Assembly (NCBI RefSeq): GCF_002197845.1
Contig: NZ_NIDE01000014.1
Location: 372,001 to 436,000, forward strand
From: Fimbriiglobus ruber
GTDB lineage: Bacteria; Planctomycetota; Planctomycetia; Gemmatales; Gemmataceae
Direction of reading: 5' to 3'
DNA length: 64,000 nt
Below, in pieces: positions 1 to 64,000 of this stretch. Under the pieces are notes generated by a model. The model was not told the DNA's origin. It searched no databases and was given only the letters and a program-made list of their open reading frames with translations. The position numbers and the translations under genes are program-made. How positions within the stretch are numbered: the stretch's first letter is position 1; the number at the start of each line of letters is the position of its first letter.

Positions 1-705
1 GTGGCCGCCGGGGACCTGAACGGGGACGGGGTGCCGGACGTCGTCGTCACCCCCGACCAGGGCGGCGGGCCGGTCGTGGCCGTGTACGACGGGGCCGCCC
101 TGGCCCAGGGAAACGTCGTCCAGATCGCCCGCTTCTTCGGCATCCAGGACCCCAACTTCCGGGGCGGCGACCGGGCCGCCGTCGGCGACCTGAACGGGAC
201 GGCCGGCGGGGGTGACCTGATCGTGGCCGCGGGGTTCGGCGGCGGGCCCCGGGTGGCTGGGTACGTCGGGTCGTCCTTGGCGTCCGGCACCCCGGTCAAG
301 TTGTTCCCCGATTTCTTCGCGTTCGAGCCGTCCGTCCAGAACGGGGCGTACGTGGCCGTCGGGGACGTCAACGGGGACGGCAAGGCGGATCTCATCGCCG
401 GGGCCGGGCCGGGTGGCGGCCCGCGGGTGACGGTGTTCGACGGGGCCAGCCTACTGGACAACCAACAGACGACGATCGCCGACTTCTTCGCCGGCGACCC
501 GTCGAACCGGAATGGGGTACGGGTGGCCGCCAAGAACCTGGACGGGAGCGATCAAGCCGGGGTGGTGGTCGGGCCGGGGAGTGGAGCCGGGACCACGGTC
601 ACGGCATACACCGGGCAGGCGCTGACCACCAGTCCGAACTCACCAGCATCGCTGTTCGACTTCACCCCGTCTGGCATTGCCAGTGACGGCGTCTTCGTTG
701 GGTAA
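1..705 (+). CDS. FG-GAP/VCBS repeat protein, C-terminal part
   Basis: This is the 3' end of a larger gene, and its 5' part lies outside the window. The 234 visible residues form repeated blades of about 60-70 residues. They carry FG-GAP/VCBS calcium-loop motifs such as GDLNGDGVPD near residue 5 and GDVNGDGKAD near residue 120, with recurring GGGPRV strands between them. Proteins of this type are usually exported beta-propellers, and planctomycetes encode many. The stop is TAA at 703-705. No C-terminal anchor is visible. The function is unknown beyond a probable extracellular or surface role, which is inference from the family. Confidence 0.85.
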   Translation: MAAGDLNGDGVPDVVVTPDQGGGPVVAVYDGAALAQGNVVQIARFFGIQDPNFRGGDRAAVGDLNGTAGGGDLIVAAGFGGGPRVAGYVGSSLASGTPVKLFPDFFAFEPSVQNGAYVAVGDVNGDGKADLIAGAGPGGGPRVTVFDGASLLDNQQTTIADFFAGDPSNRNGVRVAAKNLDGSDQAGVVVGPGSGAGTTVTAYTGQALTTSPNSPASLFDFTPSGIASDGVFVG

Positions 706-712
706 GAAAGCG

Positions 713-1438
713 TTAGCCGTGGCTCTTGAGCAGTAGGTCCGTCAGGGCCGACAGCGCGACCCGCTGTCGGCCCTCGGCGTCGAAGTTGGACGGGGCGAGC
801 CACTGTTCAAACGCGGCCCGGAGGGCGGGCCATTCGGAATCGATGATGGAATACCAGGCCGTGTCGCGGCTCCGCTGTTTGACGACGGTCGCCTGGCGGA
901 ACACGCCCTCGAACGAGAAGCCGAGCCGCTGGGCGGACCGCCGGGACGGGGCATTTAGCGCGTTGCACTTCCACTCGTACCGCCGGTAGCCGAGCGCGAA
1001 CGCCCGCTCCATCATCAGGGTCATCGCCTCAGTAGCTGCCGGCGTTTGCTGGAGGAGCGGCGAAAAGTGCAGGTGGCCGACCTCGATCGACCCGTGCCGC
1101 GGGTCGATCCGGAGGTAACTCGCGATGCCGACCGCCCGGCCGGAGGATCGGTCGACGATCGCGAAGAACTGCGGGTCGTTACTCACGGCCGATGCGACTG
1201 CCCAGGCGCGGTACGCCTCGAAGTCGGCGAACGGGCCGTAGCCCAGGTAGGTCCAGGTCCGGCCGTCGGTGTCGAGCTGGTTGGCCGCGTGGAGCGATTC
1301 CGCGTGGGCGTCCGGGTTCAGCGGCTCGACCCGGCAGAAGCGGCCCTCCATCGGCTCGCGGGGCGGCAACGGCGGCGGAGCCCAATCGGGTACGAGCGGG
1401 CCGACCGGTTGGCCGAGGTGGTTGGTTTCGTGCGACAT
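713..1438 (-). CDS. GNAT family N-acetyltransferase
   Basis: A 241-residue protein of the RimJ/RimL-like GNAT type. It begins with about 45 residues rich in proline. The acetyltransferase fold follows, with the strand EVGHLHFSP around residue 120 and the acceptor-side motif RYEWKCNALNAPSRRSAQRLGF around residues 150-172, typical of the subgroup that acetylates N-terminal or small-molecule amines using acetyl-CoA. The ATG start at 1438 fits the family length. The gene converges on the FG-GAP gene with only 7 bp between the stops. The substrate cannot be told from the sequence. Confidence 0.85.
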   Translation of the reverse strand: MSHETNHLGQPVGPLVPDWAPPPLPPREPMEGRFCRVEPLNPDAHAESLHAANQLDTDGRTWTYLGYGPFADFEAYRAWAVASAVSNDPQFFAIVDRSSGRAVGIASYLRIDPRHGSIEVGHLHFSPLLQQTPAATEAMTLMMERAFALGYRRYEWKCNALNAPSRRSAQRLGFSFEGVFRQATVVKQRSRDTAWYSIIDSEWPALRAAFEQWLAPSNFDAEGRQRVALSALTDLLLKSHG

Positions 1439-1531
1439 GTGGGGATTCCGATCGGCCGGGCCGTGGGTTTTCGGGTGACGGTGTGCCCGACAGAACCGAC
1501 GCGGCAGCCCGCGTCGAGGTTCGGCCCGGCG

Positions 1532-2445
1532 TCAGCCGTCCGGCCGGGCGCACAGGAGGGCCAGGACGGCCATCCGGACGGCGAGGCCGTTCGTCACCTG
1601 GTCGAGGATCACGGAGTTCGGCCCGTCGGCCACGTCCGGCGTGAGTTCGACGCCGCGGTTGATCGGGCCGGGGCGAGGATGAGCAGGCCCGGCTTGGCCC
1701 GTTTCATGCGGTCGCCGTTCAGGCCGAACAGGGCGGCGTACTCGCGGACGGACGGGAACAGCCCGGTCCGCTGCCGCTCGATCTGGAGGCGGAGCAGGTT
1801 CACCACGTCGCACTCGGCCAGGACGCGGTCGAGGTCGTCCGCGATCTCGACGCCGAGGGAGGCCACTTCCCGCGGGACGAGGGTGGTCGGCCCGCAGGCG
1901 ATCACCCGCGCGCCGAGCTTCACCAGCCCGTGGATGTTGCTCCGGGCGACCCGGCTGTGGGCGATGTCGCCGACGATCGCGACCGTCAGCCCGGCGATCT
2001 TCCCCCGCGCCCGGCGGATGGTGAAGATGTCGAGCAGGCCCTGGGTCGGGTGTTCGTGGGCGCCGTCGCCCGCGTTGATGACGCGGACGGCCGGGCGGAG
2101 GTGTTGGGTGAGCAGCCGGGGGGCGCCGGCCGAGGCGTGCCGGACGACGACGGCGTCGATGCCCATCGCCTCGATGTTCCGGGCCGTGTCGATGAACGAC
2201 TCACCCTTGGACGTACTCGACCCGCTCGGCGAGAAGTCGAGTGTCTCCGCCCCGAGCCGCCGGGCCGCCAGGCTGAAGCTGATCTTGGTCCGGGTCGACG
2301 GCTCGTAGAACAGGTTCGCGACGATCGTCCCTTTAAGCGTGTCGAGCTTCCCCGCGCGGCCGGCCGACAGGTAGTGTTCGGCCCGGTCGAGAATGTCAAC
2401 GATCTGGGCCGGCGTCAGGTCTTCGAGGCCGAGTAGGTGATTCAT
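1532..2445 (-). pseudogene. pyrB: Aspartate carbamoyltransferase catalytic chain, single-base frameshift
   Basis: ATCase joins carbamoyl phosphate and aspartate in the second step of pyrimidine synthesis. From ATG 2445 the protein shows [12 protein letters not shown] (carbamoyl-phosphate site), [14 protein letters not shown] and a Rossmann-like [12 protein letters not shown]. After LLIL the frame changes. The expected continuation, [10 protein letters not shown] through [11 protein letters not shown], lies in the neighbouring frame and ends at TGA 1532-1534. Adding one G to the four-G run at 1670-1673 restores a 304-residue protein, the normal catalytic-chain length. Without it, translation ends near 1609 with an unrelated tail. 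This could be a sequencing error in a homopolymer or a true mutation. An in-frame upstream extension to 2508 is possible, but the ATG at 2445 matches the family better. Confidence 0.85.
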
Positions 2446-2525
2446 AGTGCAACTGACGGAAAAGAACCTTGGTGTGGGTGGATGTTCGCGCCCGGTATCC
2501 CCGGGCATGGGTGCGGTCGAGCCCC

Positions 2526-2677
2526 GGTGTCCCCGGGCTCCCGCCCGGGTCTACGTTAGGCCGCCCCGGAGGGGCGGAAGAGCGCGCCGACCTGCGTCAC
2601 GGCGATCGGGTCCGGGAATCGTTTTCCGCCCCTCCGGGGCGGCCTAACGTAGACCCGGGCGGGAGCCCGGGGACACC
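2526..2677. repeat. Long inverted repeat, 54-bp perfect arms
   Basis: The arms at 2526-2579 and 2624-2677 are perfect reverse complements around a 44-bp loop. Each arm contains nested GC palindromes (ccccggg, gcccgggc). The element fills the gap between pyrB and the amidohydrolase gene. A closely similar element lies at 50179-50328, so this is a dispersed family of non-coding palindromic elements. It could act as a terminator, but it is much longer than one and is better seen as a MITE- or REP-like repeat. Confidence 0.9.
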
Positions 2678-2701
2678 GGGCGCGGACTGCCTGCCAACTC
2701 C

Positions 2702-4273
2702 TTAATTCTTCTTACGCAGCCCCCGCCCCGGCAGCGCCTTCGTCCGCTCGCCGTTGTGCAAGACCAATTCACCATTCACGGCCACGTGCTCGACGCCGAC
2801 CGCCAGCGCTTTGCCGTTCTCGAACGTGGACCGGTCCGCGATCGTGTCCGGGTCGAAGACGACGACGTCGGCGGCGTACCCGGCGGCGAGCAGACCGCGG
2901 TCGGTCAGCCCGTGGCGGCGGGCGCCGTGGTACGCGAGGTGGCGAACGGCCGTTTCGATCGTCCAGGTGCCGTTGCGGACGTACTCACCGAGGTACCGCG
3001 CGAAGCACCCGGTTCCCCGCGGGTGGGGGGCGCCGCCGCAGTAGATGCCGTCGCTACCGGCCATCATCGCCGGGTGCCGCATCAGCGCGCGGGTGTCGGA
3101 TTCTTGCCGCTCGGCGAAGTGCCGCAAGACGCAGCCGGCGGCCAGGTCCGTGGTGACGAGCAGGTCGCAGACGAAGTCGACCGTTTGCCGCACACTGGTC
3201 CCGCCCGTGTGGGCCTTGACCGCGTCCGAGAGCAGCATCCCTTCGTAGTGCTTCCAGTCCGGGTGCGGGACGTTCGCGAGGCGGATCGTGTTGATCGGGA
3301 ACCGCGGGGTGGCGAAGGCGGCTTCGAGGTCGCGGCGGACGGCCGGGTCGCGGAGGCGGGCGACGGTCGCCTCGATCCCGCCGGCGCAGTATTCCGGCGG
3401 CAGCGTGACCATCGCCACGATCGTATTGCCGTACAGGTAGCAGTAGAGGTCGTAGGTCACGTCCACCCCGTCCGCGCGAGCCGCGTCGACCACCGGCAGC
3501 GCGTGGTCGGCGATGACGTTGAAGTGGGAGACGTGGACGCCGCACCCGGCCCCGCGGCCGATCGCGAACACCTCCTCGATCGCCGGTCCGAACCGCTGCG
3601 GGGTATACCCCCGCATGTGCGTGACGTACACCCCGCCGAACGGGGCAATCTCTTCGCAGAGGGCGGTGAGTTCGTGGACGTCCGCGTAAATGCTCGGGAC
3701 GTAGTCCAGACCGGACGACAGGCCGACCGCCCCCTGTTCCATCCCCTCGCGGACGAGCCGACGCATGCGGGCGAGTTCGTCCACGGTCGGCGGGCGGTCC
3801 TCCAGGCCCATCACTTCCATCCGGACGTTGCCGTTCGGGATCAGCGTGGCCGCGTTGATCGCGGCCTTGCGGTCGATCACGTCCAGGTACTCGGCCACCG
3901 TCCGCCAGTCCTTGCCGGGCGTGGGGAAGTTGCCGTTGAAGCCGGCCGTGTACCGCTTCATGTACCGCATCGTCTCGGGCGACGCCGGCGCGAACGCGAC
4001 ACCGTCCTGGCCGACGATGTACGTGGTCACGCCCTGGCGGACGGCCGGCTCGTGGTACGGGTCGACGATGAGGGGCAGGTCGCCGTGGACGTGCGTGTCG
4101 ACGAAGCCGGGGCAGACGATCTTGCCGGTGGCGTCGATCGTCTGCTTCGCTTCGGCCTTGCCGATCTGGCCGACGGCAATGACGCGATCGCCGGTCACGC
4201 CGATGTCGGCGCGGACCCACGGGAGGCCGGTCCCGTCCACGACGCGACCGTTACGGATGAGCAAATCGAACAT
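2702..4273 (-). CDS. N-acyl-D-amino-acid deacylase family amidohydrolase
   Basis: A 523-residue enzyme of the D-aminoacylase branch of the amidohydrolase superfamily, which hydrolyses N-acyl-D-amino acids or related amides at a metal centre. It begins FDLLIRNGRVVDGTG, the family's beta-sandwich start. It then has the metal-binding THVHGD, histidines in YVTHMRGY and HVSHFN, and the catalytic aspartate in GSDGIYCGG near residue 400. The C-terminal GYAADVVVFDPDTI closes the sandwich domain. The ATG at 4273 is preferred over the longer frame to 4363 because homologues start with this strand. No signal peptide is seen, so it is probably cytoplasmic. The exact substrate is not determined. Confidence 0.85.
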   Translation of the reverse strand: MFDLLIRNGRVVDGTGLPWVRADIGVTGDRVIAVGQIGKAEAKQTIDATGKIVCPGFVDTHVHGDLPLIVDPYHEPAVRQGVTTYIVGQDGVAFAPASPETMRYMKRYTAGFNGNFPTPGKDWRTVAEYLDVIDRKAAINAATLIPNGNVRMEVMGLEDRPPTVDELARMRRLVREGMEQGAVGLSSGLDYVPSIYADVHELTALCEEIAPFGGVYVTHMRGYTPQRFGPAIEEVFAIGRGAGCGVHVSHFNVIADHALPVVDAARADGVDVTYDLYCYLYGNTIVAMVTLPPEYCAGGIEATVARLRDPAVRRDLEAAFATPRFPINTIRLANVPHPDWKHYEGMLLSDAVKAHTGGTSVRQTVDFVCDLLVTTDLAAGCVLRHFAERQESDTRALMRHPAMMAGSDGIYCGGAPHPRGTGCFARYLGEYVRNGTWTIETAVRHLAYHGARRHGLTDRGLLAAGYAADVVVFDPDTIADRSTFENGKALAVGVEHVAVNGELVLHNGERTKALPGRGLRKKN

Positions 4274-4359
4274 GAATGACCCGGGGGAACGCGGCGGGAG
4301 GCTGCACGGAACTTTACCACCGGCGGGCGGTAGTGGCCAGGGTACGGGCCCGTGCCGGC

Positions 4360-4926
4360 TCAAGAGATTGGTGTGACCGAATCCGATCCCGAGGTGACGG
4401 CCGCGTCAGCCGACGGAAACGCCGGCGCGGGCCGCACGCCTTCGTTCCACCCCCACGACCCTTCGCTCCACTCCCACGACCCGACCCTATGAATGTCGAC
4501 TCCCGCCGCGCCCGGCAGCGCCCAACAAGAGGCGTACCAGTCGTATGAGCCGCCACCCGCGACGACGCGAAGGATTCCCGCGGTCGCCTGGTGGCCTGTC
4601 CATCGGCCGAGCCACTTCCGCCAACCGCTTTCGAGATGGGTTAGCCAGACTTCGACGAGCCACCGGGACAAGCCCGCCGGGGGCGGCGCTATCACATACC
4701 GGGTGTTCGCGCAGACGTAGGACAAACCCATGCCGCCGAGCCACGATTGGTAGTGGAGCGACGATGCTTGGTCTCGCATGCCCATGTAAATGACTGTTAC
4801 CCACAGCTGCCAGGCCGAAGCCGGGCTGTCGTCGAGGTTCAGGGCGTCTCCGTCCGCCGTCCACTGCAACGATTCACGATCGAGATCGATGACGATCATT
4901 TCCGCCGTCCCCTCGTGACGGAGCAT
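4360..4926 (-). CDS. Hypothetical protein
   Basis: I do not recognise this protein. From ATG 4926 it has 188 residues and is rich in tryptophan and tyrosine (WQLWVTVIYMGM, WLVEVWLTHLESGWRKWLGRW). The tail is low-complexity with repeated SWEW/SWGW. Coding sense continues upstream in frame (FHELIPLLRRPVDEI), so the true start may be further 5', up to a TTG at 5052. The frame lacks a clear ribosome binding site and the strand assignment rests on the plausible residue content. It could be a decayed or species-specific gene. Confidence 0.4.
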   Translation of the reverse strand: MLRHEGTAEMIVIDLDRESLQWTADGDALNLDDSPASAWQLWVTVIYMGMRDQASSLHYQSWLGGMGLSYVCANTRYVIAPPPAGLSRWLVEVWLTHLESGWRKWLGRWTGHQATAGILRVVAGGGSYDWYASCWALPGAAGVDIHRVGSWEWSEGSWGWNEGVRPAPAFPSADAAVTSGSDSVTPIS

Positions 4927-5117
4927 TATTTCGTCCACCGGTCGTCGTAAAAGCGGGATCAACTCGTGGAAATGGGGCTGGAATCTGTATGAGCTTGTCC
5001 GCCGGCGGGCGTGACAAAGGGCGGGTCGCGTCGTTCGGCACACTCGCGCCAAGTAAGCCTAGATTTGCTCAGATTGTCATGCGCAAAACATGCGATTAAG
5101 TGAACAGGTGTCAGTTA

Positions 5118-5282
5118 TTATACGGCCGCGTCTGCTGGCCCGGACAAATCGAGATACAGATCCTTCAGATGGTCAATGAGATCTTCCAGGCTTTCCCCCT
5201 GCGTCCAGTAGTCTGAGTAATCTTGCAGGTAACCTAGCCAGGCATCGCCCTCATTCCAATGAACATACTTAACCGTTTGCAT
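5118..5282 (-). CDS. HicB-like antitoxin-family protein, orphan
   Basis: A small protein of 54 residues from the ATG at 5282. It has the partial HicB pattern: an N-terminal strand, then GYLQDYSDYWTQGESLEDLIDHLKDLYLDL, like the 'G...DYP...TQGETLEEA..N..EAL' signature of HicB-type antitoxins. No HicA toxin reading frame lies on either side, so it is an orphan or a solitary HicB-like regulator. Its leucine- and aspartate-rich helix is well formed. The longer frame to 5420 adds residues that do not look related. Confidence 0.55.
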   Translation of the reverse strand: MQTVKYVHWNEGDAWLGYLQDYSDYWTQGESLEDLIDHLKDLYLDLSGPADAAV

Positions 5283-5638
5283 CGTCCGGCCCTCATCCGG
5301 TACCACGACTGCGATTTGTACCCACGCCGCGGGAAGACAAAAGACAACTCCAACCGGCCCACACTCGGAGCGATTCAGCCCATCCACCCATACCGTAACG
5401 GACGCCATGACACCACACAAGAGTACGGTACGACCAGTTTAAGGCGAGTTTCACTGGCACCATGACCGGAAAATAACTAGGCTGGCACCTGTCGAACGAG
5501 TCTGGAAATCGAGATCTATCACGACCGAGACGGGAAAGGTGCGGTTACCGCCACTTGGCGGGCCATCCCTTTTCCGGTCATCAATCCCCACGCCGGTCGA
5601 TCTCGTCCGAAACGCAGCATCCACCGCACGGGGGTAAT

Positions 5639-12772
<7,134 letters not shown>

Positions 12773-12775
<3 letters not shown>

Positions 12776-12833
12776 GGCACGCTATTGCGTGCCGTTTTCT
12801 TGGGGGCCAAGCGGCACGCATTAGCGTGCCCTA
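12773..12833. terminator. Inverted repeat between convergent genes
   Basis: The arms at 12773-12794 and 12812-12833 (tagggcacgct...tgcgtgccg) pair with one mismatch around a 17-bp loop. The first arm overlaps the kinase stop codon. The repeat lies between the convergent kinase and SDR genes, so it could terminate both. There is no T-tract, so it may be a REP-like element. Confidence 0.6.
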
Positions 12834-12849
12834 CACTCGTCCACGACCG

Positions 12850-13602
12850 TTACCCCCACCACCCGCCGTTAACGTGGATCGTTTGGCAGGTGATGTACGC
12901 CGCGAGGTCGCTGCAGAGGAACAGGATCGCGTTCGCGATTTCGTCCGCCTCGCCCAGCCGGCCGAACGGGATCTGCTTCAACATCTCGGCCCGGGCCGCC
13001 TCGGGAATCGACTGGCCCATCTCGGTCAGCACGACGCCCGGGGCGACCGCGTTCACGGTCACCTGGCGGCGGGCGAGTTCCTTCCCGACCGCCTTCGTCA
13101 ACCCGATTACCCCGGCCTTCGCGGCCGAGTAGTTCGCCTGCCCGAAGAACCCGACGACGCCCGAGATCGACGCCATGTTCACGATCCGGCCGCCGTCGGC
13201 GATCCGCTCGGCGGCCGCCCGGCAGACGTGGAACACGCCGCTCAGGTTGGTGTCGATCACCGCGGCCCACTCGGCGTCCGTCATCTTGCGGAGGGTCCGG
13301 TCGCGGATGACGGCCGCGTTGTTCACGACGATGTGCAGCGCCCCGAACTGACGCACCGCTTCGTCCAAAAGTGCCGCGACCTGGTCCGGCTGCCGGACGT
13401 CGGCCGCGACCGCGACCGCCCGGGAGCCGAGCGCCGCGACGGCTTCCTCGGCCCGCGCGCGGTTGGCGCCCTGCCCCTCCTCGAAATAATTCACCACGAC
13501 GGCCGCCCCCGCTCGATGCAACAGGGTGGCCGTCGCGCGGCCCAGCCCCTGGCCCGCGCCAGTAACGACGGCCGTCTTGCCGGAGAGGTCGATCGCGATC
13601 AT
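12850..13602 (-). CDS. SDR family oxidoreductase, FabG-like
   Basis: A short-chain dehydrogenase/reductase of 250 residues, the classic length. It shows the NAD(P) motif TGAGQGLG (residues 14-21), NNAA at 94-97 and the catalytic set Ser145, Tyr158 and Lys162 in ASIS...NYSAAK. The sequence resembles 3-oxoacyl-ACP reductase (FabG), which reduces beta-ketoacyl-ACP in fatty-acid synthesis. It stands alone, away from other fatty-acid genes, so the substrate could be another ketone or alcohol. The start is ATG 13602. Confidence 0.88.
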   Translation of the reverse strand: MIAIDLSGKTAVVTGAGQGLGRATATLLHRAGAAVVVNYFEEGQGANRARAEEAVAALGSRAVAVAADVRQPDQVAALLDEAVRQFGALHIVVNNAAVIRDRTLRKMTDAEWAAVIDTNLSGVFHVCRAAAERIADGGRIVNMASISGVVGFFGQANYSAAKAGVIGLTKAVGKELARRQVTVNAVAPGVVLTEMGQSIPEAARAEMLKQIPFGRLGEADEIANAILFLCSDLAAYITCQTIHVNGGWWG

Positions 13603-13770
13603 GTGAACGTCTCAAGAAACGGGTGGTCGTTGCAAAACAGAGAATACCAAAAATATTCACCGCAGAGGGTACGAGAGAGCGCAGAGGAAATGCCAGAACA
13701 TTAAAAAATTTGTCATTTAAGAGGAGTACTTCATAAAAATGCGACCGCTCGGTCGGGCAATAAGCCCGAA

Positions 13771-14511
13771 TTGATTGAGAGGATATTGACCAGCGGGGTC
13801 AAGCCATCAGCCGTGTTGAACGAGCTGGACAAAGATAAGTTGTCCTCAATGTGCGCGAGCTTCGGGCTAAAATCGTCCGGTGCGAAAGCCGAACTGGTCA
13901 CCCGCCTGATAGATTTCTACGACGATCTGACGTTTGAAGAACGGGTGACAAAAGACTCGCGCGAAGAGTGGTACGCGAATTATGAACTGCTCGCAGGTCG
14001 AGCTTACGCCGAACTCCCTGCCAAGCGACTGATCAATAAGGATCTCGACATCGAGCATATGTTCGAGGACGCGACCGCGTTCTTGTTTGAGGCGCGGCTT
14101 CACGTTCCGTGCGACATGACCCGAAAAGATAACAAGGCCGACGGTAAGCTCCAACTCGACAATACCCAATGCCTACTTCTGGACTGCAAGTCTGCCGAAG
14201 CTGCGGTGAATCTGCAGGATTATCTCGACACTCAGTTCGACGGTTATCTGCGTAAAGAACGCGACAGCGGGAAACAACCCCTCGGATTTCTGGTGATCGC
14301 ACCGGGCTTTACACCGCAATCACTTCGGCTCGCCTACCAGTATAAAGCCCGGACGACCTGGGACGTGGCGTTAATCACCGCAGAAGGATTGCGGCATTTG
14401 GCCGATCGGTGGGTCATTGCCGAACCGCAAAAGCCTTTTCCGGTTCGACTGCTCAACAGGACCGACATAATCGACAAGGAACGGGCCGAAATACTATTGA
14501 GCTTGGTCTGA
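13771..14511 (+). CDS. SAP-motif protein with nuclease-like domain, N-terminus unclear
   Basis: The visible frame has 246 residues. The N-terminus holds a SAP-like DNA-binding helix pair (LSSMCASFGLKSSGAKAELVTRLI, residues 24-47). Just before it is the second half of another SAP motif (GNKPELIERIL) that runs upstream of the TTG at 13771 with no in-frame ATG. The rest has an acidic patch and LLLDCKS near residue 136, which fits the D/E-x-K part of a PD-(D/E)XK nuclease fold; this is inference. A good GAGGAG site at 13721 precedes an ATG at 13739, but that ATG is in another frame and stops after 11 codons. A frameshift or 5' truncation is likely. The region is less GC-rich than its neighbours. 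Confidence 0.6.
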   Translation: MIERILTSGVKPSAVLNELDKDKLSSMCASFGLKSSGAKAELVTRLIDFYDDLTFEERVTKDSREEWYANYELLAGRAYAELPAKRLINKDLDIEHMFEDATAFLFEARLHVPCDMTRKDNKADGKLQLDNTQCLLLDCKSAEAAVNLQDYLDTQFDGYLRKERDSGKQPLGFLVIAPGFTPQSLRLAYQYKARTTWDVALITAEGLRHLADRWVIAEPQKPFPVRLLNRTDIIDKERAEILLSLV

Positions 14512-14691
14512 CGGGGGTCCTGATTCCTGGGAATTAAGTTCTTGCCTTCTGCTCGAAACAGTTTCAGGTAACAGACTCAATTCCACGCCCGCGCAAAATC
14601 CGGCGGTCGCCCGTTGCGTCGGGCGCGGGGTGGGTTATGCTAGTTTCCGCCTACCTGTCCGACACTTTCCCTCCCGCCCGGAGCCTGTTCG

Positions 14692-16368
14692 ATGTTGCCC
14701 CGCAAGGTTCTGTTTTGGGTCGCCGCCGCCGGCGCCCTCGCGGTCGCGCCCGCACGCGCGGACGTCAAACCGCACCCGCTGTTCACCGACAACATGGTCC
14801 TCCAACAGGGCGTCTCTCTGCCCGTGTTCGGGATGGCCGACCCCGGCGAAGAAGTCACGGTCACGCTGACCGGGCCGAAAGGCTCGGCGACCGCCAAGAC
14901 CGAGGCGGACAAGACCGGCCACTGGAAGGTTCTCCTCGACAAACAAACCGCCGGGACCGGGTTCTCCCTGACCGCCGCCGGGAAGAACAAGGCCGAATTC
15001 AAGAACGTCGCCGTCGGCGAGGTCTGGGTCTGCTCCGGCCAGTCGAACATGGAGATGCAGGTCAACTCGAGCGAAACGCCGGACAAGGTCAAGGCGGAAT
15101 CGAAGCACCCGAACATCCGCCTGTTCACGGTCCACCAGCGGGCCGCGCTCGCGCCGATCACCGACCAGGCGGACCTCAAGCACTTCGAGAAGTGGGTCGT
15201 CTGCGGACCGGATACCGTCGGCCGCTTCTCGGCCGTCGCGTACCACTTCGGCGTGAGCCTGCAAAAGCACCTGGACGACACCCCGATCGGCCTGATCCAC
15301 ACGTCGTGGGGCGGGACGCCGGCCGAGGCGTGGACGAGCCTGGAGGCGCTGGCCGCCGTGCCCGAACTGAACCACTACGTCAACAACGTGAAGAACCTGA
15401 AGGAGCAGATCGCCAAGTACGACCCGGTGAAGGGCAAAGAAGCGTATGCGGCCGCGCAGGAAAAGTACAAGGAAGCCCTGGCGAAGCACAAGGATGCGGT
15501 CGAGAAGGCGAAGGCCGAGGGTAAGACGGCCCCGAAGGCCCCGACCCCTCCCCAACAGCCCGGCCCGCCCGCAGCCGGCGGCCACACCCCCGCGGCGCTG
15601 TACAACGCGATGATCGCGCCGCTGCTGCCGTACGCCGTGAAGGGCGCGATCTGGTACCAGGGCGAGTCGAACGCCGGCCGGGCGTTTGAGTACCGCACCC
15701 TGTTCGCCACGATGATCGAAGACTGGCGGACGAAGTGGAAATCCGACCTGCCGTTCATGCTCGTGCAACTCGCCCCGTTCATGGCGATCAACAAGGAGCC
15801 GCAGGACAGCCAGTGGGCCGAACTCCGCGAGGCCCAATACCTGGCCACGGTCAACCTCAAGAAGGTCGGCATGTCCGTCATCACCGACGTCGGCGACGAG
15901 AAGGACATTCACCCGAAGCCGAAGCAGCCGGTCGGCGAGCGGCTCGCGACCGCGGCCCGCGCCCTCGCCTACGGCGAGAAGGTCGAGCCGATCGGGCCGA
16001 CGTACAAGAGCCTCAAGGTCGAGGGCGACAAAGCCGTCGTGACCTTCGACCACCTGGGCGGCGGGCTCGTCGCGAAAGGCGACAAGCTGACCGGCTTCAC
16101 GGTCTGCGGGAAGGACCACAAGTTCCACAACGCCGCGGCCGAGATCAAGGGCGACACCGTCGTCGTGACGTGCCCGGACGTGGCCGAGCCGGTCGCCGTC
16201 CGGTTCGGGTGGGCCAACTTCCCGGTCGTCAACCTGTGGAGCAAGGACGGGCTGCCCGCGTGCCCGTTCCGGTCCGACACGTTCCAGGGCGTGACCGAGC
16301 CGAAGAAGCCGGCCGCGACCGCGACGAAGACCTCCGCGTCGAAGTATTCTCGGACTCGCCTGAAGTGA
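14692..16368 (+). CDS. Sialate O-acetylesterase-like SGNH hydrolase
   Basis: An exported esterase of 558 residues with a signal peptide (hydrophobic core residues 5-22, cleavage after ARA). The SGNH/SASA domain shows the nucleophile Ser118 in SGQSNM, GESN at 324-327 and the catalytic pair Asp405/His407 in DEKDIHP. Such enzymes remove O-acetyl groups from sugars on complex glycans. A lysine/alanine-rich insert lies at about residues 240-290. The last seven residues (YSRTRLK) come from an inserted IS630 element. Removing the element with one TA copy gives AAG TAA, so the native protein ended at that lysine. Activity is probably unaffected. Confidence 0.88.
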   Translation: MLPRKVLFWVAAAGALAVAPARADVKPHPLFTDNMVLQQGVSLPVFGMADPGEEVTVTLTGPKGSATAKTEADKTGHWKVLLDKQTAGTGFSLTAAGKNKAEFKNVAVGEVWVCSGQSNMEMQVNSSETPDKVKAESKHPNIRLFTVHQRAALAPITDQADLKHFEKWVVCGPDTVGRFSAVAYHFGVSLQKHLDDTPIGLIHTSWGGTPAEAWTSLEALAAVPELNHYVNNVKNLKEQIAKYDPVKGKEAYAAAQEKYKEALAKHKDAVEKAKAEGKTAPKAPTPPQQPGPPAAGGHTPAALYNAMIAPLLPYAVKGAIWYQGESNAGRAFEYRTLFATMIEDWRTKWKSDLPFMLVQLAPFMAINKEPQDSQWAELREAQYLATVNLKKVGMSVITDVGDEKDIHPKPKQPVGERLATAARALAYGEKVEPIGPTYKSLKVEGDKAVVTFDHLGGGLVAKGDKLTGFTVCGKDHKFHNAAAEIKGDTVVVTCPDVAEPVAVRFGWANFPVVNLWSKDGLPACPFRSDTFQGVTEPKKPAATATKTSASKYSRTRLK

Positions 16369-17520
16369 CACAAGTCGGCCTTGAGCAACCAGGCCTGGAT
16401 AGCGGAGGATAGATCCTTCACCGATCCGTCTGCGGGAGGGCAAGGATGCGTCCCCAATATTCGTTTCCCGAACCCGTGGTCCAAGCGATCGCGGACGCGC
16501 GCTATCGGCACCCGGACCCGCGTGTCCAAGAGCGGATGGAGATTCTCTGGCTCAAGACCCGGAACGTGACGCACAGTCGGATCGCGGAGTTGGCCAACGT
16601 GTCGCGCTCCACGGTGCAGCGGACCCTGCGGATCTATGCGGCGAAGGGTCTGGATGGGGTCCGATCGTTCGGCTGGAAGGGCCAACCCAGTGCGCTGACA
16701 CCGCATCACGGGACGATCGAAGACGCGTTTCGCCGGCACCCGCCGCACACGGCCCACGAGGCGGCGCGGCGGATCGAGGACCTGACGGGCGTCCGACGCA
16801 AGGCGTCGCGGGTGCGCCAGTTCTTGAAAGAGGATCTGGGGATGAAATGCCTGAAGGTGGCACCCATCCCGGTGCCGCCCAAGAAAACGGTCGACGAACA
16901 CGCCCGCACGCAGGCGGATTTTTTAAAAGACGGAACTGGAACCGAAGTTGGCGGAAGCCCGCGACGGTAAGCGGACGGTGTACTTCGTGGACGCGTCGCA
17001 CTTCGTCTTGGCGTCGTTCCTGGGGTGGGTGTGGTGCTTCGTCCGGTTACATGTCCGGGCCGCGTCGGGACGGCAGAGGTACAACGTGCTGGGTGCGCTG
17101 AACGCGGTCACGCACGAGCTGGTGACAGAAATCAACACGACGTACATCACGGCCACCTCGGTGTGTGCGTTGCTCCGCAAGATCGCGGCCCTCGGTGGGT
17201 CATTGCCGATCACGCTGGTACTCGACAACGCCCGCTACCAGCGGTGCGCGCTGGTGGAGCACACGGCCAAGGCACTCGGGATCGAGTTGTTGTTCCTGCC
17301 GTCGTATTCGCCGAACCTGAACTTGATCGAGCGACTCTGGAAGTTCGTGAAGAAGGAGGCGTTGAACAGCCGCCACCATCAGGACTTCAAGAAGTTCCAG
17401 GAGGCCATCGACCATTGCTTGGCGGATCTGCCGACGAAACACCGAGAGAAACTGGCGACCCTGATGACCCACAAATTCCAGACGTGGGACAATGTGTCAC
17501 TCCTGGACGCGTAAAGTATA
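16345..17520 (+). mobile_element. IS630-family insertion sequence
   Basis: A body of about 1172 bp (16347-17518) is flanked by TA at 16345-16346 and 17519-17520, the standard IS630/Tc1 target duplication. Both ends carry agtgacac exactly 17 nt inside the TA (16364-16371, and inverted at 17494-17501). The rest of the terminal repeats match weakly. The element encodes one transposase split over two frames. It sits in the stop codon of the upstream esterase gene. Confidence 0.85.
16446..17514 (+). CDS. IS630-family transposase, two overlapping frames
   Basis: The first frame (16446-16970) encodes a helix-turn-helix DNA-binding half (IAELANVSRSTVQRTLR). The second, open from 16927 to the stop at 17512-17514, encodes the DDE catalytic half: VYFVDASHFV, LVLDNARYQ and NLIERLWKFVK carry the two aspartates and the glutamate. 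Joining them needs a net +1 shift near the T6A4 run at 16919-16928, giving ADFLK-TELEPKLAEARDGK as in intact relatives. Many IS630-group elements express their transposase by programmed frameshifting at such runs. A simple indel that kills the gene is the alternative. Confidence 0.85.
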
Positions 17521-17556
17521 ACGTAGTCGTGGCGGCCGGAAGAAGTATCCTTTCTG

Positions 17557-17584
17557 GAAGGGCGGGCCGACGTGCCCGCCCTTC
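17557..17584 (+). terminator. Rho-independent-type hairpin
   Basis: A perfect 11-bp stem (gaagggcgggc at 17557-17567 with its complement at 17574-17584) around a 6-nt loop, followed by ttcag. Before the IS630 insertion it lay about 36 bp after the esterase stop codon and was probably that gene's terminator. It is now separated from the gene by the element. Confidence 0.6.
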
Positions 17585-17604
17585 TTCAGTTGAGGAGAAC
17601 GCCT

Positions 17605-18003
17605 GTGCCGACCGGCCCCGAGATCATCCTGACGTTGAAGGTGTTGGTGACCGCGGTCACGGTCCTGTTCGCCGCGTCCCTGTGGGCGATCGCGACCGGC
17701 CGGCGCAAGCTGCACGGGCGGATCAACACCGTCTTTTTCGTTCTCACCCTCACCACCGTCCTCGGTTTCGAGTTGCTCATCCGGCTCGGGACGGACATCA
17801 CCTCGCAGTTCTCGGACGAGGCCAAGCGGGCGCTGACCATTCACCTCTATTTCGCCGTCCCGTCCGCCCTGCTGTTGCCGGTCCAGTTGTACACCGGCGT
17901 CACCCACCGCCGCTCGTTCCATATCGCGGTCGGAACACTGTTCCTGATCTTGTGGACGGGGACGTTCGTGACCGGGCTGTTTTTCCTGCCGCACGGCGGC
18001 TAA
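17605..18003 (+). CDS. DUF420 family membrane protein
   Basis: A protein of 132 residues with four hydrophobic helices. From its length and pattern it belongs to the DUF420 group, small membrane proteins often found near respiratory genes. Polar residues typical of the group include the histidines in KLHGRINT, TIHLYF and RSFHIAVG. The GTG start at 17605 follows a GAGGAG site at 17592. Its stop is 12 bp before scpB, so the two are probably co-transcribed. The function is not established. Confidence 0.8.
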   Translation: MPTGPEIILTLKVLVTAVTVLFAASLWAIATGRRKLHGRINTVFFVLTLTTVLGFELLIRLGTDITSQFSDEAKRALTIHLYFAVPSALLLPVQLYTGVTHRRSFHIAVGTLFLILWTGTFVTGLFFLPHGG

Positions 18004-18012
18004 TCTGCCGGA

Positions 18013-18819
18013 ATGCCGCCCGACCCGCCCGACGAACCGTCCACCGATCCGGTCGAGCCGGATATCGAGTCGTCGCTCGCGCTCAGTCGTGCGGCGGCCG
18101 CACGGCTGGGCCAGATCGAGTGGCAACTCGAAACCGAGCCCGGACTCGAATTTGAACCGGCCCCCAACCCGGCCGCTCCGAGTCCGGCCGCAACGCCAGT
18201 ACCCGACTTGCCTGCGCCCGACGCGCCGGTCCCGAGTCGGCCGACGGCCGAACCCGCGCGGCCGCGGCTGTCATTTTTCCCGAGTCGGACGGCGGAGTCG
18301 GAAGCCCCGCCACCACCGGACCGTATTCTGGAAGCTCTCTTATTCGTCGGCGGCCCGCCCCTGACGCCGGACGCGGTTGCGGTCGCCGTCCGCGGACTGA
18401 CGTCGGACCAGGTTCGCGAAGCCGTCGACCGACTGAACAAGGCGTACCGCGTCCAGAACCGCCCGTACACGATTCAACCACGGGACGGCGGTTACGTGCT
18501 GGTGGTGAAGCCGGCGTATCGGGGTGTGAAAGAGAAGCTGTTCGGCGGCCCGCGGGAGGCCCGACTCGGCCAGCCGGCGCTCGACGTGTTGAGCCTCGTC
18601 GCGTACCGCCAGCCGATCACCAAGGCGGACGTGGACGCGCTGCGGGGGGCGGACTCGGCGACGGTCCTGCGGCAACTCGTGCGGCTCGGCCTGATCGCGG
18701 TCGCCCGCCGCGGCGAGGCCGGCGCCCGCGAGATCTGCTATGGCACCACTTCGCGATTTCTTGACCTGTTCAACCTGTCCGGCCTCGACGACCTGCCCCG
18801 GCTCGTGGACGCGAAGTGA
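18013..18819 (+). CDS. scpB: Segregation and condensation protein B
   Basis: ScpB joins ScpA and SMC in the bacterial condensin that compacts and separates chromosomes. The protein has 268 residues. About the first 100 are a proline- and acid-rich disordered extension. Two winged-helix domains follow: ILEALLFVGGPPLTPDAVAVAV and then PALDVLSLVAYRQPITKADVDALRG with the conserved VLRQLVRLGLI. The C-terminus is FLDLFNLSGLDDLPRL. Its last 51 codons are repeated at 21165-21320 with only synonymous differences. No scpA lies nearby. Confidence 0.9.
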   Translation: MPPDPPDEPSTDPVEPDIESSLALSRAAAARLGQIEWQLETEPGLEFEPAPNPAAPSPAATPVPDLPAPDAPVPSRPTAEPARPRLSFFPSRTAESEAPPPPDRILEALLFVGGPPLTPDAVAVAVRGLTSDQVREAVDRLNKAYRVQNRPYTIQPRDGGYVLVVKPAYRGVKEKLFGGPREARLGQPALDVLSLVAYRQPITKADVDALRGADSATVLRQLVRLGLIAVARRGEAGAREICYGTTSRFLDLFNLSGLDDLPRLVDAK

Positions 18820-18822
18820 CAG
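18667..18822 (+). repeat. Direct repeat, copy 1: 3' end of scpB
   Basis: These 156 bp cover the last 50 codons of scpB, the stop codon and cag. Copy 2 lies at 21165-21320 in the same orientation. The copies differ at five positions (TAT/TAC, CGA/CGG, TTT/TTC, CTT/CTC, CGG/CGA), all synonymous. The flanks differ completely. The repeats bracket the ATPase-HNH module. Confidence 0.95.
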
Positions 18823-18915
18823 GGCTCCGCGAAGGAGAGACACGCGGCCCCCAATCTCCGTCGGTGCCCGTGCCGCGCACGGTCTCGGCCGGCCCAAACC
18901 GTGTGACCGGAGAAC

Positions 18916-18993
18916 ATGAGCGACACTCGCGAATGTAAGATGTCAGGAAGGGCAGACAGCAATGGATCTTGTTTCACGGGTGTGTCGGCGTGA
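18916..18993 (+). CDS. Possible 25-residue leader ORF
   Basis: An ATG at 18916 follows GGAG at 18909 and opens a 25-codon frame (starting MSDTRECK) that ends in TGA at 18991. It lies inside the duplicated scpB bracket and just ahead of the palindrome and the ATPase gene. No family is recognisable. It may be chance, since frames this short are common. Confidence 0.2.
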   Translation: MSDTRECKMSGRADSNGSCFTGVSA

Positions 18994-19005
18994 ACCGAGT
19001 TCGGC

Positions 19006-19021
19006 GACAGGTTAACCTGTC
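19006..19021. promoter_or_regulatory. Perfect 16-bp palindrome, candidate operator
   Basis: The sequence gacaggttaacctgtc is a perfect palindrome ending 11 bp before the ATPase start codon and next to its GGGAG ribosome site. Its position would let a bound repressor block transcription or translation of the ATPase-HNH pair. No regulator gene is present in the module, so the binder would be host-encoded or one of the two proteins. Confidence 0.45.
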
Positions 19022-19032
19022 TGGGAGATGGG

Positions 19033-20286
19033 ATGTACATCCGGCAACTTAGCCTAAACAGAATAAGAACATTCGTTCGCAACACGTTTAAATTCGTGTA
19101 TCCCGACCAGACCTCCGGGCCGGGGGCCAACGGTGCGTCAGTCAACGGGGTCTTGCGACCGCGGCTACCGAATGTGAACCTACTGGTCGGCGAAAACGGT
19201 TCGGGGAAGAGTACCGTACTCCAGGCGATCGCGCTGACGACCCTCGGGCCTGCCGCACAGGACGCGAAATTGCCGGTACGGCCGCTGGCCCGGTTCGACG
19301 AACCGGGCAAACTGAGTTCGCACAAATCGACGATGGAAGCCCAGTTATTGCTACACGAACAAGATGGCACGACCACGGAGATCGAATCGCGCCTTGAGGT
19401 GTGGGGCCGCGGCGAACTTGAAGGGCTGCGATACCGCGGAAAGGACAAGCGGGCCTGGGCTCCCGTTTTCTCGTCCGAAAACGAGGCTTTCTTTTGCGTC
19501 GCCTACGGGGCCACCCGCCGGATCGACGCCGGCGAGAGCGCGGAACGCGGAGCCCCGCCCAAGTCATCCTTTCTGCGTGCCCAACGTATGCAGAGCATCT
19601 TCCAGGATTCTTATTCGCTCTTCCCGCTCCCCTGGTGGTTGCCGAATCTGCAGGCCGGCGAGCCGGATCGCTATTCCCAGGTGATCGACCTGATGAACCA
19701 ACTGCTTAAACCGGCCGAGTACCGTTTTACCGGCGAACGGAAGGGACAGGAGTACCTGTTCGAACGCGGCTCGACCCGCGTGCCGCTGCCGAGCCTGTCC
19801 GACGGCTATCGCGCCTTCATCGCCTGGGTCGCGGACCTGCTCTATCACGTCTGCCACGGATGTCCGCCGGGCAAGTCCCTGGTGGAAAGCCGGGGCGTCG
19901 TCCTCGTCGACGAAATTGATCTGCACTTGCACCCCCGTTGGCAGATGCAAGTCGTCGAGACGGTGGCCAACACATTTCCGCGGATGCAATTCTTTTTTAC
20001 GTCCCACAGCCCGCTCGTCGCGGGGAGCCTCGAGTGGATGAACATTATCGCGCTCAAGAACCAAGAGGGGACGAATCGGACGGCGGTCGAGCGGTTCAAG
20101 CGCAGCATTCATGGGCTCGACGCGGACCAGATTCTGCTGTCCGAGTTCTTCGGCCTGACGACCACGAGAGCACCCGGGAAGGTCCGTCAACTCGAGGAGC
20201 TGAGCCGGCGCGCGCGGCACGGCGACGAGCAGGCCGCCCGCGAGATCATTCTGGCCATGGCCCGGGGGACGGAGGCCGTGCAATGA
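19033..20286 (+). CDS. SMC/RecF-like AAA ATPase of a Septu-like defence pair (PtuA-like)
   Basis: An ABC/SMC-type ATPase of 417 residues. It has Walker A GENGSGKST (53-61), a signature-like LSDGYR (255-260), Walker B VVLVDEIDLHLHP (289-301) and the switch histidine in TSHSP (323-327). The N-terminus YIRQLSLNRIRTF is typical of RecF-like overcoming-lysogenization and Septu ATPases. GGGAG precedes the ATG. The stop overlaps the HNH gene start by 4 bp (ATGA), so the two are translationally coupled. The architecture matches PtuA of Septu and of retron-associated effectors, where the ATPase controls an HNH nuclease during phage attack. A defence role here is inference. No reverse transcriptase or retron RNA was found. 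Confidence 0.8.
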   Translation: MYIRQLSLNRIRTFVRNTFKFVYPDQTSGPGANGASVNGVLRPRLPNVNLLVGENGSGKSTVLQAIALTTLGPAAQDAKLPVRPLARFDEPGKLSSHKSTMEAQLLLHEQDGTTTEIESRLEVWGRGELEGLRYRGKDKRAWAPVFSSENEAFFCVAYGATRRIDAGESAERGAPPKSSFLRAQRMQSIFQDSYSLFPLPWWLPNLQAGEPDRYSQVIDLMNQLLKPAEYRFTGERKGQEYLFERGSTRVPLPSLSDGYRAFIAWVADLLYHVCHGCPPGKSLVESRGVVLVDEIDLHLHPRWQMQVVETVANTFPRMQFFFTSHSPLVAGSLEWMNIIALKNQEGTNRTAVERFKRSIHGLDADQILLSEFFGLTTTRAPGKVRQLEELSRRARHGDEQAAREIILAMARGTEAVQ

Positions 20287-21161
20287 TTCGGGTGGGCATC
20301 GCCCGGAAGGAACTTCGGAGACGGATCAAAGCGATCAAGCAAACTTGGTTTACAAGAGCGAACGCGGCACTGACCGCATTGCCCGCGGTCCCCCGGTCGA
20401 GCGATTTCCCACGGCTCTGGAGCGAGATCAAGGACGTCTATATCGATCTGCAGCATTCCAAGTGTGGCTTCTGCGAAAAGCCGCTCGAAGGCCGGATCGA
20501 GCAGGACGTTGAACACTTCCGGCCCAAAGCAGGCGTGGACCCTTGGGAGCCGCCGCCCGATCTGGTGGCCGCAGGGCTTCCCCTTTCGCAACCGGCCGAC
20601 GGGGGCAAAGAGCCCGGCTACGCGTTCCTCGCGTTCGACCCGCTGAACTATGTCGCCGCCTGCAAGAACTGCAATACGATCTTCAAAGGCAACCTCTTTC
20701 CGATCGCCGGAGCGCGCAAATCCAGGGCGAAGAAACCACCCGCGAACGTCCACGAACTGCCGTACCTGATCTACCCGATAGGTGATCGCGACAAACCCGA
20801 AGACCTGATCAGTTTTTACGGCGCGGTGCCCCGGCCCGCGGTCGCAAGCGGCCACGACCGTTTTCGGGCGCTGGTTACCATCGCCGTTTTCAAATTGGAC
20901 GATCCGGTGGAGCGGCGGGTGTTCTATGAAGGTCGAGCCCGGCAGATCCAGTTACTGTTCCTGAATCTGACGACCCTGGACGACAGCGCGGATGCAGTCC
21001 TGGTAGCCGCGGCCGCGGCCAACGTGAATCGCATGTTGCAAGATCGCGAACCGTTTGCGAACTGCCTACGCTGTTTTCACCGGCTGTATCAGCGGTCGCG
21101 CGCCGAGGCCACGCAAATCTACACGGACCTGACCACGCTTCTGGACACGATTTCACCCTGA
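20283..21161 (+). CDS. HNH endonuclease of a Septu-like defence pair (PtuB-like)
   Basis: A protein of 292 residues with an HNH zinc-finger nuclease. Zinc-pair cysteines C61 and C64 are in CGFCEKPLEG. EHFRPK (residues 77-82) holds the catalytic histidine. The second pair, C127 and C130, with Asn131, lies in CKNCNTIFKGN. This layout is that of the HNH family paired with ATPases in Septu and type I retron effectors. The rest is helical. The ATG overlaps the ATPase stop, and the gene ends 3 bp before the second scpB-like repeat. The target (DNA or RNA) cannot be read from the sequence. Confidence 0.8.
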   Translation: MIRVGIARKELRRRIKAIKQTWFTRANAALTALPAVPRSSDFPRLWSEIKDVYIDLQHSKCGFCEKPLEGRIEQDVEHFRPKAGVDPWEPPPDLVAAGLPLSQPADGGKEPGYAFLAFDPLNYVAACKNCNTIFKGNLFPIAGARKSRAKKPPANVHELPYLIYPIGDRDKPEDLISFYGAVPRPAVASGHDRFRALVTIAVFKLDDPVERRVFYEGRARQIQLLFLNLTTLDDSADAVLVAAAAANVNRMLQDREPFANCLRCFHRLYQRSRAEATQIYTDLTTLLDTISP

Positions 21162-21164
21162 ACA

Positions 21165-21320
21165 CTGCGGCAACTCGTGCGGCTCGGCCTGATCGCGGTC
21201 GCCCGCCGCGGCGAGGCCGGCGCCCGCGAGATCTGCTACGGCACCACTTCGCGGTTCCTCGACCTGTTCAACCTGTCCGGCCTCGACGACCTGCCCCGAC
21301 TCGTGGACGCGAAGTGACAG
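21165..21320 (+). pseudogene. scpB: Direct repeat, copy 2: orphan scpB 3' end
   Basis: This is a second copy of the last 50 codons, stop and three following bases of scpB, without any start codon. It is 151/156 identical to copy 1 and encodes the identical peptide from LRQLVRLGLI to PRLVDAK. It is either the original end of scpB displaced by an incoming element, or a remnant from an earlier event. Confidence 0.9.
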
Positions 21321-21431
21321 ATCCTGGTTCGACACTTACGCGCATAAAATGACGTGCGCAGGCTGTTTTTCGCCGACACCTCTTGTCGGACATGTATCCG
21401 CTCTACCCACTCCCTTGTTCGGCGAGATGCG

Positions 21432-21779
21432 ATGGACGCGAAGACCCGCCGACAGTTGCTTCGGGAATCCGACTTCGGTCGCCAGTTCGGCTGGGCGGTC
21501 GAGTGGAACGGCCGCGTAATCGCGCGGCTAGAAGACCCCGTGTGGGATTCGGACTCTCAGTTCTGGCACAGCTACGAATTGGTTCCCGCGACCGACGAGC
21601 CCGCCGAGCGTGCGTCGCTGTTCGACCCGGAGTTTTGGGAAACACACCTGGAGGAGTTGACGTACCGTAATCTGCGGTTGGGTGAAGTCGCGACATTTGC
21701 CTTCCCCGGCATTCGAATCTTCGATAAGCAAGGCCGGGTGAGGATGCGCGGGCTGTATCTAACGGAGGATGACAAGTAG
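21432..21779 (+). CDS. Hypothetical protein
   Basis: A protein of 115 residues starting MDAKTRRQLLRESDFGRQFGWAVEW. It has a mixed strand/helix pattern and repeated aromatic residues (FWHSYEL, FWETHLEEL), and ends in LYLTEDDK. I do not recognise a family. It lies between the displaced scpB end and a decayed ATPase fragment, so it could be cargo of the same hotspot. The ATG at 21432 is preferred to the longer frame from 21354, whose first residues look non-coding. Confidence 0.5.
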   Translation: MDAKTRRQLLRESDFGRQFGWAVEWNGRVIARLEDPVWDSDSQFWHSYELVPATDEPAERASLFDPEFWETHLEELTYRNLRLGEVATFAFPGIRIFDKQGRVRMRGLYLTEDDK

Positions 21780-21944
21780 CGGCGAACCGTCGGTGTTTCT
21801 CGCCCGGGGAGGCGGTACCGACCGAAGTCGCAGGAGCGGGGACGCCGAACAAGGTTAACATGTGAACGTTGCAGCAGACCCCAGCACGTGGTGGCTCCAC
21901 AGGGGGGGAGTGGTCCGAGCGGCGGGGCTGCTGAGCTTGGGCGT

Positions 21945-22028
21945 TGGCTGTCGAATCTGCGGATCGGCGAGCCGGATCGCTATTCTTGGGTAATCGACCT
22001 GATGAACCCATTGCTCGGACCGGCCGAT
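21945..22028 (+). pseudogene. Fragment of a second PtuA-like ATPase
   Basis: These 84 bp encode WLSNLRIGEPDRYSWVIDLM and eight more residues. They match residues 202-229 of the ATPase at 19033-20286 with 21 of 28 residues and 69 of 84 bases identical by hand count. No flanking homology is visible. A diverged relative of the same ATPase therefore once stood here. Confidence 0.8.
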
Positions 22029-22030
22029 CC

Positions 22031-22149
22031 TAAAACGGGGATTTCAGCGCAATAAATGCAAAAAATGCTTCACGCCGGCCAAGGCTCGGCAGTCGCGAGA
22101 CGCGCCCGTCCCAAAACGGGGGTTTCAGCGCAATAAATGCAAAAAATGC
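22031..22149 (+). repeat. Pair of 38-bp direct repeats 81 bp apart
   Basis: Copies at 22031-22068 and 22112-22149 differ at a couple of bases. In one frame each reads KRGFQRNKCKKC, like half of a transposase zinc ribbon, with 43 bp between. With the ATPase fragment just upstream and no gene here, the 21780-22171 gap looks like decayed mobile DNA. Two copies are too few to call a CRISPR. Confidence 0.6.
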
Positions 22150-22171
22150 GTACCCACCTCACCAGCAATAC

Positions 22172-24346
22172 CTACCGCGCCTTGAGAGCGGCTTCAAACG
22201 ACACGTCGAACGCCTTCAATTGCGGCAGGCGGGAAATCTCGGTGGCCGCCGTGCGGACGTCGGCCTCGCTGCCGGCGGAGAGGTTGATGGTCATCGACCC
22301 CGTGCCGGTCCGCTTGATATCGGTTACGATCGCCCACCCGTAACTCGCGTTCCGGATCAGGGCATCGATCGCCATCGTGCTGGTTTGCACCGGGGCCGCG
22401 GGCTCGCGGGCGGCGAGGTTGAACCGCAGCGGCGGCACTTGCATCGGGGCCGGATCCGGAGCCGGGGGGCGGGCGGCAATCGTGACCGGGGCACTCGTCG
22501 GGGCCGCAGCGGGAACGGACGCGGCGACGGTCACGACCGTGGCCGCGGCCGGTTCGGTGCGGGCAACCGGGGCGATCGCATTGGCGGGCATGACCGGAGT
22601 GGCGGGCGTGACCGGAGTGGCGGTGGATGCGATGGCGGGCGTGACCGCGGCGAACGCCAGGTTCTGGTTGTCGGCCGCGGTGTCCTTCGACGTCGGCGCG
22701 GCGGGCGACTTCCAAACGGGGTCGGGCACCGCGGCCGGCGGGCGGCCGGGAATCACTTGAATCTTCGGGGTCGCGCCCGGCCCCGGGATAAGCTCCACCG
22801 TGGGCTTCGACCGCGGGGCCGCCGGCGCAGAAGGCGTGGCCGCCGGGGCGGGAGTCACCGACGGCGTGGGCGGAACGACCGAGGCAGATGGCGGGGCGGG
22901 CGGCTTCAACGATACGGGCTTAAACGAGAGCGGTTGCTCGCCCGTGACTGGGACCGCAGCAGACGGAGTCCACGGAGCCAGTGCCGGAGGCGTCGCCTTT
23001 GGGGTGGCCGGAACGGGTGCCGGCGGTGCCGATACCTGCTCCTTCGCCGCGGGCTTCGGAGCGGGCGGTGTCAGCGCGCTTTCTACCGGGGTGGCCGTCG
23101 GCTTCGACGCCACGGGTGTAAACGTCAGTGCCTCGTCGCCAGAGACCTTGGCCGAGTTCCACGTCGGGCTCGCCGGAGGCGTTTGGGCCGCCGGTGTGGG
23201 CGGGGTGGCGGCCGGTTGTCCGGCGGCCGCGGGGGTCATGGTCAGCGTCGGCGGCTTGGCGGGTGTCGTCGTGGCTGCCGGGGACGGTTTGGCCGGCGCG
23301 ACGGCGAGAGGTTGCGGGTCGAACGTCTGGGTGACCGGCGGCGAGAACGTCGACACGAACGGCGACGCCGGCGCGGGTGGAGGTTCGGCCAGCCGCGAGG
23401 ACATCGGTCCGTTCGGAGCCGGACGCGGCTCGGGTTTGGCCGCGGGCGTTACCGGCGTCGGGGCCGAGAGCAGAGTCGGCGTCGGGACCGAGAGTAGAGT
23501 CGACGTCGGGGCCGGGAGCAGCGTTGACGTCGGAGCCGGTGCGGGTGACGAAGGCGCGGGTACCGGCTTGGGGGCGGGCGGCGGCTCGGGCGCGGTGCCC
23601 CGGGTGAGGAGCGGGCGAACGATCGGTTCCGGAGTCGGCTGCGGGCCGACGTACGCAGGCGGCTCGGCCCCCGCGGCCATCCGGGCCGGTGTCGCCGCCA
23701 TTACCGGGAACGCGCCGGGCGTTGCCCCGGTCTGGGCGTACCAGTTGGCCGACCCGCGGGGGTGCTGCCCGCTCGGGGCGTGCGGGTTCGACCCCGGCGT
23801 CGTCGTCCCCCACCCGTACCACCGGTACGCCGGCGGACTCGCCGACACGCCCGGCGAACTGACGGGGGCGTTCGAGTACTCCATCGCCGGCGGGTCGACG
23901 TAAGCGGGGGCGGTCCGGCCCTGAGATGGGGCGGATGACCGGCCGCTGAACAAGCCTTTCATCCCGTCCCACGTGTTCGACAGGAACGACGGCTTGCCGG
24001 CCGACGGCTCGACGATCGCGGCTGTTCGCACCGGCGCGGGTTGCCCCCCGAACGTCCCGTTAGCGGGTTGTGCGGCGGCGGCGTTCGGGTCGTAGGTCGA
24101 TTGCGGCGACGGGACCACCACGCCGGCCTGCCGCGCGTCGTAGGTCGTGCTGTAGTCCGGGGCCGCCCCCCGCGCGAGCGCGGTGATGACCGCCGGGTCG
24201 AACGGCCGCGGCCCTTTCAGTTGGGCGGCCGGCTGCTGGGCGACCGCGGGCGCGATTCCGGAAAGAACGAACAGACCGACCGTCCCGATCACCCGGGACC
24301 GGGTGCCGGGGCGTCGGCGGCGCGTCGCGGCGGGGTGTGTTTGCAC
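22172..24346 (-). CDS. Exported proline/alanine-rich low-complexity protein
   Basis: A protein of 724 residues from a GTG at 24346 with AAGGA upstream. An N-terminal signal peptide (VGLFVLSGIAPAVAQQ) follows a run of arginines. Most of the length is disordered, rich in Pro, Ala, Thr and Val. The last 70 residues are folded: STMAIDALIRNASYGWAIVTDIKR...AATEISRLPQLKAFDVSFEA, which looks like a small alpha-beta domain similar in pattern to BON domains. I do not recognise a function. It follows the glycine-rich and polysaccharide-export genes on the same strand, suggesting an envelope role. Confidence 0.6.
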   Translation of the reverse strand: MQTHPAATRRRRPGTRSRVIGTVGLFVLSGIAPAVAQQPAAQLKGPRPFDPAVITALARGAAPDYSTTYDARQAGVVVPSPQSTYDPNAAAAQPANGTFGGQPAPVRTAAIVEPSAGKPSFLSNTWDGMKGLFSGRSSAPSQGRTAPAYVDPPAMEYSNAPVSSPGVSASPPAYRWYGWGTTTPGSNPHAPSGQHPRGSANWYAQTGATPGAFPVMAATPARMAAGAEPPAYVGPQPTPEPIVRPLLTRGTAPEPPPAPKPVPAPSSPAPAPTSTLLPAPTSTLLSVPTPTLLSAPTPVTPAAKPEPRPAPNGPMSSRLAEPPPAPASPFVSTFSPPVTQTFDPQPLAVAPAKPSPAATTTPAKPPTLTMTPAAAGQPAATPPTPAAQTPPASPTWNSAKVSGDEALTFTPVASKPTATPVESALTPPAPKPAAKEQVSAPPAPVPATPKATPPALAPWTPSAAVPVTGEQPLSFKPVSLKPPAPPSASVVPPTPSVTPAPAATPSAPAAPRSKPTVELIPGPGATPKIQVIPGRPPAAVPDPVWKSPAAPTSKDTAADNQNLAFAAVTPAIASTATPVTPATPVMPANAIAPVARTEPAAATVVTVAASVPAAAPTSAPVTIAARPPAPDPAPMQVPPLRFNLAAREPAAPVQTSTMAIDALIRNASYGWAIVTDIKRTGTGSMTINLSAGSEADVRTAATEISRLPQLKAFDVSFEAALKAR

Positions 24347-24457
24347 GGGTCCGATCCTTCGGGAATGCGAGACCGCCCGGGGCGGCCGTGGAATCCGTTC
24401 CTTCCGAACCCCGTGGTCCGGGTGCGGCGCCAGGGCCGCGCGGGTCGTCTGTCAGCC

Positions 24458-25090
24458 TTATCTCGTCCGCGGGGCCGACTGGCCGCCGGGTTGCGAGGAC
24501 CCGGTCAGCCCGTTCCGCTGGCCGCCACTTCCCGTCCCGAACCCGCCGCGGCCCGGCGGGCCGAACGAGACCGGGTGACTGGACGGCGGGAGCGACTTGA
24601 TTTCGGTTCCTTCCTGGGCGAGTTCGGTCGGCTCCTGGGTCGGGTTGGCGGCCGCGGGGAGGAACCCGCCGCGGAGCTGGCTGAACCCCATGAACTGCGG
24701 GCTGCCACCGAACCCGCCGCCCTGCCCGCCGCCCTGCGACCCCGGCCGCGCGCCGTAGAAGTAGTTGGTCGCCGGGTTCGACCGGAACATGTTCAGGTAC
24801 GGGCTGAGCGGCTGGTTCTGGCGGTTGTACGCGTCCGGCGCGAAGCCCCCGCCCCCGTACCCGCCGTACCCCCCCCCGTAGCCGCCGCCCCCGCCGCCGT
24901 AGCCCCCCGAGTAACCGCCATACCCGCCGTACCCGCCCCCGTACCCCGGGAACGTGCCGCCGGAGTAATTCTGATACCCGGGATACCCCGGCGGGACGCC
25001 CATCCCCATGTTCCCCTGGAACTGGGCCCGGGCTTCCGCCCCGCCCGCGACCAGAGCCGCCGCCGTCATGCCGAATACCCAGCGGGTCAT
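24458..25090 (-). CDS. Exported glycine/tyrosine-rich protein
   Basis: A protein of 210 residues from ATG 25090 with GAGGAA upstream. It has a signal peptide ending near ARAQ. It then has a GGYGGYGGG-type repeat region (about residues 45-85) and a Gly/Gln-rich tail. Such sequences form flexible or adhesive surface material in many bacteria. That is inference here. It lies between the export lipoprotein gene and the proline-rich gene, all on the minus strand. Confidence 0.65.
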   Translation of the reverse strand: MTRWVFGMTAAALVAGGAEARAQFQGNMGMGVPPGYPGYQNYSGGTFPGYGGGYGGYGGYSGGYGGGGGGYGGGYGGYGGGGFAPDAYNRQNQPLSPYLNMFRSNPATNYFYGARPGSQGGGQGGGFGGSPQFMGFSQLRGGFLPAAANPTQEPTELAQEGTEIKSLPPSSHPVSFGPPGRGGFGTGSGGQRNGLTGSSQPGGQSAPRTR

Positions 25091-25115
25091 GGTCGCGTTC
25101 CTCAGTGTTTCATCA

Positions 25116-25222
25116 GCATTAACCACAAAGATCACGAAGACCACGAAGGGAGCAGAAAGAATACCGTCGTCTCTTTTTTGCCTTCTATCTGTGTGGTCTA
25201 TGCGATCTTTGTGGTTAACAAA
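25116..25222. repeat. Inverted repeat of 'ttaaccacaaagatc' type
   Basis: A left arm near 25116 (ttaaccacaaagatcacgaag) and a right arm ending near 25220 (gatctttgtggttaa) are inverted around about 70 bp. The left arm also contains short direct repeats (acgaagaccacgaagg). Similar 'cacaaagacacgaag' sequences are scattered in many bacterial genomes. A related scrap (caccgcagagggtacgagag) is at 13650-13690. No function is evident. Confidence 0.55.
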
Positions 25223-26215
25223 TTAGAACCCCGGGCCGCGGGCGCCGATCTGGTTGACCGTGCTGCTGCCGAGCAAGGTGATGCCGAGTACCCGTTCGAT
25301 CGGCGAGATGATCCGGGCCAGGGTCGTGTCGAACGCGATGATCCGCTGGGCCTTCACGTACACGCGGTCGCCGGGCATGATCTGGTAGTTCGTCTGGGTG
25401 ACACCGTGCTGCGTGATCCCCACCCAGTCGACCGGGAGAATTTGCTCCGGCTGGCCGACGTGCGGGGTCCGGCGGGCGACCCAGATGTTCCGCTTGGACG
25501 CGACCGCCGGGAGGCCGTACACGTTCCCGAGCGCGTCGAGGACCGTCTCGCTGCCCATGATCGGGATCGGGATCACCTGCTCCCCGTACCCGCCCCCGTC
25601 CAGGATCACGTAATACTTCTTGCTATTATATTGCGTCACGTCGAGGACCACGAGCAGGCTGTCCCGCTTGACCCCCTCCGCGTCCGGGAAGACTTGCTTG
25701 GCGAGCGATTCGCGGATCGCCGCGGCCGCCTGCCGGAGCGTGTACCCGGCCACCTGGACCGACCCGTACACGCCCAGGAACACCGTCCCGTCCGGGCGGA
25801 CCGTGTACTCGCCCCAGACCGGCTGGATCGGGAGGCTGTACAGCTTCTCGTTCGAGTTCAGCTTGTCCGGCGGCAGCGACTTCTCTTTCCCGCCCTTGTC
25901 CTTGTCCGCGGCCTTGTCGCCCGGGGCCGGGATTTCCGGGAGGTCGACGATGTCTTTCTTCTTCGGGTCTGGCCGGAAGAGGATGACGGCGTTAATCACG
26001 AGCACGTCGGGCGGCTCGATGACGTATTCGGGGAGGGTGATCTTGTCGAGTTCGCGGGCGACGGTGCCGGGCGGCGGCACCACGATCGGCGGGGTGTTGG
26101 CCGCGGTGTGCGCGGCGAGTGGGCCCCCCGGGGTCATGCACCCGGCCGGTATTAGCCCGAGTCCCGCCAGCAGCGCGAACGCCGCCCGGCCGAGCCAGCC
26201 GCGTGCCCCTGTCAT
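25223..26215 (-). CDS. Polysaccharide biosynthesis/export lipoprotein (Wza-like)
   Basis: A protein of 330 residues with a lipoprotein signal (LIPAGC, cysteine at about residue 26). A Poly_export domain begins at YVIEPPDVLVINAV and contains YTVRPDGTVFLGVYG. SLBB-like strands follow, and a later NYQIMPGDRVYVKA repeats the pattern. Wza-type proteins form the outer-membrane channel for exopolysaccharide. A lysine/aspartate-rich loop (DKAADKDKGGKEK) interrupts the domain. No glycosyltransferases are adjacent, so it may serve a remote cluster or a planctomycete-specific envelope function. Confidence 0.85.
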   Translation of the reverse strand: MTGARGWLGRAAFALLAGLGLIPAGCMTPGGPLAAHTAANTPPIVVPPPGTVARELDKITLPEYVIEPPDVLVINAVILFRPDPKKKDIVDLPEIPAPGDKAADKDKGGKEKSLPPDKLNSNEKLYSLPIQPVWGEYTVRPDGTVFLGVYGSVQVAGYTLRQAAAAIRESLAKQVFPDAEGVKRDSLLVVLDVTQYNSKKYYVILDGGGYGEQVIPIPIMGSETVLDALGNVYGLPAVASKRNIWVARRTPHVGQPEQILPVDWVGITQHGVTQTNYQIMPGDRVYVKAQRIIAFDTTLARIISPIERVLGITLLGSSTVNQIGARGPGF

Positions 26216-26384
26216 TGATTCGCCCCCCCTACTGCTACCCGCGTCGTCCCCCCGGACGAACGCATTCTTGCGCCCGCCCGGACCGGACGGGATGCGTCAC
26301 CGGATCTATCGGCGCGATCATTAAAGCAACTCCAGTTTTCTTGACCGATATGTTCGATCTGATCGGCACAATCGTTAAACTCGG

Positions 26385-27407
26385 TTACAAAACCGTGCGG
26401 GCGAGGTTGAAATAAATCAAGAGGGTGAGCATGTCTGCCGAGGCCAGGGAGATTGGGCCGGCGGCGACCTGGGGGTTCAAGCGGAACTGGTGAAGCAGCG
26501 TGGGCACCGCAAACCCGACCACCGTGGACACGGCCACGCCCGCGCCGATGGCCCCGAACAGGACGCTCGCGACGGCCGCGTCGCGGAGCCAGATGGCCGC
26601 AACCAGCGCGACCACCCCGGCCGTACTCGCGCCGAGCAGTGCGCCGGTTGCCCCTTCGGTGAGCGCGCTTCGCAGTTGCCGCTTCCGGTCCCCCGTCCCC
26701 GCCCGGAACCGCCCGACGGTCAGCGTTACTGACTGGATGGCCACACTTTCGGACAGCGCGAGTACGACGGGAATGAACAGCGACAGGACGGCCCCCTTCC
26801 AGGTGAGTACGTCGTCGTAAAAGCTGGCCAGGCCGGCGGCGACCAGGCCGCCCGCGATGTTGCACAGGAGCCAGGGGAACCGCCCCCAGAAGGCCCGGCC
26901 GGGGTTCGCCTGGGCGGCCGCGGTCAGGTGGACGCCGATGATCTCGAACACGTCGTCCCCGACCCGGGCGGCGGCCGCCCCGTTCGGGTCGTCGGCTCCC
27001 AGTTCGCCGGCGAGTTCACCCGTATAGAGTTCGACGTCGATCATCCCGATGAACTTCCGGTCCGCGTCCACGACCGGGAACGCCAGGAACCGGTGGAGGG
27101 TGAAGAACTCGCACGCTTCCAGAACGGTAGCCGCCTCGGGGATGGTGACGACGTGGCGGATCATGACGTCCGCGACCCGGGTCTCCGGCGGGGCGAAAAG
27201 GAGCCGGCGCGTCGGCACGACTCCGACCAGCCGGCCGTCGCTGTCGGTGACGTAGAAATAGATCACCCGCCCGGGTGGGGGCGTCCGCCGCATGTGGTCG
27301 AGTGCTTCCCCCACCGACCAGTCCGGAGACAGGGCGGTGATTTCCCGGCGGACGTGGAGTGCCACCGGGTCGTTCAGGATGCGCTCGGTCGCGTGCGAAG
27401 CTGTCAT
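26385..27407 (-). CDS. MgtE-like magnesium transporter lacking the N domain
   Basis: A protein of 340 residues. Residues 25-130 form a CBS pair (VIYFYVTDSDGRLVGVV; FLAFPVVDADRKFIGMIDVE). About five membrane helices follow, with SESVAIQSVTLTVGR and the final NPQVAAGPISLASADMLTLLIYFNLA, matching the pore region of MgtE channels. Full MgtE proteins have an extra N-terminal superhelix of about 130 residues that senses magnesium, and it is missing here. The start is ATG 27407. The product is probably an inner-membrane divalent-cation channel with altered gating. Confidence 0.8.
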   Translation of the reverse strand: MTASHATERILNDPVALHVRREITALSPDWSVGEALDHMRRTPPPGRVIYFYVTDSDGRLVGVVPTRRLLFAPPETRVADVMIRHVVTIPEAATVLEACEFFTLHRFLAFPVVDADRKFIGMIDVELYTGELAGELGADDPNGAAAARVGDDVFEIIGVHLTAAAQANPGRAFWGRFPWLLCNIAGGLVAAGLASFYDDVLTWKGAVLSLFIPVVLALSESVAIQSVTLTVGRFRAGTGDRKRQLRSALTEGATGALLGASTAGVVALVAAIWLRDAAVASVLFGAIGAGVAVSTVVGFAVPTLLHQFRLNPQVAAGPISLASADMLTLLIYFNLARTVL

Positions 27408-27413
27408 GGTCAA

Positions 27414-27884
27414 AGAATCGGTCCAGGTGGCAAGAGTGCGTGTTTCTTAAGCACAACTAGCCCGTATCAAGACTAGGTGTGGACGGTTCGAGTATCGTTT
27501 ACGGGAAATACCTGCCCGAGTCCCGTTGTCTCCGCGTATTACGGTAACGATCGGGACAAAATTACGGCAGATCATGCAGTTTTTCTGCACATGTGCAAAT
27601 CGGGTGCCCACGATGCGAGTGTTTCGTTATTTACAGACGATCAAGAAAGAATGCATGTGATTTTCAGAAATGCACACGGAATTGGTAACGGAACAAACGC
27701 GGCCATTGCTGTTTGTAACAGCAATGGCCGTGGAAATTTAAGGCACGACAGAGGAAAATCAGGTCGTGTCATTTTTGGGAATCACGCGAGTAGTAGTTTC
27801 TCCTCGCGATTCCCGGATGGCTCACAGCGAAAAGCATCACAAATGCTCCGCAATCCGCCACAGAAAGAGGCGATCGCGGTCGTG
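27414..27884. other. Gene-poor, less GC-rich gap with one hairpin
   Basis: No convincing gene lies here. A perfect 14-bp stem (27700-27713 paired with 27717-27730, loop tgt) could be a terminator or REP element. A 161-codon plus-strand frame from 27477 shows no family features, and its end is antisense to the DUF1559 remnant, so it was not called. Confidence 0.5.
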
Positions 27885-28037
27885 TTATGGGGCCGTGACA
27901 ACGATGCTGCGGTTGTAGGACAGCAGCGCCTGGAAGACGGCGTTGTCGTTCATGCCCGATGAGTCCGTGTAGCCGTACGAGTAGTTCCGGACCGACCCGT
28001 CCGCGAACAGGACCGGGGATGCGCCGCCCCAGAGCGT
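27885..28037 (-). pseudogene. DUF1559 protein, C-terminal remnant
   Basis: On the minus strand these 50 codons read LWGGASPVLFADGSVRNYSY and on to SIVVTAP and TAA at 27885. The FADGSVR motif and the ending are those of DUF1559 proteins, pilin-like exported proteins abundant in planctomycetes. The other ~250 residues are missing. It abuts the hydrolase remnant directly. Confidence 0.75.
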
Positions 28038-28289
28038 TTACTTGGCCCGGTTCGTGGCGGCTGGCGCGTCGGCTGCCGACTTCGGCCGGGTGACGAGGAA
28101 CTGCCGCGACCGGCCGCCGTCGAGGAATACGGCCGCCTCCGCGGTCGGGAAGTTCGCCCGGTCGGCGACGCGGTACGTGGCGTCGGCCGACAACCCGGCC
28201 ACGAGAACCACCGAGTGCCGCGGCGAGAGTGGGTTCATTCCCGCCGCGACGACGGCCGTACTCTTGTTGGCAAATGTACTCTGGCCGAT
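28038..28289 (-). pseudogene. Remnant of a hydrolase C-terminus
   Basis: About 80 codons reading TAVVAAGMNPLSPRHSVVLVAGLSADATYRVADRANFP and ending FLVTRP...NRAK with TAA at 28038. The NPLSP..SVVL.AG pattern is like the C-termini of large planctomycete alpha/beta hydrolases, where NPLNP.RYVVLNSG is common; this is my inference. The upstream part of the gene is absent and the sequence is fused in frame to an IS66 fragment. Confidence 0.5.
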
Positions 28290-28535
28290 CTGGAACGAGC
28301 GCTTCCGACCGGGGGGGGATTTTGTGTGGCGCGGGTTTGACGTGGGGCAGGTTGGCCGACGGTGGGAGGGAGGACTTGGACGAGTTCTGGCGGCGCCGGG
28401 CTTCGCGTTCGGCGACTCGCGTGTCCAGTGTTCGGATCTGTTGCTGAGGGTGGCGAACACGGCGAGGAGGGCCGCTTGGGCGGCGGGTGGGACGGTTGCC
28501 CACAACTCCTCGGGGATCGGCAGTTCGGCACCCAT
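28290..28535 (-). pseudogene. IS66-family transposase, N-terminal remnant with frameshifts
   Basis: One frame reads IPEELWATVPPAAQAALLAVFATL. The neighbouring frame continues RTLDTRVAEREARRRQNSSKSSLPPSANLPHVKPAP, the characteristic IS66 N-terminus with its QNSSNSSKPPS motif. At least two frameshifts occur and no DDE domain follows. The gap from 28536 to 28856 upstream holds nothing else I can identify. Confidence 0.75.
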
Positions 28536-28856
28536 ACCCGAGAATGGGCTGATAAGCCGGAGAAATCAGGCTAGATGCAAGGGTGTGAAGGGATACCCGG
28601 TGTTGGGTAGCGCCCCTGCAGCCAGCGTGCGGACGATTCTTTACACGGCGACTCGTCCGGGACATCTCAGTCAAGTTTGGCCAACATCGATCATAAAGCT
28701 ACTACCCAGCTGTGAAGGCACGGTTCGCCTGCTTGCTCGGGCGATGTCGCCCGAATCGAGTGGGACCAACCTGCTGGTTGTAAGATGGCTCGTCCGCTGA
28801 TATCTGCTCTCGTCGCGAAAGACGAATCGTCGCCTGACAATCTGGTTTGTTCAAAT

Positions 28857-29651
28857 CTATATCCCCAGCACGTCGTTCATCGTGTACATTCCCGCGCCTT
28901 TGCCCACCATAAACTTGGCTGCCAGCAGGGCGCCGCGGGCGTAGCTGTCCCGACTGTACCCCTTGTGGACGAGTTCGAGGGTCTCGCCGAGCGCGCTGAA
29001 GATGACAGTGTGCTCGCCCACGTTGTCCCCGCCGCGGATGGCGTGGACGCCGATCTCCTCGTGCGGCCGCTCGCCCACGATCCCGTCGCGGCCGTGGCGG
29101 ATCTGCTTCTGCCCCATCTCCTGCTGGACAATCTTCGCGAAGTGAGCGGCCGTCCCGCTCGGGGCGTCTTTCTTGAAGCGGTGGTGCCGTTCGATGATCT
29201 CCACGTCGAACCCCTTGCCGGCGAGCGCCTGGGCCGTCACCTTCGTCAGCTTGAAGAGCAGGTTGACGACTAGCGACATGCTCGGGGAGAGGAGGACGGC
29301 CGTGTGGTGGGCGGCCGCGGCGATCTCGGCCCGGTGGTCCGCTTCCAAACCCGTCGTGGCGATGACGAGCGGCAGCTTGCGGTCGACGCACGGCTTGAGG
29401 ACGGAGAGCGTCCCGGCCGGGGACGAGAAATCGATGACGCAATCGATCCGGGCCGACAGCGGCAGCTCGGCCGAGACCGGCACCCCGAGCGGTTGAACCC
29501 CGGCGATGGTGCCCGCGTCCTGCCCCAGGTGCGGGTTGTTCGGAGAGTTGACGGCCGCCACGACGACCAGGTCCGGGTCTTCTTGCGCCAGGGCGACGAG
29601 CCGCTTGCCCATCCGCCCGCTCGCCCCGTTGATCGCGATAAAGGTCTTCAC
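28857..29651 (-). CDS. dapB: 4-hydroxy-tetrahydrodipicolinate reductase
   Basis: DapB reduces the DapA product to tetrahydrodipicolinate on the way to lysine and diaminopimelate. The protein has 264 residues with the NAD(P) motif INGASGRMG (7-15) and the substrate/catalytic motif IIERHHRFKKDAPSGTA. GGDNVGEHTVIFSALGE is also typical. SPSMSLVVNL replaces the usual SPNMS.GVN, a mild variation. The start is GTG 29651. Its 5' end is 32 bp from the thrC stop on the same strand, suggesting an aspartate-family amino-acid operon. Confidence 0.93.
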   Translation of the reverse strand: MKTFIAINGASGRMGKRLVALAQEDPDLVVVAAVNSPNNPHLGQDAGTIAGVQPLGVPVSAELPLSARIDCVIDFSSPAGTLSVLKPCVDRKLPLVIATTGLEADHRAEIAAAAHHTAVLLSPSMSLVVNLLFKLTKVTAQALAGKGFDVEIIERHHRFKKDAPSGTAAHFAKIVQQEMGQKQIRHGRDGIVGERPHEEIGVHAIRGGDNVGEHTVIFSALGETLELVHKGYSRDSYARGALLAAKFMVGKGAGMYTMNDVLGI

Positions 29652-29683
29652 GGTGATTGGCTCCGGGTCCGATTTTCTGGGCG

Positions 29684-31078
29684 TTAAGCGTACAGTTCGA
29701 GAGCCTTTACGATCTCGTCCAGGTCGTTCGGCACCTGGACCGCGCGGTTGGCGAACGCGGCCCGCCGGACCCCGCGCTTGCCGAGGACGTCCTCGAACGT
29801 CTTCGGGTCCGAGCTGTGGTACGCGACGGTCGCCGTCGGGTCTTTCAGGACGTGCCCGGTCAGGATGCAGACGACCCGCTCGTCCGGGGCGACGACGCCT
29901 TCCTTGACCAGCTTGAGCAACCCGGCCACGCTGGCCGCGGACGCCGGCTCACATCCCAGGCCGCCGGCCCCGATCTTCGCCTTGGCGTCCAGAATCTCCT
30001 GGTCGGTCACCTCGCGGACACAGCCGCCGCACCGCTCCAACGCCCGCAGCGCCTTCGGGAAGTTAACTGGCCGGTTGATCTCGATGGCGCTGGCCAGCGT
30101 GTCCGCGCGGGCGCCCGTGTCGTCGAGCATCTTCAGGTAGGCGTTGGTTTTCTTGTCGTCCGGCTTGCCGCCGTTCCACCGGACCCCGTGCCGCTCGTAC
30201 AGCTGGTAAAACGTGTTGGCCCCGGCCGCGTTGATGACCGCGAGCCGCGGGGCGCGGGGGATTAGGCCGAGTTCCAGCAGCTCCATGAACGCCTTGCCGA
30301 AGGCGGACACGTTGCCGAGGTTCCCGCCGGGGACGACGATCCAGTCCGGGACTTCCCAGCGGAGTGCCTCCAACACGCGGAACATGATCGACTTCTGCCC
30401 TTCCAGGCGGAACGGATTCACGCTGTTGACCAGGTAAATCCCGAGCGCACGAGACACTTCTTGGACTCGCCGCAGGGCGTCGTCGAAGTCGCCGGCGATC
30501 TGGAGCGTAAGGGCGTTGTGCTCGAGAGCCTGGGACAGCTTTCCGTAGGAGATTTTGCCGGACCCGATGAAGATCACCGCCCGCATCAAGTTGGTGGCCG
30601 CGCAGTAGATAGCGAGGCTCGCGCTCGTGTTCCCGGTGCTCGCGCACGCGGCCCGGCGGGCGTCGACCATCCGGGCGTGGGTGAACGCGGCCGTCATCCC
30701 GTTGTCCTTGAACGACCCGGACGGGTTCATGCCTTCGTACTGCAGGAACAGCTTCCCCGGCTTCAGGCCGACGTACTCGGCCACCGGGTCCGCCCGCTGG
30801 CAGAGCGTCTGGCCTTCGCCGATCGTCATCACGCGGTCGTCCGGGGCGAACGGGAAGAGTTCGCGGAACCGCCAGACGCCGGAGAAATTGAGCGGGTGCG
30901 TGCGATCGGTCCACTTCGCCTCGAAGTCCTTGAGCGACTTCGGCACTGGGAGGCGGGACCAGTCATACGCGACGTCCAGGAGCCCGCCGCATTTCGGGCA
31001 CCGGAACGAAGTGTCGGACAGGTCCACCGTGGCCCCGCAGTGCGGGTGGATGCAGCGCTGGAAGGCGTGGGAGGTCAT
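29684..31078 (-). CDS. thrC: Threonine synthase
   Basis: ThrC converts O-phosphohomoserine to threonine with PLP. The protein has 464 residues. It starts with a zinc ribbon (C9, C14, C27, C30), as in many bacterial and plant-like threonine synthases. The PLP lysine lies in GSFKDNGM, and the phosphate-binding [14 protein letters not shown] follows. The ATG at 31078 begins [15 protein letters not shown], which fits the family better than the frame extension to 31093. It is transcribed ahead of dapB. Confidence 0.93.
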
Positions 31079-31416
31079 CGAACGGCGGCCCAACCGGGTA
31101 ACGGACGAGAAACGGTTCTTATCTATTTAGCAAAAGCGGTCGGCCCGACACACACTGGATTTGCGGTTCCCGTCACGGCCCCAGAGAAGGACCCGGGGAA
31201 GGGGCGTGCTTCGTCGGGCGGCACCTCGGACGCGTCGGACCAAGGATGATCTCCGCGGCAGCCCCGGACAACGCCTACGACACGAATCGACGTGTCATTG
31301 AGTGTTTGACGATCTCCGCGGGCGTCAGGAAATTCCCGACACCGTCCGTTTTCGTACAGTACAGTATTCAAAGTGGGTCGGCTTTTTCGATTTTATCTCA
31401 CAACCGACTTCCAGCT
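31079..31416. other. Divergent intergenic region thrC / FHA gene
   Basis: These 338 bp lie between divergent genes. No RNA gene, long repeat or riboswitch-like fold was recognised. The AT-richer stretch at about 31325-31410 directly before the FHA start probably holds its promoter. That is inference from composition only. Confidence 0.4.
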
Positions 31417-31749
31417 ATGTCTGCTCACTTACTCGCTCTGACCGACGGACCGAGCATTCTGATCGATAAGCCGGTCTTGCTTTTCGGTCGGCATCAAGAA
31501 TGCGACGTTCAACTGAATTCGAAAAAGGTTTCTCGCCGGCACTGCTGCGTCGCGCAGGTGAACGACTATTTAGTGGTCCGCGATCTGGGCAGCACGAACG
31601 GGATACGGATCAACGGCAAGCGAGTGAACGAGGGTAAACTGCTCCCCGGCGACGAGTTAATGATCGGGAATTTCCGCTACCAGGTGTGCGGGGACGTGAT
31701 CGGCCGCCCGGCCCGCGAACCGCAGCGCGAAGAAGCCGAGACGACGTAA
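31417..31749 (+). CDS. Stand-alone FHA domain protein
   Basis: A protein of 110 residues that is almost only a forkhead-associated domain. It has FGRHQECDVQLNSKKVSRRHC with the phosphothreonine-binding Arg, Ser and His, then RDLGSTNGIRINGKRV. FHA domains bind phosphothreonine on partners, often targets of Hanks-type Ser/Thr kinases, which planctomycetes encode in large numbers. No kinase is adjacent. The ATG at 31417 starts exactly at the first strand (SAHLLALTDG). Confidence 0.88.
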   Translation: MSAHLLALTDGPSILIDKPVLLFGRHQECDVQLNSKKVSRRHCCVAQVNDYLVVRDLGSTNGIRINGKRVNEGKLLPGDELMIGNFRYQVCGDVIGRPAREPQREEAETT

Positions 31750-31765
31750 CGATCAGCAAATAAGT

Positions 31766-31812
31766 GAAACGCACGAGACCCGCTGGTCAGCCCAGCGGGT
31801 CTCGTGCGTTTC
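31766..31812. terminator. Long perfect hairpin after the FHA gene
   Basis: A 21-bp perfect stem (31766-31786 with 31792-31812) around a 5-nt loop, 17 bp after the FHA stop codon. It is symmetric enough to end transcription from both strands, including the convergent gene that stops at 31888. Confidence 0.8.
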
Positions 31813-31887
31813 AGGAGCCCTGTCCGGCTATTCGGACCTTTTTTCAGGTCGACTTTTATGCCGGAGTGAAACCGATCCGTTGGAACC

Positions 31888-32883
31888 TTACCGCCGGATG
31901 ATGACTTCCACCCCGGGCGCGGCGGTCGGAACCTCGGTCCGTTGTTCGGGGCCGTTGTCGAGCTTCCAGGTAAACGACGCCGACACCGTCGCCGAGACGT
32001 GGTGCCTGGCTGGGAGTGTCACCGACTGACCCTGGACGGTCAAGTGAACGTCTTTTTCGGACTGGTTGAAGAACCCGACCTTGCGGGCGTCGGCCGGATT
32101 GGTCGGCGGTGTCCCGTCGACCGGGACGACATCGTAGATCGGCCGCTTATCCGCGAGCGGGCTGGACTTTGACGTCGACGTGGCCGGGGGTTCCGCCGAT
32201 CCCGTCGGGATCGTCAGCGGTGGGAGGCTCGGGTCGCCAAGTCCGGGGAGCTTCGGATTGAGCGGCGGTAGTCGGGGCTCGGTCGCGTCTTTCCCAACGA
32301 CCGGGACCACCGGCGCGACCGGGACGCCGGCCGGCGGGATCGTCGGCTTGGTCGGCGTTTGAGCTGTGACCGGGGCCGCGGGCTTCTCGGCCGCGAGTGG
32401 TTCGCCGACGGCGCGAGGGGCTGCCAGCGGCACGCTTTCGGGCGCGACTGCCGTGCGGGGCGCGGGTTCACTGCCGCCGGCCGGCGTCTCCGTCGCGCCG
32501 TCCAGGGCCGACCGACCCGGGACGCTCGGCGGGGTAATCTTCGGCAGCGGGACGGTTTCCGGCTTCACGGGCTCGGGCTTGGCCGGCTCGGGCTTGGCGT
32601 GCTCCGGTTCGACGTGAATGGTCGGGGCCGCGCGGCCAGCGGCCGGCGGGTTGCCGGACGAGGGTTGCGTTGCCGACGGAACTGGGTGATAGTCCAGTGT
32701 CGACGGACAGCACGGGCCGACGTCGTAAACCGGCGGGCACGGTGGTGCGATAAAGACCGGCGGGCAGACGACGACGGGGACCGGTGTCCCACAGCCGACC
32801 TGCCGGGGGTACCAGAACGCGGTCGCCCAGTCCGGGACGAAGACTAGGCCCACAATGGCGAGGGGCATCATTCGGCGAACCAT
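31888..32883 (-). CDS. Exported proline-rich hypothetical protein
   Basis: A protein of 331 residues from ATG 32883 with AGGAAGG upstream. The signal peptide is MVRRMMPLAIVGLVFVPDWATA. A short cysteine/proline-rich part follows (VVVCPPVFIAPPCPPVYDVGPCCP), then a long proline/alanine-rich linker. The folded C-terminus of about 70 residues (RKVGFFNQSEKDVHLTVQGQSVTLPARHHV) looks like a small beta domain. No characterised family is recognised. Confidence 0.65.
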   Translation of the reverse strand: MVRRMMPLAIVGLVFVPDWATAFWYPRQVGCGTPVPVVVCPPVFIAPPCPPVYDVGPCCPSTLDYHPVPSATQPSSGNPPAAGRAAPTIHVEPEHAKPEPAKPEPVKPETVPLPKITPPSVPGRSALDGATETPAGGSEPAPRTAVAPESVPLAAPRAVGEPLAAEKPAAPVTAQTPTKPTIPPAGVPVAPVVPVVGKDATEPRLPPLNPKLPGLGDPSLPPLTIPTGSAEPPATSTSKSSPLADKRPIYDVVPVDGTPPTNPADARKVGFFNQSEKDVHLTVQGQSVTLPARHHVSATVSASFTWKLDNGPEQRTEVPTAAPGVEVIIRR

Positions 32884-33045
32884 CCGGTGGCATCCTTCCT
32901 GGTGAGGCAACGGAGTCGCAGCGGATCGGGTCATTGCAATCGCTTTATAGTGCTCAGCTTTCGCATCCCGCGAGAGTTAACACTTTTATTCTAAACCCGG
33001 GCACCGGGCAAACAGTTATTTCCACTAAATCCGGAAGAGTCGATC

Positions 33046-34500
33046 GTGCGAAACACAACCCTGGCCGTTTTCGCCTTCAGTTTTGTCCTGGCGCTGCCGA
33101 CATTCTCAGTCGCCCAGGTCGAACGGTACGAACTCGGCCGCCGGATGAAGCAGCTCGAAATCGAATGGGACGCGCACCCGGACCCGGCCGCCCGCAAGCG
33201 GGCGGTCGCCATTCTCCCGGACGCGATGAATCAGTTCTTCACGCTCCAACTCGGCTCGGCCGGCCGGACGCTCGACGAGGCGCGGCACGCCCTCGACTCG
33301 GCTGACCCGGCCCCGGGCGCGGTCCGGTGGCTGGACGCCCTCGCGGTTGTGCCGGAAGCGCGACTGATCGACGCGTCCAAGTCGGAACTGCGCGTCGAAG
33401 TCAGGGCATTCTACCCGGTGAAAGGCGGTACACCAAAAGGCGCCACGGCAACGCTCCGGATAGGGGATGAAAAGCCAGTGACTGTGCCGCTGGAGAAATT
33501 GCCCGCCACGGTACGTCTCCCGCTTGCTGGTAAGCGTGGAAATCGCCGGTTGCGGTTCGAGACGAAGCTCGACGACCGGATTGTTTCATGGTCCGAACAA
33601 GCCATCTCGGCGATAGGCGATTTGTCCAAAACTATCGAGACAGTCAAAGCCGCTGCGGCCGACCGAGAAAAATACGAAGGGACGACCTTGGAGACGGCCA
33701 CGCTGAAGGATCGTCTGGAACTCTTTCGCGACCTAGCGGCAGGGGAAACGAAGGAAACTGATTACCCGATCGCCAAAACGAACGGTGATTACCCAATCGA
33801 TTACCTGATGTATCAGTCCTATAACATGGCCATTTCGCTTATCGCAGACGGGGGTTTTACCGCCCAACGAAACGGCCAATTCTGGGTTACCGTCCCGACC
33901 GGCAAGGACCGGCGGACACCCTGCCGCATCTTCGTCCCGAAAGGGCTCGATCCGAAGAAGCCTGTCCCGGTTGTGTTCGCGTTACACGGGGCGGGCGGGT
34001 CGGAGAATTTGTTTTTTGAAGGCTACGGGAACGGCCGCATCGTCGCGGAATGCGAGAAGCGGGGGTGGCTGCTCGTCGCGCCGCGAAGTGGGCTCGCTTT
34101 CCTTGGTGGGCCGCCGCCGGTGCCCGCGGTGCTGGACGTCCTGGCCCAGCGGTATCCGATCGACCGCGGCCGCGTGTTCCTGGTCGGGCACTCGATGGGA
34201 GCCGCGCAAGCGGTCGAGTTGGTGCAGCAGTCGCCCAAGACGTTCGCCGCGGTGGCGGTCCTCGGCGGCGCCGGGCGGGTGCGCGCACCTGAGCCGTTTG
34301 CGACACTGCCGACGTTCATCGGGGTCGGGTCGGGCGACACGCTCGCCCTCGCTGGGGCGAAGTCGCTGAAGAAAGCCCTCGAAACCAGTAGTGCGCGTAA
34401 CGTGACGTTTAAGGAGTATGCGGACGTCGAGCACATGATGATCGTCCGCGAGGCGCTGCCGGACGTGTTCGCGGTCTGGGATGCACTCATGGCTAAATAA
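33046..34500 (+). CDS. Exported alpha/beta hydrolase (esterase-like)
   Basis: A protein of 484 residues starting at GTG 33046 with a signal peptide ending near SVAQ. The first 270 residues are a poorly conserved helical domain. The C-terminal part is an alpha/beta hydrolase of the feruloyl-esterase/poly-hydroxybutyrate-depolymerase style. The oxyanion region is VVFALHGAGGSENLF, the nucleophile elbow is GHSMGAAQA, the acid is in GVGSGDTLA and the histidine is in DVEHMMIV. It probably cleaves esters outside the cytoplasm; the substrate is unknown. Confidence 0.82.
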   Translation: MRNTTLAVFAFSFVLALPTFSVAQVERYELGRRMKQLEIEWDAHPDPAARKRAVAILPDAMNQFFTLQLGSAGRTLDEARHALDSADPAPGAVRWLDALAVVPEARLIDASKSELRVEVRAFYPVKGGTPKGATATLRIGDEKPVTVPLEKLPATVRLPLAGKRGNRRLRFETKLDDRIVSWSEQAISAIGDLSKTIETVKAAAADREKYEGTTLETATLKDRLELFRDLAAGETKETDYPIAKTNGDYPIDYLMYQSYNMAISLIADGGFTAQRNGQFWVTVPTGKDRRTPCRIFVPKGLDPKKPVPVVFALHGAGGSENLFFEGYGNGRIVAECEKRGWLLVAPRSGLAFLGGPPPVPAVLDVLAQRYPIDRGRVFLVGHSMGAAQAVELVQQSPKTFAAVAVLGGAGRVRAPEPFATLPTFIGVGSGDTLALAGAKSLKKALETSSARNVTFKEYADVEHMMIVREALPDVFAVWDALMAK

Positions 34501-34510
34501 TGTTCAGCAT

Positions 34511-35116
34511 TCAATCACTCGGTAGCCCGACCGCGCGGAAACAAAGCTGTTCCAGCCTTTCCACCAACCGGCTGCGGTTGACCCGCTTTTCCTTGGCATA
34601 GGCGTCGTCCACGACGCCGTGGCAGCCACTAAACAGGAAGACGGCGGTGAACCGCGGATCGGCGACCGTCCACGCCCCCGCGTCGACGCCGGCCTGAAGC
34701 AGTTCGGACAGATGATCGATGACAATGTTGTCGACGAGGCCTTCCCGCGTGGGCGTGCGGGCTTCGTAAAACGCGACATCGTGCAGGTGGATGGAGTCGA
34801 GATAGCTGACGACACTGGTGCCGGCCCACGCGGTCAATTTCCCGGCCCAATCGTCCGCCGGCCGCTCGTCGACCGCGGCCCGAATTCGTTCCAGGTGTTC
34901 CCGTGCGTAGCGGTCGCCGAGGGCGGTGAGCACGTCTTCCTTGGACGAAAAATAGAGGTAGAACGTCCCCTTCGCCACGCCTGCGGCCGTCGTAATTTGC
35001 TCGATCGTCGTCGGCCCGGCGCCGTGTTCGAGAAACAGCCGCTGGGCGGCGGTCATCAACTCGTCGCGCCGTTCCTCGGGCGGTTTGGTTCTCGGACCGG
35101 GTTTGGCTGGGCGCAT
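34511..35116 (-). CDS. TetR family transcriptional regulator
   Basis: A protein of 201 residues. The N-terminal helix-turn-helix is standard for TetR (AAQRLFLEHGAGPTTIEQITTAAGVAKGTFYLYFSSKEDVL). The C-terminal ligand domain is variable. It follows a VOC gene and an MFS transporter gene on the same strand. It probably represses this group and is released by the transported compound. A TetR-type palindrome lies before the MFS gene at 36981-36997. The start is ATG 35116. Confidence 0.88.
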   Translation of the reverse strand: MRPAKPGPRTKPPEERRDELMTAAQRLFLEHGAGPTTIEQITTAAGVAKGTFYLYFSSKEDVLTALGDRYAREHLERIRAAVDERPADDWAGKLTAWAGTSVVSYLDSIHLHDVAFYEARTPTREGLVDNIVIDHLSELLQAGVDAGAWTVADPRFTAVFLFSGCHGVVDDAYAKEKRVNRSRLVERLEQLCFRAVGLPSD

Positions 35117-35182
35117 GAGACGGCTCGATTTCCCCACACGGACCATTGACGCCAGGATAGTGGGCGAGCGGCCACCCCGACA

Positions 35183-35563
35183 TTAATTGTGGACGAGGAT
35201 GTTGACGAGCTTACCGAACGGGTCGCGTACGAAGAACCGCCGGACACCCCAGGGTTCGTCGGCGGGGCCGTATTCGATCGGGAAGCCGGCGTTCCACATA
35301 CGGTCGAGGGCCAGATCGAGGTCGTCCACCTCGATCGAAAGGTCGGGCGTCGGCGCGTCCGACCCGCCTTGTGAGGCGACACTGATCTGGACGGTCATTT
35401 GTTCGGTCGACCCGTAGGTCGCGATCCACCCGTGGTCCATCAGCACGTCGAGCCCCAGCACGTCCTGGTAAAACCGCTTGGCCGCCGCGACATCGGGCGT
35501 CGCGATGTTGGCCACAATGCGCTTGACCTTTAGACCCGCCTCACCGAACTTCTCCTGGCTCAT
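35183..35563 (-). CDS. VOC family (glyoxalase/bleomycin-resistance type) protein
   Basis: A protein of 126 residues with the paired beta-alpha-beta-beta-beta modules of the vicinal oxygen chelate fold: VANIATPDVAAAKRFYQDVLGL at the start and FFVRDPFGKLVNILVHN at the end. Members bind metals and act as dioxygenases, glyoxalases or antibiotic-binding proteins. It lies between MFS and TetR genes, so a role in resistance or detoxification is plausible. It is separated from the MFS stop by 15 bp. Confidence 0.85.
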   Translation of the reverse strand: MSQEKFGEAGLKVKRIVANIATPDVAAAKRFYQDVLGLDVLMDHGWIATYGSTEQMTVQISVASQGGSDAPTPDLSIEVDDLDLALDRMWNAGFPIEYGPADEPWGVRRFFVRDPFGKLVNILVHN

Positions 35564-35578
35564 TCCGTACCCCTCCGG

Positions 35579-36961
35579 TCAAGAAACGATGGCGACCGAT
35601 TCGCTTTTCGTGCCTTTTTGCGGCCCTTCTTGGCTTTCGCCTTGTTCACTCTTACACGTCTCGGTTCCGTCCAGTCGGTCAGCCTTGCGCAAGGATGGGA
35701 ACATCCAGAACCACGCGCCCGCGACCGCCAGCGAACCGATCCCGCCGAAGATCGCCGCCCCCACCGGTCCGAGTATGCGGGCCGCGACGCCGGTCTCGAA
35801 CTCGCCCAACTCGGCGGAGGCGCCGATGAACAGACCGGACACCGCCGACACGCGGCCGCGCATCGCGTCCGGGGTCACGACCTGGACCAGCGACTGACGG
35901 ACGTAGACGGAGATCATGTCCGCCGCCCCTAAAGTGGCCAGCGCGACCACCGATACGACCAGCGATTCGGAGACCGCGAAAACCAGCGTCGCCGCGCCGA
36001 ACGCCGCCACGCCCGCGAACATCCAGCGGCCCGCGCGGTGGCGCAACGGCCGCCACGCGAGAGCGCAAGCCATGACCGCCGCTCCGACGGCGGGGCCGGA
36101 GCGAAGGATACCGAAGCCGTCGGCTCCGACCTGCAACACGTCACTCGCGTACACGGGCAAGAGGGCGGTGGCGCCGCCCAGCAGCACGGTAAACAGGTCC
36201 AGCGAGATGGCGCCCAGCACGACCTTGTTGGTCCAGACGTAGACGATCCCCTCGCGAATCAGCTCCAGGCGTGAACCCGGCTGATGCTCCGGGCGCGTGT
36301 TCGCCCGCACCGCCAGGAGCGCGACGACCGCGAGGGCGTACAGTGCAGCCGAACCGCCGTAGGCCGCCGCCGGCGACACGGCGCACAGAACGCCCCCGAC
36401 CCACGGGCCGATCACCGCCCCGATCTGGTCGCCCAGCGAATTCCGGGAGATCGCGCGGGGCAGGGCGTCCCGCGATACCAGCATCGGCCCCATCGCCCCA
36501 CTGGCGGGCGACAGGAACGCGCGCGAAGCCCCGAACAGGACGGCGACAACAAAGACGGGGGCCAGGCTCGGGTTCGGGTCCAGCGAGAACGTGGCCAGCA
36601 CTACCGCGCAGACGATCTCCACCCCTGTGCAGACCAACAGGATGGCCCGCCGATCGCACCGGTCGGCGGTGGCGCCGGCGAGGAACGTGAGCGCGAACAA
36701 GGGCACGAATTGCGCCAGCCCCACCATGCCCACCAGAAACGCGCTCTCCTCAACAGTCCTTGTGTCCCGGGCGATCGTGTAGACTTGCCAGCCGATGGTG
36801 GCGCTTTCCGCCTGGACCGCCAACGTCGAGAGTACCCGCGCCCACCAAAACCAGGCGAAGGCGCGGGATTTGTACGTCGGGGCGGCCGGGAGCGGTGGTG
36901 AATCCGCACCCGGCATAGGCTCCCCTTGGTCCGCCGTTCGTGTCCGCGTGTGAGTGGCCAT
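35579..36961 (-). CDS. MFS transporter, EntS-like
   Basis: An integral membrane protein of 460 residues with about twelve hydrophobic helices. The MFS loop motif appears as GATADRCDRRAIL between helices 2 and 3. SGAMGPMLVSRDALPRAISRNSL resembles the EntS/DUF894-type exporters of siderophores and drugs. The C-terminus is polar. The ATG at 36961 is chosen over an upstream TTG-type start. It is first in an MFS-VOC-TetR run. Confidence 0.87.
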   Translation of the reverse strand: MATHTRTRTADQGEPMPGADSPPLPAAPTYKSRAFAWFWWARVLSTLAVQAESATIGWQVYTIARDTRTVEESAFLVGMVGLAQFVPLFALTFLAGATADRCDRRAILLVCTGVEIVCAVVLATFSLDPNPSLAPVFVVAVLFGASRAFLSPASGAMGPMLVSRDALPRAISRNSLGDQIGAVIGPWVGGVLCAVSPAAAYGGSAALYALAVVALLAVRANTRPEHQPGSRLELIREGIVYVWTNKVVLGAISLDLFTVLLGGATALLPVYASDVLQVGADGFGILRSGPAVGAAVMACALAWRPLRHRAGRWMFAGVAAFGAATLVFAVSESLVVSVVALATLGAADMISVYVRQSLVQVVTPDAMRGRVSAVSGLFIGASAELGEFETGVAARILGPVGAAIFGGIGSLAVAGAWFWMFPSLRKADRLDGTETCKSEQGESQEGPQKGTKSESVAIVS

Positions 36962-36980
36962 AGGGCGGCATGCTACCAAA

Positions 36981-36997
36981 TGACTGGCGGTCAGTCA
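36981..36997. promoter_or_regulatory. Candidate TetR operator
   Basis: tgactggcggtcagtca has inverted half sites TGACTG and CAGTCA separated by 5 bp. This is the common shape of operators for TetR repressors that control efflux pumps. It lies 20 bp upstream of the MFS start codon, where a bound repressor would block transcription. Confidence 0.65.
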
Positions 36998-37154
36998 ATT
37001 TGCTCCGCCCTGCTCTTTCGCGTAAACGATTCTTGTTCGGCCCGGCAACGCGGGAAGCGTGCGACTACCGATCCCGCGCCGGTCGCGGGGCGAATATCAA
37101 CCGTGGCGTATAATAGGCGCGACGCATAATTCCCGACCGCCGCCGAGCTTCTTC

Positions 37155-37955
37155 ATGCCGCGCCCCGTGACGTGCCCGAATTGCCGCGAAGAACTCGACA
37201 TCCCCGCCGAACTGCGCGGCCAGGACGTTCGTTGTGCGGCGTGCGCGGTCGTGTTCGTGCCCCCGACGACGGACGTCGTCCCGACCGCCCGACGACAACC
37301 GGCGTCGACCGGCCCCGACTACGACGACCGGGGCCGGTGGGACGACGCGCCCCGGCGGCGGCGCCCCCGGCCGCGGGGAAGCATGTTGTGGGTCTGGCTA
37401 CTCCTCTTTGGGGTCGTCGGGTCGTGCGTGTTCGGGTGCGGCGGGTTGCTGGCTCTCGGGATGTTCATGGAGTTTCCCAACTTCCAGGGATACGATTCCG
37501 CGGCCGGCCGGTTCCATGCCGAATTCCCCGGGAAGCCGACCGAGCGGGAGGAAGTCGTCGATGGCCCGGAGCCCGTGCTGTACCTCTGGACCGAATTCCA
37601 CCGCGAGTTTCCCGACGAGACCTATTTCGTCTATTACACGGACTTCCTGGCCCGCGATCTGAAGCCCGGACCGGACCAGCTACTTGAGAAGGCGTGCGAC
37701 CGGGCCGTCGCCCGAACGCCCGGCAGCGAGGAAGTGAGCCGGCAGCCCGCGATGCATGACGGATACCCCGCGCGAGACCTGGTGATTCGGTCTCCCGATA
37801 GTAACGGGGAAACCGTTGTCCGGTTCGTTCTGGTCGGGAAACGACTTTATGCGGTCGGCATAACCGGTGAATTCGTCAACGCCGACAGCCAGCGCGTCCG
37901 CCACTTCCACGAGCGGTTTCGCATTGAGGCGGACGGCCCCGCGAAAAAGAAATGA
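37155..37955 (+). CDS. Zinc-ribbon membrane-anchored hypothetical protein
   Basis: A protein of 266 residues. The N-terminus is a zinc ribbon with CPNC and CAAC pairs (CPNCREELDIPAELRGQDVRCAAC). A basic Pro/Arg linker follows, then one membrane helix (MLWVWLLLFGVVGSCVFGCGGLL). The outside domain (about 160 residues, FHAEFPGKP...HFHERFRI) resembles domains that planctomycetes place behind such ribbons. The ribbon would be cytoplasmic. The function is unknown. Confidence 0.75.
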   Translation: MPRPVTCPNCREELDIPAELRGQDVRCAACAVVFVPPTTDVVPTARRQPASTGPDYDDRGRWDDAPRRRRPRPRGSMLWVWLLLFGVVGSCVFGCGGLLALGMFMEFPNFQGYDSAAGRFHAEFPGKPTEREEVVDGPEPVLYLWTEFHREFPDETYFVYYTDFLARDLKPGPDQLLEKACDRAVARTPGSEEVSRQPAMHDGYPARDLVIRSPDSNGETVVRFVLVGKRLYAVGITGEFVNADSQRVRHFHERFRIEADGPAKKK

Positions 37956-38207
37956 CGATTAACCGATCGTTTGGCGAGTGATAAATACTTGGTCGATCGC
38001 TGCTTGCGTTACGCCCGGCGCGCGAATTTTCGCGTCGACCGGGCCTCTTTTTTTCGCGCCGCTACATGGTTTTGGCGCCCGACCTGTGTTGGGCCGCGCA
38101 GTTTGACCGACCCCTTTCTTTGACATAGCCTGGAGTGCTTGCCTAACCCGCGAGCGTGCCACGGGCAGGCCACGCGACCGGGCCGGGGGGACTGCTGGCT
38201 CCAGATC

Positions 38208-39728
38208 ATGAGTACCTCCGACATCACCGCCGCACTCGGCTCGATCGCGACACGCGCGGCGAGTCTCGTCGTCCTCACCGCCCCGGCCGCTCTTCTCGGC
38301 GTGACGGCCGCCCGTTACCAGTCGGGCGTGCTGGCCGCCGGGGCCGTCGCCGTATTAATCATCGGGCTACTCTTCGTGCGCACGCGGGCCGCGTGGCGGC
38401 CGCCGACCAGTGGGACGGTCATTCTGCTGTACCTCATGGGCCTCGGCTGGCTCTGGTTCGCGACCCGCGAGTATCCCGACGCGTTCATCCGGGCGGCTCG
38501 CGGGGCGTTCGTCGTCGCCGCGGTCGCCCTGGCCATCGGTCACGACCTGGTCCGGACCGGCCTCGAACCCCGCCGGCGGGCCGTCAAGCTCTGCCGCCGG
38601 GTACTCGCCCGCGTTCGGTGGCCGCAGTCGTCGGAAGAATACGCGAACTTGCCGGAAGTCCGCGCCCTGCGGGGCGCGGTTCAGGACGACCCGGGTCCGG
38701 TGTTGGAACTCCTCAACGACCCGCGGCCCGAGGTGCGGGCGACCGCGCTGGCGGCCCTGGCCGGGCGGGAATACTGGCGGCCGGGCGAAGCGGCGGCCGT
38801 CGCCGCGGCGACCCGGGACGCGATCGAGCCGGCGGTCCGCATCACCGGCCTGTACGCCCTGGCGACCGCGACCGACCCCGCGAGCGTGGCCGTGATCGCG
38901 GCGTGCCTGCACGACCCCATTCCCGAAGTCCGGCGGGCAGCCGGTGAAACGGTCATGACGGGCGGCGCGCCGCGCTGGCCTCTGGTCCGCGATGGCGTCC
39001 GCGGTGCCCTCGCTGACTCCACCCTGGCTTCGGACGGCGCACTTGCGGGGACGGCCGGCCGGCTCCCGCCGATCGCCCTCTGCGACCTGGCGACGTGGGC
39101 CGTCGAAACCGAACCGCTGGCGACCCGGGCGGTCAAGACCGTGATCGCGCACTTCGGGTCGCTGCTGTGTGGCGGCCAGCGGCCGGAGCTTCCGGCCGAG
39201 ATCGGCGCCCAGATTCTGGATCCGCAGACGCCCCCGGCCATGCGGGTGGGGTTGGCCGGGTTGCTCCGCGGGCTGGGCATGCTGAGCCCGGACCTGCTCG
39301 ACCGGATGACCGACATCGACCAACCGGGTCCGATCCGCCTGCTCGCCGCCGAGGAAATTCTCACCCGCGAGCCGGGCAACCAGGATGCGGTCGACGTACT
39401 CCGCGGGCTCGGGCGGCAATCGAACCGGGAGACCGCGCTCACCATCGCCCGCCTGCTCCAAATGCACCTCGGCATGCCGATGGGTCTGCCGGAAGGCCCG
39501 ATCGCCCCGAACAGCAAGGTGGCGGCGGACACGGCCAAGCGGGTCTTCCAGTGGGCGACCGGCCGGGCCGCGAACCGCGGGCCCGAGGTCCGGTCGCCGG
39601 CCGGCTCGGCGTGGATCGCGGCCCCGGTGGACGGCCCGTCGCTGCCCGGCCTCGAACCGAGTACGCCGCCGCCGCGACTGTCTTCCGCCAAACTCGGCTC
39701 GTCCCGCGATCTGCGCCCCCGGCGGTAG
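38208..39728 (+). CDS. HEAT-repeat-containing membrane protein
   Basis: A protein of 506 residues with three or four N-terminal hydrophobic helices (residues 18-105). A cytoplasmic helical-repeat part follows, with HEAT/PBS-lyase-type repeats such as VLELLNDPRPEVRATALAALAGR and AACLHDPIPEVRRAAGETVM. The tail is disordered and rich in proline and serine. HEAT repeats bind other proteins; the partner is unknown. The ATG at 38208 starts the first plausible signal-anchor. Confidence 0.7.
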   Translation: MSTSDITAALGSIATRAASLVVLTAPAALLGVTAARYQSGVLAAGAVAVLIIGLLFVRTRAAWRPPTSGTVILLYLMGLGWLWFATREYPDAFIRAARGAFVVAAVALAIGHDLVRTGLEPRRRAVKLCRRVLARVRWPQSSEEYANLPEVRALRGAVQDDPGPVLELLNDPRPEVRATALAALAGREYWRPGEAAAVAAATRDAIEPAVRITGLYALATATDPASVAVIAACLHDPIPEVRRAAGETVMTGGAPRWPLVRDGVRGALADSTLASDGALAGTAGRLPPIALCDLATWAVETEPLATRAVKTVIAHFGSLLCGGQRPELPAEIGAQILDPQTPPAMRVGLAGLLRGLGMLSPDLLDRMTDIDQPGPIRLLAAEEILTREPGNQDAVDVLRGLGRQSNRETALTIARLLQMHLGMPMGLPEGPIAPNSKVAADTAKRVFQWATGRAANRGPEVRSPAGSAWIAAPVDGPSLPGLEPSTPPPRLSSAKLGSSRDLRPRR

Positions 39729-39836
39729 TGGGCGTCGCTCGTCTCAACCCACGTGGCAGCCGGCCGCGGTTTCACGCACAATAACTCCCGTAAGCAGATC
39801 GTACCCCACACCCGGGGGCCGCGCGCGGGGACAGCG

Positions 39837-40673
39837 ATGAAATTGTGGGTCGGCACGGCGGGGTATGCGTACCCGGCCTGGGTGGGCGACTTTTATCCGC
39901 CCGGAACTTCTTCCACGGACATGCTTTCGTACTACGCGCGGCAATTCTCGGCCGTCGAGATCAACTCCACGTTCTACCGCCCGCCGACGATCGAACAGGT
40001 CGAGAAGATGTGCCGGAAGGTGCCGGCGGGGTTCGGGTTCACGTTGAAAGTCCCACGGTCGGCCAGCCACGAAAATAGTCCCGACGAGCTGCCGGCGTTC
40101 CACCGCGCGGCCGAACAGTTCGCGGCTCGCGACTGCCTGCTCAGCCTCATCGTGCAAATCCCGGAGGCGTTCCGCAACTCGGCCGTCAACCGGGCGTGGC
40201 TGGTCCACATCCGCGAGCAGCTCCGGCCGTTCCCGCTCGCCGTCGAGTTCCGCCATCGGTCCTGGGATGTGGACGCGCTTCCGAAGTGGGCCGCGAAGCA
40301 CGGCTTCGATGTGGTGAGCGTCGGCGTACCGGACATCCCGACGCTATTTCCGAACGGGTTACGGGCGGAGGGGCCGCGGGTCTACGCCCGGCTGCACTCC
40401 GAGAACGCCGACGCCTGGTACTCCGGCGGCACCGCCCGGTACGCCTACGACTACCCCGACGCGACCCTGACCGAGTGGGCCAGCGGGCTGACCGCCGCAG
40501 CCGCTGCCGGGCGCGAGCGGGCGCTCGTCTTCTTCAATAATTGCGTGGGTATTCAGGCAACGACCAATGCCAAGCGATTAATCGACTTGCTCCGCGAGAC
40601 GGCTCCGGCCATCGAGATTGTTCCACCACCTCAGCCGGTCGAACCGAAGGGCCTATTCGACGACGTGGAATAG
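39837..40673 (+). CDS. DUF72 family protein
   Basis: A protein of 278 residues with the whole DUF72 pattern: LWVGTAGYAYPAWVGDFYP at the start, YARQFSAVEINSTFYRPP, the helix-strand FTLKVPRSASHE, VEFRHRSW in the middle and VFFNNCVGIQATTNAKRL at the end. DUF72 forms a TIM-barrel of unknown activity, related in fold to sugar isomerases. The start ATG 39837 matches the conserved N-terminus. Confidence 0.88.
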   Translation: MKLWVGTAGYAYPAWVGDFYPPGTSSTDMLSYYARQFSAVEINSTFYRPPTIEQVEKMCRKVPAGFGFTLKVPRSASHENSPDELPAFHRAAEQFAARDCLLSLIVQIPEAFRNSAVNRAWLVHIREQLRPFPLAVEFRHRSWDVDALPKWAAKHGFDVVSVGVPDIPTLFPNGLRAEGPRVYARLHSENADAWYSGGTARYAYDYPDATLTEWASGLTAAAAAGRERALVFFNNCVGIQATTNAKRLIDLLRETAPAIEIVPPPQPVEPKGLFDDVE

Positions 40674-40685
40674 CCCTTCGGCAAA

Positions 40686-40925
40686 CTATGCATCGACCCG
40701 CGAACTGCGGTCATGGACGATGAGCCACAGCAGGCCGTAAACGACCAGGGCGGCGACACCGGCGGCCGCCGCGGCAGCCAAAGTGGCTACCTCGAATCCC
40801 CACGATTCGCTTATGTTTTCGGACACACCTCGGCCGACCGCCATTGCGATACCAATCGTCAGCCCCAGTTGCAGCGCCTGCCGCCAGACGATCGGCTTCC
40901 GGTTTGTTTTTTCTTGCATCGCCAT
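40686..40925 (-). CDS. Small two-helix membrane protein
   Basis: A protein of 79 residues. Hydrophobic helices lie at about 18-32 and 45-70 (VATLAAAAAAGVAALVVYGLLWLIV), with basic residues on the N-terminal side. There is no recognised family. It converges on the DUF72 gene with 12 bp between them. It could be a small inner-membrane subunit or accessory protein. Confidence 0.55.
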   Translation of the reverse strand: MAMQEKTNRKPIVWRQALQLGLTIGIAMAVGRGVSENISESWGFEVATLAAAAAAGVAALVVYGLLWLIVHDRSSRVDA

Positions 40926-40940
40926 TTCCCCACTCCCGCT

Positions 40941-41027
40941 GCGCCAAATTTGGAGTGCGGCGCTTTGCCGCCGCTTTTGCTTTTAAAAACCAAAGCGGCG
41001 ATAAAGCGCCGCACTCCAAATGGGCGC
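40941..41027. repeat. Inverted repeat of the 'ggagtgcggcgcttt' type
   Basis: Arms at 40941-40978 and 40992-41027 pair over about 35 bp with small bulges (gcgcc...ggagtgcggcgctttgccgccgctttt). Repeats with this core are a known kind of interspersed element in planctomycete and related genomes, as far as I can recall. It occupies most of the otherwise empty gap 40926-41209. Confidence 0.75.
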
Positions 41028-41209
41028 AATAAATGAGCCGGACTCGACACCCACGTAACGGCACCACTGCCGTCCACGGGCGGCGAATCGCGACCAGGAA
41101 CATCACCTCAGGGTGAGGAGCGGATTTCGGCGAGCAGTGTTACAGGGGAAATGGGAAAATCAGCCGCGACCCTGTCGGGCACGCACATGCGTTCCCGACA
41201 GGGCATTCA

Positions 41210-42511
41210 TCAGTCCTTTTTCAGTGAGTTGAAGACCATGCCGGTGAGGATCTTCGGGTAGAAGTACGTCGACTTCGGCGGCATCTTCTCGCGGGCGCCG
41301 GCGATCGTTTCGACGTGGTCCATGCCCACCGGCGGGACGAGGGCCGCGATCTGGCACTGCTTCGCCGCGGTCGCGTCGGTCACTTCCTTCATGAGGTGGA
41401 CGTACTGGCACGCGGGTGTGCCACCGATCTTCTCGGGCACCAACCGCTCCAGCACCAGTTTGTGCAGGATGCTGACGCCCAGGCCGCGCCAGGCTTTCGT
41501 CTGGTCCGGGGCGAGGCCGTCCATCACGGCCGGGTCGCGCAGCTTGGCCGCGAACCACTCGTTGTCGGCCACCGTGCCGAACCCGAGGACGTCCTGCGAG
41601 CCTTCGATTTCGACGTGCTCCCAACACGCCGCGGCGTCGTTGCCGAACGCGCCGACGATGTCGAAGTGGTCGGCGAGGGCGGCCTTGAGTTGTTGGCCGG
41701 TGACGGCGGGGAGCGCGCTGACGAGCCGGTGGGTCGGGAGGATGAGTAGGCCGGGGTCGCTCATGCTGACGAGCATCATCATGCAGAAGTTCTGGGCCGC
41801 CTCGTCGTCCTGCACGTTCCCGGCTGCCTTCTGCTCTTCCAGATATTTCAGGCCGGTCTCGTACCGGTGGTGGCCATCGGCGATGAACACCGGCTTCGGC
41901 CCCATCAGGCCGATGATGGCCGAGACGGTCGCGCTGTCCGTGATCACCCAGAGCCGGTTGACGACGCCGAGGTGGTCGGTGGCCTCGACCGGCGGGGACT
42001 TGCGGAGGAACAGTTCGAGTTTCGCGTAGACCTCGTTCTCGGCGTCCGGGTAGAGGCCGAAGACGGGCGAGATGTTGAACCCGGTGGCCTGGTAGAGTTT
42101 GAGGCGGTCGGCCTTGGGGCCGGAGAGGGTTTGTTCGTGCGGGTAGATGCGGCCGGTGCCGAACGGTTCGAGCCGCACCCGGGCGAGGAACCCGCGGCGG
42201 GTGTGCGTCACCCCCTCGACCACGAACTCCTGCTCGTAGACGTACAGCGACCGGGCCGTGTCCTGCCGGAGGGCGCCTTCGCTGGTCCAGCCGTTGAGGG
42301 TCCGGGCGGCCTGGGTGTACTTGTCGTCGCCGTGGGCGCCGGGGCTGTCCTTGGTCAGTTCGATGCGGATCGCGTTGTACGGGCTGGCGTCGTACAGTTT
42401 CTGCTGGAGCGCGGCGTCAACCACGTCGTAAGGCGGCGCGACCACGCCGGACAGCGGCCCCACCTGGCCCAGGTCGTAACGGAACCCGCGGAACGCCCGA
42501 ATGTCGGCCAT
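41210..42511 (-). CDS. DUF1015 family protein
   Basis: A protein of 433 residues with the DUF1015 landmarks: FRGFRYDLGQVGPLSGVVAPPYDVV at the start, NAIRIEL, IYPHEQTLSGPKADRLKL, the highly conserved FIADGHHRYETGL and a C-terminal MPPKSTYFYPKILTGMV. Members are often near serine-pathway genes and appear to be small-molecule enzymes of unknown reaction. It stands alone here. The start is ATG 42511. Confidence 0.88.
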   Translation of the reverse strand: MADIRAFRGFRYDLGQVGPLSGVVAPPYDVVDAALQQKLYDASPYNAIRIELTKDSPGAHGDDKYTQAARTLNGWTSEGALRQDTARSLYVYEQEFVVEGVTHTRRGFLARVRLEPFGTGRIYPHEQTLSGPKADRLKLYQATGFNISPVFGLYPDAENEVYAKLELFLRKSPPVEATDHLGVVNRLWVITDSATVSAIIGLMGPKPVFIADGHHRYETGLKYLEEQKAAGNVQDDEAAQNFCMMMLVSMSDPGLLILPTHRLVSALPAVTGQQLKAALADHFDIVGAFGNDAAACWEHVEIEGSQDVLGFGTVADNEWFAAKLRDPAVMDGLAPDQTKAWRGLGVSILHKLVLERLVPEKIGGTPACQYVHLMKEVTDATAAKQCQIAALVPPVGMDHVETIAGAREKMPPKSTYFYPKILTGMVFNSLKKD

Positions 42512-42649
42512 CAGAATCCCTCGCGCGGGCACGCCGGGCGGCCCGCGAGTCGTGTCGTAATCAGTAACAGATTTTTTATGGGCCGAGGGCGGCCGTGTCG
42601 CGGAGGAGAAGTAAGGAGGCTAGATCACAAGGGACAGTAACCTACAGCC

Positions 42650-45475
42650 TCATGACTTCCGCCGCTTCTTTGCGGGCTTCGGCATCGGTCGGCGACGGGT
42701 CTTCTCCGGCAAAGCGTTCAGCCGCTTCTCGATCTGGTCGAAGTAATACTCCGCCGTCGTCCGCACTTCGACGGGGATGTTCTGCAGATACCTGCGATCC
42801 CCCCGGTGCAATGCGGATAGCGCCTCGTACCACGGCCGCAGGCGGGCGTCGTCGCCGCGCTCGCGCAGAAAGGCCAGCAGCTCCTCGCCGTAGTTCAGGT
42901 GCAGCAGGACGGCACTAGTGCGGAACCAGTCGTCATCTGAAGTGTAAGGGAATCGTTGCCCGATGATATTAATGCCCTTGGTCAAAGAATCACGGCAAAG
43001 TCCCCAGTTTGCGTCGTAAGCAGCGAAAATAGCTTCGTGAAGATACAAGGTGTCTTTGCATTCCTGTTCGTGTTTGTTTCGCAAGGGTTCAAAAATCTGT
43101 TTTGCCACAAGCATATTATCCATAAAATCCCGAAACAAAAACACAAGATTGTGACGAGCATATTCATTTCCTCCGTCGATGTCGAGTGTTTTTGTGAAGG
43201 AAAAAATGGCATCCGAGTATCTATGAAGATGATCGCAATAGAGATTTCCAAGTCCGTTCCAAGATTCTCCATTCAACGGGTTTAGTTCGAGTGCCTTACG
43301 GTAAGCGTCCTCGGCTTCCTCGTATCGACCGAGATGGTCCTGTAACAATTTGCCTAGACCCAGCAGTGGCTTGTCCAATTGCGGGTTTAGTTCGAGCGCC
43401 TTGCGGTAAGCGTCCTCGGCTTCCACGTATCGACCGAGGTCGTCCTGTAGTAAAAAGCCCAAGTTGTTCCACGCATAAGCAACTCGCGGATCGATGGCAA
43501 TAGCCTTGCGGTAAGCCGCCTCAGCTTCGGAATACCAACCCAAATTCTCTTGTAGTATGCACCCCCAGTTAAACCACATTAGAAAATGAGTGTTATTTTG
43601 CGGGGCAAGTAATGATTGTACGTGAGACCGGACATCCTGGCTTAATCTAGAGCCGATAAGCGGTTGAATGAAACTGACCAACATTCGCAAAGTGCGATAT
43701 TTATCAGTCTTCAGAAATGTGCGGTTCCAATCTTCGATATCCTTCACGGATCGCAATTGGCCAGTGGCAAGCCACTGACGGAACCATTCCACCGAAACCT
43801 CGCCGTATTTCCGAACATCCAATTCTCTAGCATCTCGGCACGATTTGAGAACCGTGTCAACTTGTTCCGTGCTTAGCTTCCCAACTGTCGTCGCCAATTT
43901 ATCCCGTTCGCCGCGCATGAACATCTGCCGATCACCCAGTATCTGCTCTGCGAATTTCTCCGGCGTAACATGGGCGTCGGTGGGGACGAGGGCCATCAGT
44001 TTTTCGCGTAGATCGTCGAAAGCCAAAGTAGCCGGGTGCAGTTTTGAGAAGTCGATCACTTTTTCCAATTCCCGCCGGGCCTCTGTCGCCTTTTGTCGCA
44101 GCGCATCAAGCTCCGCATGGCGAGCGAGTTCTTCCTTATCGTTAGGGGCAAGCGTGCAAGCCAAGGCTCTAGCGAATAGATGCCGGTCTGGGCTATAATC
44201 CCGTTCGTTCATTAAGTGCTGCGCAAGGCGAGGGCGATCCTTGGCCTCATAGAAGCTCTCGATGAAGCGGACGAGGAACTCGACCTCCCGACGCTGTCGA
44301 CGGGAGGCACTGCGCATCAGGAACCAGACGTTGAAAAAGCGTTCCGCGATCTGGAAGCCGGTCGAGGATTGTTCAAAGAGTTCGACCTTTTCCACGAAAC
44401 CGATCTTCTCCAAGCGATCGAGTTGGCCGGAAATGGTGGTCATCGGCAGACCGGTCGATTCGGAGATGGTGCGAGCGGGGATCGGCGCCCAGTGGTCGGC
44501 GACCGCGCTGACGACGACTTGCTGCTGCTCGGCCAGTTCCTCAATGCGGGCCTTGTAAAGCGGAGTGACGCGGTCGAGCAGGTTTTCCAGATCGATAAAG
44601 ACGCTGGGGGAAAAGTCTTCCGCGTAGAGGAAGAAGAGTGTGACAACCGTGCGCGGATTCCCGCCGGTCAGGTCACGGAGCGCTTTCAGTCGCTCCGGGT
44701 GAGCCATCACCTTGTCGCGCACATCCGCGCGGCCGGTGATTTCACCCAGCTTCAACATCATCTCGCGCATTTCGTCGGCGGACAAAGGCTTCAGGTAGTG
44801 GATCTTGAAATGGTCGTAGAATGCGGCCCCGTAGTCCTGGCTTTCGGGGGGCGGGCTGGGGCTGGCGCCAACGAGTATCGGGCTTCCGGGCCGCATCAAC
44901 AGTTCGCGAAGCGCGTGCTGTTCGATTTCGGCGATGCGCTCGAAGACCAGTTGTAGGTTATCCACCAGCAGCACGAGCCGCTTGCCACTCTCTTCTGCTT
45001 CCTTGAGTAGTGCTTGTAGCGCTGCTCGGGCGGGGACAGCGTCTTTCGTAGCCGTTCCGCCTGGCTGAGATTTTGATGCCTGTACGATCGCGTCGATACG
45101 ATTGCTGGTGGCGGTGTCGCCAACCCGTTCCGCCGCGTCGGCGAGCGAGTCCAGGCAGTTCAGCCAGAATTTCGAGAGCCGGTCGACGGCGTATTGTTCC
45201 TCCGCGAAGACCAGTGGCACGAAACGCTTCGACAGATCCGCATTCGTGCGCAACTCCGCCGCCAGCCGCGCCAGCAACAGACTCTTGCCCATCCCGCGCT
45301 GGCCGACGACGAGATGGTGCTGTGCCCGGCTGTCGGGCTTTTCGGCGATGAGATCGGCGAGGATGCGGTCGAAGACCGCCTGCCGGGCCACGAACGCCGC
45401 GACGACTTCCGCGTCTTTGAGGCGGGCCGGGTTGTAGAGCGTCAGCTGGCTGACGCTGATCTTGCCCGTGCTCAT
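42650..45475 (-). CDS. Large P-loop NTPase with winged-helix and TPR domains
   Basis: A protein of 941 residues. An AAA/STAND-like NTPase begins with VVGQRGMGKSLL (Walker A 58-65) and has Walker B LVLLVDNLQ near residue 165. Then comes PGSPILVGASPSPPP, a sensor-like segment. A winged helix follows (PARTISESTGLPMTTISGQLDRLEKIGFV). The C-terminal half has three TPRs, each ending AEAAYRKAIAIDP or AEDAYRKALELNP, and ends in a basic tail (KPAKKRRKS). NTPase-wHTH-TPR proteins often act as sensors of infection or stress, but the role here is not proven. The ATG overlaps the stop of the upstream NTPase gene by 4 bp. The stretch 42950-43280 is clearly less GC-rich than the rest. Confidence 0.82.
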   Translation of the reverse strand: MSTGKISVSQLTLYNPARLKDAEVVAAFVARQAVFDRILADLIAEKPDSRAQHHLVVGQRGMGKSLLLARLAAELRTNADLSKRFVPLVFAEEQYAVDRLSKFWLNCLDSLADAAERVGDTATSNRIDAIVQASKSQPGGTATKDAVPARAALQALLKEAEESGKRLVLLVDNLQLVFERIAEIEQHALRELLMRPGSPILVGASPSPPPESQDYGAAFYDHFKIHYLKPLSADEMREMMLKLGEITGRADVRDKVMAHPERLKALRDLTGGNPRTVVTLFFLYAEDFSPSVFIDLENLLDRVTPLYKARIEELAEQQQVVVSAVADHWAPIPARTISESTGLPMTTISGQLDRLEKIGFVEKVELFEQSSTGFQIAERFFNVWFLMRSASRRQRREVEFLVRFIESFYEAKDRPRLAQHLMNERDYSPDRHLFARALACTLAPNDKEELARHAELDALRQKATEARRELEKVIDFSKLHPATLAFDDLREKLMALVPTDAHVTPEKFAEQILGDRQMFMRGERDKLATTVGKLSTEQVDTVLKSCRDARELDVRKYGEVSVEWFRQWLATGQLRSVKDIEDWNRTFLKTDKYRTLRMLVSFIQPLIGSRLSQDVRSHVQSLLAPQNNTHFLMWFNWGCILQENLGWYSEAEAAYRKAIAIDPRVAYAWNNLGFLLQDDLGRYVEAEDAYRKALELNPQLDKPLLGLGKLLQDHLGRYEEAEDAYRKALELNPLNGESWNGLGNLYCDHLHRYSDAIFSFTKTLDIDGGNEYARHNLVFLFRDFMDNMLVAKQIFEPLRNKHEQECKDTLYLHEAIFAAYDANWGLCRDSLTKGINIIGQRFPYTSDDDWFRTSAVLLHLNYGEELLAFLRERGDDARLRPWYEALSALHRGDRRYLQNIPVEVRTTAEYYFDQIEKRLNALPEKTRRRPMPKPAKKRRKS

Positions 45476-46656
45476 GAGCCGTTCCTTCGGTGCCAGTATT
45501 CGCGGAGCAGGAAGGAGCGGAAGGTGTAACGGCCACCGCTTTCGAGCAGGTAGCCGTCGCGCTGGAGAACGATCAGCAGGCGCGCGAGTTGTTCCTCGAC
45601 CTTGTCGACGTCCGCCGTGGGTTTGGCCATCAACACGGCCAGGACGTGTCCGCGTTCGCGGCCGGCCGGGTGTTTGCAAAGGTCGCCGAGAATCGCCTTA
45701 CACGAGGCGGCGTCCGGCGCGGAGAACTGAGCGTCGATGCGTTCGCGCCAAGTGTCAAAGTACCCGAGTTTTTCGGGCTTGAGCAACGAATCGAAGGCTT
45801 TTGCGATCGACCTTTCGGACTCCATGTCCAGAAGTTCGTGAAAGACCAAGTGCAAGTGATAGGCGAGAGGCCAACCCACCAGACGAATGATCTCTTCGCG
45901 TTCGTCGGCCGTGAGGGAGAGCTTGTTCGAATCGCCCAACACTCTCAAAAACGCGTCCGCCTCTTCCGCGGAAAACGCCTCCAACGTGAACACCTGGAGG
46001 TCATTGATTAATTTCTGGAGTCGTTGTTCCTCGACGAAGTTATCCAGGCCGATCGAGCCGAGAAACACCCAGCGTATCTTCTTACGGTACGTTTGCCGCA
46101 GCTCGCGCAACCAATGCAAGAGCGCGATGACCCGCTTGGGTCCGTCGTCTTCTTTCTGAAGCGTGAGCAAAAGCTCGGGCAGTTCATCGATGGCGATCAG
46201 AACCTGGCTGTCGCCGTCTTCGATCTTGCGGAAGACGGACTCCAACACTTTGCCCAAAGTCGAGTGGTCGGCGTCCGCGGCTTCGCCGAGGCTGACTTCC
46301 AGACCGGGAACTTTAATCCCCTTGCCGCCGATACCCTGGCGGATCTTGGAAAACACTCCCATCGCCCGAGTCAAAATCTCGGGATGGAGTCCGGCCCTCG
46401 CAAACTCTTCGACCAGCTTTTCCGCGAACGCCAATTCGTCGCCCCGTCCCTCGACGTTGATGAAGACCGCCTTCCGCTTCGGATCAGTCCGCCATTCCTC
46501 GCAGAGCCGGAGTACAAGCGACGTCTTCCCGACTCGTCGTGGAGCCACAAGTAGGATGTTGGCCAGATTGTCCAGTTCCCGGCGGAGCTTCGCCAGGGCC
46601 TTTGGTCTGTTGAAGAAATCGTCCCCTTCGGCGGGGCTGCCGATGATGTTTCTCAT
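45472..46656 (-). CDS. AAA-like ATPase (archaeal-ATPase type) of a two-gene NTPase operon
   Basis: A protein of 394 residues starting RNIIGSPAEGDDFFNRP, like the COG1672-type ATPases of archaea and bacteria. Walker A is APRRVGKTS (38-46). Walker B is VLIAIDELPE, with Asp157 and Glu158. WVFLGSIGL follows as a sensor region, then a lid helix and a C-terminal winged helix (LARLLIVLQRDGYLLESGGRYTFRSFLLREYW). ATPases of this group pair with DNA-binding or effector partners. Here the next gene overlaps it by 4 bp and encodes a second NTPase. Its own promoter region contains a double palindrome. Confidence 0.82.
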   Translation of the reverse strand: MRNIIGSPAEGDDFFNRPKALAKLRRELDNLANILLVAPRRVGKTSLVLRLCEEWRTDPKRKAVFINVEGRGDELAFAEKLVEEFARAGLHPEILTRAMGVFSKIRQGIGGKGIKVPGLEVSLGEAADADHSTLGKVLESVFRKIEDGDSQVLIAIDELPELLLTLQKEDDGPKRVIALLHWLRELRQTYRKKIRWVFLGSIGLDNFVEEQRLQKLINDLQVFTLEAFSAEEADAFLRVLGDSNKLSLTADEREEIIRLVGWPLAYHLHLVFHELLDMESERSIAKAFDSLLKPEKLGYFDTWRERIDAQFSAPDAASCKAILGDLCKHPAGRERGHVLAVLMAKPTADVDKVEEQLARLLIVLQRDGYLLESGGRYTFRSFLLREYWHRRNGS

Positions 46657-46691
46657 AACCAAATAGTAGGCAACAAGATGTCTGGTGTAAA

Positions 46692-46721
46692 TATTCAAAA
46701 TTGAATAAATTCAATTTTGAA
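46692..46721. promoter_or_regulatory. Double AT-rich palindrome upstream of the NTPase operon
   Basis: attcaaaattgaat (46692-46705) and attcaattttgaat (46708-46721) are exact reverse complements 2 bp apart. Each half is itself close to a palindrome (ATTCAA-NN-TTGAAT). The set lies 36-65 bp upstream of the first NTPase start in otherwise GC-rich DNA. It looks like a pair of repressor sites or a promoter-operator. Confidence 0.65.
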
Positions 46722-46795
46722 TAAATTATTGTTCCGGGACAACGTCGGCTCATTCGCGGTTATTACTTACCTGTAAATGATTTAAGCTCTACTAG

Positions 46796-47521
46796 TCAAC
46801 GAGCCGCCGGGTCGATGAGATCCTTGAGCAAGGCCGGGAACGTGGCCCAGGATTGGAGGTAAGTGGCTTCGAGCGGGGCCGGAAGGTATCGGGTCGCCGA
46901 GAGAAAGATCGGCAGCGACGGCAGGGCATCGCCGACCCCGATCGATTCCACATAGGCGGTCGGGAGGTCGCCACCGATATACGACGCGACGATCAAGGGT
47001 TTACTCGGGGGGGCGGCGAACGGTTCGTCCCCAAATTCGTCCCAGATCGCTTTGTGGATGCCATGCGGGTCACGGGATGTCGGCGGGAACAGGTCGACCA
47101 CAAGGAGATTCACACCCTGATTCAAGATGTCCGCGGCCTTCTCAACGAACGTCCGCAGCGCGTTCCGGCTGTCCTTGTTTCCCGGCGACACGATCTCGAT
47201 GATCGCGACGACCTTTCCGCGACCGTGCCGGATGGCGACCCGGTCGGCCCGCTTGGCGTAATTGACCTTCTCCAGCCTGGCAACCACCCGGGCTGTCGGG
47301 GGGGCCGTTTCCACGGCGATCCCGCCCGAATCGTTCGCCGGGGTTCGCGTTTGGAGAGTCACGACGTCCGGAATCGGGCGGCCGGTGACCTGCTCGGTCA
47401 TCGCCATGTACTCGGGCGGCAGCAGCCCGCCGTTTAGGGCGTTGGTCAGGTTCACCACCCAGGCCTGGTGGAAGTGGTGAAAGTCACCCGGTTCGAGGCG
47501 GGTCCAGTCGTGGATCGACAT
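46796..47521 (-). CDS. DUF4058 family protein
   Basis: A protein of 241 residues that begins SIHDWTRLEPGDFHHFHQAWV. It contains VAIRHGRGKVVAIIEIVSPGNKD, with an E-I-V-S-P-G-N-K core, and LLVVDLFPPTSRDP. DUF4058 proteins are abundant in planctomycetes and cyanobacteria. The E...K spacing suggests a restriction-nuclease-like fold, but no activity is established. The start is ATG 47521. Confidence 0.8.
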   Translation of the reverse strand: MSIHDWTRLEPGDFHHFHQAWVVNLTNALNGGLLPPEYMAMTEQVTGRPIPDVVTLQTRTPANDSGGIAVETAPPTARVVARLEKVNYAKRADRVAIRHGRGKVVAIIEIVSPGNKDSRNALRTFVEKAADILNQGVNLLVVDLFPPTSRDPHGIHKAIWDEFGDEPFAAPPSKPLIVASYIGGDLPTAYVESIGVGDALPSLPIFLSATRYLPAPLEATYLQSWATFPALLKDLIDPAAR

Positions 47522-47658
47522 ATTCAAGCTCCAGGAATCATCATTCTTTCTACCCCGACCGCCATGGTTGAACAACTTCGCTGGTCCCATGCCAAATACG
47601 CTTTTTCGTCAGGCTTGTGACGGCCGGGCCGCCGTCTCGCCCGCCGATCTCGCGGACC

Positions 47659-49104
47659 CTACGCCGGCACGGTGCCCGCCGGCAGCCGCATTACGAAACA
47701 CGCCCCGCCCTCGGGCGGGTTGAACCCCCGGAGCGTGCCGCCGTGGTCTTCGACGATCCGCCTGGAAACCACGAGCCCCAGGCCCAGGCCGGTTTCCTTG
47801 CCCGTCGCGAACGGCTCGAACAGGCGAGGGAGAATCTCGGGCGAGATGCCCGTGCCGGTGTCCCGCACCTCGATCTCGGCCGCGGGGCTCTCCCCCTCGA
47901 CGGCCTCAGCCGGTGGGCGGACGGCTACGGTCAGCGTCCCGCCCGCCGGCATCACGTCCAGGGCGTTCAGCGCCAAATTTAAGACGACCTGCCGCAACTG
48001 CTCGCGGTCCGCGTCGAGAACGACGGGCCCCGGCGGCGCGTCGAAGACGACGCGCACGCGGTTCAGGTCCAGGCGGCCGCGGACGAGGGCGAGCGCGTCG
48101 CGGACGACGGCCGTCAGGTCGCACGGCTTGCGCTCCAAGGACGGCGGCCGGGCGTAGTCGAGAAAGATCTGGAGGGACGATTCGATCCGGTGCAGTTCCT
48201 GCTCGATCAGGTCGAGGTCTTCGCCGGTCAGCCCGCCGGCCGCCGGGTCTTTGCGGCTCGTTTCGATGAGCAGGATGACGGACGTGAGCGGGTTCCGGAC
48301 CTCGTGGGCGACCCCGGCGGCGAGTTGGCCGACGGCCGCCAGCCGCTCCGCCCGGCGGACCTCCCGCTCTTTCTGCTGAAGTTTCCCCACAACCTGCTCG
48401 ACCCGCCGGACCAGCGCCTCGGCCCCGTCGTCGCGCGGGTCGGTGCCGTCCCACTCGATCGCGGGCACTTCCTGATCCAGGATGTCCGACGCCCCTTGCA
48501 CGTTCACGAGAAACTGGTGGATCGTCCGGCGGAGGCTACGGGCCAGGCCGTAGCCGAAGACCAACCCTCCAAGTGACGCCAGTCCGCCGACGGCGCCCAG
48601 CCCCCACGCCATCCGCCGCAGCGCCTCCTGGTGCTCCTTCTCGGACTCGTCGATCTGCTCCGCGTTGTAGTTGCGCAGCCGCTTGGCGGCGAGGAGAGTG
48701 GAGAACTGGAGCTGGTCGACGGCCGCCTGGTTGCGGGTCGTGCCGCGCGGCGACGCGCCCCACAGCAGCTTGTACGTGCGGTAGCTGTCGTTGATCGCCC
48801 GGACGAGATCCCGTTCGCGCGGCTTGTCCGCGTAGGTGTTGATTTCGTCGATCGTTTTCTCGACTTCTTCCTGAAACGTCTCCACGTCCGACGCCTCGCG
48901 GTTGTGGCCCGCGATGAGGGCGGCGAGGTGCTCTTCCAGCGCCCCCGCCGCCCGCCGGCTGCCGATGTTTTCGTTGAGGACGCCGGCCGTCTCGGACTGC
49001 GCGCGGTTCAAATAAAACGCCACCGTGCCGCACAGCCCGAGCACGAGCAGGCTGGACAGGACGGTCACGAAGAGCAGTCGACCCGGGTACGATCGCAGAG
49101 CCAT
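47659..49104 (-). CDS. Membrane sensor histidine kinase
   Basis: A protein of 481 residues. Membrane helices lie at about 9-30 and 176-196, bracketing an outside helical domain of about 140 residues. A HAMP-like stretch and coiled coil follow. The phospho-acceptor is in VAHEVRNPLTSVILL. The HATPase has NLALNALDVMPAGG, RDTGTGISPEIL and ETGLGLGLVVSRRIVEDHGG. The kinase is of the NtrB/AtoS type, which usually pairs with an NtrC-like activator. No response regulator lies nearby. The start is ATG 49104. Confidence 0.88.
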   Translation of the reverse strand: MALRSYPGRLLFVTVLSSLLVLGLCGTVAFYLNRAQSETAGVLNENIGSRRAAGALEEHLAALIAGHNREASDVETFQEEVEKTIDEINTYADKPRERDLVRAINDSYRTYKLLWGASPRGTTRNQAAVDQLQFSTLLAAKRLRNYNAEQIDESEKEHQEALRRMAWGLGAVGGLASLGGLVFGYGLARSLRRTIHQFLVNVQGASDILDQEVPAIEWDGTDPRDDGAEALVRRVEQVVGKLQQKEREVRRAERLAAVGQLAAGVAHEVRNPLTSVILLIETSRKDPAAGGLTGEDLDLIEQELHRIESSLQIFLDYARPPSLERKPCDLTAVVRDALALVRGRLDLNRVRVVFDAPPGPVVLDADREQLRQVVLNLALNALDVMPAGGTLTVAVRPPAEAVEGESPAAEIEVRDTGTGISPEILPRLFEPFATGKETGLGLGLVVSRRIVEDHGGTLRGFNPPEGGACFVMRLPAGTVPA

Positions 49105-49238
49105 GCCAGTAAGGTACCCGATTTTGGGGAGCCGGGCGCGCCCGGATTCGGCTTTCCGCGGGCCGGGATTTTCGCTTGCGTGTCCGGCCGGGGGCGGCAT
49201 GATGGGGCCAGACCTCCCGCTCATTCTGGACCCCCGCC

Positions 49239-50114
49239 ATGCACGAAATCTCCCGCCGCTCGTTCCTCGCCGCGGCCGCCGCCGCACCCCTCCTCATCCC
49301 CACCGCGGCTCTCGCTGCGGGTGCCCCGAAATTCAAGCTCGGGCTCGTCACGTACAACGTGGCCGCCGGGTGGGACTTGCCGACCATCCTGAAGATCTGC
49401 CGGCAGGTCGGGATCGCGGCCGTCGAGTGCCGGACCACGCACAAGCACGGCGTCGAGCCGTCGCTGTCGGCGGCCGACCGGGCCGGGGTGAAGAAGCAGT
49501 TCGCGGATTCCGGCGTCGTCTTTTGGGGCTGCGGGAGCGTCTGCGAGTTCCACTCCGCCGACCCGGCTGTGGTCGCCAAGAACGTCGAGGAGTGCAAGCG
49601 GTTCATCGGGCTGGTGAAGGAACTGGGCGGGATGGGCGTGAAGGTCCGGCCGAACGGCGTGGCCAAGGGGCAGACGCCGGAGCAGGCGTGCGAGCAGATC
49701 GGCAAGGCGCTGATCCCGTGCGGTCAGGCCGCGGCCGACGCCGGCCTCGAAATCTGCGTCGAGGTCCACGGGCCGGTCACACAGGTGCCGAAGCACATCA
49801 AGCACATCATGGATGTGTGCGCCCACCCGGCCGTCGGCGTGACCTGGAACTCGAACCCGACCGATCTCACGAACGGCACCATCGCCGAGAGCTTCGAGCT
49901 ACTGGCCAAGCACATCAAGTCCTGCCACATCAACGACCTGACTAACGACAAGGCCGGCAAGTACCCCTACCGCGACCTGTTCTCGCGGCTCAAGGGCATC
50001 GGCTACGACCGGTACACCATGTGCGAAGTGGGTAAGACTTACGACCCGGAGAAGGGGGCGGAGTTCCTCAAGGGGTACAAGGAGATGTGGGACGACCTGA
50101 CGGGATCGAAGTAG
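49239..50114 (+). CDS. Tat-exported xylose-isomerase-like TIM-barrel protein
   Basis: A protein of 291 residues with a Tat signal (SRRSFLAAAAAAPLL). The barrel has KLGLVTYNVAAGWDLPTIL, EICVEVHGPVT and HPAVGVTWNSNPTD, which are metal-site strands of the sugar phosphate isomerase/epimerase fold. Planctomycetes export many such proteins, thought to act on sugars. The gene is divergent from the kinase gene, with 134 bp between their starts. Confidence 0.85.
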   Translation: MHEISRRSFLAAAAAAPLLIPTAALAAGAPKFKLGLVTYNVAAGWDLPTILKICRQVGIAAVECRTTHKHGVEPSLSAADRAGVKKQFADSGVVFWGCGSVCEFHSADPAVVAKNVEECKRFIGLVKELGGMGVKVRPNGVAKGQTPEQACEQIGKALIPCGQAAADAGLEICVEVHGPVTQVPKHIKHIMDVCAHPAVGVTWNSNPTDLTNGTIAESFELLAKHIKSCHINDLTNDKAGKYPYRDLFSRLKGIGYDRYTMCEVGKTYDPEKGAEFLKGYKEMWDDLTGSK

Positions 50115-50178
50115 TCCGCGAGTCTCGGCGTGTCACCTGCTCATCAAGTTCCCGGGACGGCGATGGCGTCGGCCCCCG

Positions 50179-50328
50179 GTGTCCCCGGGCTCCCGCCCGG
50201 GTCTACGTCCGGCCGCCCCCGAGGGGCGGAAGATGGCGCTGATTTTGCGGCACGATGACAGGGATACGAAGGGTTTTCCGCCCCTCGGAGGCGGCCGGAC
50301 GTAGACCCGGGCGGGAGCCCGGGGACAC
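50179..50328. repeat. Long inverted repeat, same family as 2526-2677
   Basis: Arms at about 50179-50231 and 50277-50328 share the sequence gtgtccccgggctcccgc and onward with the element at 2526-2677, differing mainly in the middle (tccggccgcccccgag for taggccgccccggag). The loop differs. The changes on both arms compensate, so the stem stays almost perfect. Confidence 0.9.
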
Positions 50329-50352
50329 CTGCCCACGGCTCTCGCCTACATC

Positions 50353-51792
50353 TCAATCCGGCTTCGCCGCAACTTCCTCGTGGGGCACCGGCGCCGCCGG
50401 CACGACCCGGCCTTCGCGATCCTTGAGGATCTCCTCGGCCGCCTTGTGCCGGGTCGAGATGCCCGGCTGCGGGTAGAGCCCGCCGCCCAGGATCATCACG
50501 GCCAACACCAACACCGCGAACCGCTCCCGCGCGCCGATCTGCAGCGACACCGACGACTGGTGCCGCGCGCCCGTGAACAACAGCAGGTACGCCCGGACCA
50601 CCGCGATCCCGTTGATCGCGGCCGTCAGCACGATCGCCAGCCCGACGTACAGGTCGGCCTCGATCGCCCCGTCCGTCAACACCTCGGTCGACACGAACCC
50701 GAGCGTCCCCGGGAAGCCGACACTCGCCAGGCCGGTCAGCAGGAAGCAGACGGCCAGCGTCGGCGAGTGTTCGTACAGGCCGTGGTATCGGGTCAGGGAA
50801 AGTCGACCGAATCGCGATTCCAGCGCCCGCAGGGTCAGCCCGAATCCGCTCAGCGACAGCCCGATCGAGAACCAGAGGGCCAGCGCCCCCGTCAGGCTCG
50901 TCGTGGTGACTAACTCCAGACCGACCAGCACGAGCGACCCGTGGCTCACGAACAGGTACGCGAAGAACCGCCGGGTGTCCCGCTGGATGGCGGCCATCCC
51001 GGCCGCGTACACCGCCGTCACCATCGAGATGATGCTGATGCTCTGGAGTACCCACTCCGGGGCAATCGGGAGGACGAGCCGGATGGCCGCGTACACCCCG
51101 GCCAGCGGCGTCACGTACAGGAGCGCGTTCCCGAACGACGCGTGCTCGAACCAGTCGGTGATCCAACAGTGGGCCGGGACCGCCCCGCACCGGACGAGGA
51201 TCGCCGCCATGAGCGGGACCGTCGCCAGGGCCGATTGCGTCCGGTGGTGCCCGTCCACGTCCGCGAACACCAACCCGACGACCAGCAGGACGGCGAACAG
51301 GATCATGTGGAAGGCGTAAACGCGGGCCGGCTTGCCGCGGTTCAGCAGCTCCAAGTACGGGGGGATCGTCCCGGCGATCAGGATGACCGCGATCCCGATC
51401 GGGTTGGTGCAGCCGAATAAGGCCAGGCGAATCCCTTCGGAGCAGAGCGACCAGGAGAACGAGAACCGCCGCATCTTCGTCCGCGTCGTCGCCAGGGCTG
51501 TCAGGAAGTGGAGCAAGGCGATCATCGGGACGAGCGGTGCGTTCAACTCGTCCACGGCGAACAGGACGGTGCCGAATAGGTGCGGCTGGGCGCTCCACTG
51601 TTCGACCACCTCCCGCGGCGTGCCGAGGTAGAACCCGAGCCACGCGAGGAACGTGCAGGCGAACACCGCCCCCGTGAACGCGTACCCCCAGCGGGCGGCC
51701 GCCAGCGGGTCGCGGACCCGGCTCACGCCCAGCGCGCCGACGAGCGAGCCCGCGATGGCCAATTCGAGCCACGGGATCTGGAACACGTTCAT
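50353..51792 (-). CDS. NuoM-like proton-conducting subunit of a carbon-uptake cluster
   Basis: A membrane protein of 479 residues with about thirteen helices, related to the antiporter-like NuoL/M/N subunits of complex I. Features include AVDELNAPLVPMIALLHF, GAVPAHCWITDWFEHASFGN and SHGSLVLVGLE. The C-terminal tail is cytoplasmic and charged. The ATG at 51792 overlaps the preceding gene's stop by 4 bp. Its position behind DabA and a NuoL-like gene suggests it helps drive bicarbonate or CO2 uptake with an ion gradient. Confidence 0.82.
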   Translation of the reverse strand: MNVFQIPWLELAIAGSLVGALGVSRVRDPLAAARWGYAFTGAVFACTFLAWLGFYLGTPREVVEQWSAQPHLFGTVLFAVDELNAPLVPMIALLHFLTALATTRTKMRRFSFSWSLCSEGIRLALFGCTNPIGIAVILIAGTIPPYLELLNRGKPARVYAFHMILFAVLLVVGLVFADVDGHHRTQSALATVPLMAAILVRCGAVPAHCWITDWFEHASFGNALLYVTPLAGVYAAIRLVLPIAPEWVLQSISIISMVTAVYAAGMAAIQRDTRRFFAYLFVSHGSLVLVGLELVTTTSLTGALALWFSIGLSLSGFGLTLRALESRFGRLSLTRYHGLYEHSPTLAVCFLLTGLASVGFPGTLGFVSTEVLTDGAIEADLYVGLAIVLTAAINGIAVVRAYLLLFTGARHQSSVSLQIGARERFAVLVLAVMILGGGLYPQPGISTRHKAAEEILKDREGRVVPAAPVPHEEVAAKPD

Positions 51793-53234
51793 GACAACTC
51801 TTCGATCTTGCCCGAGGTCGGGTTGATGTCGTCGGACTCGCGGGACGCCCGGCCCGCGAGCAGATCGGTCCACCGTCGCTCGATCCCGTCGAAGAAGCGG
51901 AAGGTGCGGACGAACGGGTAAACGACGTAGTCCGTGAGCAGCGCGTCGAGGTATCCCCGTTCGAGGGCCGCGCGGTACAGCCAGAGGTGTGCGTGGCTGG
52001 GGGCAGCCCCCTTCTCCGCGCCCGGTCGCGGGAGTCGCGAGCCGATCGCGTTTTCAAGCGTCCGGTAGTCTTGCAGAAGGCTCGGGGCCCGGACGAACTG
52101 GAGGGTCCGCAGGAACGCGTGCCCGATCAGGTGGATCAGGGCGACGTACCGCAGCCACGCGAACCAGGGCCCGAACCCGCCGGCCCCGATCTCGGCCACG
52201 ATCACCCCGACCTGGGCGAGCGACGCGAACGACAGGGCGGCCTTGATGTCCGTCTGCACCCGCCCGGCCAGCGACCCATACGCGGCCGTGATCAACCCGA
52301 GCGCGAAGGTCGCGGCCGACAGGTAGATGGACATTTCCAGCACCGGCGTCACGCGGAGCAGCAGGTACGCCCCGAGGTGGACGGACAGGGCTCCGTAGAA
52401 GACCGCGCTCGACGGGGTCGGCCCCTCCATCGCCCGCGGCAGCCACCCGGAGAACGGGACGAGGGCGGACTTGCCCGCGGCCGCGGCCAGCAGCAGGAAC
52501 CCGACGGCCACGGCCTGGTTCATCGTCACCCCGTGGGCGTGCCCGTCCGGCCACGACTCGTGCCCGAGCAGGATGTCGAAGTCGCCGGCCCCGAGCATGT
52601 GGTGCATGACGATCGCCGCCAGCAGCAGGCAGGCGTCCGACACCCGGTACACGACCCACACCCGCAGGCCGTTCCGGGCCGGGGCCGGGCGGTCCTGGAA
52701 GAAGACGATCAGAAGGGTCGACGACAGGCCGACCAGTTCCCACCCGGCGAACAGGGTCTCGATCGTCCCCGCCAGGCCGGCCGTCACGAGCCCGAGGAGG
52801 AAGAAGGCGTACTGCACGTAGAACCGGTTGTACCCCTGCTCCCGGTGCATGTACCGACTGGCGAACGCCCCGATCGTCCCGCACAGCACGTAGGTCATGA
52901 TCAGGAACGGCATCGACAGCCGGTCGAAGACGAACTTGACCAGGAAGTGGAACCCGGCCTCGGTCCCGTGCGATTGGCCGTGGTCGTGGATCGCGACCCA
53001 GTTGCCGAGGTCGAGGATGTCGTGCTGGATGTCCAGGAGGAGCATGCACGCGAGGACGCCGAGCGACGCCACCAGGCCGATCGTGGTCGTCACCTGGACC
53101 AGCCGGTTGATCGAGGGCTCCGGCAACTTTCGGTTCAGGAGGGCCGGGAGGCCGAGAGCGAACACCAACGCGACCGGCGTCACCACGACCACGTACTCGA
53201 ACCACTTCAGCGCGAGTTGATAATATTCGGTCAT
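51789..53234 (-). CDS. dabB: NuoL-like membrane subunit (DabB-like)
   Basis: A protein of 481 residues with about fourteen helices. The family motif region VFDRLSMPFLIMTYVLCG and the glutamate in FAGWELVGLSSTLLI are those of NuoL/MrpA. LLAAAAGKSALVPFSGWLPRAMEGPTPSSAVFYGALSVHLGAYLL is the classic proton-channel helix pair. In DAB systems DabB couples ion flow to the carbonic-anhydrase-like DabA. Here dabA lies just upstream, beyond the repeat at 53290-53448. Confidence 0.85.
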   Translation of the reverse strand: MTEYYQLALKWFEYVVVVTPVALVFALGLPALLNRKLPEPSINRLVQVTTTIGLVASLGVLACMLLLDIQHDILDLGNWVAIHDHGQSHGTEAGFHFLVKFVFDRLSMPFLIMTYVLCGTIGAFASRYMHREQGYNRFYVQYAFFLLGLVTAGLAGTIETLFAGWELVGLSSTLLIVFFQDRPAPARNGLRVWVVYRVSDACLLLAAIVMHHMLGAGDFDILLGHESWPDGHAHGVTMNQAVAVGFLLLAAAAGKSALVPFSGWLPRAMEGPTPSSAVFYGALSVHLGAYLLLRVTPVLEMSIYLSAATFALGLITAAYGSLAGRVQTDIKAALSFASLAQVGVIVAEIGAGGFGPWFAWLRYVALIHLIGHAFLRTLQFVRAPSLLQDYRTLENAIGSRLPRPGAEKGAAPSHAHLWLYRAALERGYLDALLTDYVVYPFVRTFRFFDGIERRWTDLLAGRASRESDDINPTSGKIEELS

Positions 53235-53237
53235 AAA

Positions 53238-53546
53238 ATCAGTTAAAAATTAAAAGTTAAAAATTAAAAAACGAATAACACGCAAACTGCACCGGCACTC
53301 GGCGCGGGTCTCCGACCCCGCCGTTCGGCCCGACCGCAGGTCTCTCCCCCGACGCACGAAACACCGATCGGAGGGGCACGCGCCAGGGGACAGGAGACCT
53401 GCGGTCGGGCCGAACGGCGGGGTCGGAGACCCGCGCCGAGCGCCGGTGTGGGGGCTATTGCGGCGGGATGGTTACGCCCGTCCGCCTCATGAGCCATTTT
53501 GTTTTGCCTTCATTTTTCAACTTTTAACTTTTAATTTTTAACTGAT
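53238..53546. repeat. Nested inverted repeats between dabA and dabB
   Basis: The outer AT-rich arms (atcagttaaaaattaaaagttaaaa, 53238-53262 and 53522-53546) are perfect over 25 bp. The inner GC-rich arms at 53290-53344 and 53394-53448 pair over 55 bp with one mismatch, with a 49-bp loop. The right outer arm covers the last codons of dabA (ESVKN, stop) and the left arm is the region before the dabB start. The element may affect transcript continuity between the genes. Confidence 0.9.
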
Positions 53547-56500
53547 TCCGGCCCGATCTCCGCGAACTCCAGGTGGTCCCGCCAGCCGCGGTACCAGTCG
53601 ACCGACGACGCGGCCCGGGGGAGTTCGGACGCCACCGGCTCGTACGGGTGGAACGTCCCGTTGCGGAACACTTGGATGGCGTCCGACCCGGGGTCGAGGA
53701 CCGCGAGCTGGACCCACCCGTTGCGGCACATCCGGCCGATGCCCTCGTTCTTCTCGATGATCTGGAGCATCGCCTCGGGCGTCGTCTCGATGACGAACAA
53801 CAGGCGGACCGGCTCGTGGATCTCGACCATCTGCCACGGCAGCCCGGTCCGCAAGTCGCTCGCCGCCCCGTCCATCACGCCCAGGAGCGACGCGACGTTG
53901 TGCGGCAACTTGGTCCCGCAGCCGAAGCCGGGCGAGTCGACGTACGAGAAGTAGTATTCCAGGTTGATCCCCCCGCAGACGGGGAAGACGGCCTGGAGGG
54001 TCCGGGTCAGGATGCTGCTGGTCGCGTCGTCCCGGGTCGGGTCGTAGGAGACCAGGAAGGCCCGGCGGTCGAGGTAGAGCCCGCGGGTCCGCGGCCGGCG
54101 GCCGACGACGGCGATCGCGTTCGTCGCGTGGCCGCACTCGGGCCGTGTCTGGCCGAGGTCTTCGGACCGGGCCTCGACGTGCCGCTTGGCCGCCGAGTAC
54201 GACATCGTCAGCGGGGCGGACATGAACCGCCGGCACCGCTCGTGCGCGTTCCGCTTGCACGTTTCCGCGATCGACCGGCGGGCGAACGCGACGTCCTCGG
54301 CGTGCGTTGCCGGCACCTTGTCGGTGTCCAGGAATGTGACCTCGTCGTTGCAGGTGTTGTGATACCCGCCCACGAACACCGTGTCGGCCGGGACCGCGAC
54401 CCCGCGGCCGACGAGCCGCTCGCGGACGCGGGCGTCGTTCAGCACCTGGGCCAGCGCCCGGGCGTTCGGCCCGCCCGCGCTCCCGCCGCACGCCCCGCAC
54501 ATGTAGGCCGAGTTGTGCGGGTTGTTCAGGCTGTTCGACCCGTGCCCGACGATGAGGACGACCCGCGAGAACCGGGTCACGAGGCCGATGTCGCGGAGTA
54601 ACCGCTCGCCGATGTTCGTCATCTCGTCCAGCGAGTACCCCAGGCACCCGTCTTCCGGCGCGGGAGCCGGGGCCGTCCGTTCCAGCGTCAGGCGCGTTTC
54701 CGTGGGCGTCTGGATCACGCTCGTGAAGCGCTGGCGGAGGCGGGACGTCAGCCGCGGGAACAGAATGCGGGCCACAAGCGGGATCGACGCCAGGAACCCG
54801 ACGCCCCCGGCGATCAGCGACCCGAGGACGAAGCTCCGCGTCCCCGCGTGGAACCGGTGGGACAGGGCGCCGATCGCCCGGCGGGCCGCGACCCGCCGCT
54901 TGTGGGTACCCGCGTGTTGCGGCTCGACTTCTTCTTTCACCCAGTGCTGCGGGCGGATCACGATCGGGCAGAGTGGGACGTAGTGCGCGTCCGCGGCCCC
55001 GCGGTAGTACATGGCCACGCTGTAGAACCCGGCCGCCCCGAACGTCTCCACGTCCGGGACCAGTTCTTCCAGGTGGCGGCGGAACGATTCCTCCCGCTCG
55101 TCCAGGCAGAACATCGCCTGGAACCGGGGCACCGCCGGGACGGGCGGGGCCGGCTTGCGGGCGTGGAGGGCGAGCGCGTCGAGCGTCTGCGTGCGGAACC
55201 GGGACTCGAAAGCCGCGTGGAAGACGCGGCGGCGCTCGATGCCGGCGAACGACTCGATCTCGCGGAACAGGGTGCCCCAGTCGTCGGCCGACAGGCGGTG
55301 CAACTCCTCGGGCGTCCACCCGAACAGTTGGGCTAGTTGGAACACCAGGAACGCCCGCTGCTCGGACGCCGGGGGTGCCGGCTTACGGGCGCGGTCGGCG
55401 ATCGCGTCGCGCAGTTCGGCGAGCGGCCCCTTGTACTGGAGTTCGGCCCGGGCCACGTGCGCGTAAGCCCAGCGGTCGAGGAGCAGGCGGACGGCCAGGA
55501 ACTCGACGAGACTGCCGGCCGGCACCGGTTGGGCGACGCGGTCGCCCCGAATCTCGACCTGGTGAACCATCCCGCCCCACCCGCGGAGCGAAAGCAGCGC
55601 GGTCGAAAGGAAGTCCTCCCACTCCGCCTCCGGCACCCCGAGTTCGGCCAGCGATTCGGAGATCGAATCGAGCGGGCCGACGCGGCCGTCTTGCAGGCGG
55701 GCCAGTTCGCGGGCGAGCCCGCGCATCCACCGCTCGACCGGGGCGTCCGTCCGGCGGTAGAGCGAGAGGAACGACTCGTAGTAGCCCTTGTCCCGGTCGG
55801 GCAGCGGCCAGTGCGCGAAGCCCTGGTCGAGGAAGGCGGCCGTGTACCGGATCAGGAGGTCGTTACCGAACGCGTCGGCGTCGACCGAGGTCGCCGCGAG
55901 GAGAACGTCCCGGTGGCGGGCCGGTGGCGGGGCCGGCAGGACCGGGGCGGGCGCTATCTGGGCGCCGCGACCGCACACCCGCCACAACGCCTGGAGCGCG
56001 AACGCTTCCCACGTGTCCCGTTCCCAGGTCTCGATCCCGGACTCGCCGAACCGCTCGAACAGGTCGGCCAGGAAGTTGCCGGCCCGGCGACTCGTTCCCT
56101 TCGACTCGGACCCCCGGTGCGCCGACCCGTTGAGCGATTCTTGTCCGCCGCGGAGGTCGCGCATGACCCAGTGGCGGGTTTCCGAAATGAGCCGCCCGCG
56201 GGCCGCCGCGGACGCGTCCGAACGAACTTGCCGAAGGGCGTCGGTCTCGGCGACGTACCAGAGGAGTTCTTCCGTCGGCCCGGTCGAGAGCGGGTATTGC
56301 AGCATCGCCAGCCGCAAGTCGTACCGGCTGCAAAACTTCAGGACTGGCTCCCCGGCTCGCTCCCCGAGGTCTTTGCGGAGTACCCATTCCAGGTCGTCCA
56401 CCCGGATGCGGCCCTTCTGCAGTTTGTCCCGGTAGTTGTCTTCGGACAGATATGGCTGGCACCCGAAGATTCTGGCGCCATTCTGAACGCCTTCGTCGAA

Positions 56501-56662
56501 CGGCAGGTCTTCGAAAGCGTGAAGCGTGTTGTGGTGAATGAAGACGGTGATCGGCCCCTGGGCGGGCAGCAGGTGCGCGGCGTGTTCGATCGCGTGTTGA
56601 AGGCGGTCCCGGCGGGCGACGGGGGCGTCGGTATTTTCCACTGCGACCACCTCGGTCGTCAC
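53531..56662 (-). CDS. dabA: DabA-like inorganic-carbon uptake protein (DUF2309)
   Basis: A protein of 1043 residues of the DabA/UPF0753 family. These are membrane-associated carbonic-anhydrase-like zinc proteins that pair with DabB to accumulate bicarbonate. The zinc-site residues fit those known from DabA: Cys519 and Asp521 in FCLDEREESFRR, His707 in IVGHGSNSLNNPHNSAYMCG and Cys722 fifteen residues later. Other landmarks are FIHHNTLHAFEDLPFDEG and RAFLVSYDP. The start is GTG 56662. In autotrophs it supports CO2 fixation. Its use in a heterotroph would be to supply bicarbonate for carboxylases. Confidence 0.9.
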   Translation of the reverse strand: MTTEVVAVENTDAPVARRDRLQHAIEHAAHLLPAQGPITVFIHHNTLHAFEDLPFDEGVQNGARIFGCQPYLSEDNYRDKLQKGRIRVDDLEWVLRKDLGERAGEPVLKFCSRYDLRLAMLQYPLSTGPTEELLWYVAETDALRQVRSDASAAARGRLISETRHWVMRDLRGGQESLNGSAHRGSESKGTSRRAGNFLADLFERFGESGIETWERDTWEAFALQALWRVCGRGAQIAPAPVLPAPPPARHRDVLLAATSVDADAFGNDLLIRYTAAFLDQGFAHWPLPDRDKGYYESFLSLYRRTDAPVERWMRGLARELARLQDGRVGPLDSISESLAELGVPEAEWEDFLSTALLSLRGWGGMVHQVEIRGDRVAQPVPAGSLVEFLAVRLLLDRWAYAHVARAELQYKGPLAELRDAIADRARKPAPPASEQRAFLVFQLAQLFGWTPEELHRLSADDWGTLFREIESFAGIERRRVFHAAFESRFRTQTLDALALHARKPAPPVPAVPRFQAMFCLDEREESFRRHLEELVPDVETFGAAGFYSVAMYYRGAADAHYVPLCPIVIRPQHWVKEEVEPQHAGTHKRRVAARRAIGALSHRFHAGTRSFVLGSLIAGGVGFLASIPLVARILFPRLTSRLRQRFTSVIQTPTETRLTLERTAPAPAPEDGCLGYSLDEMTNIGERLLRDIGLVTRFSRVVLIVGHGSNSLNNPHNSAYMCGACGGSAGGPNARALAQVLNDARVRERLVGRGVAVPADTVFVGGYHNTCNDEVTFLDTDKVPATHAEDVAFARRSIAETCKRNAHERCRRFMSAPLTMSYSAAKRHVEARSEDLGQTRPECGHATNAIAVVGRRPRTRGLYLDRRAFLVSYDPTRDDATSSILTRTLQAVFPVCGGINLEYYFSYVDSPGFGCGTKLPHNVASLLGVMDGAASDLRTGLPWQMVEIHEPVRLLFVIETTPEAMLQIIEKNEGIGRMCRNGWVQLAVLDPGSDAIQVFRNGTFHPYEPVASELPRAASSVDWYRGWRDHLEFAEIGPESVKN

Positions 56663-56817
56663 CCGGAGCGCCGGGGGAGGTTTGGGCGGCGTGGCGGCAT
56701 CAGCGTGTTGGTGCGTATGACGGCCACAGTTTTACTCATCTTCCCGGACGTTACAAGGGTCGAGCGCCCGGGCGCCCCACGGCCCACTCGATAAGTGACC
56801 TCGTCCGCGGCCCCACG

Positions 56818-58574
56818 TCACGGCGAGGGCGTCATCGTCTTTACGCCGGACGATTTCCGGGCCGCGAGCGGGTGTTTGGACAGCGGGCGGAAGCTTTCCA
56901 GCCCTTCGACCGTCAGGTGCCCGCCGCCGGCGTGGTATTCGGCTTCGAGTTCGTGGAGTTTATCCATCACGGTGTGGTCGACGAGTTTCAGGTTGGACAG
57001 GTCGATCATGACGTTCGCGGCGTACCCGATGCGGTCGAGCGCCTTCTTGATTGGCAGCCAGTTCGCGAACACCGCGGCCTTCTGGACGGACACCTTGTAC
57101 TGGTTCCCGGCGAGTTCCGTCACCTCGACGCCCGGCCCGAACAGGGCTCCGATCGGCATCCGGTTGACCAGGTGGATGATCAGTTCCATCGCGATCCCGG
57201 CGAAGAACCCGATCAGCAGGTCGGTGGCAAGGATAACGCCGATCGTGACCAGGAAGACGATGATCTGATCGATTCCGATCTTATACGTCTTGACGAACTC
57301 CCGCGGGTGGGCCAGGCGGAACCCGGTGAACACCAACATCGCGGCGAGCGCGGCGGCCGGGATGAGGGCCAGCACGCCCGACAGAAACACGGCCGCGAGC
57401 AGGAGGAAGCAGGCGTGGAAGAAGTTCGCGAACGAGGTCCGGGCGCCGTTGTCGATGTTGGCTTTACTGCGGACGATTTCCGAGATCATCGGCAGGCCGC
57501 CGAGGAACGCGACGGCCGTGTTCGCGATGCCGACGGCGAGGGTATCCCGGTTCAGGTTCGTCTTCCGCTTGTACGGGTCGATCGTGTCCACCGCCTTCGC
57601 GCTGACGATCGATTCGAGACTTCCGATCAGCGAGAACAGCACAACGTACTTGATACCGGGTCCGGACAGGATCAGGCTGAAGTCCGGAAAGAAAAACGCT
57701 GTCTGTGGTTCCGCCGTCACGTTCGGAACGGTGATCAAGAAGTTCAAGTTCAACCCCGCGCCCAAGCCCTTGAGGTTCAGGGCCAACGCTAGCGGGATCG
57801 TGACAACGAGTACGACGAGCTGCGCCGGAATCTTTTTGATCGTCTTATGTGTCACAAAGCTGAACGCGATCATGATAATCAGCCCGACGAAGCCGATGGC
57901 TGCGACTTGTGGCACCGGCTTGGCCCCCTCGACCATCCCGAGCGCGTACTCGGGGAACTGAATCACCGACTGGATCGCTTCCCCACCGGGGGCGCTGAGC
58001 CCGAGCAGCGGGTACGCCTGCTTGAAGAAGATGATGATCCCGATCGACGCGAGCAGGGCGTGGACCGGCGTCATTGGGCAGATCTCGGCCAGCGTCCCGA
58101 GCCGGAAGACGCCGAACAGGATCTGAACGACCCCGGCCGCCACGCCGACGCCGATCGCGTGCGTGTACCCGGCCTTAATCTGTTCGGCTTTCAGAGCTTT
58201 TTTCACGTCCTCGTCGGACTTCCCCTCTTCCTTCATTTTGGCGACGGTCGCTTCGGGCAATTGGGGGAGGGCGAGTTCACCGAGGTCCGTGACCGCACCC
58301 AAAACGATCACAATGAGGCCGGCGGCCGGCCCTTTGATGGTCATCTGGGAGTTGCTGATGAACGAGCAGATCAGCCCGCCGGCCACAGCCGTCCAAACCC
58401 CGCAATCGGGGGGAAGCCGCTGGCCTTCGCGATGCCGAGGCAGAGGGGGAGGGCGATCAGGAAGACGAGAAACCCGGAGAGCAAGTCCGCGGCCGATGGC
58501 CCCCGGGGCTTCACTGGTACGCTCCCCGGGCCGGTCGATGATTCGGGTCTGTGAACCGTATCTGGCGCGGACAT
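56818..58574 (-). pseudogene. SulP-type anion transporter with STAS domain, single-base frameshift
   Basis: A transporter for inorganic anions, possibly bicarbonate given its neighbours. The N-terminal helix ([33 protein letters not shown]) lies in one frame from ATG 58574. The rest ([14 protein letters not shown] onward, to TGA at 56818) lies in another. One extra C at the four-C run 58398-58401 joins them and gives 585 residues. Ten or more helices follow, then a STAS domain (VMIDLSNLKLVDHTVMDKLHELEAEY). The break lies in the first membrane repeat, so a real frameshift would be fatal unless recoded. Confidence 0.85.
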
Positions 58575-59080
58575 AAGACCTCCGTGGCGACCGATAGAAC
58601 TCGAATTCTCGCCGACTTGCGAACAAATAGCCAACGCAAGTGCCGAACAATGATTCACCGTCTGGTGGCATGATGACCCGCGACTTTGCAAGGATTTTGG
58701 CGTTACTGATGTTCCTTAGAACGAACCCATTTTGAGGACAAAATGGCCGCGCCGGAGTCGGGGCGGTTAGAATTCGACCACGCATAAAAAATGGTTACAG
58801 CCTTTGAGTATATCGAGAAAAGTGGTGGCCTGTGTCGGATTTGAAGCACGTGGGTATACCCTGCGCGGTCGGGGATGAGATGTTCGTTTCTTCCTAAAAT
58901 GCCGACGTCTGCGGGCGAGCGGGGGCTCACGCCCCCTGCTCGCCGTTGAGGAATTGGTTCGCGGCTGGCACCTTCGTAACCGCTTCTTATTCTCAGCTAA
59001 TGGTTTCGGACGGTCTTTAGAAGCGGAATCACGACGACAGTTCGAGACTGCGGTTGATTTTTCTACGCCCGGGCAGAAGA
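58575..59080. other. Gene-poor gap with a REP-like hairpin
   Basis: No gene was found in these 506 bp. A GC hairpin (ggcgagcgggggc at 58914-58926 with its complement at 58931-58944, loop tcac) stands near 58930. It may be a terminator or a dispersed repeat. The sulP promoter should lie just above 58574. Confidence 0.5.
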
Positions 59081-59572
59081 ATGTTAAAGGCAGATTTGAT
59101 TCTGGGAGGGATGGCTGTGTTGCGGGTGGCGGTCACCTACTACTTGGCTCTCGTACTGATCGTCGGTCCGGCGGCAAATTGCTGCTGTGTACTGGGCGCA
59201 ACCGCTGCACCCTACCCTGTACCCACCGTCAGCTCCCCGCTCTCGACTCCGGTCGAAGTTGACGGTCGTTGCCCTCACTGCAAAAAGCACCAACAGACAC
59301 CGCCTTCTGGAAAATCCCAGGACCAAGAAAAGAACCCGCGCTGCCCCTGCCAGGAGCAGCAACCGGAAGCCATCACTTCGGACACCTTGACGGACCTCGC
59401 CCTCGGTTGGTCGCTCGATCAAGTCTTTTCCGTTTGCCCGATCGGCGTGTTGGACCTCTCCGCTCACGACATGACGAGCCTGGCGCAGCCGCAGGCGGTG
59501 GCCGGTCTCCGCGACGGTCCCTGGCTCTCGGCCAGTGATCTCATCTCCGCGCACCACGTTATTCGCTGCTAA
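59081..59572 (+). CDS. Cysteine-rich exported or anchored hypothetical protein
   Basis: A protein of 163 residues. A hydrophobic N-terminal segment (LRVAVTYYLALVLIVGPAANCCC) acts as signal or anchor. The outside part has cysteine pairs RCPHCKKHQ and RCPCQEQQ and ends DLISAHHVIRC. It lies directly upstream of an RND metal-efflux cluster. A metal-binding role at the periplasm is plausible but inferred. The ATG at 59081 is preferred to the frame start at 59054. Confidence 0.6.
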   Translation: MLKADLILGGMAVLRVAVTYYLALVLIVGPAANCCCVLGATAAPYPVPTVSSPLSTPVEVDGRCPHCKKHQQTPPSGKSQDQEKNPRCPCQEQQPEAITSDTLTDLALGWSLDQVFSVCPIGVLDLSAHDMTSLAQPQAVAGLRDGPWLSASDLISAHHVIRC

Positions 59573-59731
59573 TCCCTTCCCGACCGTCTCAGCGGGTGTG
59601 AAAGCACTTCCGCGCCACGCATTAAGCCATTGTCTCGACGCGCACATCGGGCGCCCCCACGTAAGGGTTTCCCCGTGCGGCCGTCCGGGAGTCGGTGTCC
59701 GGTCCGTTCGACCCGGAAAGGGAGGGAATAC

Positions 59732-61720
59732 GTGTCTGTTCCGATCACACCGCCCGTTGGCACTGCCAAGGGCGTGCCAACGGAAGCGCCGCGCCGCCGG
59801 TTTGGGGGACTCCGTCAAGTTCTCGTGACCGTCCTCGCCCGGCTCCGGTTCGTCGGGATCATTGCCGTCATCGGCGTCGTCATCGTGAAGTGGGTCCTCA
59901 TCAACGCCTACTACGAGAAGTGGGCTCGGCCGGCCGGAGAGACGGCCACGACGGAGCCCGACGCCGAATACTTCTGCCCGATGCACCCGTCGATCGTGCG
60001 GGACAACAACAAGGACAAGTGTCCCGTCTGCTTCATGCCCCTCTCGAAGCGGAGGAAAGGAGAAATGACCGACGCCCCGCTCCCGCCTGGGGTCGTCAGC
60101 CGCGTGCAGCTCTCCCCTTACCGGGTGGTACTCGCCGGGGTGCAGACCTCGTCCGTGACGTTCCTCCCGCTCGCGAAAGAGATCGCGACGATCGGCACCG
60201 TCGAGTTCGACGAGCGGGGGCTCAAACACGTCGCTGCCCGCGTCAAGGGGCGGATCGACAAGCTCGCGGTGAACCAGACCGGGCAAATGGTCCACAGGGG
60301 GGACGAACTCGCCACGCTCTACAGTCCGGACCTGGTCGTGACCGCGCAGAACCTGATCGACGCGAACAGGTCGGGGAACAGCGAGCTGGAGCGGATCGCC
60401 CGGGACCGGCTCTCGCTGTGGGGGTTGGAGCCGGACCAGATCGACCGGATCGCGAAGAGCGGGAAGCCGGCGACGCAGATCACCGTCCGCTCGCCCACCG
60501 ACGGGCACGTCATCAAGCGCTATCAGACCGAGGGCCGGTACGTGGACGAGGGGACGCCCCTCTACGACGTGGCGGACCTGAACACGGTCTGGATTCAGGC
60601 ACAGGTATACGAAGACGATCTCGCGTTCCTGCCCGCCGAGGTCCACGACCTCACGAAGGATGACCGGCTACCTGCCACCGTCGTTACCCGGGCCTACCCG
60701 GGGCAATCCTTTTCCGGGACACTATCGTTCGTCTACCCGCACGTCGATCAAGAGAGCCGCACTCTGAGCGTGCGGTTCGAGTTGACGAACCCCGACGGCC
60801 GGCTCAAGCCTGGGATGACGGCGACCGTGACGTTCGCCGTCTCGCCCGCGAAGCTCGCGAAACGGGAGGGCTCCGGCTCGCGACTCCGACTCGAAGGCGG
60901 GAAGGTACTCGCCGTGCCCGAGTCGAGTGTCATCGACACCGGGAGCATGAAGGTCGTCTACCGGGAAGCGTCACACAACGAATACGAGGGGGTCCGGGTC
61001 GAACTCGGTCCCCGGATGGTCGGCCAGGACGGCGTCCCCTATTTTCCCGTCCTGTCGGGCCTCGAACCGGGGCAGACGGTGGTCACTGCCGGGTCGTTCC
61101 TGGTCGACGCCGAGACGCGGCTCAACCCGGCCGCCGGGTCCATCTACTTCGGCGGAAGTGGCGCGAAGTCGTCGACCGTTAGGCCGTCCACGCCCGACGA
61201 CGAGGATGCCAAGGTCAGCACGTTCCTCTCGAAACTCCCGCCCGCGGACCGCGTTCTCGCGGAAGCCCAGGGCACCTGCCCCGTACTCGACGGGAGTCGG
61301 CTCGGCGCGATGGGGGTGCCGGTCAAACTCAACCTCAGTGGGAAAACGGTCTTCATCTGTTGCCCGGCGTGCGAGGAGAAGGCGACGGCGGCCACGGTGC
61401 GCACGCTCGCCCGCACCGAGGAATTGCGAGCCGGAGGCAAGCCACCCCCCAAGAAGGCCGCGAGCCCCGCGGAGGAAGCCGAGATCGCGGCGGCCCTCGT
61501 GAAACTCGCCGCGACCGACCGACCCGCCGCGGAGGTCCAACGCTACTGCCCCGACACCGGCGAGCGGCTCGGGGCGATGGGCGTCCCGCAGAAAGTCGTA
61601 CTCGACGGGAAGCTGGTATTCGTTTGCTGCAAAGCGTGTATCGAGAAGGTCCGGGCAGAACCTGCCGTGATGCTTGGGCGAGTCGAGGCGTTCAAGAAGG
61701 GTCAGGCTCCGAAGAGGTGA
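59732..61720 (+). CDS. CusB-like RND efflux adaptor with metal-binding domains at both ends
   Basis: A protein of 662 residues starting at GTG 59732, with GGAGGGAA just upstream. One membrane helix (VGIIAVIGVVIVKWVLI) is followed by a heavy-metal-binding domain (YFCPMHPSIVRDNNKDKCPVCFMPL). The adaptor core follows with lipoyl-like and barrel segments (ARVKGRIDKLAVNQTGQMV; TVRSPTDGHVIKRYQTEGRYV; GMTATVTF). The C-terminus adds two tandem Cys-rich repeats: C516 with C543/C544/C547, and C606 with C632/C633/C636. This tail is not usual in CusB and may chaperone metal. The partner pump is encoded downstream. Confidence 0.88.
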   Translation: MSVPITPPVGTAKGVPTEAPRRRFGGLRQVLVTVLARLRFVGIIAVIGVVIVKWVLINAYYEKWARPAGETATTEPDAEYFCPMHPSIVRDNNKDKCPVCFMPLSKRRKGEMTDAPLPPGVVSRVQLSPYRVVLAGVQTSSVTFLPLAKEIATIGTVEFDERGLKHVAARVKGRIDKLAVNQTGQMVHRGDELATLYSPDLVVTAQNLIDANRSGNSELERIARDRLSLWGLEPDQIDRIAKSGKPATQITVRSPTDGHVIKRYQTEGRYVDEGTPLYDVADLNTVWIQAQVYEDDLAFLPAEVHDLTKDDRLPATVVTRAYPGQSFSGTLSFVYPHVDQESRTLSVRFELTNPDGRLKPGMTATVTFAVSPAKLAKREGSGSRLRLEGGKVLAVPESSVIDTGSMKVVYREASHNEYEGVRVELGPRMVGQDGVPYFPVLSGLEPGQTVVTAGSFLVDAETRLNPAAGSIYFGGSGAKSSTVRPSTPDDEDAKVSTFLSKLPPADRVLAEAQGTCPVLDGSRLGAMGVPVKLNLSGKTVFICCPACEEKATAATVRTLARTEELRAGGKPPPKKAASPAEEAEIAAALVKLAATDRPAAEVQRYCPDTGERLGAMGVPQKVVLDGKLVFVCCKACIEKVRAEPAVMLGRVEAFKKGQAPKR

Positions 61721-61737
61721 GCGGGTAGTTGACTGTG

Positions 61738-62193
61738 GGAGCCTTGGGGCTCTGCCCCAAACCCCGCCGGAGGGACCGAGTCCCTCCGGACCTCCCCTCT
61801 GCTCCCGGTCTCGGGGCGATCCCAAAGCGGATCGCCCCGAGACCGCTCGCGGTGGCCTGATAAGAGTCGTCTTCGGCAGGGAGATACATCAGTTGGCGGT
61901 TCCAAACACCCGCGATCGGGTGTGGAATGCTGCCAAAAATTGTGGGGGCACGTTTCCAACGTGCCCAGGCATTATCCCTCATCACTCCTTGGGCACGTTG
62001 GAAACGTGCCCCCACAACTGAGGGCGCCGGTACCAATCAGAAGGGAAGCCCCCCTGCCAGGGTAACAAACGGCTACCGCGAGCGGTTGGTGGGACGATCC
62101 GCTTTGGGATCGTCCCACCAACCGGGAGCAGAAAGGGAGGTCCGGAGGGACTCGGTCCCTCCGGCGGGGTTTGGGGCAGAGCCCCAAGGCTCC
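61738..62193. repeat. Nested inverted-repeat element between RND genes
   Basis: The outer arms (61738-61809 and 62120-62193) pair over about 73 bp with few mismatches. Inside the left arm end is a palindrome at 61807-61844 (ggtctcggggcgatcc / ggatcgccccgagacc), and at the right a matching one around 62083-62122. The centre has perfect 27-bp arms at 61941-61967 and 61990-62016. It fills the 529-bp gap 61721-62249. No gene is in it. Confidence 0.88.
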
Positions 62194-62249
62194 CACCCAC
62201 GAAAGTCGTCCACGGCAAGCACTGACCACACGGGGAAGTCGGGGAAGTC

Positions 62250-64000
62250 ATGATCGAGCGACTGATCGAGGCGTCCGTCCGGAACCGGTTCGTGGTTCTC
62301 GCCCTGGCCGCGGCGCTCGCCGTGGGCGGGGTCTATGCCACCCTCCAGACGCCGGTGGACGCGATCCCGGACCTCAGCGAGAACCAGGTCATTGTCTTCA
62401 CCGACTGGCCGGGCCGGAGCCCGCGCGAGATCGAGGATCAGATCACCTACCCGCTCTCGTTGCGGCTCCAGGGGCTCGCCGGCATCAAGGCGGTCCGGTC
62501 GTCGTCCGAGTTCAACTTCTCGATGATCACCCTCATCTTCGAGGAGAGTACTGACTTCTACTTCGCCCGGCAGCGGGTACTCGAACGGCTGACGCAAGCG
62601 GGGGCCTTCCTGCCCGCGGGCGTCGTCCCTTACATGGCCCCCGACGCGACCGCCCTCGGCCAGGTGTTCTGGTACACGGTCGAGCCGAGCCCGTCCCACC
62701 CGGTCGACCCGGGCCGGCTGTGGGCCGTCAACAAGTTCTACATCGCCCCGCAGCTCAACTCGGCCGCCGGGGTCGCGGAAGTCGCCCCCGTCGGGGGGAC
62801 GCCGCTCGAATACCAGATCGATGTCCGGCCGGAAACGCTTCGGACTTATGGGGTCACGGTCGGGGAACTGTTCTCGGCGGTGAGCCGAAGCAACCTCCCA
62901 GCCGGCGGCGGGGTCATCCAGAAGAACAACGCCGAGTACATCGTCCGCGGCGTCGGTTGGCTCAAGGACACGGCCGACATCGAGAACACGGTGGTCAAGG
63001 AGATCAACGGCATCCCGGTCTACGTGAAGACGGTGGCGACTGTGCAGGTCGGGACGCAGTTCCGGCGGAGCGTGTTCGAGAAGGACGGGAACGAGGTCGT
63101 GGGCGGGGTGGTCCTCATGCGGCACGGGGGGAACCCGTTGGCCGTGACGGAGCGGGTGAAGGCGAAGATCCAAGAACTCCAGCCCGGTCTCCCGCCGGGT
63201 GTCCAGATCGTCCCCGCCTACGACCGCACGCGACTCATCACGGGGGCCATCCACACGCTCACCGAAGTGATGTGGCACGAGATGCTGATCGCGGGCGTCG
63301 CCATCCTGCTCATCCTGGGGCACGTCCGGAGCGTGTTCGTCATCTGCGTGACGCTGCCCCTCTCGGTCCTGTTTTCGTTCCTGTTGATGTTCCTACTTCG
63401 GAAGCTTGGCGTCATCGACATCCAAGCGAACGTAATGTCCCTCGCCGGGATCACGATCTCGATTGGCATCCTCGTCGACCAGGCGATCGTGATGACGGAG
63501 AACGCGACACACCACCTCAAGGAACGCTTCGGCGACCAGAAGGTGACCGGAGACACCCGGGAAATCGTCGTCCGCGCTTGCCGCACCGTCGGCCGGCCGA
63601 TCTTCTTTTCCGTCCTCATCATGCTGCTCTCGTTCGTCCCGGTGTTCATGCTCTCGGGGCGGGAAGGGAAGTATTTTCACCCACTCGCGTTCACCAAGAG
63701 CTTCGCCCTCCTCGGTGTCGCCCTGATCTCGGTCACGGTGGTGCCGGCGCTGATTCCGACCTTCATCCGCGGGCGGCTCCGAAGCGAAGAGGAGAACTGG
63801 ATCGTTCGGGGCTTCATCCGCGTCTACCGGCCGCTCCTCACCTGGGCGCTGCCGCGGCGGAATCTGGTCATGTGGGCGTTCGCCGCGCTGCTCATCCTCG
63901 CGGCCGGCCTCTTCCCCGTTCAGGCGCTCGTTGGGATGGGGGCTTCCGAGTCGGCGTGGGGGGCGATGTTCCTTATTGTCTTCGGCGTTGTGACCGTTCT
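62250..64000 (+). CDS. CusA-like heavy-metal RND efflux pump, N-terminal part
   Basis: The gene runs off the window; 583 residues are visible. It begins MIERLIEASVRNRFVV, the standard heavy-metal RND start, with GGGGAAG at 62241. AIPDLSENQVIVFTDWPGRSP and TYPLSLRLQGLAGIKAVRS are typical of CusA/CzcA. The transmembrane proton-relay motif is GITISIGILVDQAIVMTENA. It probably exports copper, silver or similar ions with the adaptor encoded upstream. The substrate is not fixed by these residues alone. Confidence 0.92.
   Translation, partial: MIERLIEASVRNRFVVLALAAALAVGGVYATLQTPVDAIPDLSENQVIVFTDWPGRSPREIEDQITYPLSLRLQGLAGIKAVRSSSEFNFSMITLIFEESTDFYFARQRVLERLTQAGAFLPAGVVPYMAPDATALGQVFWYTVEPSPSHPVDPGRLWAVNKFYIAPQLNSAAGVAEVAPVGGTPLEYQIDVRPETLRTYGVTVGELFSAVSRSNLPAGGGVIQKNNAEYIVRGVGWLKDTADIENTVVKEINGIPVYVKTVATVQVGTQFRRSVFEKDGNEVVGGVVLMRHGGNPLAVTERVKAKIQELQPGLPPGVQIVPAYDRTRLITGAIHTLTEVMWHEMLIAGVAILLILGHVRSVFVICVTLPLSVLFSFLLMFLLRKLGVIDIQANVMSLAGITISIGILVDQAIVMTENATHHLKERFGDQKVTGDTREIVVRACRTVGRPIFFSVLIMLLSFVPVFMLSGREGKYFHPLAFTKSFALLGVALISVTVVPALIPTFIRGRLRSEEENWIVRGFIRVYRPLLTWALPRRNLVMWAFAALLILAAGLFPVQALVGMGASESAWGAMFLIVFGVVTV

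What the first reader, a model, noticed from the sequence alone, without database searches (positions are those of the whole stretch)
21945..22028. Scrap of a second related ATPase beside the module
An 84-bp segment matches codons 202-229 of the intact PtuA-like gene with 69 of 84 bases identical, on the other side of the displaced scpB end. It shows that a diverged relative of this system previously occupied the locus, which fits a turnover hotspot.
Basis: seen in the sequence. Interest (0 to 1): 0.6.

Follow-up and report, generated by a model that had tools for sequence, protein, structure and literature searches.

The report
Defence-gene scrap beside an integron cassette
A short, decayed piece of a second copy of a bacterial anti-phage defence gene lies next to the working copy; its left end falls at the cut point of an integron recombination site, so a gene-shuffling enzyme may have removed the rest of the older copy, an ordinary kind of relic with an unusually clear left edge.

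Summary
Window 21945-22027 matches ptuA codons 202-229 at 69 of 83 bases without gaps (score 55; best of 500 shuffles 18). No other ptuA, ptuB or scpB remnant was found in 21321-22171. Just left of it is an integron attC site (21850-21949; 69.5 bits with a model built without it), the tail of a lone gene cassette (about 21328-21943). The ptuA match begins within two bases of the attC cut point G^TT. On the right it runs into a shortened copy of a repeat found at 39 or more other places in the genome, through about 10 bases shared by both. The genome has an intact integron integrase gene. Best reading: an older, close ptuA copy lost its 5' part by off-target integron recombination and its 3' part by a deletion into the repeat. 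Its differences fall 6/5/3 over codon positions and hit a conserved proline, which fits decay. The scpB repeat around the intact module differs only synonymously (5 of 156), so the module probably came later. "Turnover hotspot" was not demonstrated.

The parts
18013..18819 (+). scpB (268 aa), intact; its last 50 codons are repeated at 21165
   Evidence: Pfam SMC_ScpB 142.8 bits; repeat D1
18667..18822 (+). first copy of the 156-nt scpB end repeat
   Evidence: 151 of 156 identical to 21165-21320, all 5 differences synonymous third positions
19033..20286 (+). intact ptuA (Septu-type ATPase, 417 aa)
   Evidence: PADLOC PtuA1 415 bits, Pfam AAA_21 81.6 bits
20283..21161 (+). intact ptuB (292 aa)
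   Evidence: PADLOC PtuB1 213 bits; no Pfam match
21165..21320 (+). second, displaced copy of the scpB end
21328..21943 (+). solitary integron gene cassette: left boundary G^TTCGAC (inferred), ORF, attC
   Evidence: left boundary from the motif only; GTTCGRC occurs 41 times on this strand of the window, about once per 1.6 kb; right boundary from the attC alignment
21354..21779 (+). cassette ORF (141 aa from GTG; 115 aa from ATG 21432), no family match
   Evidence: homologues in 2 of 40 other genomes searched
21850..21949 (+). attC site, cut point G^TT between 21943 and 21944
   Evidence: 69.5 bits, E 2.4e-14 genome-wide with model R1 built without it; compared with 26 other sites
21945..22027 (+). 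ptuA remnant, homologous to codons 202-229; 22018-22027 shared with the repeat
22028..22149 (+). shortened copy of an interspersed repeat
   Evidence: 43 matches at E <= 0.01 making 40 places, the window's included (a lower bound: 40 of 77 candidates scored); 7 other copies aligned with it

Best explanation
The segment is a relic of an older ptuA copy, closely related to the ptuA of the intact module. Its left edge is an integron joint: the integron integrase recombined the attC site of a lone cassette with a GTT-like triplet at codon 201/202 of the older ptuA, which removed codons 1-201. The likeliest route is a cassette inserted at a G^TT just behind scpB, followed by an attC-to-ptuA deletion. 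The right edge is a separate joint, a deletion into a genomic repeat through about 10 bases of shared sequence. The stub then decayed. Later an intact ptuAB module was inserted into scpB together with a replacement scpB end. Shown: homology, attC, integrase gene, abutment at the cut point, repeat. Inferred: that the integrase made the joint, the deletion route, the older copy's place beside scpB, and the order of events.
For: Homology far beyond chance. attC found by a model that excluded it; the genome has an intact integron integrase gene (447 bits, cut-off 265, C14:1281594-1282535; 14 control genomes had matches but none over the cut-off) beside an attC array. In 24 of 26 other attC sites the bases after the cut triplet are CGG or CGA, as at the start of a next cassette (22 of these 24 with the triplet GTT intact); in the window they are the ptuA match. 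In 22 sites looked at, some the same, 21 continue with CG. The match starts two bases after the cut. The right edge meets a repeat, and about 65 upstream bases shared by four of seven other copies are missing here. Differences 6/5/3 by codon position, 13 of 14 transitions; dN 0.175, dS 0.307. At the 7 changed residues the homologues agree more often with the intact gene at 5, with the stub at 1, tied at 1. The scpB copies differ at 5 of 156 bases, all synonymous, the ptuA copies at 14 of 83 (Fisher p 6e-4; scpB dN 0, dS 0.124). A passage of PMC10127599 gives 5'-GNT-3' as the minimal motif of IntI1 and describes off-target inversions with integrase-type joints.
Against: In that same paper (passages) the large deletions with one end in an attC site arose with and without the integrase and showed no integrase motif, so an attC-bounded deletion need not be the integrase's work; their break lay in the variable tip of the hairpin, however, not at the cut triplet. 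No 5' part of the older ptuA is left of the cassette, so a second step must be assumed. None of the 13 aligned ptuA genes has GTT at codon 201/202; the window's has GGT. The left cassette boundary rests on a 7-base motif. The bottom-strand hairpin is only moderately better than shuffles (z -1.88), a shorter stretch is not (z -0.97), and the top strand folds at least as well. dN/dS 0.57 on 28 codons is not firmly neutral, the stretch is variable among homologues, and residue G226 agrees with 5 of 12. No ancestral site was found: two same-genus genomes match only in scpB.
Confidence: 0.5

Rival explanations
1. The stub and cassette were joined elsewhere and came to this place together (in foreign DNA, or by an off-target inversion or fusion), so the older ptuA never stood next to scpB.
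For: Off-target integron events include inversions (PMC10127599, passages); nothing ptuA-like besides this stub remains in 21321-22171.
Against: The stub lies on the same strand and the same side of scpB as the present module; no second copy of stub plus cassette end turned up in the genome (which scored 40 of 72 and 15 of 57 candidates).
Confidence: 0.2
2. A deletion ended at the attC hairpin without the integrase (slippage or breakage at the hairpin), and the G^TT abutment only reflects the base of the hairpin.
For: attC-ended deletions without integrase are described in PMC10127599 (passages).
Against: Those ended in the tip of the attC, here the whole site is kept and the joint is at the cut triplet.
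Confidence: 0.15
3. The stub comes from a functional but diverged ptuA relative, with the attC abutment a coincidence of a random deletion end.
For: dS 0.31 leaves room for divergence before truncation; the region is variable among homologues.
Against: Break within two bases of the attC cut point; changes not biased to third positions; loss of a proline kept in 11 of 11 homologues.
Confidence: 0.1
4. The stub is the rest of a tandem duplication of the present module (scpB end plus ptuAB), later gutted.
For: The 156-nt scpB repeat lies between module and stub, as a tandem duplication would leave it.
Against: One event would give both parts the same age, but the scpB copies differ at 5 of 156 bases, all synonymous, and the ptuA copies at 14 of 83, 9 or more of them changing residues (Fisher p 6e-4).
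Confidence: 0.05
5. Chance similarity.
For: Short segment.
Against: Score 55 against at most 18 in 500 shuffles; E 3.9e-18.
Confidence: 0.001

Closest known systems
Septu (PtuA/PtuB) defence system
   Same: The intact neighbour scores as PtuA1 and PtuB1 in PADLOC, and the stub is homologous to that PtuA.
   Different: The stub covers 28 of 417 codons, lacks the P-loop region (residues 48-68 by the Pfam matches) and a partner gene, and cannot work as a defence gene.
Integron gene cassettes inserted off-target (secondary or attG sites; Loot et al. 2024, seen only as a reference entry)
   Same: A solitary cassette with attC away from any array, ending at G^TT against non-cassette DNA.
   Different: The DNA on the two sides does not belong together (scpB end on one side, ptuA stub on the other), so a deletion or other joint is needed besides plain insertion.
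Off-target integron rearrangements in a plasmid (PMC10127599, passages read)
   Same: Gene-breaking rearrangement joints at integron-type triplets.
   Different: Those were inversions in a laboratory selection on plasmid R388, and its deletions were not ascribed to the integrase; this is a chromosomal relic.

Membership tests
ptuA pseudogene | Sequence homology to PtuA beyond chance | tested here: met
ptuA pseudogene | Most of the gene is gone | tested here: met
   28 of 417 codons remain; no other ptuA or ptuB piece found in 21321-22171
ptuA pseudogene | Drift without coding constraint | tested here: inconclusive
   6/5/3 by codon position and dN/dS 0.57 on 28 codons; points to decay, too short for proof
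integron attC site | Fits a model of the genome's own attC sites, cut triplet at the end | tested here: met
   69.5 bits with model R1 that excluded it
integron attC site | Integron integrase gene present in the genome | tested here: met
   TIGR02249 447 bits, cut-off 265
integron attC site | Bottom strand folds into the recombinogenic hairpin | tested here: inconclusive
   -20.5 kcal/mol, z -1.88, 10 of 200 shuffles fold as well; top strand -24.0, z -1.85; shorter bottom stretch z -0.97
integron attC site | Recombination by the integrase | not testable with these tools
   needs an assay
off-target cassette insertion | The two flanks of the cassette join into one interrupted sequence | tested here: not met
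   left flank is the scpB end, right flank a ptuA stub
defence turnover hotspot | Different defence or mobile genes at the same place in relatives | tested here: inconclusive
   29 relatives' scpB loci: no homologue of the window's neighbours, 4 pairs share an ORF; their genes were not classified

The most novel reading that the evidence does not exclude
An integron integrase, acting off-target from a lone chromosomal cassette, deleted an anti-phage system next to scpB, and the same place was later refilled with a near relative of that system carrying its own scpB end: loss and regain of Septu at one address, with integron activity as the agent of loss.
Probability: 0.3. Interest if true: 0.5.

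Novelty: new member of a known kind. Interest (0 to 1): 0.3.

Why it matters
Defence genes come and go quickly, but what removes them is seldom visible afterwards. Here the broken edge of an old defence gene coincides with an integron cut point, which gives one natural, checkable candidate case of integron recombination removing chromosomal DNA outside a cassette array, and a relative order: old copy lost, new copy gained.

Tried and rejected
Chance match: rejected by shuffles. Further buried fragments in 21321-22171: searched with 13 PtuA, 10 PtuB and 1 ScpB protein at permissive settings; matches that do not rest on the stub had E 0.02 or weaker on this short subject. Over the rest of the window with the module masked, the best PtuA or PtuB match away from the stub had E 0.016 (PtuB at 11545-11694); ScpB matches down to E 2e-5 lie in proline- and alanine-rich stretches and were taken as compositional. 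Single tandem duplication: disfavoured by unequal divergence. Plain insertion of the cassette into ptuA: the left flank is not ptuA. A ptuA inside an integron array: of the 11 own-genome ptuA-like matches, the 9 outside this locus lie more than 15 kb from every attC match.

Closer relatives of the stub: genome contigs gave 11 loci, best 52% identity to the window PtuA (which searched six exact peptide patterns and can miss relatives); viral contigs none; plasmids 100 records and phages 7 records, all under 60%; the stub's DNA gave only short matches of E 9e-4 or weaker in 17 of 58 other genomes (with at most 15 candidates scored per genome). Rfam: no match in 18600-22400 at E <= 0.1. The cassette protein as a cassette elsewhere: two homologues, no attC seen behind them by eye. 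A direct repeat around the second ptuAB on contig C7: none of 24 bases or more in the 10 kb looked at.

Rows dropped before counts: one search used 33 of the 39 matches (the other six are the intact ptuA, three copies of the repeat and two short ones) and had no locus for 6 of these 33, which left the window and 26 other sites. One search looked at 22 of the 65 matches; one search scored 150 of 11055 candidates, and one of the 65 is the reverse strand of another. One search aligned 7 other repeat copies, those held as loci at full length. Two of the 12 PtuA homologues (L118, L119) are identical in the stretch compared and are not independent.

Full report
Window 21945-22027 aligns without gaps to 19636-19718, codons 202-229 of the intact ptuA, at 69 of 83 bases. 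The spacer's local score against the gene is 55, while 500 dinucleotide-preserving shuffles reached at most 18. In the 12.36-Mb own genome the segment matches only itself and the intact gene (E 3.9e-18; 15 of 57 candidates scored).

The left edge is the main new result. A blastn of 21880-22040 against the own genome showed that the 60 bases before the stub recur in clusters on several contigs. These are integron attC sites. The genome carries an integron integrase gene in an open frame of 363 codons, 447 bits against a cut-off of 265, beside one of the clusters, and one matched in two separate pieces beside another; 14 control genomes gave matches, none over the cut-off. Nineteen sites without the window's were aligned and modelled. 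The model gives 65 matches at E <= 0.01 in the genome (150 of 11055 candidates scored); the window's site has 69.5 bits, E 2.4e-14. In the window the next best match has 16.7 bits. The site ends with the usual triplet GTT. In 24 of 26 other sites examined the next bases are CGG or CGA, as at the start of a next cassette; in 22 sites, partly the same, 21 continue with CG. In the window they are the ptuA match. [quoted passage not shown] the match begins at 21945.

Left of the attC site lies an ORF of 141 codons (21354-21779) without family match, and before it the bases GTTCGAC, close behind the stop codon of the displaced scpB end. This fits the start of a cassette, but the motif GTTCGRC occurs about once in 1.6 kb on this strand of the window, so the left boundary is likely, not proven. 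The cassette is solitary: the next attC matches on this contig are about 200 kb away, a weak candidate at 41456-41556 (E 0.041 in the window) aside. The predicted hairpin is moderate: bottom strand -20.5 kcal/mol, z -1.88; the top strand folds at least as well (-24.0, z -1.85), and a shorter bottom stretch has z -0.97.

The right edge is different. From 22028 to 22149 lies a repeat found at 40 places of the genome, this one included, which is a lower bound. Several copies match from 22018 on. Six of the seven other copies aligned carry GACCCGCCGG or a close variant just before the repeat core, where the window has GACCGGCCGA. So the last ten bases of the ptuA match are shared with the repeat. 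Four of the seven other copies share about 65 further bases upstream, which are missing here. This looks like a deletion joint through short shared sequence, not a clean insertion of the repeat.

Where did the stub come from? It agrees with the window PtuA at 21 of 28 residues, while 12 other homologues, of 43-53% overall identity, agree with the window PtuA at 8-16 and with the stub at 6-11. It is therefore from a close copy. The 14 differences fall on codon positions 6/5/3 and 13 are transitions; dN is 0.175 and dS 0.307. Of the seven changed residues one replaces a proline kept in 11 of 11 homologues; the homologues side more often with the intact gene at five, with the stub at one (G226, 5 of 12), and are tied at one. 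This favours decay after truncation, though 28 codons cannot prove it.

Relative age. The two scpB end copies differ at 5 of 156 bases, all synonymous third positions. I infer that both were under selection until recently, hence a recent insertion with a scpB end from a related strain. The stub's 14 of 83 is significantly more (Fisher p 6e-4). This speaks against one tandem duplication and for an older stub. The comparison assumes similar mutation rates and cannot separate divergence of the older ptuA before truncation.

Mechanism, with its gaps. Cassette insertion into ptuA alone would leave the 5' part of ptuA left of the cassette; it is not there. The simplest completion is two integron steps: insertion of the cassette at a G^TT behind scpB, then recombination of its attC with a GTT-like site in ptuA, deleting what lay between. 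Off-target activity of integron integrases is known: PMC10127599 reports inversions with integrase-type joints (passages), and PMC12901181 mentions attG sites as genomic targets (passages). Against me, the attC-ended deletions of PMC10127599 occurred with and without the integrase and lacked its motif; their break lay in the tip of the hairpin, not at the cut triplet. None of the 13 aligned ptuA genes has GTT at this place, the window's has GGT, so the target is inferred. That the older ptuA stood beside scpB is likely from strand and position but not shown. For these reasons I put the whole reading at 0.5.

Hotspot. In 29 scpB loci of relatives no homologue of the window's neighbours lies downstream, and 4 pairs of loci share some downstream ORF. 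Two loci had under 50 bases there, and the ORFs were not classified, so this neither supports nor refutes a hotspot. Two same-genus genomes match this region only in scpB.

Context. Integrons in planctomycetes are known: PMC8352920 built an attC model for that phylum (one passage). Paper searches for Septu, PtuA and integron (5 papers listed), for integron cassettes and anti-phage defence (5 listed), and for Gemmata, Fimbriiglobus and integron (10 of 57 listed) showed no title on this locus; only listings were seen, and the library holds a part of the literature. The genus names are a guess recalled from genome size and kind, not a result.

Verdict. A true relic of a second ptuA, with one edge at an attC cut point. 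It is an ordinary kind of remnant in an instructive setting.

Noticed in passing
22028-22149: A 122-base unit with two direct 41-base repeats belongs to an interspersed repeat family found at 39 or more other places in this genome; its nature is unknown.
   Followed up: partly
L155 (G000:C7:209651-213493): A second ptuA-ptuB pair in the same genome (PtuA about 50%, PtuB 46% identical) stands directly behind a gene that weakly matches tyrosine recombinases (TIGR02249, 22 bits; ORFs).
   Followed up: partly
18667-18822 and 21165-21320: The module is flanked by a 156-base repeat of the scpB end with only synonymous differences, as if an element carried its own replacement gene end.
   Followed up: partly
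G000:C18:75245-77827 (L022, L023): A second integron integrase matches in two pieces about 1.6 kb apart (model positions 1-213 and 207-314), so it seems interrupted.
   Followed up: no
16446-17514: A transposase with HTH and DDE_3 domains (IS630-like by recall) is split over two overlapping reading frames upstream of scpB.
   Followed up: no
seven attC sites, e.g. C2:937955 and C14:1274499: These sites share an almost identical stretch of about 45 bases before the attC core in place of the usual left end.
   Followed up: no
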